A stretch of 64,000 nucleotides of DNA. Source: Pirellula sp. SH-Sr6A (GTDB lineage: Bacteria; Planctomycetota; Planctomycetia; Pirellulales; Pirellulaceae). Shown in pieces: positions 1 to 64,000 of the stretch (positions are counted from its first letter, which is position 1; every line of letters starts with the position of its first letter). Made by a program: the position numbers and the translations under genes. The stretch spans positions 2,027,988 through 2,091,987 of the forward strand of contig NZ_CP011272.1 in assembly GCF_001610875.1 (NCBI RefSeq). Direction: 5' to 3'. Under the pieces are notes generated by a model. The model had not been told where the DNA came from. It did no database searches and saw only the letters and a program-made list of their open reading frames with translations.

Positions 1-1163
1 TTCCCGAGTAAAGTCGTAGTCCAAAGCCCAACGCTGCGGTGTCTTAGCAATTGGTCCGTATCATGAGTTAGCCCGAGCGGGTAAAATGGCGTGCCAGAAA
101 TATAAATATTCCTGCAGTACCAGTACATAAACAACGGTGTGGAAATTAATATGCACTGGATCAATAGATAACTTGGGAAGCTTCTGTTTATCCTCCACAG
201 GGACCCGTAGAATATAATAATAAGCAGCGTGGAGTACCCAATCGCGTAATACTTTACCCCTGCTAATAGTCCAACCGCAACGCAGAATATGATGTGTAAA
301 AAACTCTGTGGTCTCGCAAGATACAAAAGTGACAAGGCCAATCCCGCGAGGAATAATGCACAAACGGTTAGGTCATTCTTTAGGTCGACCATTTGGCGAA
401 TAACGGTGTAATTAGTCACAGAAAATAGCAAGAGAGCGTTGCGGACAGTCGAAGAAAGATCCATTATAGATCCCAAGGTAAAAATCGCGACTGCTAGTAA
501 GAAAGCACCGCAGAAATTAGCTGTCGAAAAGAGGAAGTCACAATCAAATGGGTTGGTAAACCACAGGGCAAGCAATTCATTATTCCCCGGATCAGCCCAA
601 CGGGCGCAGTTAGGCGCGTAAAGCGAATCTATTTGCTGCCAGTGGACTGTCAAGGGAAGGTGGTACATCAAGGTGTCCCAGTCTAGAGGCAGTGCGAACA
701 TGCCGTTCATAAGAAAAATACTGGTTCCAAAAATAAAAAGTGCCCAAAGTGGTAATCGATTGCCATTGAGAATTGTTCGCTCGTCGCGTATTACTGAAGG
801 TGATTTTTCACTGCATTCCTTAGGCAACGATATGGAACGCAATTTCGCGATGGCGAACAACGCCAATGAACAAAGCAACACAAAAAAGATTACTCGAGAT
901 GCAGAAAGATTACCCAAAACGCCATTAATAGTTGATGCAAAGACAACGAGGGCCATGCATATAATGCTGCTGCATAGTGCCCGTACAGATTTATTCTCAT
1001 ATGGCAGGAAGGTCGTACATAGTTTACAAGCGCTGTAAACACTAAATATTGAAGTTAATGCCCAAGCGATTATAATCGGATCCATTAATTTGAGCATTTG
1101 CGAGGATTCTGGCATGAATGGGTTAAAGGTGAGCTGTCTATCAATATCGGTTTGCGATGCCAT
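1..1163 (-). CDS. GT-C-type multi-pass membrane protein, partial (N-terminal 387 codons)
   Basis: The reading frame starts at ATG 1163, one base after the stop of the prepilin-like gene, and stays open to the window edge, so the C-terminus is missing. An in-frame TAG lies nine codons upstream, which supports this start. About ten hydrophobic segments are visible, near residues 31-50, 62-80, 89-108, 139-158, 212-232, 266-283, 287-305, 308-322 and 331-350. Residues 161-170 read DWDTLMYHLP, followed by an HW and a PGNNEL segment, and residues 351-364 read RNIYISGTPFYPLG. An Asp-containing first loop before YHLP, and an RN..(5)..G.P.YP motif, are typical of lipid-linked-sugar GT-C glycosyltransferases (ArnT/PMT-like). 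The family call rests on these motifs. Substrate is unknown; it may glycosylate a product of this operon, which is inference. Confidence 0.72.
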   Translation of the reverse strand, partial: MASQTDIDRQLTFNPFMPESSQMLKLMDPIIIAWALTSIFSVYSACKLCTTFLPYENKSVRALCSSIICMALVVFASTINGVLGNLSASRVIFFVLLCSLALFAIAKLRSISLPKECSEKSPSVIRDERTILNGNRLPLWALFIFGTSIFLMNGMFALPLDWDTLMYHLPLTVHWQQIDSLYAPNCARWADPGNNELLALWFTNPFDCDFLFSTANFCGAFLLAVAIFTLGSIMDLSSTVRNALLLFSVTNYTVIRQMVDLKNDLTVCALFLAGLALSLLYLARPQSFLHIIFCVAVGLLAGVKYYAIGYSTLLIIIFYGSLWRINRSFPSYLLIQCILISTPLFMYWYCRNIYISGTPFYPLGLTHDTDQLLRHRSVGLWTTTLLG

Positions 1164-1164
1164 C

Positions 1165-2148
1165 TCATTTGTTGTCGGACCGGCTACCTAAACTGTGGTA
1201 AACGGTAGTGTCGATTTCGAAGGAAATACTACGGACGGAACAGTCGCAAAGTGCAAAAGTGCATGAAGTATGGGGAGATCCGAAACTCCCTATCGAGCTT
1301 AGCCCAGGAGTGTCATTTAACAACGGCCATCGCGAATTGGTGCTGCGATGGTTGTCGTTATTGAAGCCTGAGAAGAGCGACTCGCTATCCCCCCAGTCAA
1401 GTCCATCTTTATAATGCAAAGAGTTGAGGTACTTCTCTCCGGTCAGAATTGTATTGCTTAGACCATCAATGATTTCAGCAGACTTAATCGAGCGTCGAAG
1501 ATAACTGATCCCTGACCAATCTGGTGGCGGTGCAGGCCAGCGGTTCTGAATCGAAAACAGAACACCTTCGCGGTCGTCGGATGGACCGTAGAAGTCCAGA
1601 GGCCAGAAGTTGATTGTCTCACGATCAACTGTACCACTACCAATGTTTACAGCATAGTCGGAACGAGCAACCATCTTAAGCGCCGTCACGACACCTACGG
1701 GCCTTAAACAAGGTATACATGCATTGTTGACAGCAAACACCCCAGATCGCCGCGAAGGGCAATTGAAAATCGGCACGTTCGAGGAAATTCTTGCCCGTAG
1801 GCCGGTATCTCGAACGGACGCTGCAGAGTGATATCTTCCAATTTCAAATAGGGAATTTTGCTCCAAGTAGGGGAGGATCGCATATCCCCAGGAACCAGGT
1901 TGATCAGAATCCATATCAGGGAAGCCTACCCAACCATATCCCCATCCACCGCTTGGATACCTTCGCTTTGTAGATTCGAAGTTGCTCATTGCTGTTGCAA
2001 TCTGACGCATATTGTTCATGCAATGGATCGCCCTAGCAGACTCTCTTACGGCCTGAACAGCGGGCACGAATAGGCTTAGTAGTAATCCAACAAGCGATAT
2101 GCTGATGATGAGTTCGAGCAATGAAAAAGCTCGCCGATTGGTTCTCAT
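1165..2148 (-). CDS. DUF1559 prepilin-like (type II secretion pseudopilin-like) protein
   Basis: Residues 5-25 form a class III (type IV pilin-like) signal, RRAFSLLELIISISLVG, with Glu at position 5 of the mature protein and a following hydrophobic helix. The N-terminal ARAIHCMNNMRQIATAM stretch and overall length (327 aa) match the planctomycete DUF1559 family, which has expanded greatly in this phylum and is thought to make pseudopilin-like envelope fibres. The C-terminal signature, usually H-x(9)-DG-S-V, is present as GSPHTSCTFALCDCSV, with Cys in place of the usual Gly. The frame lies 42 bases after the DUF1573-like lipoprotein and one base before the GT-C membrane gene, so it is probably co-transcribed with both. 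The substrate or assembly partner is not visible. Confidence 0.9.
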   Translation of the reverse strand: MRTNRRAFSLLELIISISLVGLLLSLFVPAVQAVRESARAIHCMNNMRQIATAMSNFESTKRRYPSGGWGYGWVGFPDMDSDQPGSWGYAILPYLEQNSLFEIGRYHSAASVRDTGLRARISSNVPIFNCPSRRSGVFAVNNACIPCLRPVGVVTALKMVARSDYAVNIGSGTVDRETINFWPLDFYGPSDDREGVLFSIQNRWPAPPPDWSGISYLRRSIKSAEIIDGLSNTILTGEKYLNSLHYKDGLDWGDSESLFSGFNNDNHRSTNSRWPLLNDTPGLSSIGSFGSPHTSCTFALCDCSVRSISFEIDTTVYHSLGSRSDNK

Positions 2149-2190
2149 GAAATTGGCCCATGCGAGATAGATAGGAACACTTGCTTACAA

Positions 2191-2598
2191 TCACAGATGG
2201 GGAATTGTATGCACGAAGGAAACGAATAAACTTTTCGTTGATCCATCGGAGAAAAACAGTTCAACCTTAAGTTGCAACTCGATAGGCTTCTCGTCGTTTG
2301 CCGCTCCAAAATCAATCCTAATCGCCTGCTTTGACTCTCCTCGAAGCTTATATCCAACTATTGTGCCTTTAGCGCAGGAGCAGCTTGTAGATATGCTATT
2401 AATGGTTTTTCCTGAATCGACGCCAATTGACTCAAGTGGAATGCAGTAGTAGTGCGGCGTATCCATAAATATTACTCCCGCAGACACTGAAGTGTCTTTT
2501 TTAGAATCTTCAATCCGTGGATGGGATTCGTCTAAACATCCAGTCATTGGTGTCAAGACTGCTAAGGCAACGAAAATGTTCTTCAGGTACTTTTGCAT
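2191..2598 (-). CDS. Small DUF1573-like lipoprotein
   Basis: A 135-residue protein with a signal peptide ending in a lipobox, LTPMTGC (Cys 21), so it is probably a membrane-anchored lipoprotein. The central STSCSCAKG motif resembles the conserved 'CSC' of DUF1573, an immunoglobulin-like domain common in Bacteroidetes and Planctomycetes. The mature part is short and beta-rich and could hold only one such domain. ATG 2598 follows an AGAGAG ribosome-binding site. It lies 49 bases downstream of the C39/DUF1573 fusion gene, which carries a second CSC motif, so the two may share a partner. The family assignment rests on this motif and is moderate. Confidence 0.6.
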   Translation of the reverse strand: MQKYLKNIFVALAVLTPMTGCLDESHPRIEDSKKDTSVSAGVIFMDTPHYYCIPLESIGVDSGKTINSISTSCSCAKGTIVGYKLRGESKQAIRIDFGAANDEKPIELQLKVELFFSDGSTKSLFVSFVHTIPHL

Positions 2599-2647
2599 AT
2601 TGACTCTCTAGTGACATAGGACGTGCGACAGGGAAATGGCATACCAC

Positions 2648-4213
2648 TTATTTACGACTTCCAATCAATTTGCATTCGGCAGAAAACTCACGGCTATCAA
2701 CCTCCACTCTGAAAACACACGGGATGTCAAGTTTTTTGTCTTCGCTGGTCAAAATAAAGTGAACTTCCCTCTCTGATAACTCCGTTCGGGTAAAGTCGAT
2801 TGATCCAGCAGAAGCAGTGATAGATTGGATGTCCCCAAAGTTAGAAATTATCGTGCAATCTCCCACAAGTTTATCTTTGTTTGGTTCCATGTAGACAGCA
2901 GTAGGAACTATCTCCACAGATGGTTTGTAGTTAATCATTAGTCTACAAATAAAACGAACGCTTTCCTGGTCGTGGCTACAAGTAATCGTGACGTCACTGG
3001 TTGCAAATCCCGCATTTTGTCCATTTCCGTTGTATGTGAGCAGCATCTTTATGTTTTCCTTGTCGGAAACCAATTTGCTAATTAGTTTTGCAGACAAGGC
3101 ACCATTTAAAGTAACTTCTTTTGGAACATACTCTTTTAGAACCCCTTCCAGATTCAGTTCAATAGTTTTGCTCCACGGTCGATCCATTGGCACATCGCCG
3201 ACATACCAAAAATAGGGTTCTATCCTCGGAGAGTAAATCCCAGCACCTCGCAATGTTGTTCTAGCAATTTGCTCAGAACCATTGAGAAAGGAAACATCGT
3301 ACTCCTGATGCCCTATCTTCATGACATCATAGCTAATTACTACAGAGACAGGCTGCATAGGAGGTAACACAAGCGATTCCGCTGAAACTTTTATGCAGGA
3401 ACAAGATGCCCTAGCATGGCAAGTGATTGGGGCGTCTGTATTATTTGTTAAATAGATCTTTTGTTCGACTGTGTGCCCGAGCGGGGCAGACCCAAAATCA
3501 AAATCGCCGTTTTGCACTGATATCGAGTTTACACTCGAATTACTTGAGCCTGCAATCGCCCAAAACAAACCAATAGAAAGAACAAATATTAAAGAACCTG
3601 CGAATACTTGACGAAGCCTTATTGGTGGTAATGAGACTGTTGGTCTGAACACTGTCGCAAGAAATGCTATTGCGATTATGCTAGGCCACGGTGTTCCTAT
3701 CCAGAAAAGGAGCGTTTCAAATTGCGACACTTCAGTATCAGAGACCTCACTACCGACCAAAAGCAAAATGGAATTCTCAGAGTCCAAAATTGGTACTGTT
3801 TGGAAGCGATTTGATTTCAGCGGAGAGCGGATCTTGGCTGTATTGTCTGGAGTAATCTCCATAACTGATCCAAAGTGACCATCCGGGAAATCTTCGTTTT
3901 TTACATAGAGGACGACACCGACTTTACTTCTAATTGCCATGTGCCGACGGAACAGCGGAAGATCTGAAACGCGAAGCTGGTAAGCTGAGCATTGCATTCC
4001 GAAGGCTTGAATCGCCTCAACAACATCCTTGCAGGATACCGAATCGGATAGTCCAATGACTGATTCAATCTCGTCTAGTTGCTTCGGCTGTCCAGCATCG
4101 ATTAAAGCGCCGTAGATCGCGTCTCTCCCGCAATGCTGACCGTACGTATAGGATTGCCACAGCAAAACAAACAAGTTGCTTACAGCAATCAAAATTAAGT
4201 GGGTCTTCGTCAC
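2648..4213 (-). CDS. C39-peptidase-like domain fused to a membrane segment and DUF1573 domain
   Basis: The start is taken as GTG 4213, since GGAGG lies five bases upstream and GTG overlaps the TGA of the preceding gene (GTGA); a TTG at 4228 is possible. A signal or anchor helix (about residues 6-22) leads to a papain-like region: HCGRDAIYGALI carries a candidate catalytic Cys, and DGHFGSV about 100 residues later a candidate His. The Asp that usually follows (DP) is replaced in KIRSP, and the Gln six residues before the Cys of classic C39 proteases is absent, so activity is doubtful. A second membrane helix precedes a DUF1573 domain (DFDFGSAPLGHTVEQKI, then ASCSCIKV). Two further beta-rich segments follow. 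Canonical C39 domains cleave double-glycine leaders of exported peptides. Here the role may be processing or binding of the Cys-rich protein encoded upstream, which is inference. Confidence 0.7.
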   Translation of the reverse strand: MTKTHLILIAVSNLFVLLWQSYTYGQHCGRDAIYGALIDAGQPKQLDEIESVIGLSDSVSCKDVVEAIQAFGMQCSAYQLRVSDLPLFRRHMAIRSKVGVVLYVKNEDFPDGHFGSVMEITPDNTAKIRSPLKSNRFQTVPILDSENSILLLVGSEVSDTEVSQFETLLFWIGTPWPSIIAIAFLATVFRPTVSLPPIRLRQVFAGSLIFVLSIGLFWAIAGSSNSSVNSISVQNGDFDFGSAPLGHTVEQKIYLTNNTDAPITCHARASCSCIKVSAESLVLPPMQPVSVVISYDVMKIGHQEYDVSFLNGSEQIARTTLRGAGIYSPRIEPYFWYVGDVPMDRPWSKTIELNLEGVLKEYVPKEVTLNGALSAKLISKLVSDKENIKMLLTYNGNGQNAGFATSDVTITCSHDQESVRFICRLMINYKPSVEIVPTAVYMEPNKDKLVGDCTIISNFGDIQSITASAGSIDFTRTELSEREVHFILTSEDKKLDIPCVFRVEVDSREFSAECKLIGSRK

Positions 4214-5232
4214 TTTCTCCTCCACCAATTGCGATAGCTCCAGGCTAGAACAGCCCCGATCAGAACCAAAATATTAAGTATCGCAAAGTAATTCCAAAAT
4301 CCATAACCGCGGGCCTTGACGTTCTTTGCGATTATCGCCCCTATCTGTTCTTGAGAGAAGTCGATAACACCTGTCGTTCCGTCTCGATGGTCCATAACCG
4401 TTGTGCCTGACGGGAAGTCGGGAATCCAAGCGTCGAGCGTCGCTTTTGGTGTTTCGTATACCTTTGCTACCGTAAATTTGTATTTAATGTCTGGCAAAAT
4501 CCCCCCACCCTTTTGATGCCATGAGCCAGTTTTCGGGTAGTAAAAGCCGTCAAATTCCCCAATTTCTGTTATTTCGTACCCACCACCAATTGCACGATCG
4601 CCCTCTCTTACAAAAGATTTCACAAGAATCCAATAGGGAGCTGTTAGTACTATGGACTCGGCGACGTAAGGTCCATTGTAAGCCGACTTTATTAGTAATG
4701 CGTTGCGGCCCTCGTGTGTAATTTTCTCGGCGTGAGCATTGCTCTCGAATATGCCAATCAGTGATCGGTTTTGATCCTTTTTTCGATCCAAATCGAATAG
4801 TCCAGCGAGCACAATGCGGTCAAATGTGTTTTCATCAAGTTTTGTATATTCAGGGAACGGCCAAACATACCCTTGAGAGTAACTCCCTTCGGAAACCGGT
4901 TTTCGGATATAAAGCTTGCATATGTCGTTATCAGCCGCAAAGAACTTCCTGGGCTGCAGATCAGTTGCGTTATCAAACTGACGCCATAATCGATGGATTT
5001 TTGAAATATTTTTGCTGGAGTTGTGTTTGTAGGACATTGCGTTATGTGAAGTAATCGTCATCTTCGATTCGAACGTTGACTCATATTCAAACGTCAATCC
5101 CGCAATTTTAGACAAACGTTTTTCCGTAGCGGCACTAGCCTCCTCAACAAGATTGTCCCTTGCACGGCAATTTGAAGCAAGAAAGTTTACCCCAAACACC
5201 ATCAGTCCTACAGTACAGATAAACCTTAACAT
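4210..5232 (-). CDS. Secreted or anchored protein of unknown function with C-terminal membrane helix
   Basis: 340 residues. An N-terminal signal peptide (MLRFICTVGLMVFGVNFLAS) and a C-terminal hydrophobic helix (NYFAILNILVLIGAVLAW) followed by RNWWRRK put the bulk outside the cytoplasm, held by the C-terminal helix with its basic end inside. The middle is rich in beta strands and aromatic residues; near the end it reads FPSGTTVMDHRDGTTG, a Gly/Asp turn pattern I have seen as common in planctomycete secreted proteins. The fold may resemble LolA/LolB-type lipoprotein carriers, but no decisive motif is present. ATG 5232 is the first start. Its stop overlaps the GTG of the C39/DUF1573 gene, so the two are translationally coupled. 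It begins 130 bases after the Cys-rich gene, beyond a stem-loop. Confidence 0.65.
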   Translation of the reverse strand: MLRFICTVGLMVFGVNFLASNCRARDNLVEEASAATEKRLSKIAGLTFEYESTFESKMTITSHNAMSYKHNSSKNISKIHRLWRQFDNATDLQPRKFFAADNDICKLYIRKPVSEGSYSQGYVWPFPEYTKLDENTFDRIVLAGLFDLDRKKDQNRSLIGIFESNAHAEKITHEGRNALLIKSAYNGPYVAESIVLTAPYWILVKSFVREGDRAIGGGYEITEIGEFDGFYYPKTGSWHQKGGGILPDIKYKFTVAKVYETPKATLDAWIPDFPSGTTVMDHRDGTTGVIDFSQEQIGAIIAKNVKARGYGFWNYFAILNILVLIGAVLAWSYRNWWRRK

Positions 5233-5295
5233 GTCTATTGACGCTTTCTGTTAGGTTAACGCGACTCAAAACGTATGTTGCTATGGCGACTTCAA

Positions 5296-5330
5296 GCCAA
5301 GGCCGCGGATGGTATCGCCGCGGCCATGGC
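5296..5330 (-). promoter_or_regulatory. Strong stem-loop between the Cys-rich gene and the rest of its operon
   Basis: GGCCGCGG (5301-5308) pairs with CCGCGGCC (5318-5325) across a 9-base loop, and after one A-A mismatch GCCA (5296-5299) pairs with TGGC (5327-5330), giving a 12-bp stem. No T-run follows on the minus strand, so it is not a standard Rho-independent terminator. Its place 30 bases after the stop of the first gene of an otherwise tight operon suggests partial attenuation or protection of the upstream mRNA 3' end. The structure is seen in the sequence; the function is inferred. Confidence 0.6.
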
Positions 5331-5360
5331 TAACAGGCGAGCTCCTCCTAATAGTGCTCG

Positions 5361-5807
5361 CTAGTTCGTACAATCTGTGACTGTTCCACACGAAAATACA
5401 CCGAACGGTCCCGCGCAAATCCCAGAGTTACATACCCCTTCGGTGCCATCACACTGCGAGGGAGTGGCGGTATTACATGTCCAATTATAAAAGCTATACG
5501 TAACCGTAACGCAGTGCTTGTTCATGCCGCCGTTAGATGAAGTGCCGGGACAAGTTCGATAGGCGGCGCCGCACGGCATGTTATTCCCTATCAAGGGCGG
5601 GCATAGCCCCATGTCGTTTACTTTATCTCCAACTGATACCGCACAACCGCCGGCTGCAGGATAGCAGTCGGTGCTCGACGCAGAGGAGCCAATCGCACCC
5701 AGCAGTATCGCATCGCCTGCTGGCCTCGGAACCGAGCCACGCCCAAGGCTAAAAGAAACCACAGCTAGTGGCAGTAATGCCCCGAGCCAAACAGCATAGT
5801 AACGCAT
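5361..5807 (-). CDS. Small secreted Cys-rich protein (12 cysteines)
   Basis: The start is ATG 5807, with AAGGAG seven to eight bases upstream; the frame is open 30 codons further but without a comparable ribosome-binding site. The product has 148 residues: a hydrophobic N-terminal segment (MRYYAVWLGALLPLAVVSFS), then a Gly/Ser/Pro-rich mature part with 12 Cys, all after about residue 45, in pairs such as CYPAAGGC, CNSGIC and CGTVTDC. An even Cys number in a small exported protein suggests a disulfide-stabilised secreted product. I do not recognise a family. It heads an operon with a C39-like domain, DUF1573 proteins and a prepilin, so it may be the exported cargo; this is inference. Confidence 0.75.
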   Translation of the reverse strand: MRYYAVWLGALLPLAVVSFSLGRGSVPRPAGDAILLGAIGSSASSTDCYPAAGGCAVSVGDKVNDMGLCPPLIGNNMPCGAAYRTCPGTSSNGGMNKHCVTVTYSFYNWTCNTATPSQCDGTEGVCNSGICAGPFGVFSCGTVTDCTN

Positions 5808-6099
5808 AAGGAGTCTCCTTATAATACGCACAAAAAAGACGCCGACGCCCCGATGGCGGCAACGATAACTCACACGACTTGAACGAATTCTAAACAAAAG
5901 TCGCTGGCGGCGAATGACCGCTCACCGCTACTCAGGCTTTAGAAGTCGGGTTATTTGTGCTTTCGTAGTTGGGCAGTGTTTAAAACAAAACGACACGATA
6001 GAGAGAGGCTTGCTTCGAGCCGTCCGTCAGTCTATGTGTCTAGACCAGCCGACTTGACATCGTGATTGTGGCAACGCGGTTAGTTGCTGTCAAGCATTT

Positions 6100-6139
6100 T
6101 GTGGACAAAGAGTTCTTAGGTTATCCGGCTTGTGGATAA
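6100..6139 (-). promoter_or_regulatory. Pair of DnaA-box-like 9-mers
   Basis: On the minus strand, positions 6139-6131 read TTATCCACA, identical to the E. coli DnaA-box consensus, and 6108-6100 read TTGTCCACA, one mismatch away. They are on the same strand, 31 bases apart start to start. On the plus strand 6121-6126 reads TTATCC as well. No dnaA, dnaN or other origin-linked gene is near, so an origin is not claimed. The pair could be a DnaA-titrating or regulatory site, or chance. Confidence 0.3.
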
Positions 6140-6729
6140 TGGGGTTATGCGGAGGCGGGATCTCTATGCAAATGTAAGGCATGAAGGTACTTCAAGAAGA
6201 AATTCACCTTAGATCCATTGGGCTGTCTCCGAAGTCGAACTTGCCAGGCTTTGCCGAGCGATTCGCGTGCGTGTAGAGCATAAGGGGGAGACCATGCTCT
6301 ACATCCTAGAATGCGAGATATTGCCAAATGTAGGGTTGTGTGAATTGAAAAAAGGCTGGCGTATCCTGCTGGTGTAAATGTCAAGTTTCACTAGCGGACC
6401 AACGAGGGCACAAGGAGTACGCGAGATTGAAAATAAAGAATTTGATGCTTCTGAATAAGTGGGTGTAGCGAAGTTTTGAAGTTTGGAGCAGTCGAGAACT
6501 CGAGGTGCGCCCCTGATCAAATCATCCAAAACGGAAGGAGACGGATGCTACAAACTTCTTCAGAAAGCGAGGTCGAGGCGTTCCACGAACAGTATTCGAA
6601 CTAAGTCGACAATGAGGGAAGGCGACAAGTCGCCCGAAACGGAAACATGCCTTCACGCGAAATGGTGACGGGTAAAGGACCTCTCGAAATCCAGCAGCCT
6701 CGTGTTGGCGATAAATCACCCGAGGCCGA

Positions 6730-6805
6730 CGATCGGATTCGCTTCTCCTCGGTAAGAGAATCCATGTAAGTCATGAGTCGGGCAGCCGAACGCTGAGTTC
6801 GGTAG
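6730..6805 (+). ncRNA. Structured leader upstream of the IS110-type transposase; possible bridge RNA region
   Basis: Two stem-loops lie just upstream of the transposase ATG. In the first, GGATTC (6735-6740) pairs with GAATCC (6758-6763). In the second, CCGAAC (6786-6791) pairs with GTTCGG (6797-6802) over a five-base loop. IS110-group elements encode a structured bridge RNA in the non-coding left end, next to the recombinase start, whose loops pair with target and donor DNA. Position and structure fit that, but the element ends and the guide loops are not defined, and no homologous copy is in the window for comparison. Confidence 0.3.
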
Positions 6806-6854
6806 GCTATTGATATAACCGTTTCAATTCCCTTCTGCCCAGAGACTCACGACC

Positions 6855-7946
6855 ATGCAAACAATTCTCGCTCTCGATCTCGGAAAATTCAAGACAGCAT
6901 CCTGCCTGCTGACCGAGGATCACAGTTCGGTACCGGTTTTCAAAACCATCATGACTCATCCAAAAACGTTTGAACAATTTCTTGTTGACGTGAAACCGTC
7001 GCTACTCGTATTCGAATCTTGCGGGCTCTCCGGTTGGGTTGTGGATCTGGCTCGTAAACTTGGCATTGAAGTACTGGTCGCTCACCCCGGTGGCGAAGCT
7101 TGGCAATGGGGAAAGGTCAAACGCAAGACCGACAAAGACGATGCACTCAAGCTCGCTAAAATGGCCAGAAATAACGAAATCAACTCCGTCCATATACCTT
7201 CACCTGAGCATCGCCAATTTCAGCAATTAGTCCGTTATCGTAAGAAGCTTCAAGCGCAGGCTACAGCAACTCAGAACGCCATTCGATCGAATCTAATGGC
7301 CCAAGGTGAAGAGTGTGCTGCTGGCAAAACCGCATGGTCCAAGAGCTATATTGAAAACGATCTTGGCAAACTCCGAAAACCCTTCGAGAAATGCACCGCA
7401 TCGGAGTATTGGCGAGGTACTCTCGATGTGCAGCTGACGCATTTGGTAGCAACGCTGAAACTCATGCGGCGTATTGAGAAGCAATTGGCAATAATCTCCA
7501 AGCCCGATCCACGTATCGAGATTGTCCAATCGATACCAGGTGTTGGCGTTGTCGGTTCTCAAGTGATTGTTGCGCATATCGACGATGCTAAACGTTTTGA
7601 GAGTGCACGTAAAGTTAGCTCTTACGCTGGGCTGGCTCCCAAAAAATGGCAAAGCGGCAAGATGGATCGCCAGAATCGTATCAGTCGTCGCGGACCGCGA
7701 TTGCTTCGTTCGGTACTCACCGAAGTTGCTTGGTGTGCTATCCGCTTCAACCCACACTTCAAAGCCTTGTATGACCGTGTACGAGGCGGTTCCAAATCGC
7801 GTAAGAAGCAAGCAATCATTGCTGTCGCGCGCAAGATATTGGTGACAGCCTGGGCCATGCTTCGCGATGGAGCGATCTGGTCACCACCGCAAACCAAGAC
7901 AATGGGCCAAGCTGCCCCGCAGTCAACCGCAACCAACACCGCGTGA
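6855..7946 (+). CDS. IS110-family transposase (RuvC-like DEDD recombinase)
   Basis: 363 residues, the usual length for the family, apparently intact. The N-terminal RuvC-like domain shows the acidic residues in order: Asp 8 in ALDLGKF, Glu 54 in FESCG and the Asp pair 95-96 in KTDKDDALKLA. A central helical coil (about residues 115-215) follows. The C-terminal Tnp_20 domain has IPGVGVVGSQVIVAHI and RKVSSYAGLAP, where the serines at 255-256 include the likely catalytic Ser, and RISRRGPRLLRSVLTEVAW. Elements of this family move as circles without classic terminal inverted repeats and are guided by a bridge RNA encoded beside the gene. No second copy is in this window. The flanks contain decayed sequence, including broken comM. 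Confidence 0.93.
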   Translation: MQTILALDLGKFKTASCLLTEDHSSVPVFKTIMTHPKTFEQFLVDVKPSLLVFESCGLSGWVVDLARKLGIEVLVAHPGGEAWQWGKVKRKTDKDDALKLAKMARNNEINSVHIPSPEHRQFQQLVRYRKKLQAQATATQNAIRSNLMAQGEECAAGKTAWSKSYIENDLGKLRKPFEKCTASEYWRGTLDVQLTHLVATLKLMRRIEKQLAIISKPDPRIEIVQSIPGVGVVGSQVIVAHIDDAKRFESARKVSSYAGLAPKKWQSGKMDRQNRISRRGPRLLRSVLTEVAWCAIRFNPHFKALYDRVRGGSKSRKKQAIIAVARKILVTAWAMLRDGAIWSPPQTKTMGQAAPQSTATNTA

Positions 7947-9091
7947 GCCCACTCAAGAACATTTTCCCAGAGTTGAGAAAAACAGTTTAACAACCCTTTT
8001 GCAAAGCCCAGACGCAGAAACCATAAGGACCCGAAAGGCCAAAAACCTCGCGTAGAGCTTGCTGGCGTACTGATGTCGCCTCCGGCGAACACATCGTGTA
8101 AGCGAATAAGCCAACGTGAGGTATTGCATGGACTCATGAGATCGTAGTGAAACGCTGTCGCATCGCACGCATAATGCCCTGCGACCCTACGAACAACTCG
8201 AATAGTCGTTTAAATCCTATCGTGGTTTCAGCATGATCGAAGGCTTAGCAAGAACCTAAGAAGAGAACTGTTACTACCTCAAATCTCACCAACAAAGGCC
8301 CTGTGTGGTCCATCGCCTACGCTCGATTTTCAGTCGCCATTCGCTCCGTTCGAAGACTCACTTCGCCGGGGTGAGCGACCGAAAATCGGCTCCGACGAAG
8401 GCCCACACTTAGGAACTCATTTCGCAACGCGAAACCGATGGCTGCTGCGCCCAAACATACAACCGATCGAAAAAAATATCCTAAACCCCCTTGCCCGACA
8501 CAAGACTACATAGTCGTACGCCAGCACCAGTCGTTTCAGCCCCGGCGTGGTCTTGATTTCGGTTGTAGTGTTCGGTAGCGGCGGCCATGGTGGCTGCCGC
8601 GTTCATCCGATGGAGCACCGAACATGCAGCGTGACACTTTAAAGGCCCAGCTCTGGGATTCTTGCCTCGATCGTTTTCGATGATCAGGTTTCAGCATCTC
8701 TCAGTTCTGCCGAAACGCGAAGGTCAATCTACAAGTCTTCAGCTTTCGGTCCACGAGGCTTTTTGCGAGCCTTTTAGCCCCAAGGCCAGAGGTAAGCGTC
8801 CAAGACAGGAAGGTCGTGGAGGCTGGGCGGATTGGCCCTTGGTTTGCTGGCGTTTGGGCTTGGCGGTGAGAACCTACCACGAGCAAGAGCGTCGCGATAA
8901 GGCTGATACTGCAACGGTTCAAGCTGCAAAGCGACGAATTCGACGACAACTTCGAAAATCCAAATAGGGAATAGAGTGCCACGACGCACCCCTACCCGCG
9001 AGAAAATCAAACTATGCGTCGTGTGCGCTCACCTCGATAGATGGAGGAGATTCGGCAGATCCAAGTTCGAATGCGACGTAAGCGAATCCGC
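7947..9091. other. Long non-coding region downstream of the IS110-type gene
   Basis: More than 1.1 kb without a supportable gene. The first part probably includes the right end of the IS110-type element; a hairpin at 8072-8095 has GATGT/ACATC and CGCC/GGCG arms. A larger inverted repeat sits at 8324-8388. Frames of 78-101 codons between 8662 and 9010 lie antiparallel to each other, have low-complexity basic composition and match nothing I recognise. The stretch next to 9092 may be debris from the rearranged comM locus. Confidence 0.5.
8324..8388. repeat. Imperfect inverted repeat with nested hairpin
   Basis: CGATTTTCAGTCGC (8324-8337) is the reverse complement of GCGACCGAAAATCG (8375-8388) except for one base. 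The 37-base interval holds a smaller hairpin, CTCAC (8357-8361) with GTGAG (8371-8375). Outside the arms, GCCTACG and CGAAGGC are partly complementary, so the structure may be longer. No coding frame crosses it convincingly. It could be a small palindromic repeat or a non-autonomous element end; no second copy was found in the window. Confidence 0.5.
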
Positions 9092-9370
9092 TTCGGGCAA
9101 GACAATGCTGGCCAAGCGATTGCCAACGAACTTGCCAACCCTGTCCGCAAGCGAATCGATCGAGACAATCCACACCCACTCGACGCTTCGGCGTCGTCGC
9201 ACTCGACAAGAGTTGATGGCCCAGCGGACATTTCGATCCCCTCATCACAAGATCTCCGACGCTTGGCTCGTTGGAGGAGGTCGCTCTCTGCCGCCAGACG
9301 AAGCCTCCTAGGCCAAAGATGGACCCTTTTTTCTCGAAGAGCTTACTGAGTTCAATCGCGAAGAATTGGG
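9092..9370 (+). pseudogene. comM: comM/yifB fragment: AAA+ (Mg-chelatase-like) part, inverted
   Basis: In the frame from about 9092 the translation reads SGKTMLAKRLP, then after a degraded stretch QELMAQRTFRSPHHKISDAW and LVGGG; in a shifted frame around 9320-9365 it continues FFLEELTEFNREEL. These are the Walker A region, the FRSPHH..SDAGLVGGG region and the Walker B/LFLDELPEFNR region of ComM (YifB), a branch-migration helicase used in natural transformation. The strand is opposite to the N-terminal comM part at 9409-10134, and a frameshift separates the pieces. It is a dead fragment, consistent with local inversion. Confidence 0.8.
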
Positions 9371-9408
9371 ATAAATTAGCCTCCGCGTGGAGAATACTAA
9401 ACATGGGA

Positions 9409-10134
9409 CTAGATTCCTTGCCCCTCTGGAGAGGAGATCCAGAATTGATTTCGGGATGGAACTGGATATAACATTAGGAGGTTATGGTTTCCAGCAGCAG
9501 CGATGGTGAGCGCACGTTTCGCCATTTCTTGTCCACGTACATCGCTATAGTCGACTTCGTATTTCGAAAAGGCTTCAAAGATCTCGTTCAATTTCGAAGG
9601 AACCGGCTCGATCGAAAGCTCCCCGCGGAAGAAACCGACGGCCTCTTGGAGCGAATGCACCGGGATGATTTCCAGCGATTCAACTACTGCCGCTTCTTGA
9701 GCGTTCTCCGCAGGAACGATCATCCCTTTGATGCCAGGTTGCTTGGAGGCCGCCATCGCCATGGAGAGAACTCCTTTCACGCGACGCATTTGACCTTCCA
9801 AGGAAAGCTCGCCAACAGCGGCATACTCCCCTAGCAGATTCGACTGCAGTTGATTCGAGACGGCGAGAATGCCTAGCGAAATGGGCAGATCGAAACTGGA
9901 AGCTTGCTTCGGCAATTCGGCGGGTGCAAGGTTGATGACAAGGCGATCGTGGGGGATACGAAAGCCCGCGTTGACCATTGCCCGTTCGACGCGGTGTGTG
10001 CTTTCCTTCACCGCTTGTTCGGGCAGACCGACGAGAATCGTCTTAGGCAAAGCGGCTGTTGAAAGATCGACCTCTACCTCAACGGGCAAGGCCTCGATTC
10101 CCAGCAGGGAATAGGTCTGTAGTTTTGCTAACAT
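9409..10134 (-). pseudogene. comM: comM/yifB N-terminal part, truncated before Walker A
   Basis: From ATG 10134 the protein begins MLAKLQTYSLLGIEALPVEV and continues with LPKTILVGLPEQAVKES, HRLVINLAPAELPKQASSFD and ALTIAAAGNHNLLML, which is the N-terminal ChlI-type domain of ComM (YifB) in good condition for about 222 residues. It stops exactly where GPPGSGKT should follow: after LLML the frame runs into about 20 unrelated residues (YPVPSRN...) and ends at 9409. The missing AAA+ core appears on the other strand just beyond. The C-terminal third (with DRIDLHVEVP) was not found. The open frame upstream to 10233 lacks similarity and is not included. Confidence 0.88.
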
Positions 10135-10712
10135 GGTGGGCGTGAAACAAAGAAGGGCGTGGCGTTCGGGATCCCCCCATCCTATCACCCCGTCGCAAGA
10201 AATGGAATCTTCTTGCGCCGCCCTTTCTGCCAAGGATTGGTCGACGGCTCCGATCAGCGAGTGGTCGGCCTATGGCGAGAAACCACCCGCTCTAATCTCC
10301 TATCCCGGACATCCCCACTCGTCTTCCTCCTCCGCGTTTCTCCGCGATCTCCGCGGTAAATCCTTCTTCGCCCCGTTGCTCCAGAACTCTACCCAGAGCT
10401 TATCACTCTCGCTGCTCTTGTTTTAATCCAGCAGACAATCGACCGCAGTGGAAGCGGAGGAGCGCGGAGTTTGTCCCGAGGAGTTGGTGACAATGCGTGC
10501 CTGCAGCGGCGATTTTGGGTCACATGGATTAGGTTTTAGCAACAAACGGATTCACCTTATGAGCAGCTCAGATCGGCATGCGAGCTACCGATGAGTCTCA
10601 GTCGGTGTGAGCCAATCGCCGCTTCGTTCGCAATTTCAAGTGGGTTTGGAAAAGCTTGTTCCGGGCTGACGCGGGAACGCAATGGCACTTCATTTGCCGT
10701 CATCCCATTCGT
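10135..10712. other. Spacer with repeat copy A between comM remnant and the kinase gene
   Basis: About 580 bases without a supportable gene. Its main content is copy A of the dispersed palindromic repeat (10274-10496). The rest, 10497-10712, lies beyond the stop of the kinase gene, which is on the minus strand, and shows no clear terminator with a T-run. Confidence 0.5.
10274..10496. repeat. Dispersed palindromic repeat, copy A
   Basis: The left arm at about 10329-10357 (CTCCGCGTTTCTCCGCG, then ATCTCCGCGGT) is largely the reverse complement of the right arm at 10441-10471 (GACCGCAGTGGAAGCGG, AGGAGCGCGGAGTT). Between the arms is a core with CCAGAACTCTACCCAGAGCT and TATCACTCTCGCTGCT. The core and both arms recur in copy B at 15740-15912, and the left flank (GGCGAGAAACCACCCGCTC) recurs in copy C at 15985-16090. 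It is non-coding and can fold into one long hairpin. Confidence 0.75.
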
Positions 10713-13574
10713 TTACCGCAAGCTGATCCATGATTCCGCTTGATGTTTGAAGATATGACAGATCCATGCGTCCTGGTCGCGAGCTTTCTCGATAGACCAG
10801 TCATAATTTGCAACGGCTTCATCGAACAAACTACGACTTCTCTCCGACGCCTTTTGTTGGGCAGCGATCATGGAACGAAGCAGTTTGGGAACTGGACCTA
10901 GTACGGGCGCGGCATCGCCCACGAGTATGGCCTCGGCCTGGGCATGGGCCGACTGTCGAAATAGAAGAAGCGCTTTTACAAACTGAAAATGCGGATAAGT
11001 GCCACCGGCCGATTGCTTATTAAGCTTGGTTGCATGGTTTGCGAGCGATTCGATTACGGTCAAGTCATGGGGTGAGCATGGGAGCACGAGGCATGCGCGA
11101 GCAATCCTCTCCGCTTCGTATGGATTGGTGGTACTCCCGAATCGATCTAAGAGTGCTTGCCGATGCTGCTCGTATGCAGTCGTATTACCCAAGAACAAAC
11201 ACAATTCGGCGAGCCCGTAACAATCAGCGTGTTGATAGCCGTCCCCCAACGCGTTTTCCCAGACCTGCGAGGCTCGACTGTGTTGGTTGTCGCGAATCAG
11301 GCAGTTTCGGTACTCGCGATTAACCCGCTTGCTGAATGGTTCGATTTCTTGGGCTGCAGCGTGCGCAATCAGGGCAGACTGAACATCTCCGATTGCTTCA
11401 CAGCTTTTACCTTGCAGAGATAGAAGATTCACGTCACGAGGAAGACGCTCGCGGAGTCTTGGTAATTGTTCCAAGAGTTCCGCATGGCGTCCCGCCTCAG
11501 AAAGAGTCTCCAGTAAACGTACTCGAATCGATTCCATGTCTGGTTCCAAGGCGATTGCTCGTTTGAAGTGGGCAATGGCATCGTCATAGTATTTGAGTGT
11601 CGATAATCCAACAGCCAGATTATTATGAACGATTGAAGCGTCAGAACGAATTGCTTCTGCGGCCCGATAGTAGCCTATCGCCTCCTGAGGTTTACCAAAA
11701 TACATCAACGTATTAGCAATTCGCAGGTTGATCCAAAAATCGTGAGGTGCGAATCGCTGGACTGCTTTTAAGAATCGTAGCCGCGACTGCTCTGAACAAA
11801 CTTGGCGTGCTTCGATCGACATCAAGTATGGGACGGCGCTGCTGCTGGGAGGTGCACTCTCCAGCAATTGATCCAGTGCAGAATGCTCTTCAAATATGGT
11901 TGGGGAACGAGCGGCGATTCGCCAATCACGAGCGCTGGTATTGATTGCCATGGCCAGTTCTTCCAACCATCGAACATTTTCTTTACTAGGCGCGCACGTG
12001 GACCAATGATCCAGTGCACCGACTAACGTTAGGGCAATGGGAGATGCTTGAATCTGACTGACCAATTGCGATTGATCACCTCCCAGCTTCTCCAATCCAA
12101 TCGTTTGAAATAGTCTGAGATACACTTCATGCGCTCTAGTGAGATCCAGCTGCTCATTTCCCACATCAAGAGCGTTTAGGCGCACTGACTCCAATTCGTT
12201 TCCAAGTTTTGACCATTTAGAAATCGAATGAAACTCTTTGGTAAAAATGCTATCCACGGAGTTCATCAACGATTGTGCATTCGTCGTCTGTCGAGCCGCT
12301 TCACGCCAGTTTCCTGATTCGAGCGCGACCAAGGCCTCATTTAGCAATGCTTCCGTTCTCGCTGCGGTCCTCGTGGCTTCCTCTTGTTTCCTCGTGTTCC
12401 ATTCCGAACGGTCGATAGCCAGTTGTATTTGCATCGCGAGAATGAAAATACCGGCTACTAACAGCATGCAAACCGTCAAACTACGCAATGGGTTTCTTCT
12501 TGCTCGCCGAAGGAAGCTGGAAAGTATCGTATCGGGTTGCGCAATGGTGGCTCGGCCATTCAGAAATCGATCCAAGTCATCAGCCAAATGGGCAGCCGAG
12601 ACGTACCGTTCATTTGGGAGCTTGCGTAAACACTGAATACAAATAGCGCTCAGCTCTCTGGGGACTTGGGGAACAAGCACCGACGGGGAAACGGGCTCTG
12701 AGTGAAGCACAAGAGATAAAGTCTCCGCGTTGGAATCGGCCAAGAAGGGTGGCCGAGATGTAAGCGCTGCAAAAAGAACCGCACCCAATGAATAGATATC
12801 AGTCGAGACTCCCATACATTCCGTATCGCCGCGTGCTTGTTCGGGCGACATGTATCTCGGAGTACCTATCGCAGTCCCCGCTTGTGTAAGGCTGTCATTA
12901 TGTGTCGACAAACGAGCCAATCCAAAATCAGACAGCTTAGCTTCTCCAGTTTCTGTTAACAGCACATTGGATGGCTTGATATCCCTGTGTATCACTCCCT
13001 GCTGGTGAGCGAAATGTACTGCTTTCGCAAGTTGACTAACGAGCAGAGCGGCCTCGCGAGGTGGCAATGGGCCTTTGACCAGCTGGGCTTCGAGCGTTGA
13101 TCCTAGCACGTACTCCATGGTGAAATAGGGAGTTCCCGAGCACTGGCCAAACTCAAAGACTTTAACTACACCTGGATGATCAACCGCAGCTACTGCTTCG
13201 GCTTCGCGCGCAAATCTGGCATGCTCCGTTGTCGTTGCCGAAGACGCGGCGTGCAGCGTCTTAATCGCTACACTTCTATTTAAGCTCTTCTGGTGGGCTC
13301 TGTAGACAGCCCCCATGCCTCCCTGCCCGATCAGCTCAAGTATCTCGTAGCCGGGAATTCGCAATTCCGGCGGTGGGCAGTTCGACTGAGGATGGATCGG
13401 TAACCAGCAATCCAATTCCGATTCCATTTTGCGAATATTCCGCACGTATCTCTTCAGGCCATTTGCAAGGTGAGGATGCTGTATGCAAGCCTCTTCCAAC
13501 GTGAGTTTCGACTCGCAGATAGCATCTACGATCGCAAGAATCGATTCGTCCTTCAAGATGGAATCTTCTGGCAT
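10713..13574 (-). CDS. Membrane Ser/Thr protein kinase with C-terminal TPR region
   Basis: Residue numbers here count from GTG 13583; the ATG at 13574 is used as start because neither has a clear ribosome-binding site. A cytoplasmic N-terminal helical stretch (1-75) leads to a Hanks-type kinase domain at about 79-345: GQGGMGAVY (86-94), Lys 108 in VAIKTL, HRDIKPSN (199-206), DFG (219-221) and GTPRYMSPEQARG. One membrane helix follows at about residue 370-390. The remainder (to 956) is helical with TPR-like repeats (for example AIGYYRAAEAIR, AIAHFKRAIALEPD). This is the usual planctomycete kinase architecture. It starts nine to eighteen bases after an ECF sigma gene, so the two are probably co-expressed; in this phylum such sigma factors are thought to be controlled by the linked kinase. 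Confidence 0.93.
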   Translation of the reverse strand: MPEDSILKDESILAIVDAICESKLTLEEACIQHPHLANGLKRYVRNIRKMESELDCWLPIHPQSNCPPPELRIPGYEILELIGQGGMGAVYRAHQKSLNRSVAIKTLHAASSATTTEHARFAREAEAVAAVDHPGVVKVFEFGQCSGTPYFTMEYVLGSTLEAQLVKGPLPPREAALLVSQLAKAVHFAHQQGVIHRDIKPSNVLLTETGEAKLSDFGLARLSTHNDSLTQAGTAIGTPRYMSPEQARGDTECMGVSTDIYSLGAVLFAALTSRPPFLADSNAETLSLVLHSEPVSPSVLVPQVPRELSAICIQCLRKLPNERYVSAAHLADDLDRFLNGRATIAQPDTILSSFLRRARRNPLRSLTVCMLLVAGIFILAMQIQLAIDRSEWNTRKQEEATRTAARTEALLNEALVALESGNWREAARQTTNAQSLMNSVDSIFTKEFHSISKWSKLGNELESVRLNALDVGNEQLDLTRAHEVYLRLFQTIGLEKLGGDQSQLVSQIQASPIALTLVGALDHWSTCAPSKENVRWLEELAMAINTSARDWRIAARSPTIFEEHSALDQLLESAPPSSSAVPYLMSIEARQVCSEQSRLRFLKAVQRFAPHDFWINLRIANTLMYFGKPQEAIGYYRAAEAIRSDASIVHNNLAVGLSTLKYYDDAIAHFKRAIALEPDMESIRVRLLETLSEAGRHAELLEQLPRLRERLPRDVNLLSLQGKSCEAIGDVQSALIAHAAAQEIEPFSKRVNREYRNCLIRDNQHSRASQVWENALGDGYQHADCYGLAELCLFLGNTTAYEQHRQALLDRFGSTTNPYEAERIARACLVLPCSPHDLTVIESLANHATKLNKQSAGGTYPHFQFVKALLLFRQSAHAQAEAILVGDAAPVLGPVPKLLRSMIAAQQKASERSRSLFDEAVANYDWSIEKARDQDAWICHIFKHQAESWISLR

Positions 13575-13592
13575 TGCAGTCACGACTTGTTG

Positions 13593-14111
13593 CTATGCAC
13601 TTTCCGGACGAGCGGGCAATTCGATCTTGGCCGACAACGTGGCGAGCGCACGATGCATTCGCCGACGGACGGTCATTTCCGAGACCTCTAGTATCCCGGC
13701 GCATTCAGCTACACTCAGCCCTTGAATTCTCACCAAGTCGAACGCTTCTTGTTGTTCACTGGGCAACTCGTCTATAGCCGCCAAGATACGTTTACAAGAG
13801 TCAGAAAGTGGAGAGCCAGATGAATCACCTGCGGCATGCTGATCTGGATCCAACATTCGCTGGATGTCTCGGTCAGCGATTGACCTTGCAAATTCGTTGA
13901 GTTGCCATCGAATGTGTTGATTCGCGATGCCAAAGAAATGGCGTACCGAAGTTGGCCGAACATCTCGGAGTGACTTCAACAGCCTTTCAACGACGACGCT
14001 CAAGAGTTCGTCGGCATGCAAATTCAAAGGCGGTCGAGTCAACCTCGGGTACTCGCGATACAAGCTATTGTTGCATAAACGAACCAATCGGTTGACAGAC
14101 TGATCGATCAA
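13593..14111 (-). CDS. ECF-type RNA polymerase sigma factor; true start probably further upstream
   Basis: The C-terminal half has a clear sigma-70 region 4: AAIDELPSEQQEAFDLVRI, then GLSVAECAGILEVSEMTVRR. The helical N-terminal part (LYREYPRLTRPPLNLHADEL, RHFFGIANQHIRWQL) fits region 2 of planctomycete ECF factors that partner Ser/Thr kinases. TTG 14111 is the only standard start, but coding-like sequence continues in frame upstream (LQSHLDHLRQFGPTGEFPEP) to a TAA near 14230, with no ATG, GTG or TTG. An ATA at 14207 sits nine bases after GGAAGG. The annotated start is therefore conservative. The gene is nine bases upstream of the kinase gene and divergent from the SDR gene. Confidence 0.85.
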   Translation of the reverse strand: MIDQSVNRLVRLCNNSLYREYPRLTRPPLNLHADELLSVVVERLLKSLRDVRPTSVRHFFGIANQHIRWQLNEFARSIADRDIQRMLDPDQHAAGDSSGSPLSDSCKRILAAIDELPSEQQEAFDLVRIQGLSVAECAGILEVSEMTVRRRMHRALATLSAKIELPARPESA

Positions 14112-14346
14112 TGCTCGGAGCGGCTCAGGAAACTCGCCGGTCGGCCCGAACTGCCTCAGATGATCGAGGTGAGACTGAAGAATTGCGGTAGTGTTTCCTG
14201 ATGCTATGGCTGGTGTCCTTCCACAAAGTAACCACCGTTAGGATCGCTGTGTTAGCTCCCTCCGCTTAGTTAGTGTAGAAACCGCCTATTCGAGTGTCAA
14301 CCGAGCCACGGTCGGCGGTGTCCCCACCTTTAGTCGATGAGAAAAC

Positions 14347-15081
14347 ATGAAGAAGAGACTTGAAAACAAGGTTGCTGTCGTAACCGGTTCTTCGAAGGGT
14401 ATTGGTGCAGCCATTGCCAAGAAGATTGCGGAGGAAGGCGCAAGCGTAATTGTTAATTTCACGAGAAGCAACCGTGACGCGGACCATGTGGTCAATCAGA
14501 TTCAATCGCAAGGTGGGTCGGCTACGGCAGTTCAAGCTGATATCTCGGAGCAAGCCGGGTGCGATCGACTTTTTGACAAATGCCATGAACAGTATGGAAG
14601 GCTCGATATACTCGTCAACAACGCTGGAATCTATCTTCCTGCCTCTCTCGGTCAAATCAATGCCGATCACTTTCATAAGCAATTCAATCTAAACGTGCTC
14701 GGCCTAATTTTGGCGACTCAAACGGCGCTCAAGCTCATGGCGGACAAAAGCGTAATCGTCAACGTAAGTTCCGTCGTAAGTACACTTTCACCGCCACACA
14801 TGTCAGTCTATAACGCGACCAAAGCGGCCGTTGATAGTCTAACGAGGACGTTCGCTAAAGAATTGGCAGACAGGGATATCCGCGTCAATTCCGTGAACCC
14901 CGGCCTGATCGCCACGGAGGGGACAAAAGAAGCAGGCATCGTATTGGACGGCCAATTGGAGATCCCCAACCTAGGCAAGATTGGCTTGCCGGAGGACATT
15001 GCAGATGGAGTCGTGTTTCTTGCCTCCGACGAGTCGCGATGGATGTCAGGTCAATCGATAGTTATGAATGGTTCACCCTGA
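14347..15081 (+). CDS. Short-chain dehydrogenase/reductase (classical SDR, FabG-like)
   Basis: 244 residues, typical of classical SDRs. The cofactor-binding TGSSKGIG motif is at 13-20, NNAG at 91-94, and the catalytic residues are Ser 142 (NVSSV), Tyr 155 and Lys 159 (YNATKAA). The C-terminus has RVNSVNPGLIATEGT and MSGQSIVMNG, as in 3-oxoacyl-ACP reductase-like SDRs. An Arg/Asn-rich stretch (NFTRSNRDAD) after the second strand suggests NADPH rather than NADH, which is inference. The true substrate is not evident. It stands alone on the plus strand, divergent from the sigma factor gene, with a small membrane-protein gene 57 bases downstream. Confidence 0.93.
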   Translation: MKKRLENKVAVVTGSSKGIGAAIAKKIAEEGASVIVNFTRSNRDADHVVNQIQSQGGSATAVQADISEQAGCDRLFDKCHEQYGRLDILVNNAGIYLPASLGQINADHFHKQFNLNVLGLILATQTALKLMADKSVIVNVSSVVSTLSPPHMSVYNATKAAVDSLTRTFAKELADRDIRVNSVNPGLIATEGTKEAGIVLDGQLEIPNLGKIGLPEDIADGVVFLASDESRWMSGQSIVMNGSP

Positions 15082-15138
15082 CCAGCGTTGCGTGATTTTT
15101 ACCATTCGCCTTCCCATCGCCCCCCCCAGGAGCTGCAC

Positions 15139-15642
15139 ATGAGCTTTATTTCACTATTAACTGTTGGCCACGTCGTGATCAGTTTGGTCGCAATTGCACT
15201 CGGTCCATCAGCAACAAAGTCTATTATCAATGGCCGTAATCGAAGCAAAAGCGTTACAGTATATTTTCTCTTTACTGCACTTACGCCCCTAACCGGTTTT
15301 GCGTTTCCCATTGTGCGATTCACGCCGGGAATTGCTTTCGGATTACTGACGATACTGCTGCTGATCCTGGCGAGCGTGGCTATCCGAAAAGCAGACGCGA
15401 ACAAACGTTGGCATTTTGCGTTTTTGATGTCTGCTTTGGTAACCTTGTATCTTAACTGTGTGGTGCTAGTCGTCCAAAGTTTTCAGAAAATCTCGGTATT
15501 GAAGACTCTAGCGCCAACCCAATCTGAACCACCGTTTCTCGCTGCTCAAGTGATACTCTTGCTGGGAATCTCCTTTGTGTCGTGGCGAGGCTACCGAGCG
15601 ATCTTTCATGGCAAGAGCATATCGATCGACTCCAATTCGTGA
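15139..15642 (+). CDS. Small four-helix membrane protein of unknown function
   Basis: The start is ATG 15139, with AGGAG nine bases upstream; a TTG at 15088 opens the frame but has no ribosome-binding site. The 167 residues hold about four hydrophobic helices (near 5-22, 40-58, 67-85, 96-118, with a further one around 132-150) and few charged residues. I do not recognise a family, although small predicted inner-membrane proteins of this size are common. It follows the SDR gene by 57 bases on the same strand and may be co-transcribed with it. Confidence 0.65.
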   Translation: MSFISLLTVGHVVISLVAIALGPSATKSIINGRNRSKSVTVYFLFTALTPLTGFAFPIVRFTPGIAFGLLTILLLILASVAIRKADANKRWHFAFLMSALVTLYLNCVVLVVQSFQKISVLKTLAPTQSEPPFLAAQVILLLGISFVSWRGYRAIFHGKSISIDSNS

Positions 15643-15739
15643 GGTTGTGAAGAACCTATTGAGCTCCTCTACATGTTCATGCGGGCCGTTGGTTTCGCAA
15701 CCGCCCGCTTCAATGTCCTTTCGTCAATATCTTCTCGCG

Positions 15740-15912
15740 TCTTCCCTCCGCGCTGCTCCGCCATCTCCGCGGTTCAGCCATCTCCGACTTACGGCTCCAG
15801 AACTCTATCCAGAGCTTATCGCTCTCGCTGCTTTGGTTTGAATTCAGCGGAGGTTCAACCGCGGAGGAAGCGGAGAAGCGCGGAGTTGGTCTTAAGGAGT
15901 TATTCACAATGA
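15740..15912. repeat. Dispersed palindromic repeat, copy B
   Basis: The left arm (about 15745-15773, CTCCGCGCTGCTCCGCC then ATCTCCGCGGTT) is nearly the reverse complement of the right arm (15857-15885, AACCGCGGAGGAAGCGGAG then AAGCGCGGAG). The core CCAGAACTCTATCCAGAGCT and TATCGCTCTCGCTGCT matches copy A with few substitutions, and the sequence after the right arm (AGGAGTT, then CACAATG) is also shared. This is the best-preserved copy for folding. Confidence 0.78.
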
Positions 15913-15984
15913 GTACGTTCCAACGAGGTCGTTGAATAGCCGCCTATTCTTGCCTTCGCTCCTCTGCCTTGCGCCCTAGCGCCT

Positions 15985-16090
15985 TGGCGAGAACCACCCG
16001 CTCCACACTTCTATCCTCAACATCCCCACCCATCTTCCCTCCGCGCTTCTCCGCCATCTCCGCGGTTCATCGTTCTTCGCCCCGCTGGTT
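15985..16090. repeat. Dispersed palindromic repeat, copy C (partial)
   Basis: This copy shares the left flank of copy A (GGCGAGAACCACCCGCTC, ATCCCCACCC) and the left arm (CTCCGCGCTTCTCCGCC, ATCTCCGCGGTT), then TTCTTCGCCCCG as in copy A, and stops. The core and right arm are absent. It lies 73 bases after copy B, so part of a once larger cluster may have been lost. Confidence 0.7.
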
Positions 16091-16147
16091 CATCTGAGAC
16101 CACGCGCCAGGAGGTCCGAGCGACAAATGGAAAATCTGGATATACGG

Positions 16148-16699
16148 CTAAGGCATGGGGATCGTGATCACAAGCCCCGAGGTCCGCGGATTGGTGTTGG
16201 TCCGATTCTTGACATGGCACTTCAAGCATTGGGACGCTAAACGGATCGGGCCAGCGAACTGGTAGAGCCCCTCTCCAACGTTCTCGGAATAACTAGTCCC
16301 CTTGGCCAGTTCTCTTACCGCTTTCTTCTCGAACTCCGTCTTGGCTTGATGATCCACGTTCACCACGTCTGCGTCGACGGTAAGCCAACGCAATTCGACC
16401 TGGAAACTCTTCTTCATCTCGACAAAGACGTCGTCCAGCGAGGAAGAGGGAATCGCAGACGGGGTTTCGTCATCGAAAAGATCCCGATGCATGACTTGCA
16501 ACGAACCGTTGATCAACTCGTACATCAAGAATGCGCGCGACCTGGCCTCCTTCACCGTTGCAGGACCTTGGTATGGCCCGCTTTCTGTTTGGTCCTCTTG
16601 GTTTACCTCGAGGGCAAACGGGTCGATCCAAAGAACGGTTGGACCAAGGAGCCCCACGATCCAACAGGCAGAGAAAATCCAACGCATGTTCTTCTCCAT
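16148..16699 (-). CDS. DUF3365-like periplasmic c-type haem protein
   Basis: 183 residues with a signal or anchor segment (MRWIFSACWIVGLLGPTVLW) and one c-type haem motif, CLKCH, near the C-terminus. The layout, with ELINGSLQVM-type helices first, GEGLYQFAGPIR before the haem motif and a short tail after, fits DUF3365 (Tll0287-like), a periplasmic haem sensor module usually fused to signalling domains. Here it stands alone. ATG 16699 lies 20 bases after the stop of hmp, so the two are likely one transcript, which suggests a role in gas or redox sensing connected with nitric oxide; this is inference. Confidence 0.75.
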   Translation of the reverse strand: MEKNMRWIFSACWIVGLLGPTVLWIDPFALEVNQEDQTESGPYQGPATVKEARSRAFLMYELINGSLQVMHRDLFDDETPSAIPSSSLDDVFVEMKKSFQVELRWLTVDADVVNVDHQAKTEFEKKAVRELAKGTSYSENVGEGLYQFAGPIRLASQCLKCHVKNRTNTNPRTSGLVITIPMP

Positions 16700-16719
16700 G
16701 CTCGAGATGTGCCGAACTA

Positions 16720-17943
16720 CTAGATCGCTTGTTTAGGACCGAAAAACTCGCAATGCGTGCGACCGCGATCGACCGACATTCCATCCAATAGCGATTGGAT
16801 ATGGACCATAAACGGCTTAGGCCCGCAAAAGAAGAACTCAGCTTCTGGAAACGGAGCAAGGTTCGAGATGCACGCCGAGTCGATGAGCCCCGAAGCGTGG
16901 CAACGACCTGCTGAAACATCTTCGGCGAGAGGCTGATCATAGAGAAAATGAACCGTCACATCCCCCGATGAATTCTTCGTCAAGGCCTCGATCTCATCGC
17001 GAAATGCGTGCACCGCACTATTGCGAGCCGCTTGGATGAATACGATTGGCGGGACATTGGGTAACGCAGTCAACGCCTTTGCCATCGACAACAACGGAGT
17101 CACTCCAATTCCTCCCGCGATGAACACGACCGGTCGATCTCCCCATGTCTTGGTATCGATCGTGAACTCGCCGCAGGGAGGACCAATCGCAATCGTATCA
17201 CCCTCCACCACTCGATCGTGCAAGTGATTGGAGATCAATCCAACTGGTGCATGGGCGTTTGGAGAAGGCTCCCGCTTCACGCTGATACGAAAGTGCTCGC
17301 CATTTGGCGCATCGGAGAGACTGTAGTTACGCGGTGACGCAGGGGTCGTCGGATGATCGACGTGAACGGTGATATATTGACCGGGTAGGAAGTCCGGTAT
17401 CAATCCACCGTCCGCGGGCTTCAAGTAGAAAGAAGTGATGATGTCGCTTTCCGGAACCTTGCGATCCACAAGAAACTCCCTGCGACCAGTCCAACCGCCG
17501 GCCGCATTGGTTTGGTCGTCATAGATCCCCTTCTCCCGGTCGATACAGACCTGTGCGAGCAACCCGTAGGCCTCCACCACAGCGGTCAAGACCTCGTCGG
17601 TCACTGCATCTCCCATCACTTCTTTGATGGCGTCGACGAGATGCTTCCCCACAATCGGGTAGTGCTCTGCTTGCACCCCCAACGAACAATGCTTGTGCGC
17701 AATCAGCTCGATTGCTGGCTTCAAGACGGCGAGATTATCGATGTGTTGAAAGTACGCGCATACCGCCCCGGCCAATGCGGCAGGCTGCTGTCCGCTTTGC
17801 TGGTGGGCTTGATTGAAAAACGCTTTGACTTCGGGATTCCCCGAGAACATCCGCTGGTAGAACTTGCAAGTAATCTTGTCAGCCTGCGACGCCACAGCGG
17901 GAGTGATGGCATGGATAATATCGATCGTTTTTTGGCTAAGCAT
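16720..17943 (-). CDS. hmp: Flavohaemoglobin (nitric oxide dioxygenase)
   Basis: The start is taken as ATG 17943 ([18 protein letters not shown]), the usual Hmp N-terminus; the frame is open 24 codons further without similarity. The 407 residues match family length. The globin domain (1-140) has the proximal His in AHKHCSLG and [12 protein letters not shown]. The FAD domain follows with [12 protein letters not shown] and the flavin-binding RNYSLSD, then NAD(P)-binding [13 protein letters not shown] and a C-terminal FFCGPKPFM. Hmp turns NO and O2 into nitrate using NAD(P)H. A DUF3365 gene follows 20 bases downstream. No NsrR- or Fnr-like site was recognised upstream. Confidence 0.96.
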
Positions 17944-18051
17944 GGAAACCCCTGGCGGGTGAGAGAGGAAGATTGTCGTCTCACCCAGGGTACCCAAGCG
18001 AATACTGGACGTCAATATCCACTTTAAATAGCCACTGAAACAAGTCGGATC

Positions 18052-18774
18052 CTATGCGAGATCAAATACCATGATTTCCGCGATCGCTTCGCTCGCCTGC
18101 GAAGGATCGCTCGCTTTTTTAACGCGAACGATCGATTCGTCGCTCACCGCCATTCCATCGCCTGCTACCAAATGGTGCCCCTCGACATCCACAGCCCCTC
18201 GCAATACTTGCAACCATCCATGTCTACTCGGTGCGAACTCGCGCTCGAGCGATGCGACGCTATCGAGTGTTGCAAGATAAATCCTGGCATCTTGATGGAT
18301 CAATAACGAGCCTTCATCGCCGTTGGGAGAAGCCACCAATCGCCATCGATTGAACTGCTCTTCCGGAGCGAACCTTTTTTGTTCGTAGCTCGGTTCCAAC
18401 TCCCGTTCTTTGGGATACAGCCAAATCTGATACAGGTGGACGGGTTCAGTCGCCGAAGGATTGAACTCGCTGTGAGTGATTCCACTTCCGGCGGTCATGC
18501 GTTGAAACTCTCCCGGCGTCAGGACTTCGCCATTTCCCATCGAATCGCGATGCTCCAATGCTCCTTCCAGAACGTAGGTGACGATCTCCATATTCCGATG
18601 CGGGTGGGTCCCAAAGCCTTGTCCGGGAGCAATCCAATCCTCGTTCATCACACGCAAAGACCGAAACTGAACGTGTCTCGGATCCTGGTAATCCGAGAAG
18701 GAAAAAGTATGGAAGGTTCGCAACCAACCATGATCCGCAAAGCCCCGCTCATCTCGTTTTCTGACCTGAAACAT
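18052..18774 (-). CDS. Pirin-family bicupin (YhhW-like)
   Basis: 240 residues from ATG 18774. The N-terminal cupin has the pirin motif FGTHPHRNMEIVTYVLEG, which supplies metal-binding His residues, and HSEFNPS, which supplies the third His and Glu; GEFQRMTAGSGITHSE is typical. The C-terminal cupin has GWLQVLRGAVDVEGHHL without an obvious metal set, as in YhhW. YhhW from E. coli shows quercetin 2,3-dioxygenase activity in vitro, but the natural substrate of such proteins is unknown. A 12-bp palindrome lies 38-49 bases upstream of the ATG, a likely operator. Confidence 0.94.
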   Translation of the reverse strand: MFQVRKRDERGFADHGWLRTFHTFSFSDYQDPRHVQFRSLRVMNEDWIAPGQGFGTHPHRNMEIVTYVLEGALEHRDSMGNGEVLTPGEFQRMTAGSGITHSEFNPSATEPVHLYQIWLYPKERELEPSYEQKRFAPEEQFNRWRLVASPNGDEGSLLIHQDARIYLATLDSVASLEREFAPSRHGWLQVLRGAVDVEGHHLVAGDGMAVSDESIVRVKKASDPSQASEAIAEIMVFDLA

Positions 18775-18811
18775 CGTCTGCTCCTCTCAAAAGTTCTCGA
18801 TACCTATTTAT

Positions 18812-18823
18812 TTTACATGTAAA
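18812..18823. promoter_or_regulatory. Perfect 12-bp palindrome upstream of pirin gene; candidate operator
   Basis: TTTACATGTAAA at 18812-18823 is a perfect inverted repeat, 38 bases upstream of the pirin start and 113 bases before the start of the plus-strand gene at 18937. Palindromes of this type bind dimeric winged-helix repressors of the MarR/HxlR kind, and pirin genes are often under such control. No regulator gene is adjacent, so the factor is not known. It could serve either divergent gene. Confidence 0.45.
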
Positions 18824-18936
18824 CCATATTCTCGTCAAGAGCTTCGATAGCAGGACAAAATGACGGAGGAGTCGCTAGAATACGGCCGCGGTTTCCACGC
18901 CATTCTCCCCGTTTCTTTCTGGTTGCAGGATTCATC

Positions 18937-20298
18937 ATGCGCTATTCTTTTCGTCGATCCTTGTTATGCCTGAGCATCTTCGCCACTGGCATTTCTAACG
19001 TTTGCATTTCCAATTTTGGTATGCAGCTGCATGCTCAATCGCCAGCGACCGTCCAAACCGCTTCCAAGGTCATCGACTTCGTTCAGTACAAGCCCGTCGG
19101 TAAAGACCCGAAGATGCTGGAGAGCGTAACGGCAAGCCAGCGTTACGAAACAGGCGGCGATGTTGCAGCCGTCACCAAGCAAATCACGGAGAAGCTTAAA
19201 GGCGATGGCTGGAAGGAGCTTGAAGGATCCTACGCCACCCCAGCCATGGCATCAGCCTCTTTCCTCAAATCGCAGTTCGTCATTGCCCTTTCGGTCTCGC
19301 CAGCCGCGTCCACTCCTTCCAAGGACGCGCGTTCGATCGTCTCTCTAACGAACCTTGGAAACCTTGAATGGGCCAAGCTGCCGCTACCCAAGGGATGGAC
19401 CAGCACTTATTCCATGCCGTCCATGGCGATGTATCAGACCGACGCGACACCCGAAAAGGCCAAGCAAGAGTTGGATCAAACGCTCATGCAAGCAGGCTGG
19501 GAACCTTACGGAAATGCCATCGGATCCTCGTATTACCGCCGCGAAGCGATCAAGCTGATGGCTTCGATCCAAGCGGCTCCGACGGCACCCGGAAAGTCGA
19601 TCATTCAGTTCAGTTCTCAGCAGCTTTCGTATGCCTTTCCCATTCCCAAGTCGATCAAACAGCTGCAGCACACAGACCCGTTGCTGAACATTTTGTTCGA
19701 TACCGATCTCCCTCGGGAGCAAACCATCCAATTCTATCGCGACGAACTCGCAAAGAAGGGTTGGAAGGCAACTACCGATGCACCGATTCGGATCCGCCAC
19801 GAGGACCATACGATTTTCGTCAACGATTCGAAAGAACGTATGGAGGTTGCCGTCCATGAATTCGAGGGGCTTACTCGGGTAAAGGTCCAGTTTGTCACGG
19901 CGGCGCAAGCAGCCGAGGAAAACAAAAAAGCATCGATCGCGGCCGAACAAGCCAAAGCGAAAAACGAAGCGGCCATGGCCAACGCGAAGGCGAAGGAAGA
20001 TACGGAACTTGCCATCGTCGTTCCATCGGATGCCAAACCGTCGAAGGTCGATAGCAAGTCAGCGAAATGGTCCTTGCCTTCAGGTCAAGGTGCTGCCCTA
20101 GCGAAGAAGATCATCGCCGCCCTCGAAAAAGACGGATGGAAATCAAAACAAAATGTTGCACAGAAGGAGGCTGGCGACTTCGAATTGCAGAAAGGGGAGT
20201 TTCGATTGAATCTCGACTACCTCGATCCCGGTTTCATCCCTGCCGAAGTAGAAATACAGGTCTTCGGCCCGGGAAAGATCAAACTGAAATCCCAGTAA
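18937..20298 (+). CDS. Secreted protein with four 'GW' repeat domains, unknown function
   Basis: 453 residues with a signal peptide (cleavage probably after LHA, near residue 33). Four repeats of one helix-then-Gly-Trp unit are visible: VTKQITEKLKGDGWKEL, AKQELDQTLMQAGWEPY, TIQFYRDELAKKGWKAT and AKKIIAALEKDGWKSK, each preceded or followed by beta strands, near residues 75, 185, 275 and 395. An Ala/Lys/Glu-rich linker at about 315-350 (EENKKASIAAEQAKAKNEAA) is probably a helix or coiled coil. Each unit may be a small alpha/beta domain of about 100 residues. I know no function. It is convergent with a Pro-rich secreted protein gene. Confidence 0.75.
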   Translation: MRYSFRRSLLCLSIFATGISNVCISNFGMQLHAQSPATVQTASKVIDFVQYKPVGKDPKMLESVTASQRYETGGDVAAVTKQITEKLKGDGWKELEGSYATPAMASASFLKSQFVIALSVSPAASTPSKDARSIVSLTNLGNLEWAKLPLPKGWTSTYSMPSMAMYQTDATPEKAKQELDQTLMQAGWEPYGNAIGSSYYRREAIKLMASIQAAPTAPGKSIIQFSSQQLSYAFPIPKSIKQLQHTDPLLNILFDTDLPREQTIQFYRDELAKKGWKATTDAPIRIRHEDHTIFVNDSKERMEVAVHEFEGLTRVKVQFVTAAQAAEENKKASIAAEQAKAKNEAAMANAKAKEDTELAIVVPSDAKPSKVDSKSAKWSLPSGQGAALAKKIIAALEKDGWKSKQNVAQKEAGDFELQKGEFRLNLDYLDPGFIPAEVEIQVFGPGKIKLKSQ

Positions 20299-20350
20299 GC
20301 CATCATAGAAGCCATCAGCGAAGCCATTCGCATCGCAACCATGCTCTACC

Positions 20351-22051
20351 TTATTCGGTAGCTTCCTCGGCGGGAGCTTCGAGTCGGACAAGGAGATAGG
20401 TCTCGTTCCAGTCGGGGCCGAAATGGATCAAGAGCGGGGTCTCGTTCTGCGTCAGATTGAAGAGTCCCGTTTCTGCGACGACATTCTCGTTTTCTCCGAA
20501 TCGGAAGGCGACCCGTTGCGTTTCTTTGTCGACGCTTCCTTGGATAGCCTGCGATTCCTCGGTTTGAGTGTTGTAGATCGTTCCGCTGAGAATTCCCTCT
20601 TTGTTGACGGCCAATTGCAAGACACGATTGGGTTCGGTGTCTTGTTTATTCGTCGTCAGGGCAAACGTCCCTAGCGGCAACCATTCGGCTTGCTCCGCTT
20701 GCTCCTCCGTTGCAGGAGGTGGAACTGTGGCCAAGGTGGCCGCGGATTCGGCAAACTCACGCGCCGTCCCTAGTTGCTGTCCATTGAGATAGACGTAGTT
20801 GTTTTGGTAGGTGATGTTGCCTCCCGTCCCGTAATCGTAGTAGACCGGTTGGGCCCAAACATTCGAAGGAGCGGACCATGTAAACCAATTCGTAAAGGTG
20901 GAGAAGGTCGGAGCAGCCCACCAGTATGTCACGGGATAATACTGGTAGCGATAGTAGTAGTGCCAACCGCACATCCCATGCGGGTGGGTCGTCCACCAGG
21001 TCGGGCTGAACCACTGGTAACTGTAGTGGTATCGTCCTCCCCACTGCACGCGAACTTGATCGCCCCACGACTGCCAGGAAGCGATCCGTTGCGGATGCTG
21101 AACATGCCAGTTGCTGATACTGTTGATCTGGTTTTGCCAGTTGTTGTTGATGATTGTGATTTGGCTATTGTCGATGTTCACCCAACCTGGTCGCTGATGG
21201 ATGAGGTCATTGTTCCAACCTGGCTTTGAAGGGAGAGGTCTGCTGGGCTTCGTCGACGGGGGAAGCGGCGCGGGCTTGGTGCTCGGGAAGCTAGGAATGC
21301 TCGGCTTTTGAGGAAGCGAAGGCTTCGTGCTGGGAATCTCGGGACGCGGCAAACTCGGCTTCGGGAGCGGCTTTCCGCCGATCACTCCTGGCAATGTAAC
21401 CGGCCGATCCAACCCAAGGAAATCCTCCACATTGCCCGGTAAAGGCCGAGCGGGCGGTTTGCTTGGTTTGGAAGGGAGAGACGGCAGCGTCGAGACCGGG
21501 GGCTTCGCAGGCTTCGTCCCTCCAAGTCCCGGATAAGTGGGGCGCACCCCGGGCTTGATCGACTCCGGCGGCCGAATCCCAGGTAGGTTCCCCGAGGCGT
21601 TCCCCGGCATCGGTCGTACCGAAGGATTCGTGGGTATCGGAAAAGAGGGTTTGCTCGATGGAATCGATGGCTTCGTGGAAGGCACCGAAGGTTTTAAACC
21701 CGATCCGGGTCGTGGATAGCTTGGTTTGACCGAGGGGAGTTGTGGCGTGGAAGGGGATGGAAAGCTAGGTCTCGTCGATGGCACTGGGCGCGTTGGTACG
21801 GGTGCCGGGCGCGTCGAGGGAGGAGTAGGGCGTGTAGAAGGCATAGGACGCGTTGAAGGTGTCGGGCGGGGCATCGGTGTTGGACGGGCCATATTGCCCG
21901 CCGATGGTCGCGCACCAACGGAATGGGGTATCTTTCCCCCTGCAGGGCGCGACATCCCTTTGAAACCATCGGCAAACGCTTGAGGTAGATTGCCATTTAC
22001 CGACAACAACATTGCAGCAAGCGCAAACCAGCGAACGAATCGACGTGACAT
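20351..22051 (-). CDS. Secreted Pro/Ser/Thr-rich protein with aromatic-rich domain
   Basis: 566 residues. Signal peptide at 1-28 (FALAAMLLSVNGNLPQAFA). Residues of about 35-280 are a low-complexity linker of Pro, Ser, Thr, Arg and Lys with repeated units such as STRPMPSTRP and PSTKPSLPSKP, likely extended and outside the cell. A Trp/Tyr-rich segment follows (HPQRIASWQSWGDQVRV, YHYSYQWFSPTWWTTHPHG, YRYQYYPVTYWWAAP), and a C-terminal beta-rich domain (440-566) with WLPLGTFALTTNK. This arrangement fits a wall- or matrix-associated planctomycete protein; no enzyme motif is seen. It reads against the GW-repeat gene. Confidence 0.75.
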   Translation of the reverse strand: MSRRFVRWFALAAMLLSVNGNLPQAFADGFKGMSRPAGGKIPHSVGARPSAGNMARPTPMPRPTPSTRPMPSTRPTPPSTRPAPVPTRPVPSTRPSFPSPSTPQLPSVKPSYPRPGSGLKPSVPSTKPSIPSSKPSFPIPTNPSVRPMPGNASGNLPGIRPPESIKPGVRPTYPGLGGTKPAKPPVSTLPSLPSKPSKPPARPLPGNVEDFLGLDRPVTLPGVIGGKPLPKPSLPRPEIPSTKPSLPQKPSIPSFPSTKPAPLPPSTKPSRPLPSKPGWNNDLIHQRPGWVNIDNSQITIINNNWQNQINSISNWHVQHPQRIASWQSWGDQVRVQWGGRYHYSYQWFSPTWWTTHPHGMCGWHYYYRYQYYPVTYWWAAPTFSTFTNWFTWSAPSNVWAQPVYYDYGTGGNITYQNNYVYLNGQQLGTAREFAESAATLATVPPPATEEQAEQAEWLPLGTFALTTNKQDTEPNRVLQLAVNKEGILSGTIYNTQTEESQAIQGSVDKETQRVAFRFGENENVVAETGLFNLTQNETPLLIHFGPDWNETYLLVRLEAPAEEATE

Positions 22052-22128
22052 GCAATCCTCTCCGAACTTACTTTACCAAGCTTCCGAAATGGCTCCACCA
22101 ACTTCCGACGATATCCCCTCAACCTCGG

Positions 22129-23064
22129 CTAAGGCGCTGGCTCTAGCGCCGGTACGGTAATGGGGTTCGGTGCAACGACCCGTTTCATCACCGCAGGTTC
22201 GGAATTGGGAAGCATCTCACCGTTGACTTCGTGTCCCACCAATTGAATCGTGAGTTCGTCGTTGCTTCGGCGATCGAGAAGATAAGTCCCCGACGAGAGA
22301 CTTCCGTCCGCGAGTGTCTGACTCGATTTGATCATCCAGGTTTCGTTCGCCTTCGTCCAAACTCCTTCGCCAAAAGAGCCGTCCGCATTGAATACCCACG
22401 ATCGGATTTGACGACTTCTCGGATCCCAACCAATGATCTGCGTGCCCAAGTTGTTGACAGTTCCGTCTACTTCTTCTGTCATGGAACGAATCAAAAATGC
22501 TTTGTTACTAGACCAACGCACGGATGAAAAAACCTGACTGCCAGGTGCACCGTCCACCCAGGTGCCTTCCATCCAAGCCAAAATGCTCAGCGAGTCCGAA
22601 GCGCTAGCGGGCGTTGGAAGAGGCATTTCCTCCATCGAATCGATCTGCCATTTTCCATCATTTTTCACCAACACCGCAGAAAACTGATTTGTGATCGGTT
22701 CGATATCCATCGCGGAAACGGTGGTCTCGCCATCGACTATCGCCACATCGGGGCGGACCAAGCGAATCGTTTGAATCTGTCCGCTGAGTCGCATTTTGGA
22801 GGGAGCAGCAAAGACCTCTTCCAAGTCCTTTCGAATCGAATCGCGGCCGAGGGTCTTTTCGCCGGTCTCCCGGTCTACGTGCACGCATTCGGGCGTCCAA
22901 GCCAGCGCGATGGTATCGAGTTTTTGTTCGTTGAAAGCCGTGACATAGGCACGAATTGCTGAGTCGATTTCCTTGGTGGCCTCTATCGGCGACTGTGGTT
23001 TTGCTTCAGCGGGAAATGAGGCGAGAAGGCTCAGGACGAGTAGGAGTGGAAACAATCGATTCAT
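22129..23064 (-). CDS. Secreted protein with SnoaL-like (DUF4440-type) domain
   Basis: The start is ATG 23064, which puts a signal peptide (MNRLFPLLLVLSLLASFPAEA) at the N-terminus; the open frame continues 17 codons upstream without support. 311 residues. The first 130 mature residues look like an NTF2/SnoaL-like cone: IDSAIRAYVTAFNEQKLD, WTPECVHVDRETGEKT, IVDGETTVSA and KNDGKWQIDSMEE. The second half, from LAWMEGTWV, resembles planctomycete proteins with a beta-rich lipocalin-like region (IIGWDPRSRQIRSWVFNADG). No catalytic residues can be pointed to. Function is unknown; export is inferred from the signal. Confidence 0.78.
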   Translation of the reverse strand: MNRLFPLLLVLSLLASFPAEAKPQSPIEATKEIDSAIRAYVTAFNEQKLDTIALAWTPECVHVDRETGEKTLGRDSIRKDLEEVFAAPSKMRLSGQIQTIRLVRPDVAIVDGETTVSAMDIEPITNQFSAVLVKNDGKWQIDSMEEMPLPTPASASDSLSILAWMEGTWVDGAPGSQVFSSVRWSSNKAFLIRSMTEEVDGTVNNLGTQIIGWDPRSRQIRSWVFNADGSFGEGVWTKANETWMIKSSQTLADGSLSSGTYLLDRRSNDELTIQLVGHEVNGEMLPNSEPAVMKRVVAPNPITVPALEPAP

Positions 23065-23283
23065 CTTGGTACGTTGGCGTTGATCACGGAGGAAATTGTT
23101 AGAAGAAGTCGACACAGCGGGTGATTCTACATCGAGACACTCGAAAGAAGGAAGTTCCGCTCGCGACCGGCGCGGTGCCGATTCGGTCCTTCATTCTAAG
23201 TGAAGAGTGAGAGCGAAATCGAGTGTCCGTTTCGTTGACCTGCTTATTTTTGGGAACCCCATGGCAAAGAGAGAGGGAATCCT

Positions 23284-24009
23284 TTGGAAATCGTGACGTC
23301 GGGTATTCCCGAAAATCGGCAAAGATTCGAGTTGTTGGAAAGGATCCGCAGAAAAGTCCCCGTGGTGGAAACCATGACCATCATTGCCGATCAAACGACT
23401 TCTTGGCTGCAGGTCACCGATCCTGATAAGCTCTTGCTCACCGCGCTCGAGCGGGGGGAAGAAGGAGGATTCGAGGTGGATCCCTTTTGGGCAGCAGCAT
23501 GGCGAGCAGCTGTCGGAATGGATCGTTTCCTCGGGCAGATTTGTGGGGAAGTGGGAGAGACCGCGTGGCGACAGCTATCGATCTTGGAGCTCGGGGGAGG
23601 AAGCGGTCGGGCAGGCATCTCTGCTGCGATGCGAGGAGCGCGCGTGGTCATCACCGATGCGTCTTCAACTGCTATGTTGGTCTGCCGATACAACGCATGG
23701 CACATGCGTGATCGCGTATCGGTTCGCCGTTTGGACTGGCGCAATAGGAATCAGCATTTAGGATTGTTTCCCATTCTCGTGGGTTCGGACATTGTGTACG
23801 ACCCGAAACTGTTCCCCATCTTGGAACCTTGCATGCGACGCCATCTGCACCCGCATGGCGCGGTGTACCTCAGCGAACCGCAGAGGCACACGGGTGAACG
23901 ATTTCAAAGCTGGATTCAATCCGCAGGCTGGCAACTTCTCGAGCACTATATCGACCTCGAAGATGGCGAAAAGCAAATCCGCATCTTCGAGTGTCGATTA
24001 CCCAAGTAA
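23284..24009 (+). CDS. Class I SAM-dependent methyltransferase (Methyltransf_16-like)
   Basis: 241 residues from TTG 23284, with GAGAGGGA just upstream; the next in-frame ATG is at 23374. The SAM-binding motif I is LELGGGSGRAGISAAMRGA, motif II VVITDASSTAM, and a later VGSDIVYDPKLFPIL corresponds to the catalytic-site loop of METTL21-type lysine methyltransferases, where E/D-x-x-Y/W is usual. The C-terminal YLSEPQRHTGERFQSWI and beta hairpin fit the same group. The target protein is unknown. The gene is convergent with the Gfo/Idh/MocA gene, 10 bases apart. Confidence 0.85.
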   Translation: MEIVTSGIPENRQRFELLERIRRKVPVVETMTIIADQTTSWLQVTDPDKLLLTALERGEEGGFEVDPFWAAAWRAAVGMDRFLGQICGEVGETAWRQLSILELGGGSGRAGISAAMRGARVVITDASSTAMLVCRYNAWHMRDRVSVRRLDWRNRNQHLGLFPILVGSDIVYDPKLFPILEPCMRRHLHPHGAVYLSEPQRHTGERFQSWIQSAGWQLLEHYIDLEDGEKQIRIFECRLPK

Positions 24010-24019
24010 TGGAATTCCA

Positions 24020-25315
24020 TTACGACGGCAGTTCGGTTACTTCCTCGGGTTCATGGCTGAGTGACAAGGTATCGGCTGGAACCATCTTTTGGTTTTTGCT
24101 GTCCCACCCCATGACCTTGCTCGATCTCCAACTTTCATTGGCCATGTTCACGGCAACGACTCCCGCGAGCCCAAGCTCTGGAGGGCAATTGAGCGTTTCA
24201 CCGTTTCGAATGTGATTGTGCAAATTGGTATGGTGCAGGTTTTGATCTTCGCCACCTGTCTTTTTATGCTCGGCCAAGATCTTGCCATCCTTGTCCTCTG
24301 CCACCCAACCCTCTTTGGTGAACTTGAGAGTTCCGCGGTAACCTCGGATCAAGTGATCGATTCCGACTCGATTGCTCATCGTACCCAGTACATAAACCGT
24401 CATTCCGCGAGGATACTCGCAGATCATTTCGATGTTATCGGGAAGGTCGCGTCCATCTGGCCATTGCCAAATCCCTCCCATCCCAACAACGCGTCGAGGG
24501 TAGAGGAGGTCGCAGGCCTTCATGATGCGCGTGATACGGTGGATGAACAAGTCAGTGCAAATACCGCCTGAATAGGCAGAGTAACACCTCCACTCGAAGT
24601 AGTGATTTGGATTCCAATCGATCTGGGGAGCCGAACCGAGCCAAGCCTTCCAGTCCAGATCAGCGGGCTTGCTCTGGTACTTCTCTACCTCATCGGGAAC
24701 ACGCCATGGCCCCTTTTTCGAATCGTATCGACGGACATATTCGATCTGGGCTTGAATGACTTTTCCGATCACTCCCTTTCGGATCGCATCGCGTGCGGTG
24801 ATATAGCTGTCATCGGACATGGCTTGCACGCCCACTTGCAAAGGTCGCTTGGTCTCTTTTTGCTTTTTGAGAACCGCGAGGGCCTCTGGAATGGTGTGGG
24901 TCAGTGGCTTTTCGCAATAAACCGCTTTCCCTGCATCCATAGCGTCGATCGTCATGGTCCAGTGCCAGTGCTCCGGGGTTGCAACCACGACATAGTCGAC
25001 CTCTTTCCTATCCAACAACTCTTTGTAGTTGGAGTAGGAGGACTCCGCGCCGATCATCTCTTTTCCTTGGTCGGCTCGAGTCTTCCAACAGTCCGAAACA
25101 GCGACGGGGAGCAGATTGTTTTTCTCTTTCAAGTTGTTGATGACGCCAAAGTGTGCGCGACCGATGACCCCTGCCCCGATGACGCCGACTCCCAAGCGAT
25201 CATTGGCCCCCAAAACACGACCATAGCTTTTTGCAGATGCTGCAATAACCCCTGCCGATGCGGCCACAGCCCCGGAACGGGCGATGAAGGAACGACGGTT
25301 GGATTGCGATTTCAT
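24020..25315 (-). CDS. Gfo/Idh/MocA-family oxidoreductase, Tat-exported
   Basis: The start is ATG 25315, with GGTGGAG upstream and a twin-arginine signal (SNRRSFIARSGAVAASAGVI) at once; the frame is open 28 codons further. 431 residues. The Rossmann fold gives LGVGVIGAGVIGRAHFG; the family motif EKPLTH is present as VYCEKPLTHTIPEAL, and HWHWTMTIDAM precedes it. The C-terminal domain has GGICTDLFIHRITRI. Such secreted, cofactor-binding dehydrogenase-like proteins are numerous in Planctomycetes and act on sugars or sugar derivatives; the specific substrate is not evident. It is not in an operon. Confidence 0.93.
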   Translation of the reverse strand: MKSQSNRRSFIARSGAVAASAGVIAASAKSYGRVLGANDRLGVGVIGAGVIGRAHFGVINNLKEKNNLLPVAVSDCWKTRADQGKEMIGAESSYSNYKELLDRKEVDYVVVATPEHWHWTMTIDAMDAGKAVYCEKPLTHTIPEALAVLKKQKETKRPLQVGVQAMSDDSYITARDAIRKGVIGKVIQAQIEYVRRYDSKKGPWRVPDEVEKYQSKPADLDWKAWLGSAPQIDWNPNHYFEWRCYSAYSGGICTDLFIHRITRIMKACDLLYPRRVVGMGGIWQWPDGRDLPDNIEMICEYPRGMTVYVLGTMSNRVGIDHLIRGYRGTLKFTKEGWVAEDKDGKILAEHKKTGGEDQNLHHTNLHNHIRNGETLNCPPELGLAGVVAVNMANESWRSSKVMGWDSKNQKMVPADTLSLSHEPEEVTELPS

Positions 25316-25533
25316 GTAGACTCCACCAGAAGTTGAAGGATGGTAAATACTCGAGCGAAGGAGAGAGGGAAGAGAGATCGCTTCGAACAACTCTCCCATC
25401 TTACCAAGCCTCCGTCAGTTCGTGCGAAAAACCGTTTGGAAGAGGAAGTTCGCTTCGATTCCGACTACATCTGGCGATCGATTTGATTATGCTAGAGTGG
25501 CTTACTTGGACTGCATGTTTAGAAAGAATTTCG

Positions 25534-25884
25534 ATGCAACATCTCGATCACCTCAAGAATCTGGTCATCATGGCTTCCGCCGACGGCGCGTTGTCGGAAC
25601 GGGAGATCGCCCTTTTGGTGGACCGTTGTAGCGAAATGGGACTCGAGGAAGCGGACTTGGGCAAAGCAGTGGCATTTGCACTCAGCGACGACGCTTCCTT
25701 GAAACTTCCAAAAGCGAAAAACGAGCAGCTCGCAATGCTCGAAGATCTGATGAAGATCATGGCTGCCGACGGAAAGCTAAGCGAAGTGGAAAAACGCCTC
25801 TTTGCCCTTGCGGCTGCGAAAATGGGAATCGAAAAACAGGAACTCGAGGGATTGATCGATCGATTGGTCGGAAAGGCGTCGTAA
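25534..25884 (+). CDS. TerB-like small helical protein
   Basis: The start is ATG 25534 (MQHLDHLKNLVIMASADGAL); the open frame extends 67 codons upstream with composition unlike a protein of this type. 116 residues, helical, with two internal acidic loop repeats, ASADGALSEREIALL and MAADGKLSEVEKRLF, which are the Asp-x-x-Leu metal-loop-like repeats of the TerB/DUF533 family. TerB-like proteins are cytoplasmic and linked to tellurite resistance and stress, but most single-domain members have no known role. No ter genes are nearby. Confidence 0.82.
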   Translation: MQHLDHLKNLVIMASADGALSEREIALLVDRCSEMGLEEADLGKAVAFALSDDASLKLPKAKNEQLAMLEDLMKIMAADGKLSEVEKRLFALAAAKMGIEKQELEGLIDRLVGKAS

Positions 25885-26061
25885 AGACGGTTCGAATCTC
25901 ATTCGGTTCGAATCTCCTAGAAACGGGTTGAAGGACCGAAGGCCGATATCTGTCCGTCGATCGCCGGAGCGGCTCGTTGCTCGCCGAATTGCCCGACTCA
26001 ACTCGCCTCTACCTGATGAACCGAACGAGCATTCGAGGATGTCCAGCAGCCGGGCGGTTTG

Positions 26062-27105
26062 TCAAACGCGCCAAACGCATCCGGCCCAGGACCAGCCAAC
26101 ACCGAAGCCGACTAAGACGCTCACGTCGCCCGGTTTCAATTTGCCTTCCTGGCGAAGATCATCGATGAGGATAGGGAGGGTGCACGACACGGTGTTCCCT
26201 CGATTGGCCAAGCGGATCGGCAGATGGTCGTCATTGGTATGAAGTGCCGTCTGCAAATGCTCGAGCATTTTTCGAGTTGCTTGGTGCATTAAGAACCAAT
26301 CGATCTGCTCCGGTGCGAGGCCTTGTTTTGCAATCATCTCGCGCACCATTTGCGGAATCGCCCCAACCGTGAAGCTCATGAGGCTGGGACCGTCCATGTA
26401 AAGACGGCTCGCCCAGCGCTTTCGGTTTCGAGGCTTGATGGCGCATCCGAGAGGTCTCGATCCGCCATCGGCAACGATCAGGGTGTCCGCCCCGCTGCCA
26501 TCGGTTCCAAATTCGAATCCGTTGATCGCGATTCCCTCTTGAGCCTCGATCAGCGTTGCCGCCGCGGCGTCACTGAAAATCGGCTTGATCGACCGATCAT
26601 CGTCCAAGATGTATTTGGAGTAGGTTTCGGCGGTGATAAGCAAGATGCGCCGACACTGGCCGCTCGCAATCAACCCCTCTGCCAGCGACAAACCGTACAC
26701 GAACCCTGAGCATCCCAGATTGAAATCCAGTGCTCCGCAATGGATTCGGAGACCGAGGCGATCCTGGATCAAACAAGCCGTCGTGGGAAGGGGATAATCG
26801 GGGGTCTGCGTGCACAAAAGAACAAAATCGATCGACTTCGGATCAATCCCGTTCTCACGAAATAATTTCTCTGCAGCCCGCACCGCTAGATCGGATGCCG
26901 TCTCGTCCGCCGCCGCAATCGTTCTCGAGTAGATCCCAGTCTTTTCCGCAATCAGTGCCAAGTCCCAGTCAGGGTTGCGGGCCTGCAATTCCTCATTGGT
27001 TTCGACACGTTCCGGAAAATGGACAGCGATGGGGCCTATTTGCGAATGAAGCACTTTGATCCGATCTGCGATGAGAGTTCGTTCCAAACGACTGGGAGCT
27101 CCCAT
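26062..27105 (-). CDS. 3-oxoacyl-ACP synthase III-like condensing enzyme (KAS III)
   Basis: 347 residues from ATG 27105, with GGAAGG seven bases upstream. The KAS III catalytic triad is in place: Cys 132 in NLGCSGFVYGL, His 274 in WFLMHQATRKM and Asn 304 in ANRGNTVSCTLP. The first half has the usual LIAEKTGIYSRTIAA; the C-terminus ends GFGVGWSWAGCVWR. Such enzymes condense acetyl-CoA or another acyl-CoA with malonyl-ACP; family members also make hydrocarbon or ketide products. Without adjacent fatty-acid genes it may be a paralogue rather than the housekeeping FabH. It follows the ABC genes by 75 bases on the same strand. Confidence 0.9.
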   Translation of the reverse strand: MGAPSRLERTLIADRIKVLHSQIGPIAVHFPERVETNEELQARNPDWDLALIAEKTGIYSRTIAAADETASDLAVRAAEKLFRENGIDPKSIDFVLLCTQTPDYPLPTTACLIQDRLGLRIHCGALDFNLGCSGFVYGLSLAEGLIASGQCRRILLITAETYSKYILDDDRSIKPIFSDAAAATLIEAQEGIAINGFEFGTDGSGADTLIVADGGSRPLGCAIKPRNRKRWASRLYMDGPSLMSFTVGAIPQMVREMIAKQGLAPEQIDWFLMHQATRKMLEHLQTALHTNDDHLPIRLANRGNTVSCTLPILIDDLRQEGKLKPGDVSVLVGFGVGWSWAGCVWRV

Positions 27106-27180
27106 GATACCTTCCTATCATCCTGGAAGGTAGCCAGATCCAAATCCACGGGTGCAGCCTCCGGGCGATTGGCCCCCTGG

Positions 27181-28119
27181 CTAGATCTTCGAACCAGCAC
27201 CTTTGGTGAACGCCATGAAGGCAGACTCAAGGTTGATTTCCTCCGGTGCGAATCGCCGAAGCGCAACCCCTTGCTTTACTAGTTCCGCCGCTAGAGGCGA
27301 GTAATCCTCGACTCCTGGTTTGAGCGTGACCCGCAGAAGAGGAGCCTGCAACTCAACGCCCGCGACCGGCTCCTGCTTCGCTAAGATTGCTTGGGCTCGA
27401 TCCAATTGATCGGGCCCTCCCGGCTCGATCAGCAAGACTATGTTTGGACTCACTTTGCGAATAATCGCATCGACATCATCGTTGGCGATCAACACTCCTG
27501 AGTCGATAATTCCCACCTTGTTGCAAACGTCGGCCAATTCCGGCAGGATGTGGCTGCTGACAATAATCGTCTTGCCCATCCCCCCGAGCCTCCGCATCAA
27601 GGCTCGCATCTCGATTCTCGCGCGAGGATCCAAGCCGCTAAGAGGTTCATCCAGCAAAAGGACAGCTGGGTCATGCAACAAGACTCGCGCTAGCCCTAAT
27701 CGCTGGGTCTGTCCTCGTGACAATGTGTTCGCGTACGCATCTCGTTTGAAATCCAAATCCACGACTTCCAACATCTCGTCGCAACGTTTCCGCCTAGCAT
27801 GCGGCGCGATTCGGTACGCTGCGGCGAAAAATTCAAGGTACTCAATGACTGTCATGTCGTCGTACACACCGAAAAAGTCTGGCATGTATCCAACCATGCG
27901 ACGAATTTCTTTCGGGTGAGTGTAGATCGAGTAACCACACACGTAAGCCTCGCCGTACGTCGGAGTCAGCAACGTCGCGATGATCCGCATCGTCGTCGTC
28001 TTCCCGGCACCGTTCGGCCCGATGAATCCAAACAAATCCCCTTGCCCCAATTCAAGATCGATATCTCGAATCGCATACATCTCGTCATACTTTTTCGTCA
28101 GCTGCGATACTTTGATCAC
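27181..28119 (-). CDS. ABC transporter ATP-binding protein
   Basis: 312 residues from GTG 28119 (MIKVSQLTKKYDEMYAIRDI). Walker A is GPNGAGKTTTM, the signature motif reads LSRGQTQRLGLARVLL (SRGQ in place of SGGQ), Walker B is VLLLDEP, and the switch His is in IIVSSHILPEL. The C-terminal part (DAIIRKVSPNIVLLIEPGG onward) is the extra domain of ABC-2-type ATPases. The gene follows the large membrane-anchored protein at 28147-30465 by 27 bases and is probably its ATPase, though no standard ABC-2 permease is seen. Substrate unknown. Confidence 0.92.
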   Translation of the reverse strand: MIKVSQLTKKYDEMYAIRDIDLELGQGDLFGFIGPNGAGKTTTMRIIATLLTPTYGEAYVCGYSIYTHPKEIRRMVGYMPDFFGVYDDMTVIEYLEFFAAAYRIAPHARRKRCDEMLEVVDLDFKRDAYANTLSRGQTQRLGLARVLLHDPAVLLLDEPLSGLDPRARIEMRALMRRLGGMGKTIIVSSHILPELADVCNKVGIIDSGVLIANDDVDAIIRKVSPNIVLLIEPGGPDQLDRAQAILAKQEPVAGVELQAPLLRVTLKPGVEDYSPLAAELVKQGVALRRFAPEEINLESAFMAFTKGAGSKI

Positions 28120-28146
28120 GTTGGGTTCGCTTGCCTTTCAAGGACT

Positions 28147-30465
28147 CTATTCATCATCAGACGTCGCATTCCGTTCACTACCGGAGGGCTGCTCCACCGG
28201 AATCACGATGCGAATCATCGCGGTTCGCGTACCTTCCAATTCCGCCCCAAGCCCCTGGGCTTGATTCGGATCATTTTGCAGGCTGTTTCGCACAGGAACC
28301 CATTCCACTTGCGGCTCAGGTAGCTCCGCAAAAAGAATCGCTCGCTCGGTCCGCAAGAGCTCGCTCAAATCCAGCTTCGAAAGATAGCGATGGATCATTC
28401 CGGTGTAACCAAATCCCCCCGCGCTCCGATGGAAGGCGAGCATCTCCAACAATCGCTTCGGATCATCGATCTCGTTGCGGTCCCATGGAGTTCCCTCATC
28501 CTTACCATCCACATTGATTCGCTTTTGCAATCGCCTCGCAAAGTCCTTCGGAATCGTACTCACCGACAACGAAACTCCTTCGCCCGTTCTCATTCGCAAA
28601 GGAAGGGAATAGAAGCGACCACGATAGAGCAAGACACCATTCCTCAATTCGCAAGGCAATGGATTGACGATTGAGCCGTTCAGCAAATCCACCGCGCCGG
28701 GGATGCTACTCAACTTGCCAAACTGCCAATCCGTCGGCATCGGCATTTCGTCCGACGCCATCAAGCTCTTCGTCCCTGCCTCGGGAAGCCCCAGGCGCTG
28801 AACCGATGACGCAACAACTCCATGCACCGAAGCCCTTTTCACAATCTCGTAACTTGGCAAGATCCGATCGGTGGCAACCGTCGAATCGAATCCTCCCAAA
28901 CTCTTCCCGGGTTGCCCCATCCAATCGACAACGAGCGATACAGGGACCGCTGCCCCCCCACGGATTGGATCGTGGAGAAGCCCTTTGGGATTTGCGCGTG
29001 CTTCCACCGAAAACACTCCGCGCGATCCGCCGTAAAGATGCGCATAGGCTTTGGCCATCACGACTCCGGTTCGCGCGTCCACATCGAGCAATTCGACCGC
29101 ATTGAGCTGTGGGGAGGACGGTTTCCATCGCTGTTGAAGAACGGAGAGGAGCAAGCAACAGCCGACCGAAGTTCCGATGAGAGTGAGCCATGTCCACCGA
29201 GGCCTCTTCCAACGCTTGGCGACAAGAAAGAAGTCGATGGGTCCTAACACGGCCAACATCAGCCCCAGCAACACGGACATTTGCGTCAAATTACCCATCC
29301 GCAGATTCGCGAATTGATCCAACGTGCTGCCGAGTTGCAGAGAAAGGTCTTCCGCACCCACCATCGACTTGGCATTCGCCCCACGGCCTTCCCACTGATC
29401 GTTCAACATCCATTTGATGAATGCCGGCTGGCTTTCCCATCGCAGCAGGGATGGGCTATCGATCTCGGTCGCAATCAGACGTACTTTCCCCAATCCGAAA
29501 GCCCACTTGGCGAGCAGCGGATAGCGCCCGCGGTCCGCTTTTTGTCCCAACAAATCCAAACCAGCGTCGTTCAACTCCAGAATCGCCGAGTCGAACGGTT
29601 GCAGCGGAATCTCGGAGTTCAAATAGGATTCGAGGGGCCCAGGATTGCACTGCGAGGTAACCTCTAGTAACTTTCCGGGAACCATCTGCGCCAGCGGGGG
29701 ATGCAGGAACCAAGCCTCTGCATTAGCCCCGAGCGTAAGCAAACAACGGCCTCCCCCTCGTACCCAGTCCCGCACCCCTGATGCCTGCGACTCGCCAATT
29801 CCGTCGAGCAAATTTCGATTGCTAGACGAAAAGACCAAGAGATCGACACCGTCCCACGCAACCCCGCTTTCGGGGAGCCATTGCGCTTGGTCTAGCTCTG
29901 TGACTGTGTAATCGCCCAGGATTCCTTTTGCAGAGCGAAGGACGGCGCTGTCGAGCTTCATGCCACTCGTACCGATTCCAACCACCCAGGGTTGTTCCGC
30001 TGGCAAGACGACGCCGCGCTCAGCATCCGTTAGACCGCGTGACTCGATCAACTCGCCAGTCTGGGCATCGAGTACTCGCACAACGATCGGGCGTTGCGCT
30101 CGACCATGTTTCGCGTAAAGAGACAAAGTGATGGGTTGGACGGCACTCAAATCCGCCTTCCAATCTGCCGATCGATAACGAATACCGACCCCTTCGCCAT
30201 CGACCGTATCGAGCTCCAGCACAACCGAAAGATCGCGATCGCTGGACAACTCCACCCGATGAACTGTTTCGTAACCGACTTTCCAGACTCCGTTCAATCC
30301 AGATCGTATCGACTGGATCACCTCCCCGGCGTCGGTATCTGCCCCGGAGACGTTGCCTCCCGTGAACAGGCTCAGGGATACGGAAACACCAAAAAGAAAG
30401 AGCATCGATGCCGTTGCACCGATGCTCTCCATGAAATATGCAAAACTCCGCCCGACCGCCTGCAT
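28147..30465 (-). CDS. Large membrane-anchored protein linked to the ABC ATPase; GATase-like fold
   Basis: The start is taken as ATG 30465; the frame is open to TTG 30516 and another ATG is at 30435, so the exact start is uncertain. About 772 residues. A membrane helix near the N-terminus (ATASMLFLFGVSVSLSLF), a long beta-rich extracytoplasmic part with a class I glutamine-amidotransferase-like segment (GVDLLVFSSSNRNLL, VRGGGRCLLTLG, PLAQMVP) lacking the catalytic Cys, then two helices (MSVLLGLMLAVLGPIDFFLV, LIGTSVGCCLLLSVL) and another beta-rich part. This looks like an exported substrate-handling partner of a gliding-motility/ABC-type system, seen often beside ABC-2 genes in this phylum. 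Function is unknown. Confidence 0.7.
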   Translation of the reverse strand: MQAVGRSFAYFMESIGATASMLFLFGVSVSLSLFTGGNVSGADTDAGEVIQSIRSGLNGVWKVGYETVHRVELSSDRDLSVVLELDTVDGEGVGIRYRSADWKADLSAVQPITLSLYAKHGRAQRPIVVRVLDAQTGELIESRGLTDAERGVVLPAEQPWVVGIGTSGMKLDSAVLRSAKGILGDYTVTELDQAQWLPESGVAWDGVDLLVFSSSNRNLLDGIGESQASGVRDWVRGGGRCLLTLGANAEAWFLHPPLAQMVPGKLLEVTSQCNPGPLESYLNSEIPLQPFDSAILELNDAGLDLLGQKADRGRYPLLAKWAFGLGKVRLIATEIDSPSLLRWESQPAFIKWMLNDQWEGRGANAKSMVGAEDLSLQLGSTLDQFANLRMGNLTQMSVLLGLMLAVLGPIDFFLVAKRWKRPRWTWLTLIGTSVGCCLLLSVLQQRWKPSSPQLNAVELLDVDARTGVVMAKAYAHLYGGSRGVFSVEARANPKGLLHDPIRGGAAVPVSLVVDWMGQPGKSLGGFDSTVATDRILPSYEIVKRASVHGVVASSVQRLGLPEAGTKSLMASDEMPMPTDWQFGKLSSIPGAVDLLNGSIVNPLPCELRNGVLLYRGRFYSLPLRMRTGEGVSLSVSTIPKDFARRLQKRINVDGKDEGTPWDRNEIDDPKRLLEMLAFHRSAGGFGYTGMIHRYLSKLDLSELLRTERAILFAELPEPQVEWVPVRNSLQNDPNQAQGLGAELEGTRTAMIRIVIPVEQPSGSERNATSDDE

Positions 30466-30529
30466 CAGTTTAGGACAAATATTCGAGGCAAGCAGAAGGG
30501 AAGGGCTAGCAGTCAACGTTCAACAATTC

Positions 30530-31534
30530 TTAATCGAGTCGCTTTACTTGAATATTGCGGAAGTAAACACGGCTACCGGGATCATGGCATTGGAGTGCAA
30601 AAGTCCCTTCGTCGATTACTCGCGTGAAGTCCTTGCCAGGCTTGGTACCAGCGGGTTCGTCGTACTCGACAATCGTCTTTCCGTCGACTTTCAGCGTTAC
30701 CTTTTTACCCTGGACAATCACTTCCTGAGTGTACCATACGTTGTCTTTTGCGGCCGGTTCTGCCACATCTTTGACTGCGTACAAGCTGCTCGTTCGGCGA
30801 GGATCTTTGTCGTAGGAATTGTTGACCTGGACTTCAAAGCCATGCTTGGGCCAATTGGCGTCCTGATACTTGGTGTGGAAATAGATGCCGCCGTTCGAGT
30901 TCGGCATGGTTTTGACTTCTACCTTCAAGTGAAAATTCTTGAAGGGTTTGTCGTCACCCACATAGAACAAGTGGCTTCGTTCACCTTGGCAAACGAAAGC
31001 ACCGTCTTCGATCGACCAGCTCTTTTCGTTCTCGTTGACCTTCCAACCTGAGAACGATTTCCCGTCGAATAGCGATTTGAATCCTTCGTCAGCCGCCGTG
31101 CTAACGAAGGAAATCAATTTTCCCACGGGTTGTTTCCCTTTGACATCGCCGCCAGGGAGTTCCCCTGCATTGATCTTGGCGCCGAAAGTCTTCTCGGCTC
31201 CCTTTGCCTTCAGTTCTTCGACCTTGGCGAAAATGGCATCCATTTCCTTCTTAGCCTTCTCCGGATCGCTCTTGAGCAAGGGCTTCAACGTGTCCTTGTC
31301 GAACCCGGTATCGTGCAGCGCTTCGCCGTAAGGATTTCGCTTCTTTTTGTTCTCGCCGTCGATATGGCAAACATTGCACTTGGCATCGGTCACCAGCTTC
31401 TTGAAGTCCTCGCTTTTGCTGGCCTCTACATATTTTTTGCCAAACGCTTCGCCGAATTCTTTGATGGCAAATGCTGGTTGAGGTGAGAAAGCTGCACCCA
31501 GAACGAGTGCGCATCCAACGATCAATTTACGCAT
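30530..31534 (-). CDS. DUF1080 (3-keto-disaccharide hydrolase-type) protein with N-terminal c-type haem motif
   Basis: 334 residues with a signal peptide (MRKLIVGCALVLGAAFSPQPAFA). Residues of about 45-60 carry CNVCH, a c-type haem motif, in a short cytochrome-like segment (KKLVTDAKCNVCHIDGEN). The C-terminal 190 residues are DUF1080: GFKSLFDGKSFSGWKV, SNGGIYFHTKYQ, HGFEVQVNNSYD and VYFRNIQVKRLD. DUF1080 proteins fold like concanavalin-type lectins, and some hydrolyse 3-keto-sugars; the combination with a haem segment is typical of Planctomycetes. Its stop lies about 60 bases before the start of the ABC-linked gene, so an operon is possible. Confidence 0.9.
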   Translation of the reverse strand: MRKLIVGCALVLGAAFSPQPAFAIKEFGEAFGKKYVEASKSEDFKKLVTDAKCNVCHIDGENKKKRNPYGEALHDTGFDKDTLKPLLKSDPEKAKKEMDAIFAKVEELKAKGAEKTFGAKINAGELPGGDVKGKQPVGKLISFVSTAADEGFKSLFDGKSFSGWKVNENEKSWSIEDGAFVCQGERSHLFYVGDDKPFKNFHLKVEVKTMPNSNGGIYFHTKYQDANWPKHGFEVQVNNSYDKDPRRTSSLYAVKDVAEPAAKDNVWYTQEVIVQGKKVTLKVDGKTIVEYDEPAGTKPGKDFTRVIDEGTFALQCHDPGSRVYFRNIQVKRLD

Positions 31535-31702
31535 ACGAGTCGAAACTCCACTGTGGTAGGTAAGGCTAAAAAGCCATGAAACGAAGGATTTGCCAAGGAC
31601 GAGCCTTCGTCAACGCAACCTGATTTAAATGAACAACAGGCCCGATGTCAAACGGAAGGTGCAAATAACACCCCAAACCGGGGATTTCGGCTTGGGACTG
31701 TC

Positions 31703-32551
31703 TCAAGATCGATGCAGAACGACCATTAAACTGTTCCAATTCAATTCCCCGGTCTCAGCCGCCCGATCGAACGCCTCCTGGGCAAACAGCCGGGACCGCG
31801 TTTCCTGTCCATCCAGTTTCAACAACGCGGAAAGGAGGAGAAGATTTCCAACCGCGAGCTGGGAATTCTCAAGCGCTAGCCGAGAGAACTGATTCACACT
31901 CTCGTCAAAGGCAACGGGCGTTGCTGCCAGATAGTTTCGAAGGGTCCCACCTCCCAACTCCCGTCCCTCCAGTCGACTCCCTGCGGCACATGCCGTGTTC
32001 AGGAGATTGAGCACGGCATCGAGCTCGGTTTCCGATTCCGGTGCGAAAAGCTTCAAAACGGCATGACGCAATGCCACCCCCTTCGCCATCCCTTGCGCGT
32101 TCTTTGCCATGGCTTCGCAGGAACGCAAGGCGGAGGCAAAATCCCCTCGGGCCACCAAATCATCGAGAGTGGCTGTGCCCGGCGCTTCCCAGCCCTCTGT
32201 CGCGAGTTCCATCGACGGTATGACGAGAAACGGTAAGCCACGTCCACCGCCCAAGTTCTCCGCGCGGGGGAGTCTGGAAAGAACTTCTCCGTGAATGAGA
32301 CATGGCTCTCCTGCGCACGCATCGCGAAACCTACCGAACAGACCGCCAGCAGTCGCTGCCCCCACCAATATGACGAGAGCGATTCGTGTTCGTGGACCGC
32401 GTCCCAAGAATCGAGCGCGAAGGTTTCCGATCCGGTAAACGATTTGGCTCTGCAACACGTGACACGACTCCTTCGGTGATCCGCCTTGAAGCACTGCCCC
32501 CAAACACTCATCGTCGGGGATACCTTCGATTATCCAGCCTCCCAACACCAA
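31703..32551 (-). CDS. Hypothetical protein with one membrane helix
   Basis: 282 residues from TTG 32551; a GTG one codon later is equally possible, and there is no ATG before the membrane helix. One hydrophobic helix at about 56-74 (RIALVILVGAATAGGLF) separates a short N-terminal part from a helical C-terminal part with ALRSCEAMAKNAQGMAKG and ESETELDAVLNLLNTACAAG, possibly TPR-like. I do not recognise the family. It starts 73 bases after the AlkB-like gene on the same strand. Confidence 0.55.
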   Translation of the reverse strand: MVLGGWIIEGIPDDECLGAVLQGGSPKESCHVLQSQIVYRIGNLRARFLGRGPRTRIALVILVGAATAGGLFGRFRDACAGEPCLIHGEVLSRLPRAENLGGGRGLPFLVIPSMELATEGWEAPGTATLDDLVARGDFASALRSCEAMAKNAQGMAKGVALRHAVLKLFAPESETELDAVLNLLNTACAAGSRLEGRELGGGTLRNYLAATPVAFDESVNQFSRLALENSQLAVGNLLLLSALLKLDGQETRSRLFAQEAFDRAAETGELNWNSLMVVLHRS

Positions 32552-32624
32552 TGGCCAACCGGCGAATCGTATTTCTCATCCAATTCAGAGACGTCTCTGG
32601 CGCCATCCTTGCAACCGCCAAACC

Positions 32625-33203
32625 TTACCTCCGCCCGGATAGCGGAATGACTTGTCGAAAAGTCAGGTTGATGCGTTCCCCGACCGGCTGTTTCGTTTTG
32701 GGAACCTCGTGTTGCCAATATTGTTGCATCGAGCCAGTCATAATGATCAACGTCCCATTTCCAACGAGAAACGTGCGAGTCTCTCGCGATTGATTGTGAC
32801 GAATCCTAAACTTCCGGGTCGCGCCGAGGGATAGAGATCCAATCGTGTTGCCCATCTCGGGCTCATCATCCGCGTGCCAACCCATGCTATCGCTGCCGTT
32901 CCGATAGCGATTGAGCAGACAGTAATTGTAAGTACCGAGCACCGACTCGACCTTTTGCTTTAGCTCCACGAGCTCGGGAAACCATGGAAGTGCGGCATAA
33001 TCTCTCCCCGAGTACCGATATGAGAGACCCGAATCGCCATAGGACGAAATCAAGCGGGGCTGCATATACCCGAACACACCCGGCTTTTGCTCCCATTGGC
33101 AGCGATCCCTGAGAATCTCGAAATATCGATCAGCTTCGGAGGCATCCAGGAATAGATCCTCGTAGAAAAGCACCCCACCATCGGCCAGCTCGATTGTTTG
33201 CAT
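32625..33203 (-). CDS. AlkB-like Fe(II)/2-oxoglutarate dioxygenase
   Basis: The start is ATG 33203 (MQTIELADGGVLFYEDLFL); a TTG five codons upstream opens the frame. 192 residues, like AlkB-type DNA/RNA repair demethylases (ALKBH2/3 type). Iron ligands: His and Asp in MGWHADDEPEMG and the second His in QHEVPK. The 2-oxoglutarate-binding Arg is in GERINLTFRQV. NRYRNGSDSMGWHADD and SLSLGATRKFRIRH are signature stretches. The enzyme probably removes methyl groups from alkylated bases. No ada or alkA gene is adjacent. Confidence 0.93.
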   Translation of the reverse strand: MQTIELADGGVLFYEDLFLDASEADRYFEILRDRCQWEQKPGVFGYMQPRLISSYGDSGLSYRYSGRDYAALPWFPELVELKQKVESVLGTYNYCLLNRYRNGSDSMGWHADDEPEMGNTIGSLSLGATRKFRIRHNQSRETRTFLVGNGTLIIMTGSMQQYWQHEVPKTKQPVGERINLTFRQVIPLSGRR

Positions 33204-33470
33204 CAAAAATCGTTTCAAATAGAACTTCTAGTCCGCGCCGGCGGATGCCCAGAGAAACGGCATTCCAAGCCCCCACATGCTCGCAAGCTCTTCGCAATCC
33301 AGTCTCCGATATTCTCGTCACCGAGCAAGCCTTCAAGTCCGGCAACAATTGAATTGCCATCCTCGATCTAGGACCATAAGGGGCCTTCCCGGCAATAGTT
33401 GCTTCTGACGACGCAGGGGAAATGGTAAACTGGAGGACCATTCCTCCCCCGTCTCCAGGACATCCCTTCC

Positions 33471-35687
33471 ATGATCCAACTTCGCTGGGCTCGACTGCTG
33501 CGTCGAGCACCTTGGTTTGCCTGCTGGTTCGTTGCATTTATCTCCTGTTGCTCCGTTCTGTTCGGACAAGCCCAAGAGACCGATATCTTGATCGCCGACT
33601 TCGAGTCGGACACCTATGGAGCTTGGACCACCTCCGGCGAAGCGTTTGGGACAGCGCCCGCACGTGGAGCACTGCCTGGTCAAATGCCGGTCAGCGGCTA
33701 TCGGGGTGATCGGCTCGTGAATTCCTTTTACCAAGGAGACCGGACCACAGGGTCACTCACATCCCCTCCGTTCCAAATCGAACGGAACTTCATCGCCTTT
33801 CTCATTGGGGGCGGTCGAGATCCCATGCGACTGGCTTTTCGGCTCGTCGTCGACGGTCAGATTGTACGATCGGCGACGGGGCCTAATGACCGGCCGGGCG
33901 GGAGTGAAGAACTGTCCTTGGAGTTCTGGGACGTTCGGGACTGGAAGGGAAAGACGGGTGTATTGCAGATCGTCGATGAAGCGACCGGTGGTTGGGGGCA
34001 CATCAACGTCGACCATGTGGTGAACACCGACTCGCAACCGGCAGCACCGCGAGTCGACGCATCCAAAGAATGGGACCTTCGGGAGCGATATCTTCTGTTC
34101 CCAATCAAAAATGGCGCAAAGAAAAGAGTCGTTACCTTCTCCGTCGATGGTGAGCGGATAGTTCGCAACGAGATGGAATTGAGCGACGGCCCCCCCGACT
34201 GGTGGGCTCCGATGGACGTCTCCCCCTGGGCTGGCAAAAAGGGGACCGTTGTCATCGACAAACTCCCTGGCGATTCGCAAGGCCTCGAGTTGATACGCCC
34301 TTCCGATCGAATACCAGGTGACTCACCTGTTTACGAAGAGACAAAGCGGTCGCAATTCCACTTCTCACCGATGCGTGGCTGGAACAACGACCCGAACGGA
34401 TTGGTTTACTACCAAGGAAACTACCACCTCTTCTTTCAGCACAACCCTTACGGTTGGGGATGGGGAAACATGCACTGGGGACATGCCGTCAGCCAGGATT
34501 TAGTTCACTGGGAAGAATTGGGTGACAAGCTTCTCCCAGACGACATGGGGCCCATGTTCAGTGGTAGCGCTGTGGTCGACAAGAACAACACCAGTGGCCT
34601 GGGGCGAGATGGGAAGCCTCCGATGGTCTTGTTTTACACGGCTGCCGGCACACCTACGGTGCAGGGACTTGCTTATAGTCACGATGGAAAGACATTCCAA
34701 AAGCTAAAGAGCAATCCCATCCTGCATCAGGTCACCCCCGGCAACCGTGACCCCAAGGTGATTTGGCACGAACCAACCAAACACTGGATTATGGTTCTCT
34801 ATGTCGAACTCCCTGGCAAGCAACACACCGTTCACTTCTATCGTTCTCCGAACCTTATGGATTGGACTCTGGCCAGCGTCGTTCGTGGCGGCATCGATGG
34901 CGACAAGTATCTGTTTGAATGCCCTGATTTTTTTCCGCTTCCTGTCGACGACGATCCCAACGACGTGAAGTGGGTATTGCTCGGCGCGGACAGTCAGTAT
35001 GCCATTGGTACGTTCGATGGTGTTACTTTTCAGCCGGAGCACTCCCGATTACCTGGTCATCGCGGACGCGGTTTCTACGCTGCCCAATCGTTCAGCGATA
35101 TTCCCGCCAACGACGGTCGTCGAATCTTGATCGGTTGGTTTCAAACCGAAACCAAAGAGATGCCCTTCAATCAGTCCATGTCCATCCCATTGGACCTGCG
35201 TCTCACGAAGACGTCTGACGGTCCTCGTATGACCTTTCGACCTATCCAAGAGCTCGCGCAGATTCGACAAAAAACCCAAACGTTCGATCTTCCTCTTGCC
35301 ACCACAAAGAGCTTGAATCCGCTCGCCGATTTGCAGGGGGAGCTGTGGGAAGTTCAGTTCGCCGCCACCCCTTCGCCCGATGCGATTCTGGAATGGGAAC
35401 TGCGAGGAGAAAAACTTCGGTACACCCATTCGTCGCGAATACTGGAGGGAATGGGTGTCCAGGTTTCGCTACCAAAGGAAACAAAAACTTTTGGCCTTCA
35501 GCTTTTCATCGACCGAAACGGCTTGGAGCTCTTCACCGCGGATGGTCAGGTTTACATTCCGATCCCTATTTCGTTCGCCCCGAACAACGCACGCCTTTCG
35601 TTCCGAGTTCTTCAGGGGGAAACGGAGAATGTCAAAATAGAAGCCCACGCGCTGCGGTCTATTTGGAACAAGGGGTCGCACCGATGA
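33471..35687 (+). CDS. Exported GH32 glycoside hydrolase (levanase/invertase-type)
   Basis: 738 residues with a signal peptide (WFACWFVAFISCCSVLFGQ). Residues 36-290 form an extra beta-sandwich-like N-terminal region (FESDTYGAWTTSGEAFG). GH32 begins at about 295: the nucleophile Asp is in GWNNDPNGL (about 306), the RDPK motif is at about 426, and the acid/base Glu is in FECPDFF (about 484). A C-terminal beta-sandwich with LFIDRNGLELFTADGQVYIP closes the protein. It cleaves beta-fructosidic bonds (fructans or sucrose) outside the cytoplasm. Its TGA overlaps the ATG of the following DUF1549/1553 gene (ATGA), so the two are translationally coupled. Confidence 0.96.
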   Translation: MIQLRWARLLRRAPWFACWFVAFISCCSVLFGQAQETDILIADFESDTYGAWTTSGEAFGTAPARGALPGQMPVSGYRGDRLVNSFYQGDRTTGSLTSPPFQIERNFIAFLIGGGRDPMRLAFRLVVDGQIVRSATGPNDRPGGSEELSLEFWDVRDWKGKTGVLQIVDEATGGWGHINVDHVVNTDSQPAAPRVDASKEWDLRERYLLFPIKNGAKKRVVTFSVDGERIVRNEMELSDGPPDWWAPMDVSPWAGKKGTVVIDKLPGDSQGLELIRPSDRIPGDSPVYEETKRSQFHFSPMRGWNNDPNGLVYYQGNYHLFFQHNPYGWGWGNMHWGHAVSQDLVHWEELGDKLLPDDMGPMFSGSAVVDKNNTSGLGRDGKPPMVLFYTAAGTPTVQGLAYSHDGKTFQKLKSNPILHQVTPGNRDPKVIWHEPTKHWIMVLYVELPGKQHTVHFYRSPNLMDWTLASVVRGGIDGDKYLFECPDFFPLPVDDDPNDVKWVLLGADSQYAIGTFDGVTFQPEHSRLPGHRGRGFYAAQSFSDIPANDGRRILIGWFQTETKEMPFNQSMSIPLDLRLTKTSDGPRMTFRPIQELAQIRQKTQTFDLPLATTKSLNPLADLQGELWEVQFAATPSPDAILEWELRGEKLRYTHSSRILEGMGVQVSLPKETKTFGLQLFIDRNGLELFTADGQVYIPIPISFAPNNARLSFRVLQGETENVKIEAHALRSIWNKGSHR

Positions 35688-38662
35688 AGGCGGGCTGGTT
35701 TCAACTCGCGGTGTTTTCCTTCGCGTGGGGCGCGTCGATGGATGGGCTGGAAGTCGCAGTCGCGGACGGCGGAAACGAGCCGGCGTTGCAAATACTCAAG
35801 GATCATTGCACGGAGTGCCATGGTTCGGACTCGCAAGAATCGCGACTTCGACTCGACAGCTTGGAGGGCGCTATTCGAGGTGGCGATTTTGGACCTGCGA
35901 TCCTACCTGGGGATGCGACCAATAGTGAATTGGTACGACGCGTAACGAGTCGCAACCAGGAGCAACGCATGCCCCCCGACGGTCCGGGACTGACTGTCCT
36001 CCAGATCGAGACGTTGCGAACCTGGGTCGATTCCCTCCCAAAAGGGATGACTCTCGAGTCGGCTTCCGCGCCGCTCGATCCATCGATTCACAACCATTGG
36101 GCTTGGCAGCCGATCGCGGATCCTGTGGTGGGAGCTTTCCCCCAACCTAATCGAGCCGAGGAAGCCGGAGACAAAGCAGTCGAGATCGATCGCAACCCCA
36201 TCGACATCTTCGTTCGGACAACACTTCGCCATCGAGGGCTCCCCCTTTCGCCCCCGGCCGATCGTCGAACGCTTGCTAGGCGATTGAGCTTTGATCTTTG
36301 TGGTCTTCCACCCGATCCCGAGGAACTCCAACAATTCCTGGTCGATGAGGCACCCGATGCGTACGAGCAGCACGTTGACCGTTTGCTCAATTCCCCTGCC
36401 TATGGAGAACGCTGGGCAAGACATTGGTTAGACATCGTGCACTACGGTGATACGCATGGTTACGACAAAGATAAACCACGCCCCAATGCTTGGCGATATC
36501 GCGACTATGTCATTCAATCCTTCAATCAAGACAAACCGTACGCGCAGTTCGTTCGAGAACAGATAGCAGGGGACGCACTGGAACCGATTCGCGCCGAAGG
36601 AGTGATTGCAACGGGTTTTCTCGCCGCTGGGCCATGGGACTTCATTGGGCACGAAGAAGTTCCGGAAACCAAAACGGATGGAAAGATCGCGAGGCACTTG
36701 GATCGCGATGACATGGTAGCCAATTCCATCGGAACCTTTTGCAGTATCACGGTCCACTGCGCTCAGTGCCATCATCACAAATTTGATCCCATTGGACAGG
36801 ACGATTATTACGCGTTGCAATCTGTTTTTGCGGGAGTCGATAGACAGGACCGTTCCATCCATACAGACGATGGTCGTATGCAGCAAGCGATCGAACTAGA
36901 AGTTGCCCTTCAGAAGGCCCGGCGCGAAGCGGCAGAGGCCCAACGCGCTATCGAGTCGGTCGCCGCAGACGATTGGAAGAAATGGGAGAACCTGCAAAAG
37001 GCATCGAACGCTGGGTCGCTGGAGCAAGGAGGGTATCACAGCCAAATCGCATCCAGTCGGGAGTCGGAAAAGTGGGTTCAAATCGACCTTGATCGTTCCC
37101 AAACGATCTCCGCAGTCGTACTGCATCCATGCTACGACGATTTCCAGTCAATCGGCGCTGGGTTTGGCTTTCCCGAATGTTACCGTGTGGAGGCATCCAA
37201 CGATCCAATGTTCCAGACCGAGGTCAACCTCCTGCACAAAGATCAATCCGAAGACGGGCCCCATCGCTCCACCACCCCAATCGTGTTCCATGCCAACGTA
37301 GCGGCGCAGTATGTCCGGGTCACCGCAACTCGCTTGGCGCATCGCAAGGATGATTTCATTTTTGCCTTGGCCGAAGCGGAAGTGTTGGATTCATCGGGAG
37401 AGAATCTAGCGGTGAACCAAACCGTTACCGCACTGGATTCGATCGATGCCCCACCGCGATGGTCGCAAATGAATTTGGTCGATTGCAAGAGCCCAGGGTT
37501 ACGGGAGAAAAACACCCGAGAAGAGATCGCTTCGCTCGAGTCCAAACTTCGTGCTCGCGTAGCTCCGGAGCTTTGGGATAAGTTGATGGATCGAAGGTCC
37601 GAATCGCAGCGACTCGCGGCTACTCTTCAATCGTTTTCGAACAGCGAGAAGGTATATGCCGTCTCCTCCGCGAAACGGATCGGAATTCCACGACCGATCT
37701 TTGTGCTATCGAGAGGCAATGTCAACGCACCAGGCAGAGAGGTACGCCCGGGTGCATTGAAGTTGATCCCTACTCTCGGAAACGTGTTTCACCTGGAGAG
37801 TCCAGAACGTGAAGAGACGCGACGGCTGGCTTTAGCCGAATGGATATCGGATCGGAAAAACATGTTGACGTGGAGAAGCATTGCCAATCGCGTTTGGCAG
37901 TACCACTTCGGAACAGGCATCGTCGCGACGGCCAACGATTTCGGTCGAATGGGTGCGTTACCGACGCATCCCGAGTTGTTGGATTGGTTAGCATCCCGAT
38001 TGCAGGAAAGCGATGGATCTATCAAGGACTTGCATCGATGGATCGTATGTAGCGCGACGTATCGTCAAGCAAGTCGTCCTACTGAGGAGCACATCGCAGC
38101 GGACTCCACCAATCAGTATCTCGGGAGCTATCGGCGTCAACGGCTGGATGCAGAGAGCATCCGCGATTCGATCTTGAGTGTCTCGGGCACGTTGAATCGA
38201 TCCATGGGAGGACCTGGCTGGCAGGATTTCGTCATGGAACGTCCAGAACACTCCCCTCACTATCGCTACGACTTGGCCAACCCTCGCGAGCCCTCGACGC
38301 GGCGTCGTTCGATCTATCGGTTCATCGTACGAAGCCAAACTCAGCCTTGGCTGACTTCGCTCGACTGCGCCGATCCCTCCATGCGTGTGGAAAAGCGGAA
38401 TGAAAGTCAATCCGCCGTCCAGTCGCTGGCTCTCTTGAACAATCCATTCATTCTTGCCCAGAGCGAAGCCTTCGCGGAGCGAGTGCGACGCGAAGCGAAT
38501 GGACGCGAAAGGGCCGAGGTTTCTATCGCCTTCAAGCTGGCATTGGGGCGGGCCCCTGAAACTGAGGAATATGAAGTTCTAGAGCGGTTGCGAGCGGACG
38601 CAGGTTTGGAAAACGTCTGCCGAACTCTCTTCAATCTCAATGAGTTTTTGTTCTTAGACTAA
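35684..38662 (+). CDS. Planctomycete cytochrome: PSCyt1-DUF1549-discoidin-like-DUF1553 protein
   Basis: The start is ATG 35684, overlapping the GH32 stop and followed by a signal-like segment (WFQLAVFSFAWGASM); the frame is open far upstream. 992 residues. A PSCyt1 haem motif, CTECHG, at about 43-48; DUF1549 at about 165-370 with GERWARHWLDIVHYGDTHGY and AQCHHHKFDPIGQDDYYALQ; an F5/8-type C (discoidin)-like insertion at about 450-575 (EKWVQIDLDRSQTISAVVL, QYVRVTATRLAH); DUF1553 at about 710-950 with RVWQYHFGTGIVATANDFG. Such proteins are secreted, haem-binding and co-occur with DUF1501 proteins. A redox step in polysaccharide breakdown is often proposed but not shown. Confidence 0.93.
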   Translation: MKAGWFQLAVFSFAWGASMDGLEVAVADGGNEPALQILKDHCTECHGSDSQESRLRLDSLEGAIRGGDFGPAILPGDATNSELVRRVTSRNQEQRMPPDGPGLTVLQIETLRTWVDSLPKGMTLESASAPLDPSIHNHWAWQPIADPVVGAFPQPNRAEEAGDKAVEIDRNPIDIFVRTTLRHRGLPLSPPADRRTLARRLSFDLCGLPPDPEELQQFLVDEAPDAYEQHVDRLLNSPAYGERWARHWLDIVHYGDTHGYDKDKPRPNAWRYRDYVIQSFNQDKPYAQFVREQIAGDALEPIRAEGVIATGFLAAGPWDFIGHEEVPETKTDGKIARHLDRDDMVANSIGTFCSITVHCAQCHHHKFDPIGQDDYYALQSVFAGVDRQDRSIHTDDGRMQQAIELEVALQKARREAAEAQRAIESVAADDWKKWENLQKASNAGSLEQGGYHSQIASSRESEKWVQIDLDRSQTISAVVLHPCYDDFQSIGAGFGFPECYRVEASNDPMFQTEVNLLHKDQSEDGPHRSTTPIVFHANVAAQYVRVTATRLAHRKDDFIFALAEAEVLDSSGENLAVNQTVTALDSIDAPPRWSQMNLVDCKSPGLREKNTREEIASLESKLRARVAPELWDKLMDRRSESQRLAATLQSFSNSEKVYAVSSAKRIGIPRPIFVLSRGNVNAPGREVRPGALKLIPTLGNVFHLESPEREETRRLALAEWISDRKNMLTWRSIANRVWQYHFGTGIVATANDFGRMGALPTHPELLDWLASRLQESDGSIKDLHRWIVCSATYRQASRPTEEHIAADSTNQYLGSYRRQRLDAESIRDSILSVSGTLNRSMGGPGWQDFVMERPEHSPHYRYDLANPREPSTRRRSIYRFIVRSQTQPWLTSLDCADPSMRVEKRNESQSAVQSLALLNNPFILAQSEAFAERVRREANGRERAEVSIAFKLALGRAPETEEYEVLERLRADAGLENVCRTLFNLNEFLFLD

Positions 38663-38687
38663 CCAATTTTGGACGAAGCGGTCCCGT

Positions 38688-40157
38688 ATGAGCCATCCTT
38701 CCACTCGACGACGATTTCTTGGAGGAGCCAGCGCCGGTTTCGGCTCACTGGCGCTCTCCAACCTACTTTTGCAAGAGGAACGTGCAACCGCCGAGACTCC
38801 CGCTTCGCTTCATCCATCCATTCGCTTTCCACAGAAAGTGAAACGAGTTGTTCAGTTGTTTATGGCTGGTGCTGCAAGCCATATCGATTTGTTCGATTTC
38901 AAGCCCGAGCTTGTGAAGCACCACGGCGAGCCCAGCCAATTTGGCGAACCTGTCGAGGCATTTCAGGATGGGCTCGGGCCTTGGCTGAAATCGATTTGGG
39001 ATTATCAGCCTTATGGGGAATGTGGAAAACGTCTCTCGGAGGTGGTAGCTCCCCTCGGAGCTGTCGCCGATGATCTGGCTTTTATCCATAACATGGTCAG
39101 CACCTCAGGCGTACACTCCGCCGCGACACTTCTGCAAACGACCGGATTTGCGATGCCTGGATTTCCCAGTGCGGGCTGCTGGATTGGATACGCATTGGGA
39201 TCGATTCACGACAACTTGCCAACCTACGTAGTGTTGCCCGATCACCGAGGCTATGCTTCTAACGGAGTGAAGAATTGGGACGCTGGGTTCCTACCGTCCC
39301 AGCACAGCGGAACAGTTATCCAACCCTTGCACGCGACACCCCTGCAGGATCTTCAACCGCTCGACGAGTTTCGCTTCGCCAACAGCGCTAAAGATCGTCG
39401 CGTGCAAGAAGCGATGAAAGAGCTCAACCGATTTCACCAAGCCAAACATCCGAAGGACTCGAGACTCGAAGCTCGAATTCGCAGTTACGAGCTTGCAGCA
39501 CGTTTACAAATGGCTGCACCGGAGGCGATCAGCCTTCGAGATGAACCCCAGCATGTATTGAATATGTATGGGATTGCGAGTGACAATAAATCTTGGCCCA
39601 CTGAGATCAATGAAGCCGAGGAGTCGCATTGCTTTGGGACACGATGCCTGATCGCGCGTCGTTTGTTAGAGCGAGGAGTTCGATTTGTTCAGATTTGGAG
39701 CGGCAATGACAATGGTTTTCCGCGTCGGAATTGGGATTCCCACGAAGATGTTGAACGGGACCATGGTCCGCTTGCCAAGGGAATGGCGGTGGGTGCGAGC
39801 GCATTGATTCGCGATTTGAAGCAACGAGGCTTGCTGGAAGATACTCTTATCGTGTGGACAACAGAGTTCGGACGGATGCCCAGTTCTCAGGCTGGGAAAG
39901 GACGTGACCACAACCCTTTCGTTTTTACCAATTGGTTGTGTGGGGCCGGAATTCGAGGCGGGACGACCTTTGGCGAAAGCGATGCCTGGGGCTACAAACC
40001 TTTGGATCGCGACAACCCCACGACCGTCCACGATGTGCATGCGACGATTCTCCGGCTCATGGGAATCGATCACACGCTCTTAACATGGCGCAACAACGGG
40101 ATCGACCGGAGGCTCACGGATGTTCACGGTCACGTTATCCACTCCATTCTCGCGTAA
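38688..40157 (+). CDS. DUF1501 (sulfatase-like) Tat-exported protein
   Basis: 489 residues from ATG 38688. A twin-arginine signal (STRRRFLGGASAGFGSLAL) precedes the DUF1501 domain: QLFMAGAASHIDLFDFKPEL, HSAATLLQTTGFAMPGFPSAG, RFVQIWSGNDNGFPRRNWDSH and VWTTEFGRMPSSQAGKGRDHN, ending FTNWLCGAGIRGG. DUF1501 has an alkaline-phosphatase/sulfatase-like fold, usually without a proven activity. The start is 25 bases after the DUF1549/1553 stop, so GH32, DUF1549/1553 and DUF1501 form one operon. A weak hairpin (CTGGC/GCCAG, 40180-40193) after the stop may terminate transcription. Confidence 0.94.
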   Translation: MSHPSTRRRFLGGASAGFGSLALSNLLLQEERATAETPASLHPSIRFPQKVKRVVQLFMAGAASHIDLFDFKPELVKHHGEPSQFGEPVEAFQDGLGPWLKSIWDYQPYGECGKRLSEVVAPLGAVADDLAFIHNMVSTSGVHSAATLLQTTGFAMPGFPSAGCWIGYALGSIHDNLPTYVVLPDHRGYASNGVKNWDAGFLPSQHSGTVIQPLHATPLQDLQPLDEFRFANSAKDRRVQEAMKELNRFHQAKHPKDSRLEARIRSYELAARLQMAAPEAISLRDEPQHVLNMYGIASDNKSWPTEINEAEESHCFGTRCLIARRLLERGVRFVQIWSGNDNGFPRRNWDSHEDVERDHGPLAKGMAVGASALIRDLKQRGLLEDTLIVWTTEFGRMPSSQAGKGRDHNPFVFTNWLCGAGIRGGTTFGESDAWGYKPLDRDNPTTVHDVHATILRLMGIDHTLLTWRNNGIDRRLTDVHGHVIHSILA

Positions 40158-40179
40158 CGAGCTCAAGATCTCACGCCGA

Positions 40180-40193
40180 CTGGCATTAGCCAG
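40180..40193 (+). terminator. Small hairpin after the DUF1501 gene; weak candidate terminator
   Basis: CTGGC (40180-40184) and GCCAG (40189-40193) form a 5-bp stem with an ATTA loop, followed by CCTTCTGTCCT, which is only moderately T-rich. It lies 23 bases after the DUF1501 stop at the end of the GH32 operon. The stem is short, so a true terminator is possible but not certain. Confidence 0.35.
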
Positions 40194-40409
40194 CCTTCTG
40201 TCCTCATGCACGAGGATGCCTCATTGGTTCCTCCCAAGGTTGCGGTGGGGGATTGAAAATTCAACCAAGATTCCTCGATTCACCTCGAAGTAGAAAAGAT
40301 GGTTGATCGCTCAACAATCCTCAGGGGAACACCGCCCCCTGGTGACTATTTCGCGTTCGCATGCGATGCAGGTCGCACCGCTAATCGTTTCTCTTCGAAA
40401 ACGCCTTCC

Positions 40410-40925
40410 ATGAAAATGACATCAAAAAAAACGTCCGACAGCATTTCCAAATGGATCTCGTGCGTGATTGCAATGGGTGCGTTGGTAGTCGTAACGGTGC
40501 AAGGGGCTTCGATTTGGAGTACTGTGAGCACTACGTATGCGGATTCCATCCCATTTCTTTCCTCAAAACCTGATGCAGGATTGGCCGAGAATCAAGCGAA
40601 GGTTTCGACTCGTCCGACGGGTCCGATGACCGTTCAAGCCATGGTTGATGAAACAACGGAAGTCACAAAAGTGGATCTGAAAATGGATTCCATTGCGGAC
40701 GAGCCAGCGATTACAGAATCAAAACCAATCAATGCACCGGAGTTCAATGTCGACGCGAGCGAATTAGATCCAATCCTGGAGTCGAGCATGCCCAAGGTCG
40801 CAGCGGCGTCTAACGATGCCAATCGCGAGACGCCTGCTCTTGATAGCGCACCACAATTCCAACCGGTCTTGCAAAAAGACCGTCCTCGTCTGATTGCGAT
40901 ACCACTTGCCGAGACGCGAGAGTAA
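40410..40925 (+). CDS. Hypothetical protein with an N-terminal membrane helix
   Basis: 171 residues from ATG 40410; an ATG at 40299 opens the same frame, and the choice is uncertain because neither has a clear ribosome-binding site. A basic N-terminus (MKMTSKKTSDSISKW) is followed by a hydrophobic helix (ISCVIAMGALVVVTVQGASIW) that could be a signal or an anchor. The rest is Asp/Glu/Ser/Thr-rich and probably disordered (DETTEVTKVDLKMDSI, SELDPILESSMPKV). I recognise no family. It stands alone between the DUF1501 and phosphoketolase genes. Confidence 0.5.
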   Translation: MKMTSKKTSDSISKWISCVIAMGALVVVTVQGASIWSTVSTTYADSIPFLSSKPDAGLAENQAKVSTRPTGPMTVQAMVDETTEVTKVDLKMDSIADEPAITESKPINAPEFNVDASELDPILESSMPKVAAASNDANRETPALDSAPQFQPVLQKDRPRLIAIPLAETRE

Positions 40926-41098
40926 CGCAATCGAGGATGGGACGGAATGGCCGCAACTCACGGCCGCAACTCAATTGTTTATCCAACGGCCGGATGTCAA
41001 GCGATGTGGCCTTGGTAGTTGCCGACCTTGAAATCGAGTAGGATGGTGCCTAGATGGCGTAGGGTCTTGAACATCGACTCGAATCTGGGTGATTTGGA

Positions 41099-43476
41099 AT
41101 GTTGCATGAGGGAATGGCCGCGAGTGAGTTCTTTTTGATCGATGCTTATTGGCGGGCGGCCAACTATTTGTCGGTTGGGCAGATTTATCTTTTGGACAAT
41201 CCGTTGCTCCGCAAACCGCTTGCTGCCGAGCATGTAAAGCCCCGCTTGCTGGGGCACTGGGGAACAACCCCCGGTTTGAACTTCATTCACGCGCACCTCA
41301 ATCGGGTGATTCAACGCTTCGACTGCAACATGATTTATATTTGCGGACCGGGGCACGGCGGACCTGCCATGGTCGCCAACGCGTATCTGGAGGGAACCTA
41401 TAGCGAGACCTATCCCGATATCACCATGGATATCGAGGGTGTGCGCAAGCTTTTTCGGCAATTCAGTTTTCCAGGCGGGATCCCTTCCCACGTCGCACCG
41501 GAAACTCCCGGGTCCATTCATGAGGGTGGGGAATTGGGTTACGCCCTTTCGCATGCTTTTGGAGCCGCGTTCGACAATCCTGATCTCATCGTTACCGCGA
41601 TCGTAGGGGATGGAGAGGCGGAAACAGGGCCTCTAGCGACGGGCTGCACGGCAATAAGTTTCTGAATCCGCGCCGCGATGGCGCTGTTCTCCCGATCTTG
41701 CATCTCAATGGTTACAAGATTGCGAACCCGACAATTCTCTCTCTCATTCCTGAGAAGGAGCTCGATTCCCTCTATCGGGGGCTTGGATACGACCCGATCT
41801 TTGTCAGTGGACATGATCCAGCGGAGATGCATCCGAAGATGGCGGCGGCACTCGATCGCGGCATCGAAACCATTCATAAGATTTGGGAAAGCGCGAGACG
41901 GGGAGCGACGAATGTGACGATTCCACGTCCGATGTGGCCTGTCATTGTCCTACGCACTCCCAAAGGATGGACATGCCCCAAGTCGATCGATGGAAAGGTG
42001 ACTGAAGATTCTTGGCGGTCACATCAAGTACCGATGGGCGATGCTCGAAAAGAGAGCCATGTTCGTATTTTAGAAGATTGGATGAAGAGTTATCGACCGG
42101 AAGAGCTTTTCGATGCGCACGGGGCGGTTCACGAGTCGATTCGTTCGTTGGCCCCTGCAGGCCTCCGTCGAATGAGCGCCAATCCTCACACCAATGGAGG
42201 ATTGCTCTGCCAAGACTTGGTCCTCCCACCCCTCGAGGATTTCGCACTGGATGTGATGGTACCGGGTACGAGTAATACCGAATCGACTCGAGTCCAGGGG
42301 AACTACATTGCCGAGGTGATGAAGCGTAATTTGGCCGCTTCGAATTTTCGCGTCTTCAGCCCCGACGAAAACGCGTCCAATCGTTGGGATGCACTATTTC
42401 AGGTCACCGGTCGATGTTTGATCGATCCTGTGCCCGAGAACGCAGATCATATTTCGCAAGATGGAAGGGTGCTGGAGGTTTTGAGCGAGCACCAATGCCA
42501 GGGTTGGTTGGAAGGCTATCTTCTGACCGGACGCCACGGATTTTTCAATTGCTACGAAGCCTTCATTCATATCGTAGACAGCATGTTCAATCAGCATGCC
42601 AAGTGGCTCAAGGTGTGCCGCGATATTCCGTGGAGAAAGTCGATCCCATCGCTCAATTACTTGCTCACATCGCACGTTTGGCGACAAGACCACAATGGAT
42701 TCTCCCACCAAGATCCGGGTTTCATCGATCACGTAGCGAACAAGAAAGCAGAGGTTATCCGCATCTACTTGCCTCCCGATGCCAATACGCTTCTATGCGT
42801 AACGGAACACTGCTTGGCCAGCAAGAACTACGTGAACGTTATCGTGGCGGGCAAACAGCCCGCGCTCCAGTACTTCGATCTCGCCAGCGCGAGAAAGCAC
42901 TGCCTCGACGGGCTTGGCATACTGGGCTGGGCTAGCACTGAGGGAGGCCGCAATCCCGATGTCGTATTAGGGTGCTGTGGAGACGTACCGACCATGGAAG
43001 CACTGGCAGCCGCCGAAATCCTGCTTGAAGAAGCTCCGGAACTGCGGGTTCGTGTCGTCAATGTTGTCGATTTGATGCGGCTCGAGTCCCAATCCGAGCA
43101 TCCTCACGGGCTGGCCGACGACGAGTTCGATTTTTACTTCCCGCCCAACGTCCCCACCATCTTCGCATTTCATGGCTACCCGTCCTTGATCCACCAACTA
43201 ACCTATCGCCGACGAGGGCACGGAAACCTTCACGTTCGCGGATACAAAGAGGAAGGGACAACAACTACTCCCTTCGACATGACTGTCCTCAATGATCTCG
43301 ATCGATACCGACTCGTCATGGATGTGCTGAAACGCTGCCCCGGTGCAGCGGATGGTTATGCTGGACTCCATGAAAAGATGCTTGAGGCGAGGAGAAAACA
43401 TCGAGCCTATATCCTGGAGCAAGGCGAAGACCCTGTCGAGATCCGCAACTGGTCATGGAAGCATCCCAGCGCCTAG
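41099..43476 (+). pseudogene. xfp: Phosphoketolase (XFP) gene with a single-base frameshift
   Basis: The first 183 codons give [37 protein letters not shown] and [13 protein letters not shown], a phosphoketolase N-terminus. At about 41646 the frame is lost: GGGCTGCACGGC needs one more G (TGG CAC GGC, for [14 protein letters not shown]). From 41698 the frame resumes with [19 protein letters not shown] and stays intact to the C-terminus at 43476 ([18 protein letters not shown]). Rejoined, it would encode about 792 residues, the usual length. Phosphoketolase splits xylulose-5-P or fructose-6-P into acetyl-P and a triose- or tetrose-P, using thiamine diphosphate. One missing base in an otherwise conserved gene suggests either a very recent mutation or a base missed in assembly. 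Confidence 0.9.
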
Positions 43477-43501
43477 GCGATGCGATCCCGAATGCCCATC
43501 G

Positions 43502-44236
43502 TCAATTGTCACTAAACTTGGGTGGAAATTCTTGCGGCCTTGGGGGACTGGGAGCGCTGTGGGGGTTGGAGACAGGAAAGGTTGTGTCCCCTTCGTCTTG
43601 ATTGCCCAGATAGGACATGAGAATCTCGTAGCGCGCGATGATATTGGTTTCGCCGAGCAGTCGGAGCTTCGCGTCGCTTGGCAAACTGACCGCATAACCA
43701 ACGATGTCGGTGAGAATACCGAGAGGCAATTGGCGTGTCAGCAACTCGCCGAATGTTTTCGAACCTGAAGCATCCTGAGGGATGAGGGAACGGAACACCC
43801 CGAGAAGAGAATCACGATATCGATCGACAAGCTCTTCGCAATCAGGAGGTACATAGTCATACAAGAGTTCAACACGAGCCTGTCGGAAGGGAGTGTTGAC
43901 CGAGAGTTCCGAAACGATTCGAGCCCGGTGGATGCCGGCGAGTAGGATGTTATGCCGACCGTCGTCGGTCGGGGTATGAGAAACGATGCGCCCGATGCAT
44001 ACGACATCCCCGATCGACGGATTCCCTTCGATCTGAGTTTCCCAGCCCGGAGTGAGGAGCGCCATCGTAATGAGGTGATCCGACTCCAGCGAATCGCTGA
44101 GCATCTCGCAGTAGCGAGGTTCAAAAATGTGCAGAGCTTGGATGACGTGTGGAAAGAGAACGAGGTTGGGAAGTGGAAACAGTCGCACCAAACCGTCGAA
44201 ATCGTCAGGCAGACCAGCGTTTTCCCAATGTCCCAT
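43502..44236 (-). CDS. LON substrate-binding-domain (PUA-like) protein
   Basis: The start is ATG 44236 (MGHWENAGLPDDFDG); a TTG at 44284 opens the frame. 244 residues. The N-terminal LON domain has VRLFPLPNLVLFPHVIQALHIFEPRY and SIGDVVCIGRIVSHTPTDDGR, and continues through RARIVSELSVNTPFRQARVEL. There is no AAA+ or protease domain, so it is a free-standing member of the family (PF02190-type). A role in protein quality control is possible but unproven. The C-terminal 30 residues are Pro/Ser-rich. It is convergent with the phosphoketolase gene (25 bases between stops). Confidence 0.88.
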   Translation of the reverse strand: MGHWENAGLPDDFDGLVRLFPLPNLVLFPHVIQALHIFEPRYCEMLSDSLESDHLITMALLTPGWETQIEGNPSIGDVVCIGRIVSHTPTDDGRHNILLAGIHRARIVSELSVNTPFRQARVELLYDYVPPDCEELVDRYRDSLLGVFRSLIPQDASGSKTFGELLTRQLPLGILTDIVGYAVSLPSDAKLRLLGETNIIARYEILMSYLGNQDEGDTTFPVSNPHSAPSPPRPQEFPPKFSDN

Positions 44237-44302
44237 CCCCACAGAGCACCTCTTCGCTAACGTTTGGCAACCCGTTACCTGCAACTCGGAAACGCGAGTG
44301 TC

Positions 44303-44698
44303 CTAGGACTCGTCCTGACCGTGATCGACCTCGCGGTCGACAGCGAATTGTTGCAGGTCGTCTAGGTCGACAAATTCGAGCGTAGAAATATGTGTGGCAC
44401 CGAGAACCAAGCGAGGCGCAACACCCGCCTCAAATGCTTCCTTCCATCTTAGCACACACAGGCACCATCGATCACCGGGAACCAAACCAGGGAAATCGTA
44501 TTCAGGAACAGGGGTCGAAAGATCATTGCCGCGACTTTTTGAGAAAGCCAAGAACTCCTCGGTCACGATGGAGCAAACCAGATGGAGACCGTAATCCTCC
44601 GCCCCCGAGCGGCAACAGCCGTCCCGAAAGAACCCGGTCATCGGGTCGGTCGAACACGGCAGCAGAGGCTGTCGCCACACATTCTTTGCTTCTGGCAT
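44303..44698 (-). CDS. DUF2237 protein
   Basis: 131 residues from ATG 44698. The family signatures are NVWRQPLLPCSTDPMTGFFRDGCC, GLHLVCSIVTEEFLAFSKSRGNDLSTP, FPGLVPGDRWCLCVLRWKEA and ATHISTLEFVDLDDL. DUF2237 is a small domain of unknown function with four conserved Cys (CCR and similar) that could bind a metal. Its ATG lies one base after the stop of the dehydrogenase gene, and such a close pair suggests a shared job or at least shared transcription. Confidence 0.92.
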   Translation of the reverse strand: MPEAKNVWRQPLLPCSTDPMTGFFRDGCCRSGAEDYGLHLVCSIVTEEFLAFSKSRGNDLSTPVPEYDFPGLVPGDRWCLCVLRWKEAFEAGVAPRLVLGATHISTLEFVDLDDLQQFAVDREVDHGQDES

Positions 44699-44699
44699 C

Positions 44700-45803
44700 T
44701 TATTCGTCTGCTACGTTGACATAGACTTTGAGCGCGCTGTTGTCTTCCACGAGGAGACGCATCATTTCTTTGTAATTGCTCAAACCTTCGACTGGATTCG
44801 TCAAGATCTTTCCGATAACGCCGGGGAACATCACCTCGGACATCGCCAAATCTTTGATACCCGATTCAAAGTGCTCGCGGTTTGCGTTCACGGAACCAAC
44901 GAGAAGCTTGTTACCGAGCACCCATTCCAAGTTGATTTTGTCGGACGAGATCTCCGTCACGTGCTTCCCACCCGTGATACTGGTCCAGACTAAAACACCA
45001 TTGTGGCCCAAGGCTTCCATCGCATTGAAGGCGATCGACGAGGAACCTGTCGCGTCGATAATCAGATCCGCTTTTCCAACCTTTTTTGCCAGCTGTTCCA
45101 AACTCGTCTCGGATGTCGCCACGTAGGTTGCTTCCAAGCCCTCGACGATGGAGCTCTTCAAGTGAGGGCCTTTCGCGCGGGCCAAGGTATAAACCTCCAG
45201 ACCCTTCAATCGCAATACAAGCGTGGAAAGCAATCCGATTTGGCCAGCTCCGAGCACAAACGCTCGCTTGGGACTCCAAACCTTCATGCGACGCTGTGCC
45301 TCGTAGGCTTGCTGAATCGCCTTCGCCGCACAGCTCATCGGCTCCATCAAGACATGCAAGTGCTTCAATCCTTGTGGGACGCGAACGATGTAATCCTCAT
45401 GATCCACAAAACGCTCGGTCAGATAACCATGCAACAGATTGATGCCGCGCTCGTAGTAGGTCTCTTCGCTCGTCATGTCATAGGTACCGATCTTATCGTA
45501 GATCGAACCACCGGGGCGTCGCACCGTGGCGGTTACGTAATCCCCAGGCTTTACGGAACGAACATTGGGTCCGACCGCTTCGACGATCCCAAACGATTCG
45601 TGTCCCAGAACAAGGTAATCGTCTCCGGGAGGCGCGTTTCCATACAGAGCATCATTGATTTCACGGTCGGTCGCGTCGACCCCCACTTTGAGCACTTTGA
45701 CCAAGATGCCTTTGCCGTCCGGAATCCTGTCCAGCGAAGGAGCCGGGATATCGCGTTCATGAACACTGCTAGGAGTACCGGGACGGACAGCGATTGCTTT
45801 CAT
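44700..45803 (-). CDS. Glucose 1-dehydrogenase-like zinc alcohol dehydrogenase (MDR family)
   Basis: 367 residues from ATG 45803. The MDR catalytic domain has [32 protein letters not shown] and [14 protein letters not shown]; the Rossmann domain has [21 protein letters not shown]. The layout, with [27 protein letters not shown] in place of a Cys-led zinc site, follows the halophilic/archaeal-type glucose dehydrogenases that use Asp, His and Glu around the zinc. It probably oxidises an aldose with NAD(P)+. It is coupled to the DUF2237 gene downstream and divergent from the sialidase gene. Confidence 0.9.
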
Positions 45804-45969
45804 GTTTCGACTGAAAAAACGTGGGGAGATGTTCGGACTTGCGTTGCGGGAAGTATAGCGATTTTGTTGCCCCCGTCATGTCAATCGTCCAGCAATTCCC
45901 CTCCGAACTTCGTAAAATACAGGCCTGCTTCCTTGTATTCCTCCCTCCTTCCTTCCGGACTCTCTCTCC

Positions 45970-47172
45970 ATGCAACTCGATCGACGCTCTGTTGTCCGAT
46001 ATATCAGCACTACCCTCCTGGGCAGCGCACTCGTCCCCGCCCTTCCCCTCGCGGGCCGATCGATGGGGGCCACCCCAAACCGGACTGACGACTCGCCCAT
46101 CGAGATCCTCGATTTGCGTGTTATCAGCTGGAAAGCCCCCCTCTATCACGGCTGGCCGACTTTGGCTCGCCGCGCCAAGGGCGAGCTCATGTTGGCTTTT
46201 TCAGGAGGTAGAGAGACACACGTATGCCCCTTTGGACGTGTCGAATGGATGCGATCGAAAGACAACGGCCAGACTTGGAGCTGGCCTCAAGTCCTTTACG
46301 ATGGTCCGATTGATGATCGCGATGCAGGTGTTCTCGAAACTCCCAAAGGGAGCTTGCTCGTTACCACGTTTACCTCTCTCGCCTACGAACCGATCCTCCT
46401 TAAAGCGGAGAAAGCAAAGCCGGGTGAGCCGGGAGCCTTCGCAGATCCAAAACTTCTATTGGAATGGCAAGCCGTCCATCATCGGATCGACGAAGATGCC
46501 AGGAAAAAAGAACTCGGCTGCTACATGCTCCGCTCCACCGATGGAGGGGTGACCTGGTCCAATCGCTATCGAGTCCCCTGCAATAGCCCACACGGTCCGA
46601 TCCCTCTCGCCGACGGTCGGCTCCTCTATGCAGGGAAAGATCTCTGGGGAAATGATCAGGTTGGTTTCTGGCATTCGAGCGACGATGGGCTCACCTGGGA
46701 ACTCCTCGCACCCGTTCCGGTCCGTCCCAGAGATAGCGCCAGCAACTATCACGAACTGCATGCCGTCCAAGCGGCCGACGGAACAATCGTTTGCCACGTT
46801 CGCAACCACAACAAAGCCAATGCGAACGAGACGCTTCAGTGTGAATCGACCGATGGAGGTCGAACCTGGTCTATGCTGCATAGCATCGGCGTTTGGGGGC
46901 TCCCATCGCATTTGATGAAGATGCGCTCGGGCCGACTCGTCATGACCTATGGCTATCGCCGAAAACCGCTCGGAAACCAAATTCGATACAGCGACGACCA
47001 CGGCAAGACCTGGAGCGACGCGGTCACGCTGTCAGGGGACGGAGTCTCGGGAGATCTCGGTTATCCATCCACGGTCCAGTGCGATGATGGCACGATGGTA
47101 ACCGCCTGGTACGAGAAACTCGCCGACTCCCCCCTCGCACAACTGCGTCAAGCTCGATGGAAGTGGCGGTAG
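45970..47172 (+). CDS. Exported exo-alpha-sialidase-like (BNR) protein
   Basis: 400 residues with a signal (LDRRSVVRYISTTLLGSALV, twin Arg, so possibly Tat). Asp-box repeats of the sialidase six-bladed propeller are clear: SKDNGQTWSW, STDGGVTWSN, SSDDGLTWEL, STDGGRTWSM and SDDHGKTWSD. An Arg-containing RAKGELMLAFSGGRETHV and DRDAGVLETPKG fit the catalytic-face loops, although the full Arg triad was not established. Such proteins in Planctomycetes are often annotated as sialidases, but many act on other sugars. It stands alone, divergent from the dehydrogenase gene. Confidence 0.9.
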   Translation: MQLDRRSVVRYISTTLLGSALVPALPLAGRSMGATPNRTDDSPIEILDLRVISWKAPLYHGWPTLARRAKGELMLAFSGGRETHVCPFGRVEWMRSKDNGQTWSWPQVLYDGPIDDRDAGVLETPKGSLLVTTFTSLAYEPILLKAEKAKPGEPGAFADPKLLLEWQAVHHRIDEDARKKELGCYMLRSTDGGVTWSNRYRVPCNSPHGPIPLADGRLLYAGKDLWGNDQVGFWHSSDDGLTWELLAPVPVRPRDSASNYHELHAVQAADGTIVCHVRNHNKANANETLQCESTDGGRTWSMLHSIGVWGLPSHLMKMRSGRLVMTYGYRRKPLGNQIRYSDDHGKTWSDAVTLSGDGVSGDLGYPSTVQCDDGTMVTAWYEKLADSPLAQLRQARWKWR

Positions 47173-47325
47173 TTTCACGAGCGTTAGCTAGCATTGATTC
47201 GGTGAAGGCAGGAAAAGACCGAATCCATCTTGCGTTTTCCCGATGCGAACACCGACAATCGCGGCGAGGAAGAGTCTAGGAGTGCACTTCCCAAACTCGC
47301 TCGTCGCCAATCCACTCGGGTCACG

Positions 47326-49164
47326 ATGGCCGCTGCGCAAACGTCCGGAAACTCAGTATTTCATGAAGGTACAAGACCGGTCTATCGAGAGAGGCCGGAC
47401 CGCTGGGACCATCCGATGGATCCCGAGATGTTGCAACGCGATTTATCTTGGGTCGTCACCACTCCGCCCTTTGATCAGCTAAATCTTGATTCTTACTCTT
47501 CCGTGGGGTCTCTGGAACAAATCCTGCGACATGATGCCAAGATCACACGGTACGAACCAGGCGATCTGATCATCCGCGAAGGGAATTACGGAAGCAGCGC
47601 CTATCTCGTTCTGCGTGGGTCGGTAAGGGCTTTCCTGGTATCCTTGTGGCCAGAACCCGCACTTGAATCATCCACATCCTCATGGTGGGATTTCCTGCGT
47701 CAATCGATCGGCATGGAGTCCTCGAAGAGCATTTCGGCTGCGGCCCAATCTGTCGAGTTGGAAAAGCGTTCGCACAGCCGTGTGAAGCCGAATCCTGCCA
47801 ACGAGCGCCCTATTTCAACTCCCACCGAGTTGGTCGGAACCCGTGAAGGCAAAAGCTGTGTCTTCCTGCAGGACATCGAAGCGGTGCTAACCGATTACCA
47901 GTCGGAATCTCTGAGCGCGGGCACGCTTTTCGGTGAGATGGCAGCGATCACCCGAACCCCCCATCGCTTTACAGTGGTGGCCGAAGCACCAACGGTGGTT
48001 TTAGAGATTCGCTGGCAAGGCCTCCGATTGCTGCGCCGAGATCCAGGCTTTCGGGAATTTTTGGATGCACGCTACCGCACCTCAGGCCTGCATCGACATT
48101 TGCGTGAAACACCTCTTTTTCGCTTCGTCGACGATGACTCCATCAGTGCAATCGTCGCCGAAGCACGACTGGAATCCTATGGAGATATGGAGTGGTTCGC
48201 TGAATACAAAGAGAACGCGGGTCGTGACCTGAACGAACGCATTGAGCGAGAGACATTGATCGCGCAGGAGAGCAAGCCAGCGAACGACCTCTTCTTGATC
48301 CGCGCAGGATTCGCTCGAGTCAGTTTTGAGAGGGGAAATGGTCATCAAACTCTCGCCTATCTCGGCCGGGGTCAAATGTTCGGCCTGGAAGAACTTACCC
48401 ATCGGTACCTCCAACCGACCCTCTCTCCTCTTCCGTACCAAACCTCGCTCCGCGCGCTCGGGTTTGTCGACGTTCTACGCATTCCTGCCGAACGGATCCT
48501 AGCTTCGGTGCTATCTCAAGTTCGGAAATCAGAGCTGCCGGGCCCCATCACCGCGCCTCGTTATGACCATCGCGGCCGGGTTGTTCCAGAAGTCCATCAT
48601 CTGCAGTCTGCGCGCCAGATCAACTCCTCGTTCATCGAGTTCCTAGTCGACGAGCGGATCATGAACGGCCAGCAAACGATGCTAATCGACTTGAATTGCT
48701 GCACTGGCTGTGATGAATGCGTGAAAGCATGCGCCGCGACACACCAAGGGATACCTCGATTTCATCGAACGGGACCGCAGTTTGGAAGATTTCAATTCCC
48801 TCATGCGTGCATGCACTGTACTGATCCGGTTTGCATGATCGGCTGCCCCACCGGGGCCATTCATCGCAATACCTCGACCGGTGTCGTCTCCATCAAAGAA
48901 GACATTTGCATCGGTTGCAAAACTTGTGCGGAAAGCTGTCCCTACAACAACATTGACATGCTGGAACGGAAAGAAACGGATGGACGACCGATCTTAGATC
49001 AATCGAGCGGGCTACCCATTCTCAAAGCATCGAAGTGTGATTTATGTCAATCGCTTCCATCGGGTCCCGCATGCCAACAGGCCTGCCCACACCAAGCGCT
49101 CCTTCGGTTGAATACGAGCGATGTGAGATCCCTTACGAGCCTGCTCGCGGAAAGACCTTCCTAG
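47326..49164 (+). CDS. Dual cyclic-nucleotide-binding-domain protein with polyferredoxin C-terminus
   Basis: The start is taken as ATG 47326; a TTG at 47230 opens the frame but lacks a close ribosome-binding site, and ATG 47416 is possible. About 612 residues. Two cNMP-binding (CRP-like) folds: at about 60-250 (ITRYEPGDLIIREGNYGSSA, later SAGTLFGEMAAITRTPHRFT, the phosphate-binding cassette) and at about 260-400 (NDLFLIRAGFARVSFERGN, GRGQMFGLEEL). The C-terminal 150 residues carry four Fe-S Cys groups: CCTGCDECVKAC, CMHCTDPVCMIGCP, CIGCKTCAESCP and CDLC..C, as in HybA/DmsB-type electron-transfer subunits. It could pass electrons in response to a nucleotide or a redox signal. The next gene starts one base after its stop. 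Confidence 0.9.
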   Translation: MAAAQTSGNSVFHEGTRPVYRERPDRWDHPMDPEMLQRDLSWVVTTPPFDQLNLDSYSSVGSLEQILRHDAKITRYEPGDLIIREGNYGSSAYLVLRGSVRAFLVSLWPEPALESSTSSWWDFLRQSIGMESSKSISAAAQSVELEKRSHSRVKPNPANERPISTPTELVGTREGKSCVFLQDIEAVLTDYQSESLSAGTLFGEMAAITRTPHRFTVVAEAPTVVLEIRWQGLRLLRRDPGFREFLDARYRTSGLHRHLRETPLFRFVDDDSISAIVAEARLESYGDMEWFAEYKENAGRDLNERIERETLIAQESKPANDLFLIRAGFARVSFERGNGHQTLAYLGRGQMFGLEELTHRYLQPTLSPLPYQTSLRALGFVDVLRIPAERILASVLSQVRKSELPGPITAPRYDHRGRVVPEVHHLQSARQINSSFIEFLVDERIMNGQQTMLIDLNCCTGCDECVKACAATHQGIPRFHRTGPQFGRFQFPHACMHCTDPVCMIGCPTGAIHRNTSTGVVSIKEDICIGCKTCAESCPYNNIDMLERKETDGRPILDQSSGLPILKASKCDLCQSLPSGPACQQACPHQALLRLNTSDVRSLTSLLAERPS

Positions 49165-49165
49165 T

Positions 49166-50053
49166 ATGTCCGCCTACCCGATCACTTCATCACCCGACCT
49201 TGATCCCGTTTCGCCCGCTTCCGCGGTCCATCCCTTCGCGAAACCGATACGCACTTGGTTGGTGCGGTCGCTATGGGTGGGGGGCTTCGTCCTTTCTCTC
49301 GTTATCTATCGAAATTGGATCGAATCGAGACTCGGCAACGAAGCCTTTGCGACTGGGTACGTATTGAGTTTCGTCTGCCTCGGCTTGTGTGCTCTTGGCG
49401 TTCGCAAACGTGTTTACGGATTGGCCTTGGGCCCCGTTGCCGTTTGGCAATCGGTGCATCACTTTCTGGGAACACTCTGTCTATGCGTTTATTGCCTTCA
49501 TGCGGGACTCCTCACCACCGGATGGCTTGAATCCATCCTGGCGATCCTTTTCTGGGTTATCCTCGCATCTGGAATGGTCAGTTGGTATATGAACAAACGG
49601 GGGCCTCGACTTCTACAAGCTGCCGGCAAAGCCATCCTGTTGAGCGAAATCCCCAAAGTAAAAAAAGAGGTGATGGACCAGGCCTACCATATCGCTCTGC
49701 GGGCAGCAGGAAACACGCGATGGAGCGCGATCGCGGATCTATATCGCAATCGATTGGAGGACTTCTTTCGAAAGCCGCGGTCGATGTGGTACCGCATAGC
49801 CCCGCATGGAAGAGGGCGACGACGGCTTTTGGCCGAGCTGGATCGCCTCACTCGATATCTCGATAACACGGGACAAGAATTGCAAAGGGAAATGCACGCC
49901 TGTATCCAAAAGCGGGACGACTTGGATTTTCAAGAAGCAATTCAGAAGCGGATCCGATTTTGGGCCGTATCGCACAGCTGTTTGCTGGGAGCGTTTTTGG
50001 TTACTGCGATCTTTCATGTACTTATCGCGCACTTCTTTTCAAGCCACTGGTAA
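49166..50053 (+). CDS. Cytochrome-b-like membrane protein
   Basis: 295 residues from ATG 49166, one base after the previous stop. About four to five membrane helices: LVRSLWVGGFVLSLVIY, YVLSFVCLGLCALGV, VWQSVHHFLGTLCLCVYCLHAGLL, LESILAILFWVILASGMVSW, and near the C-terminus CLLGAFLVTAIFHVLIAHFF. His pairs inside or at the ends of these helices (VHH, CLH, SHS, FHVLIAH) could ligate two haems b. Between helices four and five lies a charged cytoplasmic region of about 120 residues. The family is not one I can name, but the neighbours are an Fe-S protein and a multihaem cytochrome, so it probably links them through the membrane (for example with quinone). Confidence 0.75.
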   Translation: MSAYPITSSPDLDPVSPASAVHPFAKPIRTWLVRSLWVGGFVLSLVIYRNWIESRLGNEAFATGYVLSFVCLGLCALGVRKRVYGLALGPVAVWQSVHHFLGTLCLCVYCLHAGLLTTGWLESILAILFWVILASGMVSWYMNKRGPRLLQAAGKAILLSEIPKVKKEVMDQAYHIALRAAGNTRWSAIADLYRNRLEDFFRKPRSMWYRIAPHGRGRRRLLAELDRLTRYLDNTGQELQREMHACIQKRDDLDFQEAIQKRIRFWAVSHSCLLGAFLVTAIFHVLIAHFFSSHW

Positions 50054-52189
50054 ATGAACAACTCGGTGCCATCATACGCGGCTTGGAGCAGGTCGATCCA
50101 ATTAGGGACAACATCGCTCGTCGCACTCGTCCTGCTAGTGCTACTCCCTTCATGGAGGCAGCAAACGGTTTTGGCCCCGGGACCACTATCGCATGCCCAT
50201 GCGCAACTGCTAACGTCCCAAGGGAAGACGGGCTCTCCAACCATCGATGCAAAATCGCGTTGCGCAGCCTGCCATCCGAACGCAGCAACCGAGAGCGATC
50301 CATCGATGCTTCGAGCCGTTCATGCGGTCGAGCACCCCATCGGAGTTGGACCGCAATCGCAACTCTGCCTTCAATGCCACGCCGAAACGATGCCCAATGC
50401 CATCGCCGGCACCCCCCATGATTTGATCGGCAAGGACCTGCAGGCACTCGTTCATTCGGTCTCCCAACCGGCACAGTCGGATCGCTCGAGCAATACGATG
50501 GAATGCTCGCAGTGCCACCGTGAGCATCAAGGCTCGAATGAAGATCTTCGAAGTATCACCTCAACGCGTTGCCAGTCGTGCCATCGCAAGACATTCGACT
50601 CGTTCGCGAACGGTCACCCCGAGTTCGCGAACTATCCCTCCCCTGTTCCGCGAAGCATCCCATTCGATCACGGGAAGCATCGCGATGAATACTTCTCCAA
50701 AAAACAAGCCAGCTTCGATTGCAAATCATGCCATCAGTCGGATGACAAGTCCGGCGTGGTGGGAAACATCTACCGAAGCGTTTCTTTCGAGCGAGCGTGT
50801 GCTTCCTGCCATTTGGAGCCTCTCCAAAGCGCTAGCAGCGATGGGACTTTGGTCCTGCAGTTACCCAGTTTTCAACGATCCCTTCTCGAACAGGCAGGAC
50901 TGGAGTTGGGCCCTTGGCCTGATTCAGCCAGTCAGATCATGGATGGCGAGATTTCGCCGTTATGGGAAGCCTTGATCGCAAGTCAACCCGAAGGCAGCAT
51001 GCTATTGAAAGCGTTGCCGAGTAGTAAACGCGTCCAAGACATCGACGTCCGAGAGAAGTCTCAATTGGAGCTCGTCGTCAAGCTCGCATCGACCATGCGC
51101 GATGCGTTGAAGTCTTGGACGAAAGACGGTCAATCCGCCTTTCGGAAGGTCATCGCGAGCGACACCGACGCACTTTTCGCACACCTCAACGCAATGCCGC
51201 AACCGACCCTCTCTCTCGGCGAGAATCCCAACGCATCCCATGTCGCGTCGCTCACTCTAAACAAACCAACACTAACGCCGCGCGACCAATGGCTCGATCG
51301 AATCGCATCAGGGATTCCAACCGATCTGATCCGGGATGCTTATCGACGCTGGTTCGCTAGCGGCACACAGCCTCCTCCGGTGAGTACTCGCATTCGACAA
51401 CCGAGCCCGTCGCTGGCCAAGGCTCGCATGCAGCCCCCCGGGGATGACGACCTCTTGCTTCCCGACAATGCGTCGTTGCTTCCAGCAGATGGCAATCTAC
51501 TAGAAGGCCCCTCCACCCTCGGACCCACGGCACAAGGACCGAATGAGGAGCCGCTCAAAACGTGGCAGCATATGCCTTTTGGCGGCTGGATGCTCGATGA
51601 CGCCCGCGTGGCTTTGATCTACATCCCTCAGCCTCACGCAGACCCCTGGCTCAGTCGTTGGCTGGAATGGCAATCCTTCCGCAGTCGTTCATCCACGCAG
51701 CCCACCTCGCCTCCGCTCGATTCCTACACTGTATTCAGTGCAACGATGCGTTTAGAAAAGCAGTGTGTCCAGTGCCATAACATTGGGATCGATGGTCTCG
51801 CGAACAACCCGATCTCCAATGCAGCTTGGAAGATTCAACAAAGATCTGCATCTATCAAGCGTATCACACGGTTCGACCACACTCCTCACCTCACAATCCT
51901 ATCCTTGAGGAATTGTGAGACCTGCCACGTGCTTGCCCCCCCGGCCCATGCGATGGGCGGGGTCGGTTCGCAAGGTTGGTCCGAGCAAGGAAGGACAGTC
52001 CATCACGAGTTCCAGACGATGAACAAAGCCGACTGTGCGCGTTGCCATCAACGGCAATCTGCCGGCGATCAATGTACACAGTGCCATCACTATCACGTCC
52101 ACCAATTCGAGCGCGAAGTCTCAACCGATCTCCCTCTGCCCATGATCGGGGGACGCGAAGTATTCCCGTCGATGCGACTTGCCCGTTAG
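50054..52189 (+). CDS. Ten-haem c-type cytochrome with N-terminal membrane anchor
   Basis: 711 residues from ATG 50054, directly after the previous TAA. A hydrophobic segment (LGTTSLVALVLLVLLPSW) anchors or exports it. Ten CxxCH motifs can be counted: CAACH, CLQCH, CSQCH, CQSCH, CKSCH, CASCH in the first third, then CVQCH, CETCH, CARCH and CTQCH in the last quarter, with about 300 residues without haem motif between. Isolated His (FDHGKH, FDHTPHL, VHHEF) may act as distal ligands. It is periplasmic or outward-facing and would take electrons from the membrane subunit encoded just upstream. The stop overlaps the tail of the PEP-CTERM gene on the other strand by four bases. Confidence 0.93.
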   Translation: MNNSVPSYAAWSRSIQLGTTSLVALVLLVLLPSWRQQTVLAPGPLSHAHAQLLTSQGKTGSPTIDAKSRCAACHPNAATESDPSMLRAVHAVEHPIGVGPQSQLCLQCHAETMPNAIAGTPHDLIGKDLQALVHSVSQPAQSDRSSNTMECSQCHREHQGSNEDLRSITSTRCQSCHRKTFDSFANGHPEFANYPSPVPRSIPFDHGKHRDEYFSKKQASFDCKSCHQSDDKSGVVGNIYRSVSFERACASCHLEPLQSASSDGTLVLQLPSFQRSLLEQAGLELGPWPDSASQIMDGEISPLWEALIASQPEGSMLLKALPSSKRVQDIDVREKSQLELVVKLASTMRDALKSWTKDGQSAFRKVIASDTDALFAHLNAMPQPTLSLGENPNASHVASLTLNKPTLTPRDQWLDRIASGIPTDLIRDAYRRWFASGTQPPPVSTRIRQPSPSLAKARMQPPGDDDLLLPDNASLLPADGNLLEGPSTLGPTAQGPNEEPLKTWQHMPFGGWMLDDARVALIYIPQPHADPWLSRWLEWQSFRSRSSTQPTSPPLDSYTVFSATMRLEKQCVQCHNIGIDGLANNPISNAAWKIQQRSASIKRITRFDHTPHLTILSLRNCETCHVLAPPAHAMGGVGSQGWSEQGRTVHHEFQTMNKADCARCHQRQSAGDQCTQCHHYHVHQFEREVSTDLPLPMIGGREVFPSMRLAR

Positions 52190-53589
52190 CGTGCCCGTCG
52201 TCGCAAAAAACCACCCGCAACAAATACGACGGACACAAGCCACAGTGTGCCCGGCTCAGGAACGGCGGTGATACGCCATGCCAAGCCAAATCGGGTCGCG
52301 ATGTCCGACGATATTTCTAGAGCGTATCGGCCGGAGGACAAATTCATCAAATAAAGGTGCTCGACGTTATCGACGGGGCTATCGCTAAATGCGACCAGCG
52401 AACCAATCCCAGCATCGGTCGCTTCGTAGAGCCGCATACTCATATTCGCAACGGTGAACTCGTTGAGATCGAAGTTACCGTTGGCGTCCTCGTAATGCGC
52501 ATTCCACGTCAGCAAGATCGAAGCCTCGGAGATGCTACCTCCCGGCGACACTTCGAAAGTCCAGAACTGATTGCTGTTTGCTTGTGCCTCCCCCAAATCC
52601 CAGCCAAAAAGACCACTATTGGATGTTGGAAAACCTGAGGTTCCGTTGAACTCCCCCCCTTCGAGAATCTTGTAGCTGTTGTAAACATCTACCTCGCCCG
52701 CACCGAAGATCGAGTCCAAAGGCCGAGTGCTCGTATTCGACCAACCTGCGATCGGAGACTTGTCCGCCCCCGCCATAATAATCGCCTTCATAGCCTCGGG
52801 AGCGCGTGCGTTGGCCATGTTCAAATTGTTGGCAGCGGAATGCAGGAATGTCGCCGTCGAACTGACGATGGGAGTCGCAAAGCTGGTAGCTTCGTCGGGC
52901 GCGACAATGTCAGGCTTCGTTCTGCCGGTTACACCGATGGTTGTCACCCCATAACTGTGGTTTCCATCTGTCCTACCGACGACCAGGGAGTTGTAGGATT
53001 GGCCATAAATCTGAGGAACGGCTCCGGTCCCATTGTTCAATGCAACCACATTGGTGAAGGCATCGCGATTGATGGTGTGGTCCATTCTCGCATTCACTTC
53101 CACTCCTGCGCTCGCGGGAATCAAGTCTGCAACGAAGGAATGGTTCATCACCGCGACGTTCGTCGGCAGTGGTTGAAGACCTGACGCTAGCCCCTGCTGA
53201 TTGAACACAAAGAACTCGGCGTCATAAACATCGACTTGAGAAACACCGGGCGCGATGCTCCAGGTGTTTCCGATGAAGTTCCTAGCGACCGTCGTCGCAT
53301 GCGAGGATTGGGCTGGGGTGGTAGCTGGACCTAGATTGCTAAACGATTTGCCCGCAAATTCAGGCGATCCTGTATTGGGAAAATAGGTCACACTGTCGCC
53401 GGAAGCCTCCACCAACCCGACTCGCAATCCTGCCGCGGTCGGAACAGGGATCCCACGTCCATTCAGTTCTTGAACCAGTTTCGTGTAGCCAATCGCGGCC
53501 TGGTATTGAGCGCAAGCCCCTTGCATCGGAGCCAAGGTCAACAGGGAAGCGCCAAAGAAAGCAGCAAGCAATTTCGAGACGTTGCGCAT
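52186..53589 (-). CDS. PEP-CTERM protein with degenerate subtilase-like domain
   Basis: 467 residues. Signal peptide at 1-27 (FFGASLLTLAPMQGACA). The subtilisin layout is visible: LRVGLVEASG at 55-64, where the catalytic Asp of VAVIDTG is Glu 61; SSHATTVAR at 96-103 (His 97, but HATT rather than HGTH); and TKPDIVAPDEATSFATPIVS, the Ser motif, with Ser 236. A beta-rich domain fills 320-440. The C-terminus is a PEP-CTERM sorting signal: VPEPGTLWLVSVVFVAGG followed by RRRAR. Proteins with this tail are processed by exosortase and kept at the envelope or released. The Glu replacement makes proteolytic activity uncertain. Confidence 0.85.
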   Translation of the reverse strand: MRNVSKLLAAFFGASLLTLAPMQGACAQYQAAIGYTKLVQELNGRGIPVPTAAGLRVGLVEASGDSVTYFPNTGSPEFAGKSFSNLGPATTPAQSSHATTVARNFIGNTWSIAPGVSQVDVYDAEFFVFNQQGLASGLQPLPTNVAVMNHSFVADLIPASAGVEVNARMDHTINRDAFTNVVALNNGTGAVPQIYGQSYNSLVVGRTDGNHSYGVTTIGVTGRTKPDIVAPDEATSFATPIVSSTATFLHSAANNLNMANARAPEAMKAIIMAGADKSPIAGWSNTSTRPLDSIFGAGEVDVYNSYKILEGGEFNGTSGFPTSNSGLFGWDLGEAQANSNQFWTFEVSPGGSISEASILLTWNAHYEDANGNFDLNEFTVANMSMRLYEATDAGIGSLVAFSDSPVDNVEHLYLMNLSSGRYALEISSDIATRFGLAWRITAVPEPGTLWLVSVVFVAGGFLRRRAR

Positions 53590-53734
53590 GGCTAGACCGT
53601 GTCATCCATCATGAGTCTTCGCAGGGGGAAACCAGTTCGGGCGACTTTGGAGCTTGCTCTAGTCTAGTTACACAACTGGCCCGGGGCGAATTTTTTTGAG
53701 CGACATTCAGCGGTGAGGCGTTTGAAGCAGTTGT

Positions 53735-54166
53735 CTATTCCTTCCAAAACTCCCACCATTTTCTACTAGGCTCGGTGACCTCGTGCATTGTAAATGTCGC
53801 CTTGGGCACCGTCCTCATAGGCTGCGTCGTGTTGGTGCTGCTGGATCGCTGACGAGGCGCCTGCATTCCTGGATCGGAATCGGAAGCATACTCGACTTTA
53901 AGTGTCACCGAACCGATTTGAATCAAATCTCCAGGAATCAGGGAATGAATCGACTTGATCCGCTCTCCATTGACATAGGTACCGTTCATGGAGCCCATGT
54001 CTCGGATTTGCAATGCTTCGTCCGGCCCGAGCAGCAACTGACTATGCGAACGACTGATCGAAGCATCATCGATACAGACCTGCGCGTCCACGCTGCGTCC
54101 AATGACCGCGGGGAGACGCAGATTCCAGCCGTGAACTTCGTCTAACGAAACCAGTCGATAGTACAT
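53735..54166 (-). CDS. FHA-domain protein
   Basis: The start is ATG 54166 (MYYRLVSLDEVHGW); the open frame continues 28 codons upstream without similarity. 143 residues. The forkhead-associated domain, at about 1-95, has the usual phosphothreonine-binding residues: IGRS, SISRSHSQL, and MGSMNGTYVNG. The C-terminal 45 residues are polar with a WWEFWKE end, a short aromatic tail that may bind a partner. FHA proteins recognise phosphothreonine peptides and often work with Ser/Thr kinases, of which one lies about 40 kb away in this window. It follows the TolC-like gene by 110 bases. Confidence 0.9.
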   Translation of the reverse strand: MYYRLVSLDEVHGWNLRLPAVIGRSVDAQVCIDDASISRSHSQLLLGPDEALQIRDMGSMNGTYVNGERIKSIHSLIPGDLIQIGSVTLKVEYASDSDPGMQAPRQRSSSTNTTQPMRTVPKATFTMHEVTEPSRKWWEFWKE

Positions 54167-54276
54167 GTCGAATTCTTCCAGGACAAGGAAAAGAAGGAAG
54201 ATCGGAAAAGAGGAGAAGACCGCCCGAGAAAAATCACGAGCGGCCTTCAATTGTAAATCGAATGCGGGTGAAAAGG

Positions 54277-57258
54277 CTACCGCGTCGATGGATTTCCAGA
54301 AGATCGAATCTCGGATTCGCCAGGCCCGATCGCCTCCATTTGCCGAACGGTCGGCGAGTACCGCACATTGGGAGGTAAGACACCATAGGGGCGAGGATTG
54401 GTACCGGGGAAGTCCATGTTCACGCCAGGACCATAGTCTTCTTGAACGCCACTCCAGTATCCATTCGCGTCGACATCGAACGCCTCCAAATCGAAGAAGA
54501 GTTCGGTTCGGTCAATAATGTAATTGACGTGTTGTCGCGCGATCGTACTCAATGCGTTCGTGTAAGCTTGCTGGGCCTCGAGAAAGTCCCGGGCTGCCAC
54601 GTTTTGGACAGCTAGTTGCAGCCGCAGTCGTGTACTGATCACTCGCTCGTACGCCAACGCAGCACTGGCTACCGCAATCGTATACTGATTGCGGTCCAAC
54701 GCGAGCTGTCGCAAGTCTTCCCGAATATCGAGTTTGACGGAATCCTCAGCCGCGATGAGATTCCGGAGCCCGACGTTGTAATTGATCAACGCCGATCGGA
54801 AATTGTTGCGTTGCAATCGACGATTGAGCGGAGTGTCCAATGCGACGCTCAGCCTGGTCTCGCTGTCATCGAACGAGAAATCGAACGGATTGCTCGAACC
54901 CGATTTTGTCCCCAAGATCTGCGTCGCTCGCAAATCGACGATCGACTTCAAATCATCGCCTGCCAACTTAATCCGCCGCCAAGAATCGGCGAGCTCTCCC
55001 CGCTGATTCATCAGATCCAGTCGCTGCACCAAACCTGTCAATAGTGCCTCGTCGTGATCCAAAACAATCTCATCCCAACCGTCTGGACCATTCGCGAGTA
55101 GCCGATCGCTCAAGTCAATCGTCTTGTCGACGGTACTGGCAAGAATCGATTCCATCGAACTCCCATCACGTCGAATCATCGACTCGGTCGCCTGACCGGC
55201 TAATTGCTCTATGGCTTGCACGAGTTGCACAGCGTCGTTCTGACGATTCGGTATCTCCTCAAACAGGGAGATGGAAGTGAGATCGGCCCCTGATTTAAGA
55301 CCGTTGGAAATCTGCTCCAAAAAGCGTGTCAGGACCATGAGTCGTTCCGCATATTGATCGCGAAGACCGCGTATGGTCGCCAGACGCCCCGGATCGGCTG
55401 CAAGCTGATTCGAGGCCAAAGCCAAGTCGATGACTTGCAATTCCGCGGAACAAAATTCCACTGCTCGGATCAAGATCCGCAAGGGTGGAGCCGGGACCTC
55501 CGACGACATCTGACTTTCTAATTCCGACTTCAGAATATCGACCTGCATGCGCACCCCGAGGACCTGTAACTGCTGCTGCAACTCCTCTAGCTCGCGTTTC
55601 GCAGCCAGAATCGCATCCAATCGCTCTTGCTGCGAATCCGTGTCCATCGGTTCGTCGGAATTGACTTTCTCTTCGATACGAAGTTGAATTCGTAGAATGT
55701 TCGCCATGCGGTCGGCGAGAACTTCGGCGACATTTGCAAGAGTCGTATTGTCCACCGCCGAGAGGCCTCTCGCTGTCAGCAATTCAGTGCGAGCGCGATT
55801 GATCATCTGCCGTGCAACACTCAATTCGTCGCGAAGTGAAATCGACTCCAGTTCACTCAGGTCGACGACCAACACTGTTTCAGTAGGTAGTCCGATTCGG
55901 AACTTTAGCTGATCCAAGGCCGCTTCGAGGGTGAAACAGTTGTTCACCAAATTGCTGCGCGTTCTCAATACGTTTTGCTCGAACTGATCGACCTGAATCC
56001 GAGGGATTTTCTCCGCTGTCCTGTACTCCGCTTGGCTTTGAATGAACCCTCGCAAATTGGTGAAATAGTCCTGGGCATTGATCTCGATACCCCGGTAATT
56101 CAATAGAAGGTTGTAGTATTGGTTTGCGATATCGCGAAACAATTGCTTGCGAAAACGTACGTACTCGCGCGCAGCATAGACAACGTCTCGTTCCGATTGA
56201 GTCAACAGTTCAAACCGGATGTCACGTTGGAAGACAGTCTGCTGGAAGTCGAAGATCATCTCCGAGCTGATGTCGGTCGCGAACCCTGAGGGGCCATTGA
56301 ATGTAAGAACGATGCTATTCGCGAATCGAGCGAGAAACTCACCCCCTGTTGCGAGAGTTCTTTCCACTCCAATTCCCGATGGGATGCCCAATGTATTATT
56401 GGTAATCCCCGCGCTGTTCGCGTGACGGTAGTTGGCAGCCGCTCCGTTTCCAAACGGCGAGGGATTGAGCTCGAACTGGTAGCGTTGGCGCGTCAGCACG
56501 AGTGCCGCTCGATAGAGAAGCTCTTTCCGAGTTTGGAACTCGCGAGAGTTGATCATCGCGAGCTCCATCAATTGCGGCAGAGCCAGTTGTTGCACCTGAG
56601 ATGAAATCAGTTCTTCATCGGAAGACGGGAAGGATTGACGGTATTCGGCTCGCAACGACTCGAATTCAAACATGCGATCCCGGCAGCTTTCTGGCAACAC
56701 ACTCCAAGCTTGCTGCGGAATCACGACTCGGTTCGCAATGCTCCCCACCGATGGGCCATTGCTACCGATGGGAGCCTGTTCCTCCTGCGAATCGGACGCT
56801 TTTCCAGCCTCATCCGTGGTTTCCGCTTGGGCCGAGGGCGAACTGGGGGACGAATCACTGAACGAAGCTTGGACTACCGCCCCTTTCTCCTCGAGGGGTT
56901 TTTCGCTCGGCATTGATGGGGCTGTCTCCTCATCTAACGGAACGCTCCATCGAGCTGCAGCGGGAGGTAGACTCGAACCTTGGGGGGACGCGGTTCGCAA
57001 CGGTGGTATTTCGTAACCATACAAGACAGGCTTGGGCGTCGGGAGTTGGGGACAGTCTGGATTGGTAGGGTCGTAGAAACGAGACCGAACATCGGGGCGA
57101 ATCGAAAAGCTAGGAGGTACCGGTTCCGAGAGGAACGTCGACTTCTCTCGAACAATACCGTAGACATCGCGGTCCGCTGCGGTCCTGTACTTGGTTCGCG
57201 AACATCCCACAGGGAGGGACATGGCTAGGGCCAATAGGAGAAGAAGCGGTTTTTGCAT
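54277..57258 (-). CDS. TolC-like outer-membrane efflux lipoprotein, unusually long
   Basis: The start is ATG 57258 (MQKPLLLLLALAMSLPVGCS), giving a lipobox LPVGC. 993 residues, about twice the size of a standard TolC-type channel. Residues 20-190 form a Pro/Ser/Glu-rich, probably disordered region. The channel-like part, with long helices and repeated structure (QLALPQLMELAMINSREFQ, FRKQLFRDIANQYYNLLLNY, NNFRSALINYNVGLRNLIAA, LAVQNVAARDFLEAQQAY), spans about 200-930, with a long helical insertion at 470-650 (LAAKRELEELQQQLQVLG). It would carry substrates across the outer membrane with the MacB- and MacA-like proteins encoded upstream. Confidence 0.85.
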   Translation of the reverse strand: MQKPLLLLLALAMSLPVGCSRTKYRTAADRDVYGIVREKSTFLSEPVPPSFSIRPDVRSRFYDPTNPDCPQLPTPKPVLYGYEIPPLRTASPQGSSLPPAAARWSVPLDEETAPSMPSEKPLEEKGAVVQASFSDSSPSSPSAQAETTDEAGKASDSQEEQAPIGSNGPSVGSIANRVVIPQQAWSVLPESCRDRMFEFESLRAEYRQSFPSSDEELISSQVQQLALPQLMELAMINSREFQTRKELLYRAALVLTRQRYQFELNPSPFGNGAAANYRHANSAGITNNTLGIPSGIGVERTLATGGEFLARFANSIVLTFNGPSGFATDISSEMIFDFQQTVFQRDIRFELLTQSERDVVYAAREYVRFRKQLFRDIANQYYNLLLNYRGIEINAQDYFTNLRGFIQSQAEYRTAEKIPRIQVDQFEQNVLRTRSNLVNNCFTLEAALDQLKFRIGLPTETVLVVDLSELESISLRDELSVARQMINRARTELLTARGLSAVDNTTLANVAEVLADRMANILRIQLRIEEKVNSDEPMDTDSQQERLDAILAAKRELEELQQQLQVLGVRMQVDILKSELESQMSSEVPAPPLRILIRAVEFCSAELQVIDLALASNQLAADPGRLATIRGLRDQYAERLMVLTRFLEQISNGLKSGADLTSISLFEEIPNRQNDAVQLVQAIEQLAGQATESMIRRDGSSMESILASTVDKTIDLSDRLLANGPDGWDEIVLDHDEALLTGLVQRLDLMNQRGELADSWRRIKLAGDDLKSIVDLRATQILGTKSGSSNPFDFSFDDSETRLSVALDTPLNRRLQRNNFRSALINYNVGLRNLIAAEDSVKLDIREDLRQLALDRNQYTIAVASAALAYERVISTRLRLQLAVQNVAARDFLEAQQAYTNALSTIARQHVNYIIDRTELFFDLEAFDVDANGYWSGVQEDYGPGVNMDFPGTNPRPYGVLPPNVRYSPTVRQMEAIGPGESEIRSSGNPSTR

Positions 57259-57404
57259 CGGTGGGAAAGGCAAGCGGGGATGGCAAACAGTACCACTTAG
57301 GAAATCGGCACGCTCTGTATCGATTCTCCAGCTTGTGCAACTTTTTCCGCGGTAAGAAATCGCGAGTCGTCACTCCTGACCACAGGATAGGGACTTTGGA
57401 GGAC

Positions 57405-58712
57405 TTATTGGTGACGCAGCGCTTCGATGGGACTCATACTGGCGGCCTTGTATGCGGGATACACGCCAAAGACGATCCCAATCCCAACCGAGATTCCAAA
57501 CGCGACAACGATGGAGAGAAGACTGGTGGATGTCTGAATCCCAACCACCCAGGAAACCACAATGGGAATGAGTACCCCCACCACAACGCCGAGTATTCCC
57601 CCGCTGGTACTCAGAACGGTCGTCTCCATGAGGAATTGGAGAATGATGTGCCGCTTCTTCGCGCCGATCGCGCGACGGATTCCAATTTCTCGCGTTCTTT
57701 CGGTGACAGTTGCGAGCATGATATTCATGATTCCAATGCCACCGACCAGGAGCGAGATTCCCGCGATAGAACCGAGCACCAAATTCCAAAGTCGCTTCTC
57801 CCGCTCGGCTTGTTGAAGCAATTCGAGCGGCACCTGCACTTCGTAGTCCCCTTTCCCTCCATGGTTCTTGGCGAGAACACTGCGAACGACCGAAGCGACT
57901 GGCCGAACTTGATTTTGGTCCGGTAGCTCGATCGTGATTTCGCTCAGTTCAACCCGAACATATTGACGAGATCCTGTCTCGACCAACCGCTGCACAACTC
58001 CCATGCGGTTCTGCGCTGACGTGATTGGAATGAACAGATCTCGATTCTGATCGCTTGCTTCCTTGCTGATCGTGCGAGCGGTACCACTATCTCCGTAAGA
58101 GACAACACCGACGACGCGGTATGCGTCGTCGCCCACCAGAAGCGATTGCCCTAGGGGATCGTCAAACCCGAACAAGTCGGTCGCGATCGATTGGCCGATT
58201 ACGATGACATTGGCCGAACGAGCCACTTCGTCAGCGTTGAAGAATCGACCTCGAAGCGGGAGTTCCTTCACGTCAGGTAATCGTTCGGTGGTGGCTACGA
58301 TACGAGCCCCCTTGACGTTCCGTTTTGCATGCTGCAAATTCTTTTTGTGAAACACCGCAGGAACCACGGTCGATTGATCGAGCCGCAATGATTCGAGAGC
58401 GCGCAAATCGGCGAAACTCAATCCGTAGGCCAGAACATTGGTCGAAGTCGTCGAAGATGGGATTTCGTTCGTCTGAGGCTTCACACTTCGAACGATGACA
58501 TTGGCCGACCCAAGCTTTCGGATTTGCTCCAAGGCCTCTTTCTTCGAGCCCTCTCCAATCGAAAGCATCGCAATTACCGACGCCACTCCCAAGATGGTTC
58601 CAAGGAGAGTCAACACACTGCGAAGTTTGTGCAACAACAGATTTCGCAGGGCAAGTCGATACGTCGCGAATAGCAAGTATTTTTCCTCTCTGGATCCGAA
58701 ACTCGGGTGCAA
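57405..58712 (-). CDS. MacB-like ABC transporter permease without ATPase domain
   Basis: 435 residues from TTG 58712, directly after the TAG of the MacA-like gene; there is no better start. N-terminal membrane helix (RSVLTLLGTILGVASVIAML), a large MacB_PCD periplasmic domain (about 50-300, with KLGSANVIVRSV, LPDVKELPLRGRFF, VARSANVIVIGQSI), then three FtsX-type helices (SIAGISLLVGGIGIMNIM, LSTSGGILGVVVGVLIP, LSIVVAFGISVGIGIVFG) and a basic loop MLATVTERTREIGIRRAIGA that contacts the ATPase. The ATP-binding domain that MacB itself carries is missing, so a separate ATPase must exist; none is in this operon. It lies between the MacA-like and TolC-like genes. Confidence 0.93.
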   Translation of the reverse strand: MHPSFGSREEKYLLFATYRLALRNLLLHKLRSVLTLLGTILGVASVIAMLSIGEGSKKEALEQIRKLGSANVIVRSVKPQTNEIPSSTTSTNVLAYGLSFADLRALESLRLDQSTVVPAVFHKKNLQHAKRNVKGARIVATTERLPDVKELPLRGRFFNADEVARSANVIVIGQSIATDLFGFDDPLGQSLLVGDDAYRVVGVVSYGDSGTARTISKEASDQNRDLFIPITSAQNRMGVVQRLVETGSRQYVRVELSEITIELPDQNQVRPVASVVRSVLAKNHGGKGDYEVQVPLELLQQAEREKRLWNLVLGSIAGISLLVGGIGIMNIMLATVTERTREIGIRRAIGAKKRHIILQFLMETTVLSTSGGILGVVVGVLIPIVVSWVVGIQTSTSLLSIVVAFGISVGIGIVFGVYPAYKAASMSPIEALRHQ

Positions 58713-60323
58713 CTAGGTGCTTGTATCGGACGCTGGTTTCTCATCAAACACCGCGGTCGCCAGGTCTTGAGCGTTGATCGCGATGGATTCTCCCTCCTCC
58801 AAGCCGCTGAGGACATGAACACGTGTATCGCTCGACTCTCCAAGTTCGACAGGCTTGGGCTGCAATCGATTCGATGCATCACGCACCAAGACGTAGGTTT
58901 TGGAATCCTTTTCGAGAATGGCGTGGAGCGGAATGGTCAAAACATCGGGAATGTTTTGGACCATGATCTCCGAAACTGCCGTCATACCCGGTTTGAGTCC
59001 AGCGACCGATTCATCGATATTGATAATGGTCTGATACACCTTGGTGTCGTTTCCCGACCAGCTGTTCTGTTCAGGTAGTACCGCGACCGATTTAACGGTG
59101 CCTCGATAACTCTTTTGCGGGAATGCATCGACGGTGACTCGCACTTGGAGGCCGGGGCGCACCTGATCCAACGCCGACTCGTGGATTCGCGTTTCCACTT
59201 GCATCGCATCTAAGTTGGGAATCGACAAAAGCTTTTGTCGGAAGATAACCGGGATTCCTTCTCGAACTTCCATGGAGCGATTGTTGGGATACGCCACCAT
59301 ACCGGATTGAGGTGCGTAAACTTTGCACTTCTCAAGCTGGGCGCGATACCTCGCCAGTCGTTCTTCTTCCTTCTTGAGCGACTCGTCCTTGGCCCGCATC
59401 AATGCCTGTACCTGAGCAAGCCTAGCTTCGTTATTTCGAAGCACTTGCTCAAGCGATCGCTTGGCCGTTGCGACTTTCCCCTCTAGTCCCAGCAGTTCCT
59501 TTCGCTGCTCGTAGACCTGCATTTTCTTTAAGGTCGAAAGCTCGGTCTGAAGTTGGTTGAGTTTCGCAGCAAACGTCCCCTCTGCTTGTAGATACGTCAG
59601 TTCAATCCGACGAACTTCGTTTCGGTTCGCATACCCGAGTTTGAAGAGAGACTGGATTCCGCGATGCTCTTCTCGTCGAAGCTCCATGGTGGCCTGGGCC
59701 GAGAGGATCTCGTTGTTCACATCATCGATGCGACGCTTGTTGGCATCGACTGCAAGCTTTTGCGTGCCGTTTTCTTTGTCGATGTACATCTCGAGTTCAA
59801 GCTCCGCGAGCTTGACCAGCAGCTCCGCCTCTGCTTTCGCGGTCGTGTTCATCGTGATCTGATTCTTCAGATTCGCATCCGCCTGGATCTTTTCGGCGAG
59901 TGCATTCTCCGTGTAGAGGGTTTGCTCATCGAGCGCTTCTTGCATCGGATTGGAATCCAGCTCGAGAACCAAATCATCCTTCTGAACGGATGCCCCGTTG
60001 GGAATCATCCACAAGACGGTCGTTCCATTGATATTGTCCTTGCGAACGTCTTCCACTTCGCAGACCAGATCGATGTTGGACTGGCTTTCCAGGGAGCCGC
60101 GTTCGAGGACCACGATCTCCAAATTCGATCGTTCCACCGACTGCCACACGGCTTGCGAAGCAAGGTGGCTGAAATTGTTTCCTCGTCGATAACTGCTCCA
60201 ACCATACGCCCCTCCCGCCAATATGACGAGCAGGGCGATCCAAATCCGCGCCCTGGAAACCAACTGCCGGGTCTTCCAAACGCGGTGCGATGCGTCGCGT
60301 GCAGACGATTCTTCCAAACTCAT
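58713..60323 (-). CDS. MacA/HlyD-type periplasmic adaptor protein
   Basis: The start is ATG 60323, with GGAGG seven bases upstream (60331-60335). 536 residues. One N-terminal helix (RARIWIALLVILAGGAYGW), then the HlyD pattern: a lipoyl-type beta segment (NLEIVVLERGSLESQSNIDL), a long coiled-coil hairpin at about 130-300 rich in Leu, Glu, Gln and Lys, the second lipoyl half (CKVYAPQSGMVAYPNNRSMEV) and a beta-barrel (LRVRVTVDAFPQKSYRGTVKSV). It links the MacB-like permease to the TolC-like channel. This is the first gene of the set in the direction of transcription; the operon promoter would be upstream near 60330-60650. Confidence 0.92.
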   Translation of the reverse strand: MSLEESSARDASHRVWKTRQLVSRARIWIALLVILAGGAYGWSSYRRGNNFSHLASQAVWQSVERSNLEIVVLERGSLESQSNIDLVCEVEDVRKDNINGTTVLWMIPNGASVQKDDLVLELDSNPMQEALDEQTLYTENALAEKIQADANLKNQITMNTTAKAEAELLVKLAELELEMYIDKENGTQKLAVDANKRRIDDVNNEILSAQATMELRREEHRGIQSLFKLGYANRNEVRRIELTYLQAEGTFAAKLNQLQTELSTLKKMQVYEQRKELLGLEGKVATAKRSLEQVLRNNEARLAQVQALMRAKDESLKKEEERLARYRAQLEKCKVYAPQSGMVAYPNNRSMEVREGIPVIFRQKLLSIPNLDAMQVETRIHESALDQVRPGLQVRVTVDAFPQKSYRGTVKSVAVLPEQNSWSGNDTKVYQTIINIDESVAGLKPGMTAVSEIMVQNIPDVLTIPLHAILEKDSKTYVLVRDASNRLQPKPVELGESSDTRVHVLSGLEEGESIAINAQDLATAVFDEKPASDTST

Positions 60324-60652
60324 AACTGTGCCTCCAAATGGAACCACAGAGTGTGACACGGAGGGCAATTCGCAGGCATTCGGAAAAGTCATCCGATGCG
60401 ATAGCTAGCATTGGATACGTTCTCCGGTAGCAGAATGCGAGTTGCTGTGTCTTTGCCGCTCTCTCTGGTGGGGTGGGATACGAAAGGTGGGGTGGGTAGG
60501 TGGGTGCGGAACGGGTCAAGCTTCGCAAAGGAAGCCTACGCCAGCTTCTCCTATCGAAGCCAGCGCCGCTCCTCCTCCAAGAGTAATGGAAGAATCGCCG
60601 AAAATCAACCTGCGTCTCCATTGTCCGTCGGTGGCAACCCTTAGATCTTTCA
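60324..60652. other. Spacer between the MacA-like gene and the first group II intron
   Basis: About 330 bases without a supportable gene. The part next to the intron is its 3' exon (first bases TGAAAGATCT on the minus strand); the rest holds the leader of the MacA-like gene, with a ribosome-binding GGAGG at 60331-60335. The 5' exon, and any gene or terminator the intron pair entered, is beyond the window. No clear promoter was identified. Confidence 0.5.
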
Positions 60653-60725
60653 ATCGGGTAGGAGGCGGGATTACTCCCGCCGTCCTCCCACACCACCGTA
60701 CGTACGGTTCCGTATACGGCGGTTC
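60653..60725 (-). ncRNA. Group II intron domains V and VI, copy 1
   Basis: Read on the minus strand. Domain V: ACCGCCGTA pairs with TACGGTGGT as lower stem, with a two-base CG bulge and an upper TACGG/CCGTA hairpin, as expected for the catalytic domain. Domain VI: GGGAGGA, GGCGGGA and the GTAA loop pair back as TCCCGCC, TCCT and CCC, leaving one unpaired A between TCCT and CCC. That A, at 60659, is seven bases from the 3' end (60653), the classical branch-point position. It is the best evidence that the 3' splice site is correctly placed. Confidence 0.88.
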
Positions 60726-60729
60726 AGGT

Positions 60730-62109
60730 CTAACGACGATTCAGCTCAGTGCCTTTCTGGACGAGGCTTATCAGCCCAAGTTGCGTGAGGTGGCGAGTAG
60801 GCAGGGCCTGATTCATGTGGCTAGCGCCAGCATTCCACCAGGGGCCATGACCATTGCCAGCACAGACCCACGCTCGCACGCGGTCAATGCCAAGGCGAGT
60901 CAGTTCGCGGGCTCGTTTGGGCGGACGCTTCCATTGGCGCCAGTAGATGGCGCGTAACTTCCTGCGTAACCAGCTATCAAGTTCCTCGAACGTTTTCTTC
61001 ACTTCACTCTTCCGGTAGTACGACACCCAACCGATCAGGACCGGCTGCAACTGAGCAAGCACCGTACGCACATTGCGACCTCGTGCCTTGCGGAGTTCCT
61101 CGCGTAGGCGACCCTTGAAGCGTTTGACCGATTCAGGAGACACCTTAAACTTCGGTTGGTGATGGTGCGTGAACGTATAGCCCAGGAACTTGCGGTTCCA
61201 GGGGCGGTCCACGGCACTCTTGGCTCGATTCACTGTCAGTCGCAGTTTCTCGCTCAGGAAGCGTTCGACACCATTAAGCACTCGCTCACCGGCGCGGTGA
61301 CTGCGAACGTAAATGTTACAGTCATCAGCGTAGCGAACGAATTTGTGGCCTCGGCGTTCCAGCTCCTTGTCCAGCTCATCGAGCAGGACGTTGGACAGAA
61401 GCGGTGATAAGGGACCGCCTTGCGGCGTTCCCTCGCTGCGTGGACTCACGATGCCGCCTTCCATGATGCCAGCTTGCAGATACAAGCGGATCAGTTTCAG
61501 GATGCGTTTGTCTTGGATCTGACGTGCAAGGCGACTCATCAGGATGTCGTGATTGACGCGATCGAAGAACTTTTCCAAGTCCATGTCGACAACCCAGCGA
61601 TGCCCTGAAGCAATGTGTTCCTTGGCACGATCCAACGCCTGATGCGTACTCCGGCCTGGGCGAAACCCAAAGCTAGAATCCGAAAACATTGGATCGTAGA
61701 GCCTCGTGAGCACTTGCAGTAAAGCTTGCTGGATCAAGCGATCTAGCACTGTCGGTATGCCCAGCATGCGCATCCCTTTGCCACCGGGTTTAGGTATTTC
61801 TACCTTTCGCACAGGGCTCGGACGATACGTTCCGCTGAACAGTTCTTCCCGGTGGCGTTCCCAATGCTCTCGGCAGTAGCCTGGCAGTTCATCGACGGTC
61901 ACCCCATCAACGCCTGCGGCTCCTTTATTACCGACAACACGGCTCAACGCCTGCAACATATTGCTGCGGCTTAGCACCTCCTCCATCGTGACGGTGACTG
62001 AATGTTCAGTGTTCTCATTGCATGCCGGAAGTGTTTGACGCGCGTACGAATTACCCTCAGCGGTTCCGCCGCATACTCTTGTTCGCCGCTCAGGCTTCTC
62101 AGCCGTCAT
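60730..62109 (-). CDS. ltrA: Group II intron reverse transcriptase/maturase, copy 1
   Basis: 459 residues from ATG 62109. RT domain motifs in order: GVDGVTVDEL (about 67-76), RPSPVRKVEIPKPGGKGMR, DRLIQQALLQVL, the first catalytic Asp pair region VVDMDLEKFFDRVNH (Asp 175, Asp 177), EGTPQGGPLSPLLSN and YADD at 260-263. The maturase (domain X/GIIM) region follows, with LRKARGRNVRTVLAQLQPVL and WVSYYRKSEVKK. The C-terminus ends WWNAGASHMNQALPTRH with no HNH endonuclease, so the element uses target DNA opened in some other way. It splices and reverse-transcribes its own intron. The stop is five bases before domain V. Confidence 0.95.
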   Translation of the reverse strand: MTAEKPERRTRVCGGTAEGNSYARQTLPACNENTEHSVTVTMEEVLSRSNMLQALSRVVGNKGAAGVDGVTVDELPGYCREHWERHREELFSGTYRPSPVRKVEIPKPGGKGMRMLGIPTVLDRLIQQALLQVLTRLYDPMFSDSSFGFRPGRSTHQALDRAKEHIASGHRWVVDMDLEKFFDRVNHDILMSRLARQIQDKRILKLIRLYLQAGIMEGGIVSPRSEGTPQGGPLSPLLSNVLLDELDKELERRGHKFVRYADDCNIYVRSHRAGERVLNGVERFLSEKLRLTVNRAKSAVDRPWNRKFLGYTFTHHHQPKFKVSPESVKRFKGRLREELRKARGRNVRTVLAQLQPVLIGWVSYYRKSEVKKTFEELDSWLRRKLRAIYWRQWKRPPKRARELTRLGIDRVRAWVCAGNGHGPWWNAGASHMNQALPTRHLTQLGLISLVQKGTELNRR

Positions 62110-62592
62110 CTCTGCGTCTACCTCACATCACGAATACTTTGCACCAAACGGTTAAACTTGTTCGGCCCTTCGTCAGCTAAAGCCTCCGACTACTATGGCC
62201 TCTGCTGACTTCTACGGTGACATCGTAACCTCTTGCGAGGCAACTAGCTTTGCAGCATCCCCGTAGATCTCTCAGGGTAAGACGCGTAACTTTCCTCTCG
62301 TATATTCGCCGCATATACGCCGACTCGGTCCGAATGACATTGGGCTTTGAATCTTCGTGCCTTCTCGCCCACCGGGTCGTCGCCTCGTATACGGTTCGTG
62401 TACCTCGAACCGAGAGTTTGCCTGCTGCTTCCTTCAGATTCAGAGTTGCCCCTGACACCCTTGCAGTCGACTAGGAGTTCCTGTCATCAAGGCCTCCATC
62501 GGGACTTGCACCCGACAAGTTACTTCCTGGTTCACTTTCGCTTGCCAGTTGCGAGCGTCAGTCAATGACGCTCCGCGTCATGCCTGACGCAC
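62110..62592 (-). ncRNA. Group II intron 5' ribozyme region (domains I-IV), copy 1
   Basis: About 480 bases between the intron start and the maturase ATG, on the minus strand. It opens with GTGCGTCAGG and carries several short hairpins (for example GTCGGGTGCAAGTCCCGA, starting near 62516), as expected for domain I with exon-binding sites. The frames of 60-93 codons that cross it on both strands are not genes. Individual EBS sequences could not be assigned without the 5' exon, which is not in the window for either copy. Confidence 0.8.
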
Positions 62593-62665
62593 ATCGGGTA
62601 GGAGGCGGGATTACTCCCGCCGTCCTCCCACACCACCGTACGTACGGTTCCGTATACGGCGGTTC
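62593..62665 (-). ncRNA. Group II intron domains V and VI, copy 2
   Basis: The structure is the same as in copy 1, offset by 1,940 bases: the domain V stem with two-base bulge, the domain VI hairpin and the bulged branch-point A at 62599. Here the 3' splice site abuts another intron instead of an exon, so correct splicing would join the upstream exon to copy 1. Confidence 0.85.
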
Positions 62666-62669
62666 AGGT

Positions 62670-64000
62670 CTAACGACGATTCAGCTCAGTGCCTTTCTGG
62701 ACGAGGCTTATCAGCCCAAGTTGCGTGAGGTGGCGAGTAGGCAGGGCCTGATTCATGTGGCTAGCGCCAGCATTCCACCAGGGGCCATGACCATTGCCAG
62801 CACAGACCCACGCTCGCACGCGGTCAATGCCAAGGCGAGTCAGTTCGCGGGCTCGTTTGGGCGGACGCTTCCATTGGCGCCAGTAGATGGCGCGTAACTT
62901 CCTGCGTAACCAGCTATCAAGTTCCTCGAACGTTTTCTTCACTTCACTCTTCCGGTAGTACGACACCCAACCGATCAGGACCGGCTGCAACTGAGCAAGC
63001 ACCGTACGCACATTGCGACCTCGTGCCTTGCGGAGTTCCTCGCGTAGGCGACCCTTGAAGCGTTTGACCGATTCAGGAGACACCTTAAACTTCGGTTGGT
63101 GATGGTGCGTGAACGTATAGCCCAGGAACTTGCGGTTCCAGGGGCGGTCCACGGCACTCTTGGCTCGATTCACTGTCAGTCGCAGTTTCTCGCTCAGGAA
63201 GCGTTCGACACCATTAAGCACTCGCTCACCGGCGCGGTGACTGCGAACGTAAATGTTACAGTCATCAGCGTAGCGAACGAATTTGTGGCCTCGGCGTTCC
63301 AGCTCCTTGTCCAGCTCATCGAGCAGGACGTTGGACAGAAGCGGTGATAAGGGACCGCCTTGCGGCGTTCCCTCGCTGCGTGGACTCACGATGCCGCCTT
63401 CCATGATGCCAGCTTGCAGATACAAGCGGATCAGTTTCAGGATGCGTTTGTCTTGGATCTGACGTGCAAGGCGACTCATCAGGATGTCGTGATTGACGCG
63501 ATCGAAGAACTTTTCCAAGTCCATGTCGACAACCCAGCGATGCCCTGAAGCAATGTGTTCCTTGGCACGATCCAACGCCTGATGCGTACTCCGGCCTGGG
63601 CGAAACCCAAAGCTAGAATCCGAAAACATTGGATCGTAGAGCCTCGTGAGCACTTGCAGTAAAGCTTGCTGGATCAAGCGATCTAGCACTGTCGGTATGC
63701 CCAGCATGCGCATCCCTTTGCCACCGGGTTTAGGTATTTCTACCTTTCGCACAGGGCTCGGACGATACGTTCCGCTGAACAGTTCTTCCCGGTGGCGTTC
63801 CCAATGCTCTCGGCAGTAGCCTGGCAGTTCATCGACGGTCACCCCATCAACGCCTGCGGCTCCTTTATTACCGACAACACGGCTCAACGCCTGCAACATA
63901 TTGCTGCGGCTTAGCACCTCCTCCATCGTGACGGTGACTGAATGTTCAGTGTTCTCATTGCATGCCGGAAGTGTTTGACGCGCGTACGAATTACCCTCAG
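62670..64000 (-). CDS. ltrA: Group II intron reverse transcriptase/maturase, copy 2 (N-terminus beyond window)
   Basis: The frame is open from 62670 to the window edge, which covers residues 17-459 of the copy 1 protein; the ATG should be at 64049. The translated part is identical to copy 1, with DMDLEKFFDRVNH, YADD and the WWNAGASHMN end. Both copies therefore appear intact and recent. Confidence 0.93.
   Translation of the reverse strand, partial: EGNSYARQTLPACNENTEHSVTVTMEEVLSRSNMLQALSRVVGNKGAAGVDGVTVDELPGYCREHWERHREELFSGTYRPSPVRKVEIPKPGGKGMRMLGIPTVLDRLIQQALLQVLTRLYDPMFSDSSFGFRPGRSTHQALDRAKEHIASGHRWVVDMDLEKFFDRVNHDILMSRLARQIQDKRILKLIRLYLQAGIMEGGIVSPRSEGTPQGGPLSPLLSNVLLDELDKELERRGHKFVRYADDCNIYVRSHRAGERVLNGVERFLSEKLRLTVNRAKSAVDRPWNRKFLGYTFTHHHQPKFKVSPESVKRFKGRLREELRKARGRNVRTVLAQLQPVLIGWVSYYRKSEVKKTFEELDSWLRRKLRAIYWRQWKRPPKRARELTRLGIDRVRAWVCAGNGHGPWWNAGASHMNQALPTRHLTQLGLISLVQKGTELNRR

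What the first reader, a model, noticed from the sequence alone, without database searches (positions are those of the whole stretch)
60653..64000. Two group II introns in perfect head-to-tail tandem with no spacer
The repeat period is 1,940 bases, which equals the intron length fixed independently by its GTGCG start (62592) and CTACCCGAT end (60653). The 3' end of copy 2 touches the 5' end of copy 1 directly, and the two copies show no difference where compared. Tandem, abutting group II introns are rarely described. They raise the questions of which pair of splice sites is used and whether the outer exons are joined correctly. An assembly artefact is also possible, because exactly repeated units of this length are easily collapsed or expanded.
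Basis: partly seen in the sequence, partly recalled or inferred. Interest (0 to 1): 0.75.

Follow-up and report, generated by a model that had tools for sequence, protein, structure and literature searches.

The report
Tandem group IIC intron at one terminator
A self-splicing mobile intron that inserts just behind gene terminators sits here as two identical copies end to end, most likely because it inserted twice at the same spot; a related intron in another bacterium carries traces of exactly such a second insertion.

Summary
The window lies in a one-contig 6.53-Mb genome; both tandem copies are complete (1,940 bp each, 100% identical, no spacer), each with an intact 459-aa reverse transcriptase/maturase. 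They are group IIC introns and belong to 11 identical copies at 10 sites; all 10 sites lie directly behind a terminator-like hairpin ending TTCGT or TTTGT. A same-genus genome has the empty site. The pattern is not private: a scan of one genome per species (84,980) gave head-to-tail IIC introns in six more assemblies (three cut by contig ends or doubtful, one with an assembly gap). One alphaproteobacterial MAG has five tandem junctions at four loci, and their registers point to a mechanism: at one, a new copy inserted between the first and second base of the resident intron, so the upstream copy is the newcomer. Salegentibacter has two different introns abutting, which homologous duplication cannot make. 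Best explanation: the target of a IIC intron lies almost wholly 5' of the cut, so insertion does not destroy it and occupied sites stay targets. The window's own junction is in perfect register, so recombination or RT template switching cannot be excluded for this pair. Splicing should start with the upstream copy and join the outer exons correctly (inferred).

The parts
60653..62592 (-). downstream (3') intron copy, complete, 1,940 bp
   Evidence: 100% over 1-1940; exact match
62593..64000 (-). upstream (5') intron copy; 1,408 of 1,940 bp lie in the window, the rest runs to G000:C1:2092519 (equivalent to window 64532)
62592..62593 (-). tandem junction CCTACCCGAT|GTGCG, no spacer
60730..62109 (-). 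intron-encoded protein, 459 aa, reverse transcriptase (105-313) + maturase domain (328-405); no endonuclease domain among Pfam matches at E<=0.001
   Evidence: RVT_1, GIIM; TIGR04416, 418.1 bits; first solved relative: GsI-IIC RT 6ar1, E 1.3e-144
62670..64000 (-). the same protein in the upstream copy (ends beyond the window, at 64049-equivalent)
   Evidence: open at the window end; L009:5658-7037, 459 aa
62281..62455 (-). part of intron domains I-IV, RF02001, downstream copy
   Evidence: 131.4 bits
62165..62247 (-). part of intron domains I-IV, RF01998, downstream copy
   Evidence: 63 bits
60653..60724 (-). domains V-VI of the downstream copy; bulged A 7 nt from the 3' end in the predicted fold
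   Evidence: (RF00029, 47.9 bits)
62593..62664 (-). domains V-VI of the upstream copy
   Evidence: RF00029, 47.9 bits
62395..62399 (-). likely EBS1 (ACGAA, intron 194-198), can pair with TTCGT of the 5' exons; moderate confidence
58713..60392 (-). next gene downstream of the tandem: HlyD-type membrane-fusion protein
   Evidence: same neighbour in G026

Best explanation
A group IIC (class C) intron retroelement, present as 11 identical copies, inserted behind the terminator of a small gene (a 75-aa ORF just beyond the window) and then inserted a second time at the same place. A IIC intron recognises the 5' side of its target: a terminator hairpin plus a short IBS1 directly before the cut; on the 3' side it reads about one base. 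Insertion therefore leaves the 5' target intact and only replaces the +1 base, so the occupied site is still a target. The new copy enters upstream of the resident, and the array grows in the 5' direction. Shown: the anatomy, the terminator rule, the empty site, and register footprints of re-insertion in another genome. Inferred: that the window's own pair arose this way; that the upstream copy splices first and thereby restores TTCGT|GTGCG for the downstream copy (or both leave as one 3.9-kb unit), so that the outer exons are joined correctly.
For: Class: group II D1-D4 and DV models, RT+maturase without endonuclease hit, first solved relative GsI-IIC RT. Target: 10 of 10 non-junction 5' flanks have a hairpin in the last 45 nt (MFE -14.6 to -27.8) and end TTCGT (9) or TTTGT (1); 6% of 3,000 random 45-mers of the window reach -14.6. 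Empty site in G026 with the neighbouring genes in place. The 5' flanks can pair over 5 bases with ACGAA at 194-198 in 10 of 10 own sites; the junction ..CCGAT pairs there over 1 base. The +1 base is T at 9 of 10 non-tandem own 3' ends and G at one, and T at 17 of 17 non-tandem ends of G060, so a G at +1, as in an occupied site, occurs once outside tandems. Register footprints in G060: 22 3' ends, 5 of them tandem junctions at 4 loci: 2 perfect (one triple array); 1 where the 5' flank is CTTG, then a full copy, then a copy without its first G, i.e. insertion between G1 and T2 of the resident; 2 with a single T between the copies. If the upstream copy is the newcomer, its +1 base is T in these 3 shifted cases, the preferred one. 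Salegentibacter: two different IIC introns (79% over the 407 positions aligned) abut and have the same EBS1-loop letters ACACGAACA.
Against: The window's own junction is in perfect register and carries no footprint that separates re-insertion from recombination or template switching. The polarised case is one junction in one MAG. Pairing alone is a weak guide: many places in the intron can pair with the 5' flanks over 4 or more bases, and the junction's last 8 bases could pair with intron 77-84. The EBS1 rule has exceptions: 3 of 14 G060 flanks, 1 of 4 Duodenibacillus flanks and the one Myxococcota flank score 0, and the Salegentibacter flank fits its own loop (6.5) no better than the G060 loop (7.0). 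The +1 base in the occupied site (G) is not the preferred T. Tandems are rare: 0 of 249 genomes in the Paenibacillus phylum sample and 1 of 289 (G060 itself) in the class of G060, with the number of IIC introns there not measured; in the own-phylum sample the places listed show only the own pair (list cut for rich genomes).
Confidence: 0.67

Rival explanations
1. Homologous recombination made the tandem: an excised intron circle copied to DNA, or an unequal exchange, recombined with the resident copy and gave a perfect head-to-tail pair.
For: Perfect register and 100% identity. Intron RNA circles with perfectly joined ends, and some with extra nucleotides, are reported for Ll.LtrB (PMC6248898, passages read). 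Eleven identical copies are good substrates.
Against: Cannot make the Salegentibacter pair of two different introns nor, in one step, the G060 case with a G in front of one copy and missing from the other. Unequal exchange between different sites would carry flanking DNA between the copies. I know of no DNA circle of a IIC intron (recall).
Confidence: 0.15
2. Template switching: during one insertion the intron RT ran off the 5' end of one intron RNA onto the 3' end of a second, giving a tandem cDNA in one event.
For: First solved relative is GsI-IIC RT; template switching by such RTs is recalled and appears in the abstract start of PMC5566474 (listing only). A non-templated A before the switch would give the T spacers.
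Against: Does not explain the moved G in G060 in one step, and the array still has to be joined to the 5' exon.
Confidence: 0.08
3. Insertion of the second copy downstream, using the domain VI hairpin and 3' end of the resident as a false terminator.
For: Domain VI ends in a strong hairpin directly before the junction (-26.7 kcal/mol for the last 45 nt); the last 8 bases can pair with intron 77-84.
Against: CCGAT does not pair with the two EBS1 candidates beyond one base (score 0); in the one polarised case the upstream copy is the newcomer.
Confidence: 0.04
4. Assembly artefact: a single copy expanded to two.
For: Exact 1.94-kb repeats are error-prone; the Bryobacterales contig that consists of two copies and three bases (L052) looks like such a case. 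No reads were seen.
Against: One-contig genome with 11 identical copies placed. In G060 tandem partners are told apart by an inserted element in one of them and by single-base register differences.
Confidence: 0.06

Closest known systems
Group IIC / bacterial class C introns inserted behind intrinsic terminators (Robart et al. 2007, not held; cited in PMC7161350 and PMC8919778, passages read)
   Same: RNA domains, RT/maturase without endonuclease, hairpin + short IBS1 target
   Different: here two copies occupy one target in direct abutment
Bacterial twintrons (Thermosynechococcus, PMC2882425; review PMC4424553; passages read)
   Same: one mobile group II intron inserted in relation to another; consecutive splicing expected
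   Different: twintrons are nested inside an intron; here the copies abut at the splice junction and neither interrupts the other
Nested arrays of Methanosarcina acetivorans (described in PMC4424553 and PMC2882425, passages read)
   Same: repeated site-specific homing at one place
   Different: nested configuration
Circularly permuted group II introns (PMC8637638, passages read)
   Same: a tandem contains the domain order V-VI then I-IV across its junction
   Different: here both copies are complete and canonical; the junction has no sequence between the splice sites

Membership tests
Group IIC (class C) intron | group II ribozyme domains | tested here: met
   RF02001, RF01998, RF00029 above gathering scores; bulged A in DVI in the predicted fold
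Group IIC (class C) intron | RT + maturase, no endonuclease domain, nearest to known IIC proteins | tested here: met
   Pfam RVT_1 and GIIM only at E<=0.001; GsI-IIC RT first in PDB
Group IIC (class C) intron | insertion directly 3' of an intrinsic terminator hairpin | tested here: met
   10 of 10 non-junction 5' flanks; control 6% of 3,000 random 45-mers
Group IIC (class C) intron | short IBS1-EBS1 pairing and one-base IBS3 | tested here: inconclusive
   IBS1 (TTCGT/TTTGT, 10 of 10) and +1 T (9 of 10) are conserved; which loop is EBS1 rests on comparison with one other family, with exceptions; EBS3 not located
Group IIC (class C) intron | self-splicing and retrohoming activity | not testable with these tools
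   identity of 11 copies suggests recent mobility
Twintron | one intron inserted inside another | tested here: not met
Circularly permuted group II intron | domains V-VI placed before I-IV with a short stretch between the splice sites, no canonical copy | tested here: not met
   two complete canonical copies

The most novel reading that the evidence does not exclude
Group IIC introns have no target-site immunity: because their target lies 5' of the cut, an occupied terminator remains a homing site, so these introns build 5'-growing head-to-tail arrays (newcomer one base upstream, exactly at, or one base inside the resident's 5' end), which recombination then collapses. Tandem arrays would be a general, transient state of IIC introns across phyla.
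Probability: 0.65. Interest if true: 0.6.

Novelty: new variant of a known kind. Interest (0 to 1): 0.52.

Why it matters
A homing intron usually splits its target by inserting into it, which limits it to one copy per site (general knowledge, recalled). If IIC introns do not, this explains tandem arrays, gives a way to gain intron copies at a site that harms no gene, and makes a clean test of what in the target is really read. It also gives natural substrates for asking how a ribozyme chooses among neighbouring splice sites.

Tried and rejected
Idea that the second Duodenibacillus copy is an ORF-deleted derivative (written in notebook entry 2): rejected, the stretch is a run of N, an assembly gap. 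EBS1 at intron 205-210: pairs over 6 bases with 10 of 10 own flanks, but in G060 the homologous loop pairs mostly over 3 bases with G060 flanks, less than the own loop does, so 194-198 is preferred; not proven. In one search one own flank (TTTTTTGT) fits the G060 loop better (7) than its own (5). For G060 I used 14 of 17 loci: two lack a 5' end in the fetched DNA (L123, L133) and one (L134) has the flank of L120. Paenibacillus-phylum sample: 0 of 249 genomes match the tandem pattern. G060 class: 1 of 289, G060 itself. A terminator scanner with strict T-run rules did not list the terminator of the 75-aa ORF (the tail TTTCTTCGT is broken by C), although the flank folds at -17.3. The 75-aa ORF matches no Pfam family at E<=1 and no NCBIfam family. 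The attempt to name the organism by a guessed accession failed; 'planctomycete' in my notes is inference from recalled protein families in the flanks. The 29 loci sort, and by eye, into 6 tandems (L051, L052, L061, L066, L074, L077), 2 with an intron followed by only a 5' stub that I could recognise (L069, L071), 6 with an intron-like 3' end followed by GTGYG without a recognisable second intron (L055, L056, L062, L073, L075, L078) and 15 chance matches.
Full report
OBSERVATION. The repeat is real: the 300-base stretches 60653-60952 and 62593-62892 are identical and 1,940 bases apart. The whole unit of 1,940 bp occurs 11 times, each at 100% identity over its full length, in the single 6,534,136-bp contig from which the window comes; two of the 11 abut at 2088640-2092519. 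Exact string search in fetched stretches confirms all 11. The window cuts the upstream copy 532 bases before its 5' end.

WHAT IT IS. Rfam models for domains I-IV and V match in both copies. The 459-aa protein has a reverse transcriptase and a maturase domain and no endonuclease hit at E<=0.001, fits TIGR04416, and its first solved relative is GsI-IIC RT (6ar1, E 1.3e-144), followed by 7uim. With the insertion behind terminators this is a group IIC, class C intron. In one search, 10 of 10 non-junction 5' flanks carry a hairpin (MFE -14.6 to -27.8 in the last 45 nt) and end TTCGT (9) or TTTGT (1). Of 3,000 random 45-mers of the window 6% reach -14.6; of 278 TTYGT sites in the window outside the introns, 5 have such a hairpin and a T-run.

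EMPTY SITE. 26 of 27 genus genomes (own included) match the HD-domain neighbour; the closest after the own genome is G026 (82% identity). It has the HD gene, the 75-aa ORF (100% identical) and the beginning of the HlyD gene in the same order on one contig (L080), and the terminator ..GGCCTTCTTCGT|TTTCC without intron. So the target is the terminator of that ORF, whose stop codon lies about 85 bp beyond the outer 5' end of the tandem, outside the window (L009:7606-7833).

SPLICE-SITE LOGIC. ACGAA at intron 194-198 corresponds to an internal loop of the Rfam domain-I structure (aligned for relatives, not for the own copy) and can pair with the last five bases of 10 of 10 own 5' exons. The homologous loop of the G060 intron (ACAGAAACC) pairs better with G060 flanks (mean score 3.61) than with own flanks (0.7), and the own loop the other way round (0.57 and 5.9). 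Exceptions: 3 of 14 G060 flanks, 1 of 4 Duodenibacillus flanks and the one Myxococcota flank score 0, and the Salegentibacter flank does not discriminate. A second candidate at 205-210 pairs over 6 bases with own flanks but fits G060 poorly. The tandem junction ..CCGAT pairs with either over one base; elsewhere its last 8 bases could pair with intron 77-84. Hence only the upstream copy has the usual IBS1. Inferred: the upstream copy leaves first and recreates TTCGT|GTGCG for the second, or the upstream 5' site is used with the downstream 3' site; in each case the outer exons are joined exactly. Since the site lies behind a terminator, little should depend on it for the host.

RELATIVES. A scan of the collection of one genome per species (84,980 species, contigs of 3 kb or more) for an intron 3' end followed at once by GTGYG gave 29 loci. 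By Rfam, self-comparison and inspection 6 hold two IIC introns end to end: L051 (alphaproteobacterial MAG G060); L074 (Duodenibacillus massiliensis; second copy with an assembly gap); L077 (Salegentibacter; two different introns, 79% identical over 407 aligned positions; both have D1-D4 matches, but I did not find the 3' end of the second); L066/L143 (Myxococcota MAG; a second intron with a different 5' end, cut by the contig end after 129 nt); L061/L138 (Luteolibacter MAG; first intron cut by the contig end, second a 749-nt form too short for the protein gene); L052 (Bryobacterales MAG; a contig of two copies and three bases, doubtful). Two more have only a recognisable 5' stub of a second intron (L069, L071). 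Records of the window's own genome may be left out of that scan.

MECHANISM FOOTPRINTS. G060 has 22 intron 3' ends, all within fetched stretches. Five of the 22 are tandem junctions, at four loci. (i) L119: three copies, two perfect junctions, 5' flank ..CTTCTTT. (ii) L121, first pair: 5' flank ..CCCCTTTTCTTG, then a complete copy, then a copy that begins TGTGCC, that is, lacks its first G. The missing G sits in front of the other copy. One insertion between G1 and T2 of a resident intron gives exactly this; the upstream copy is then the newcomer. (iii) L121, second pair, and L120: one T between the copies, as expected if the newcomer cut one base upstream of the resident's 5' end. In (ii) and (iii) the newcomer's +1 base is T, as at 17 of 17 non-tandem G060 ends. 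In L121's second pair the downstream copy is interrupted by a 1,771-bp insert with an 8-bp duplication, so the two copies are not one copy assembled twice. L120 and L134 agree at 100% over 12 kb except for one intron plus one T: two alleles or duplicates, single against double; loss by recombination between the copies would give the single form exactly (inference).

LIMITS. The own pair has register 0, which re-insertion, circle recombination and template switching all allow; I assign it to re-insertion by analogy. The polarised footprint is one junction in one MAG. No reads were seen. Prevalence is unknown: one search found 0 of 249 in the Paenibacillus phylum sample and 1 of 289 in the class of G060 (G060 itself), without a count of IIC introns. 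In 392 genomes of the own phylum, 69 had a match to the 3'-end pattern, many of them chance by eye; the places listed show no other pair at tandem spacing, but the list is cut for rich genomes.

LITERATURE. Searches. I read passages, not whole texts, of PMC8919778, PMC7161350, PMC8637638, PMC8742464, PMC3522654, PMC2828477, PMC7938551, PMC2882425, PMC4424553 and PMC6248898. Among them are descriptions of IIC insertion behind terminators, nested twintrons and permuted introns; the passages seen do not describe abutting tandem IIC introns. Robart 2007, Toor 2006 and the Bacillus cereus survey looked for by DOI are not held, and Dai and Zimmerly 2002 was not looked up, so an earlier report is possible.

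Noticed in passing
G000:C1:42120, 1025087, 1029760, 1035816 (L019, L020): A second IIC-like intron family in the same genome, with another 3' end (..GGGCATCCTTACCCGAT), at least four 3' ends in a cut list; three lie within 11 kb.
   Followed up: partly
L010:3022-7955: One intron copy ends 28 bp before the first gene of an array of at least 31 tRNA genes in about 3 kb.
   Followed up: no
L011 and L012: Two intron copies at paralogous sites: flanks 93% (115 bp upstream) and 96% (3 kb downstream) identical, introns 100% identical, same insertion point; independent insertions or gene conversion.
   Followed up: partly
L042 and L025 (G026): Short 5'-part fragments (62 and 102 nt, 92% and 81% identical to the intron) behind T-rich terminator-like sequence in the sister genome: probably relics of lost introns.
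   Followed up: partly
L147:2213-2330: Intron 3' end followed by about 20 nt of an intron 5' end and then a hairpin with long A and T runs; a stub of a second copy.
   Followed up: no
L121 (G060:C9): A 1,771-bp element with an 8-bp target duplication inside one tandem intron copy; its long ORF resembles an IS66-type transposase (label recalled, not searched).
   Followed up: no
L009:7606-7833: 75-aa ORF without Pfam or NCBIfam match but 100% and 97% identical in two same-genus genomes, looked for only in stretches around the HD gene: a strongly conserved small protein of unknown role.
   Followed up: partly
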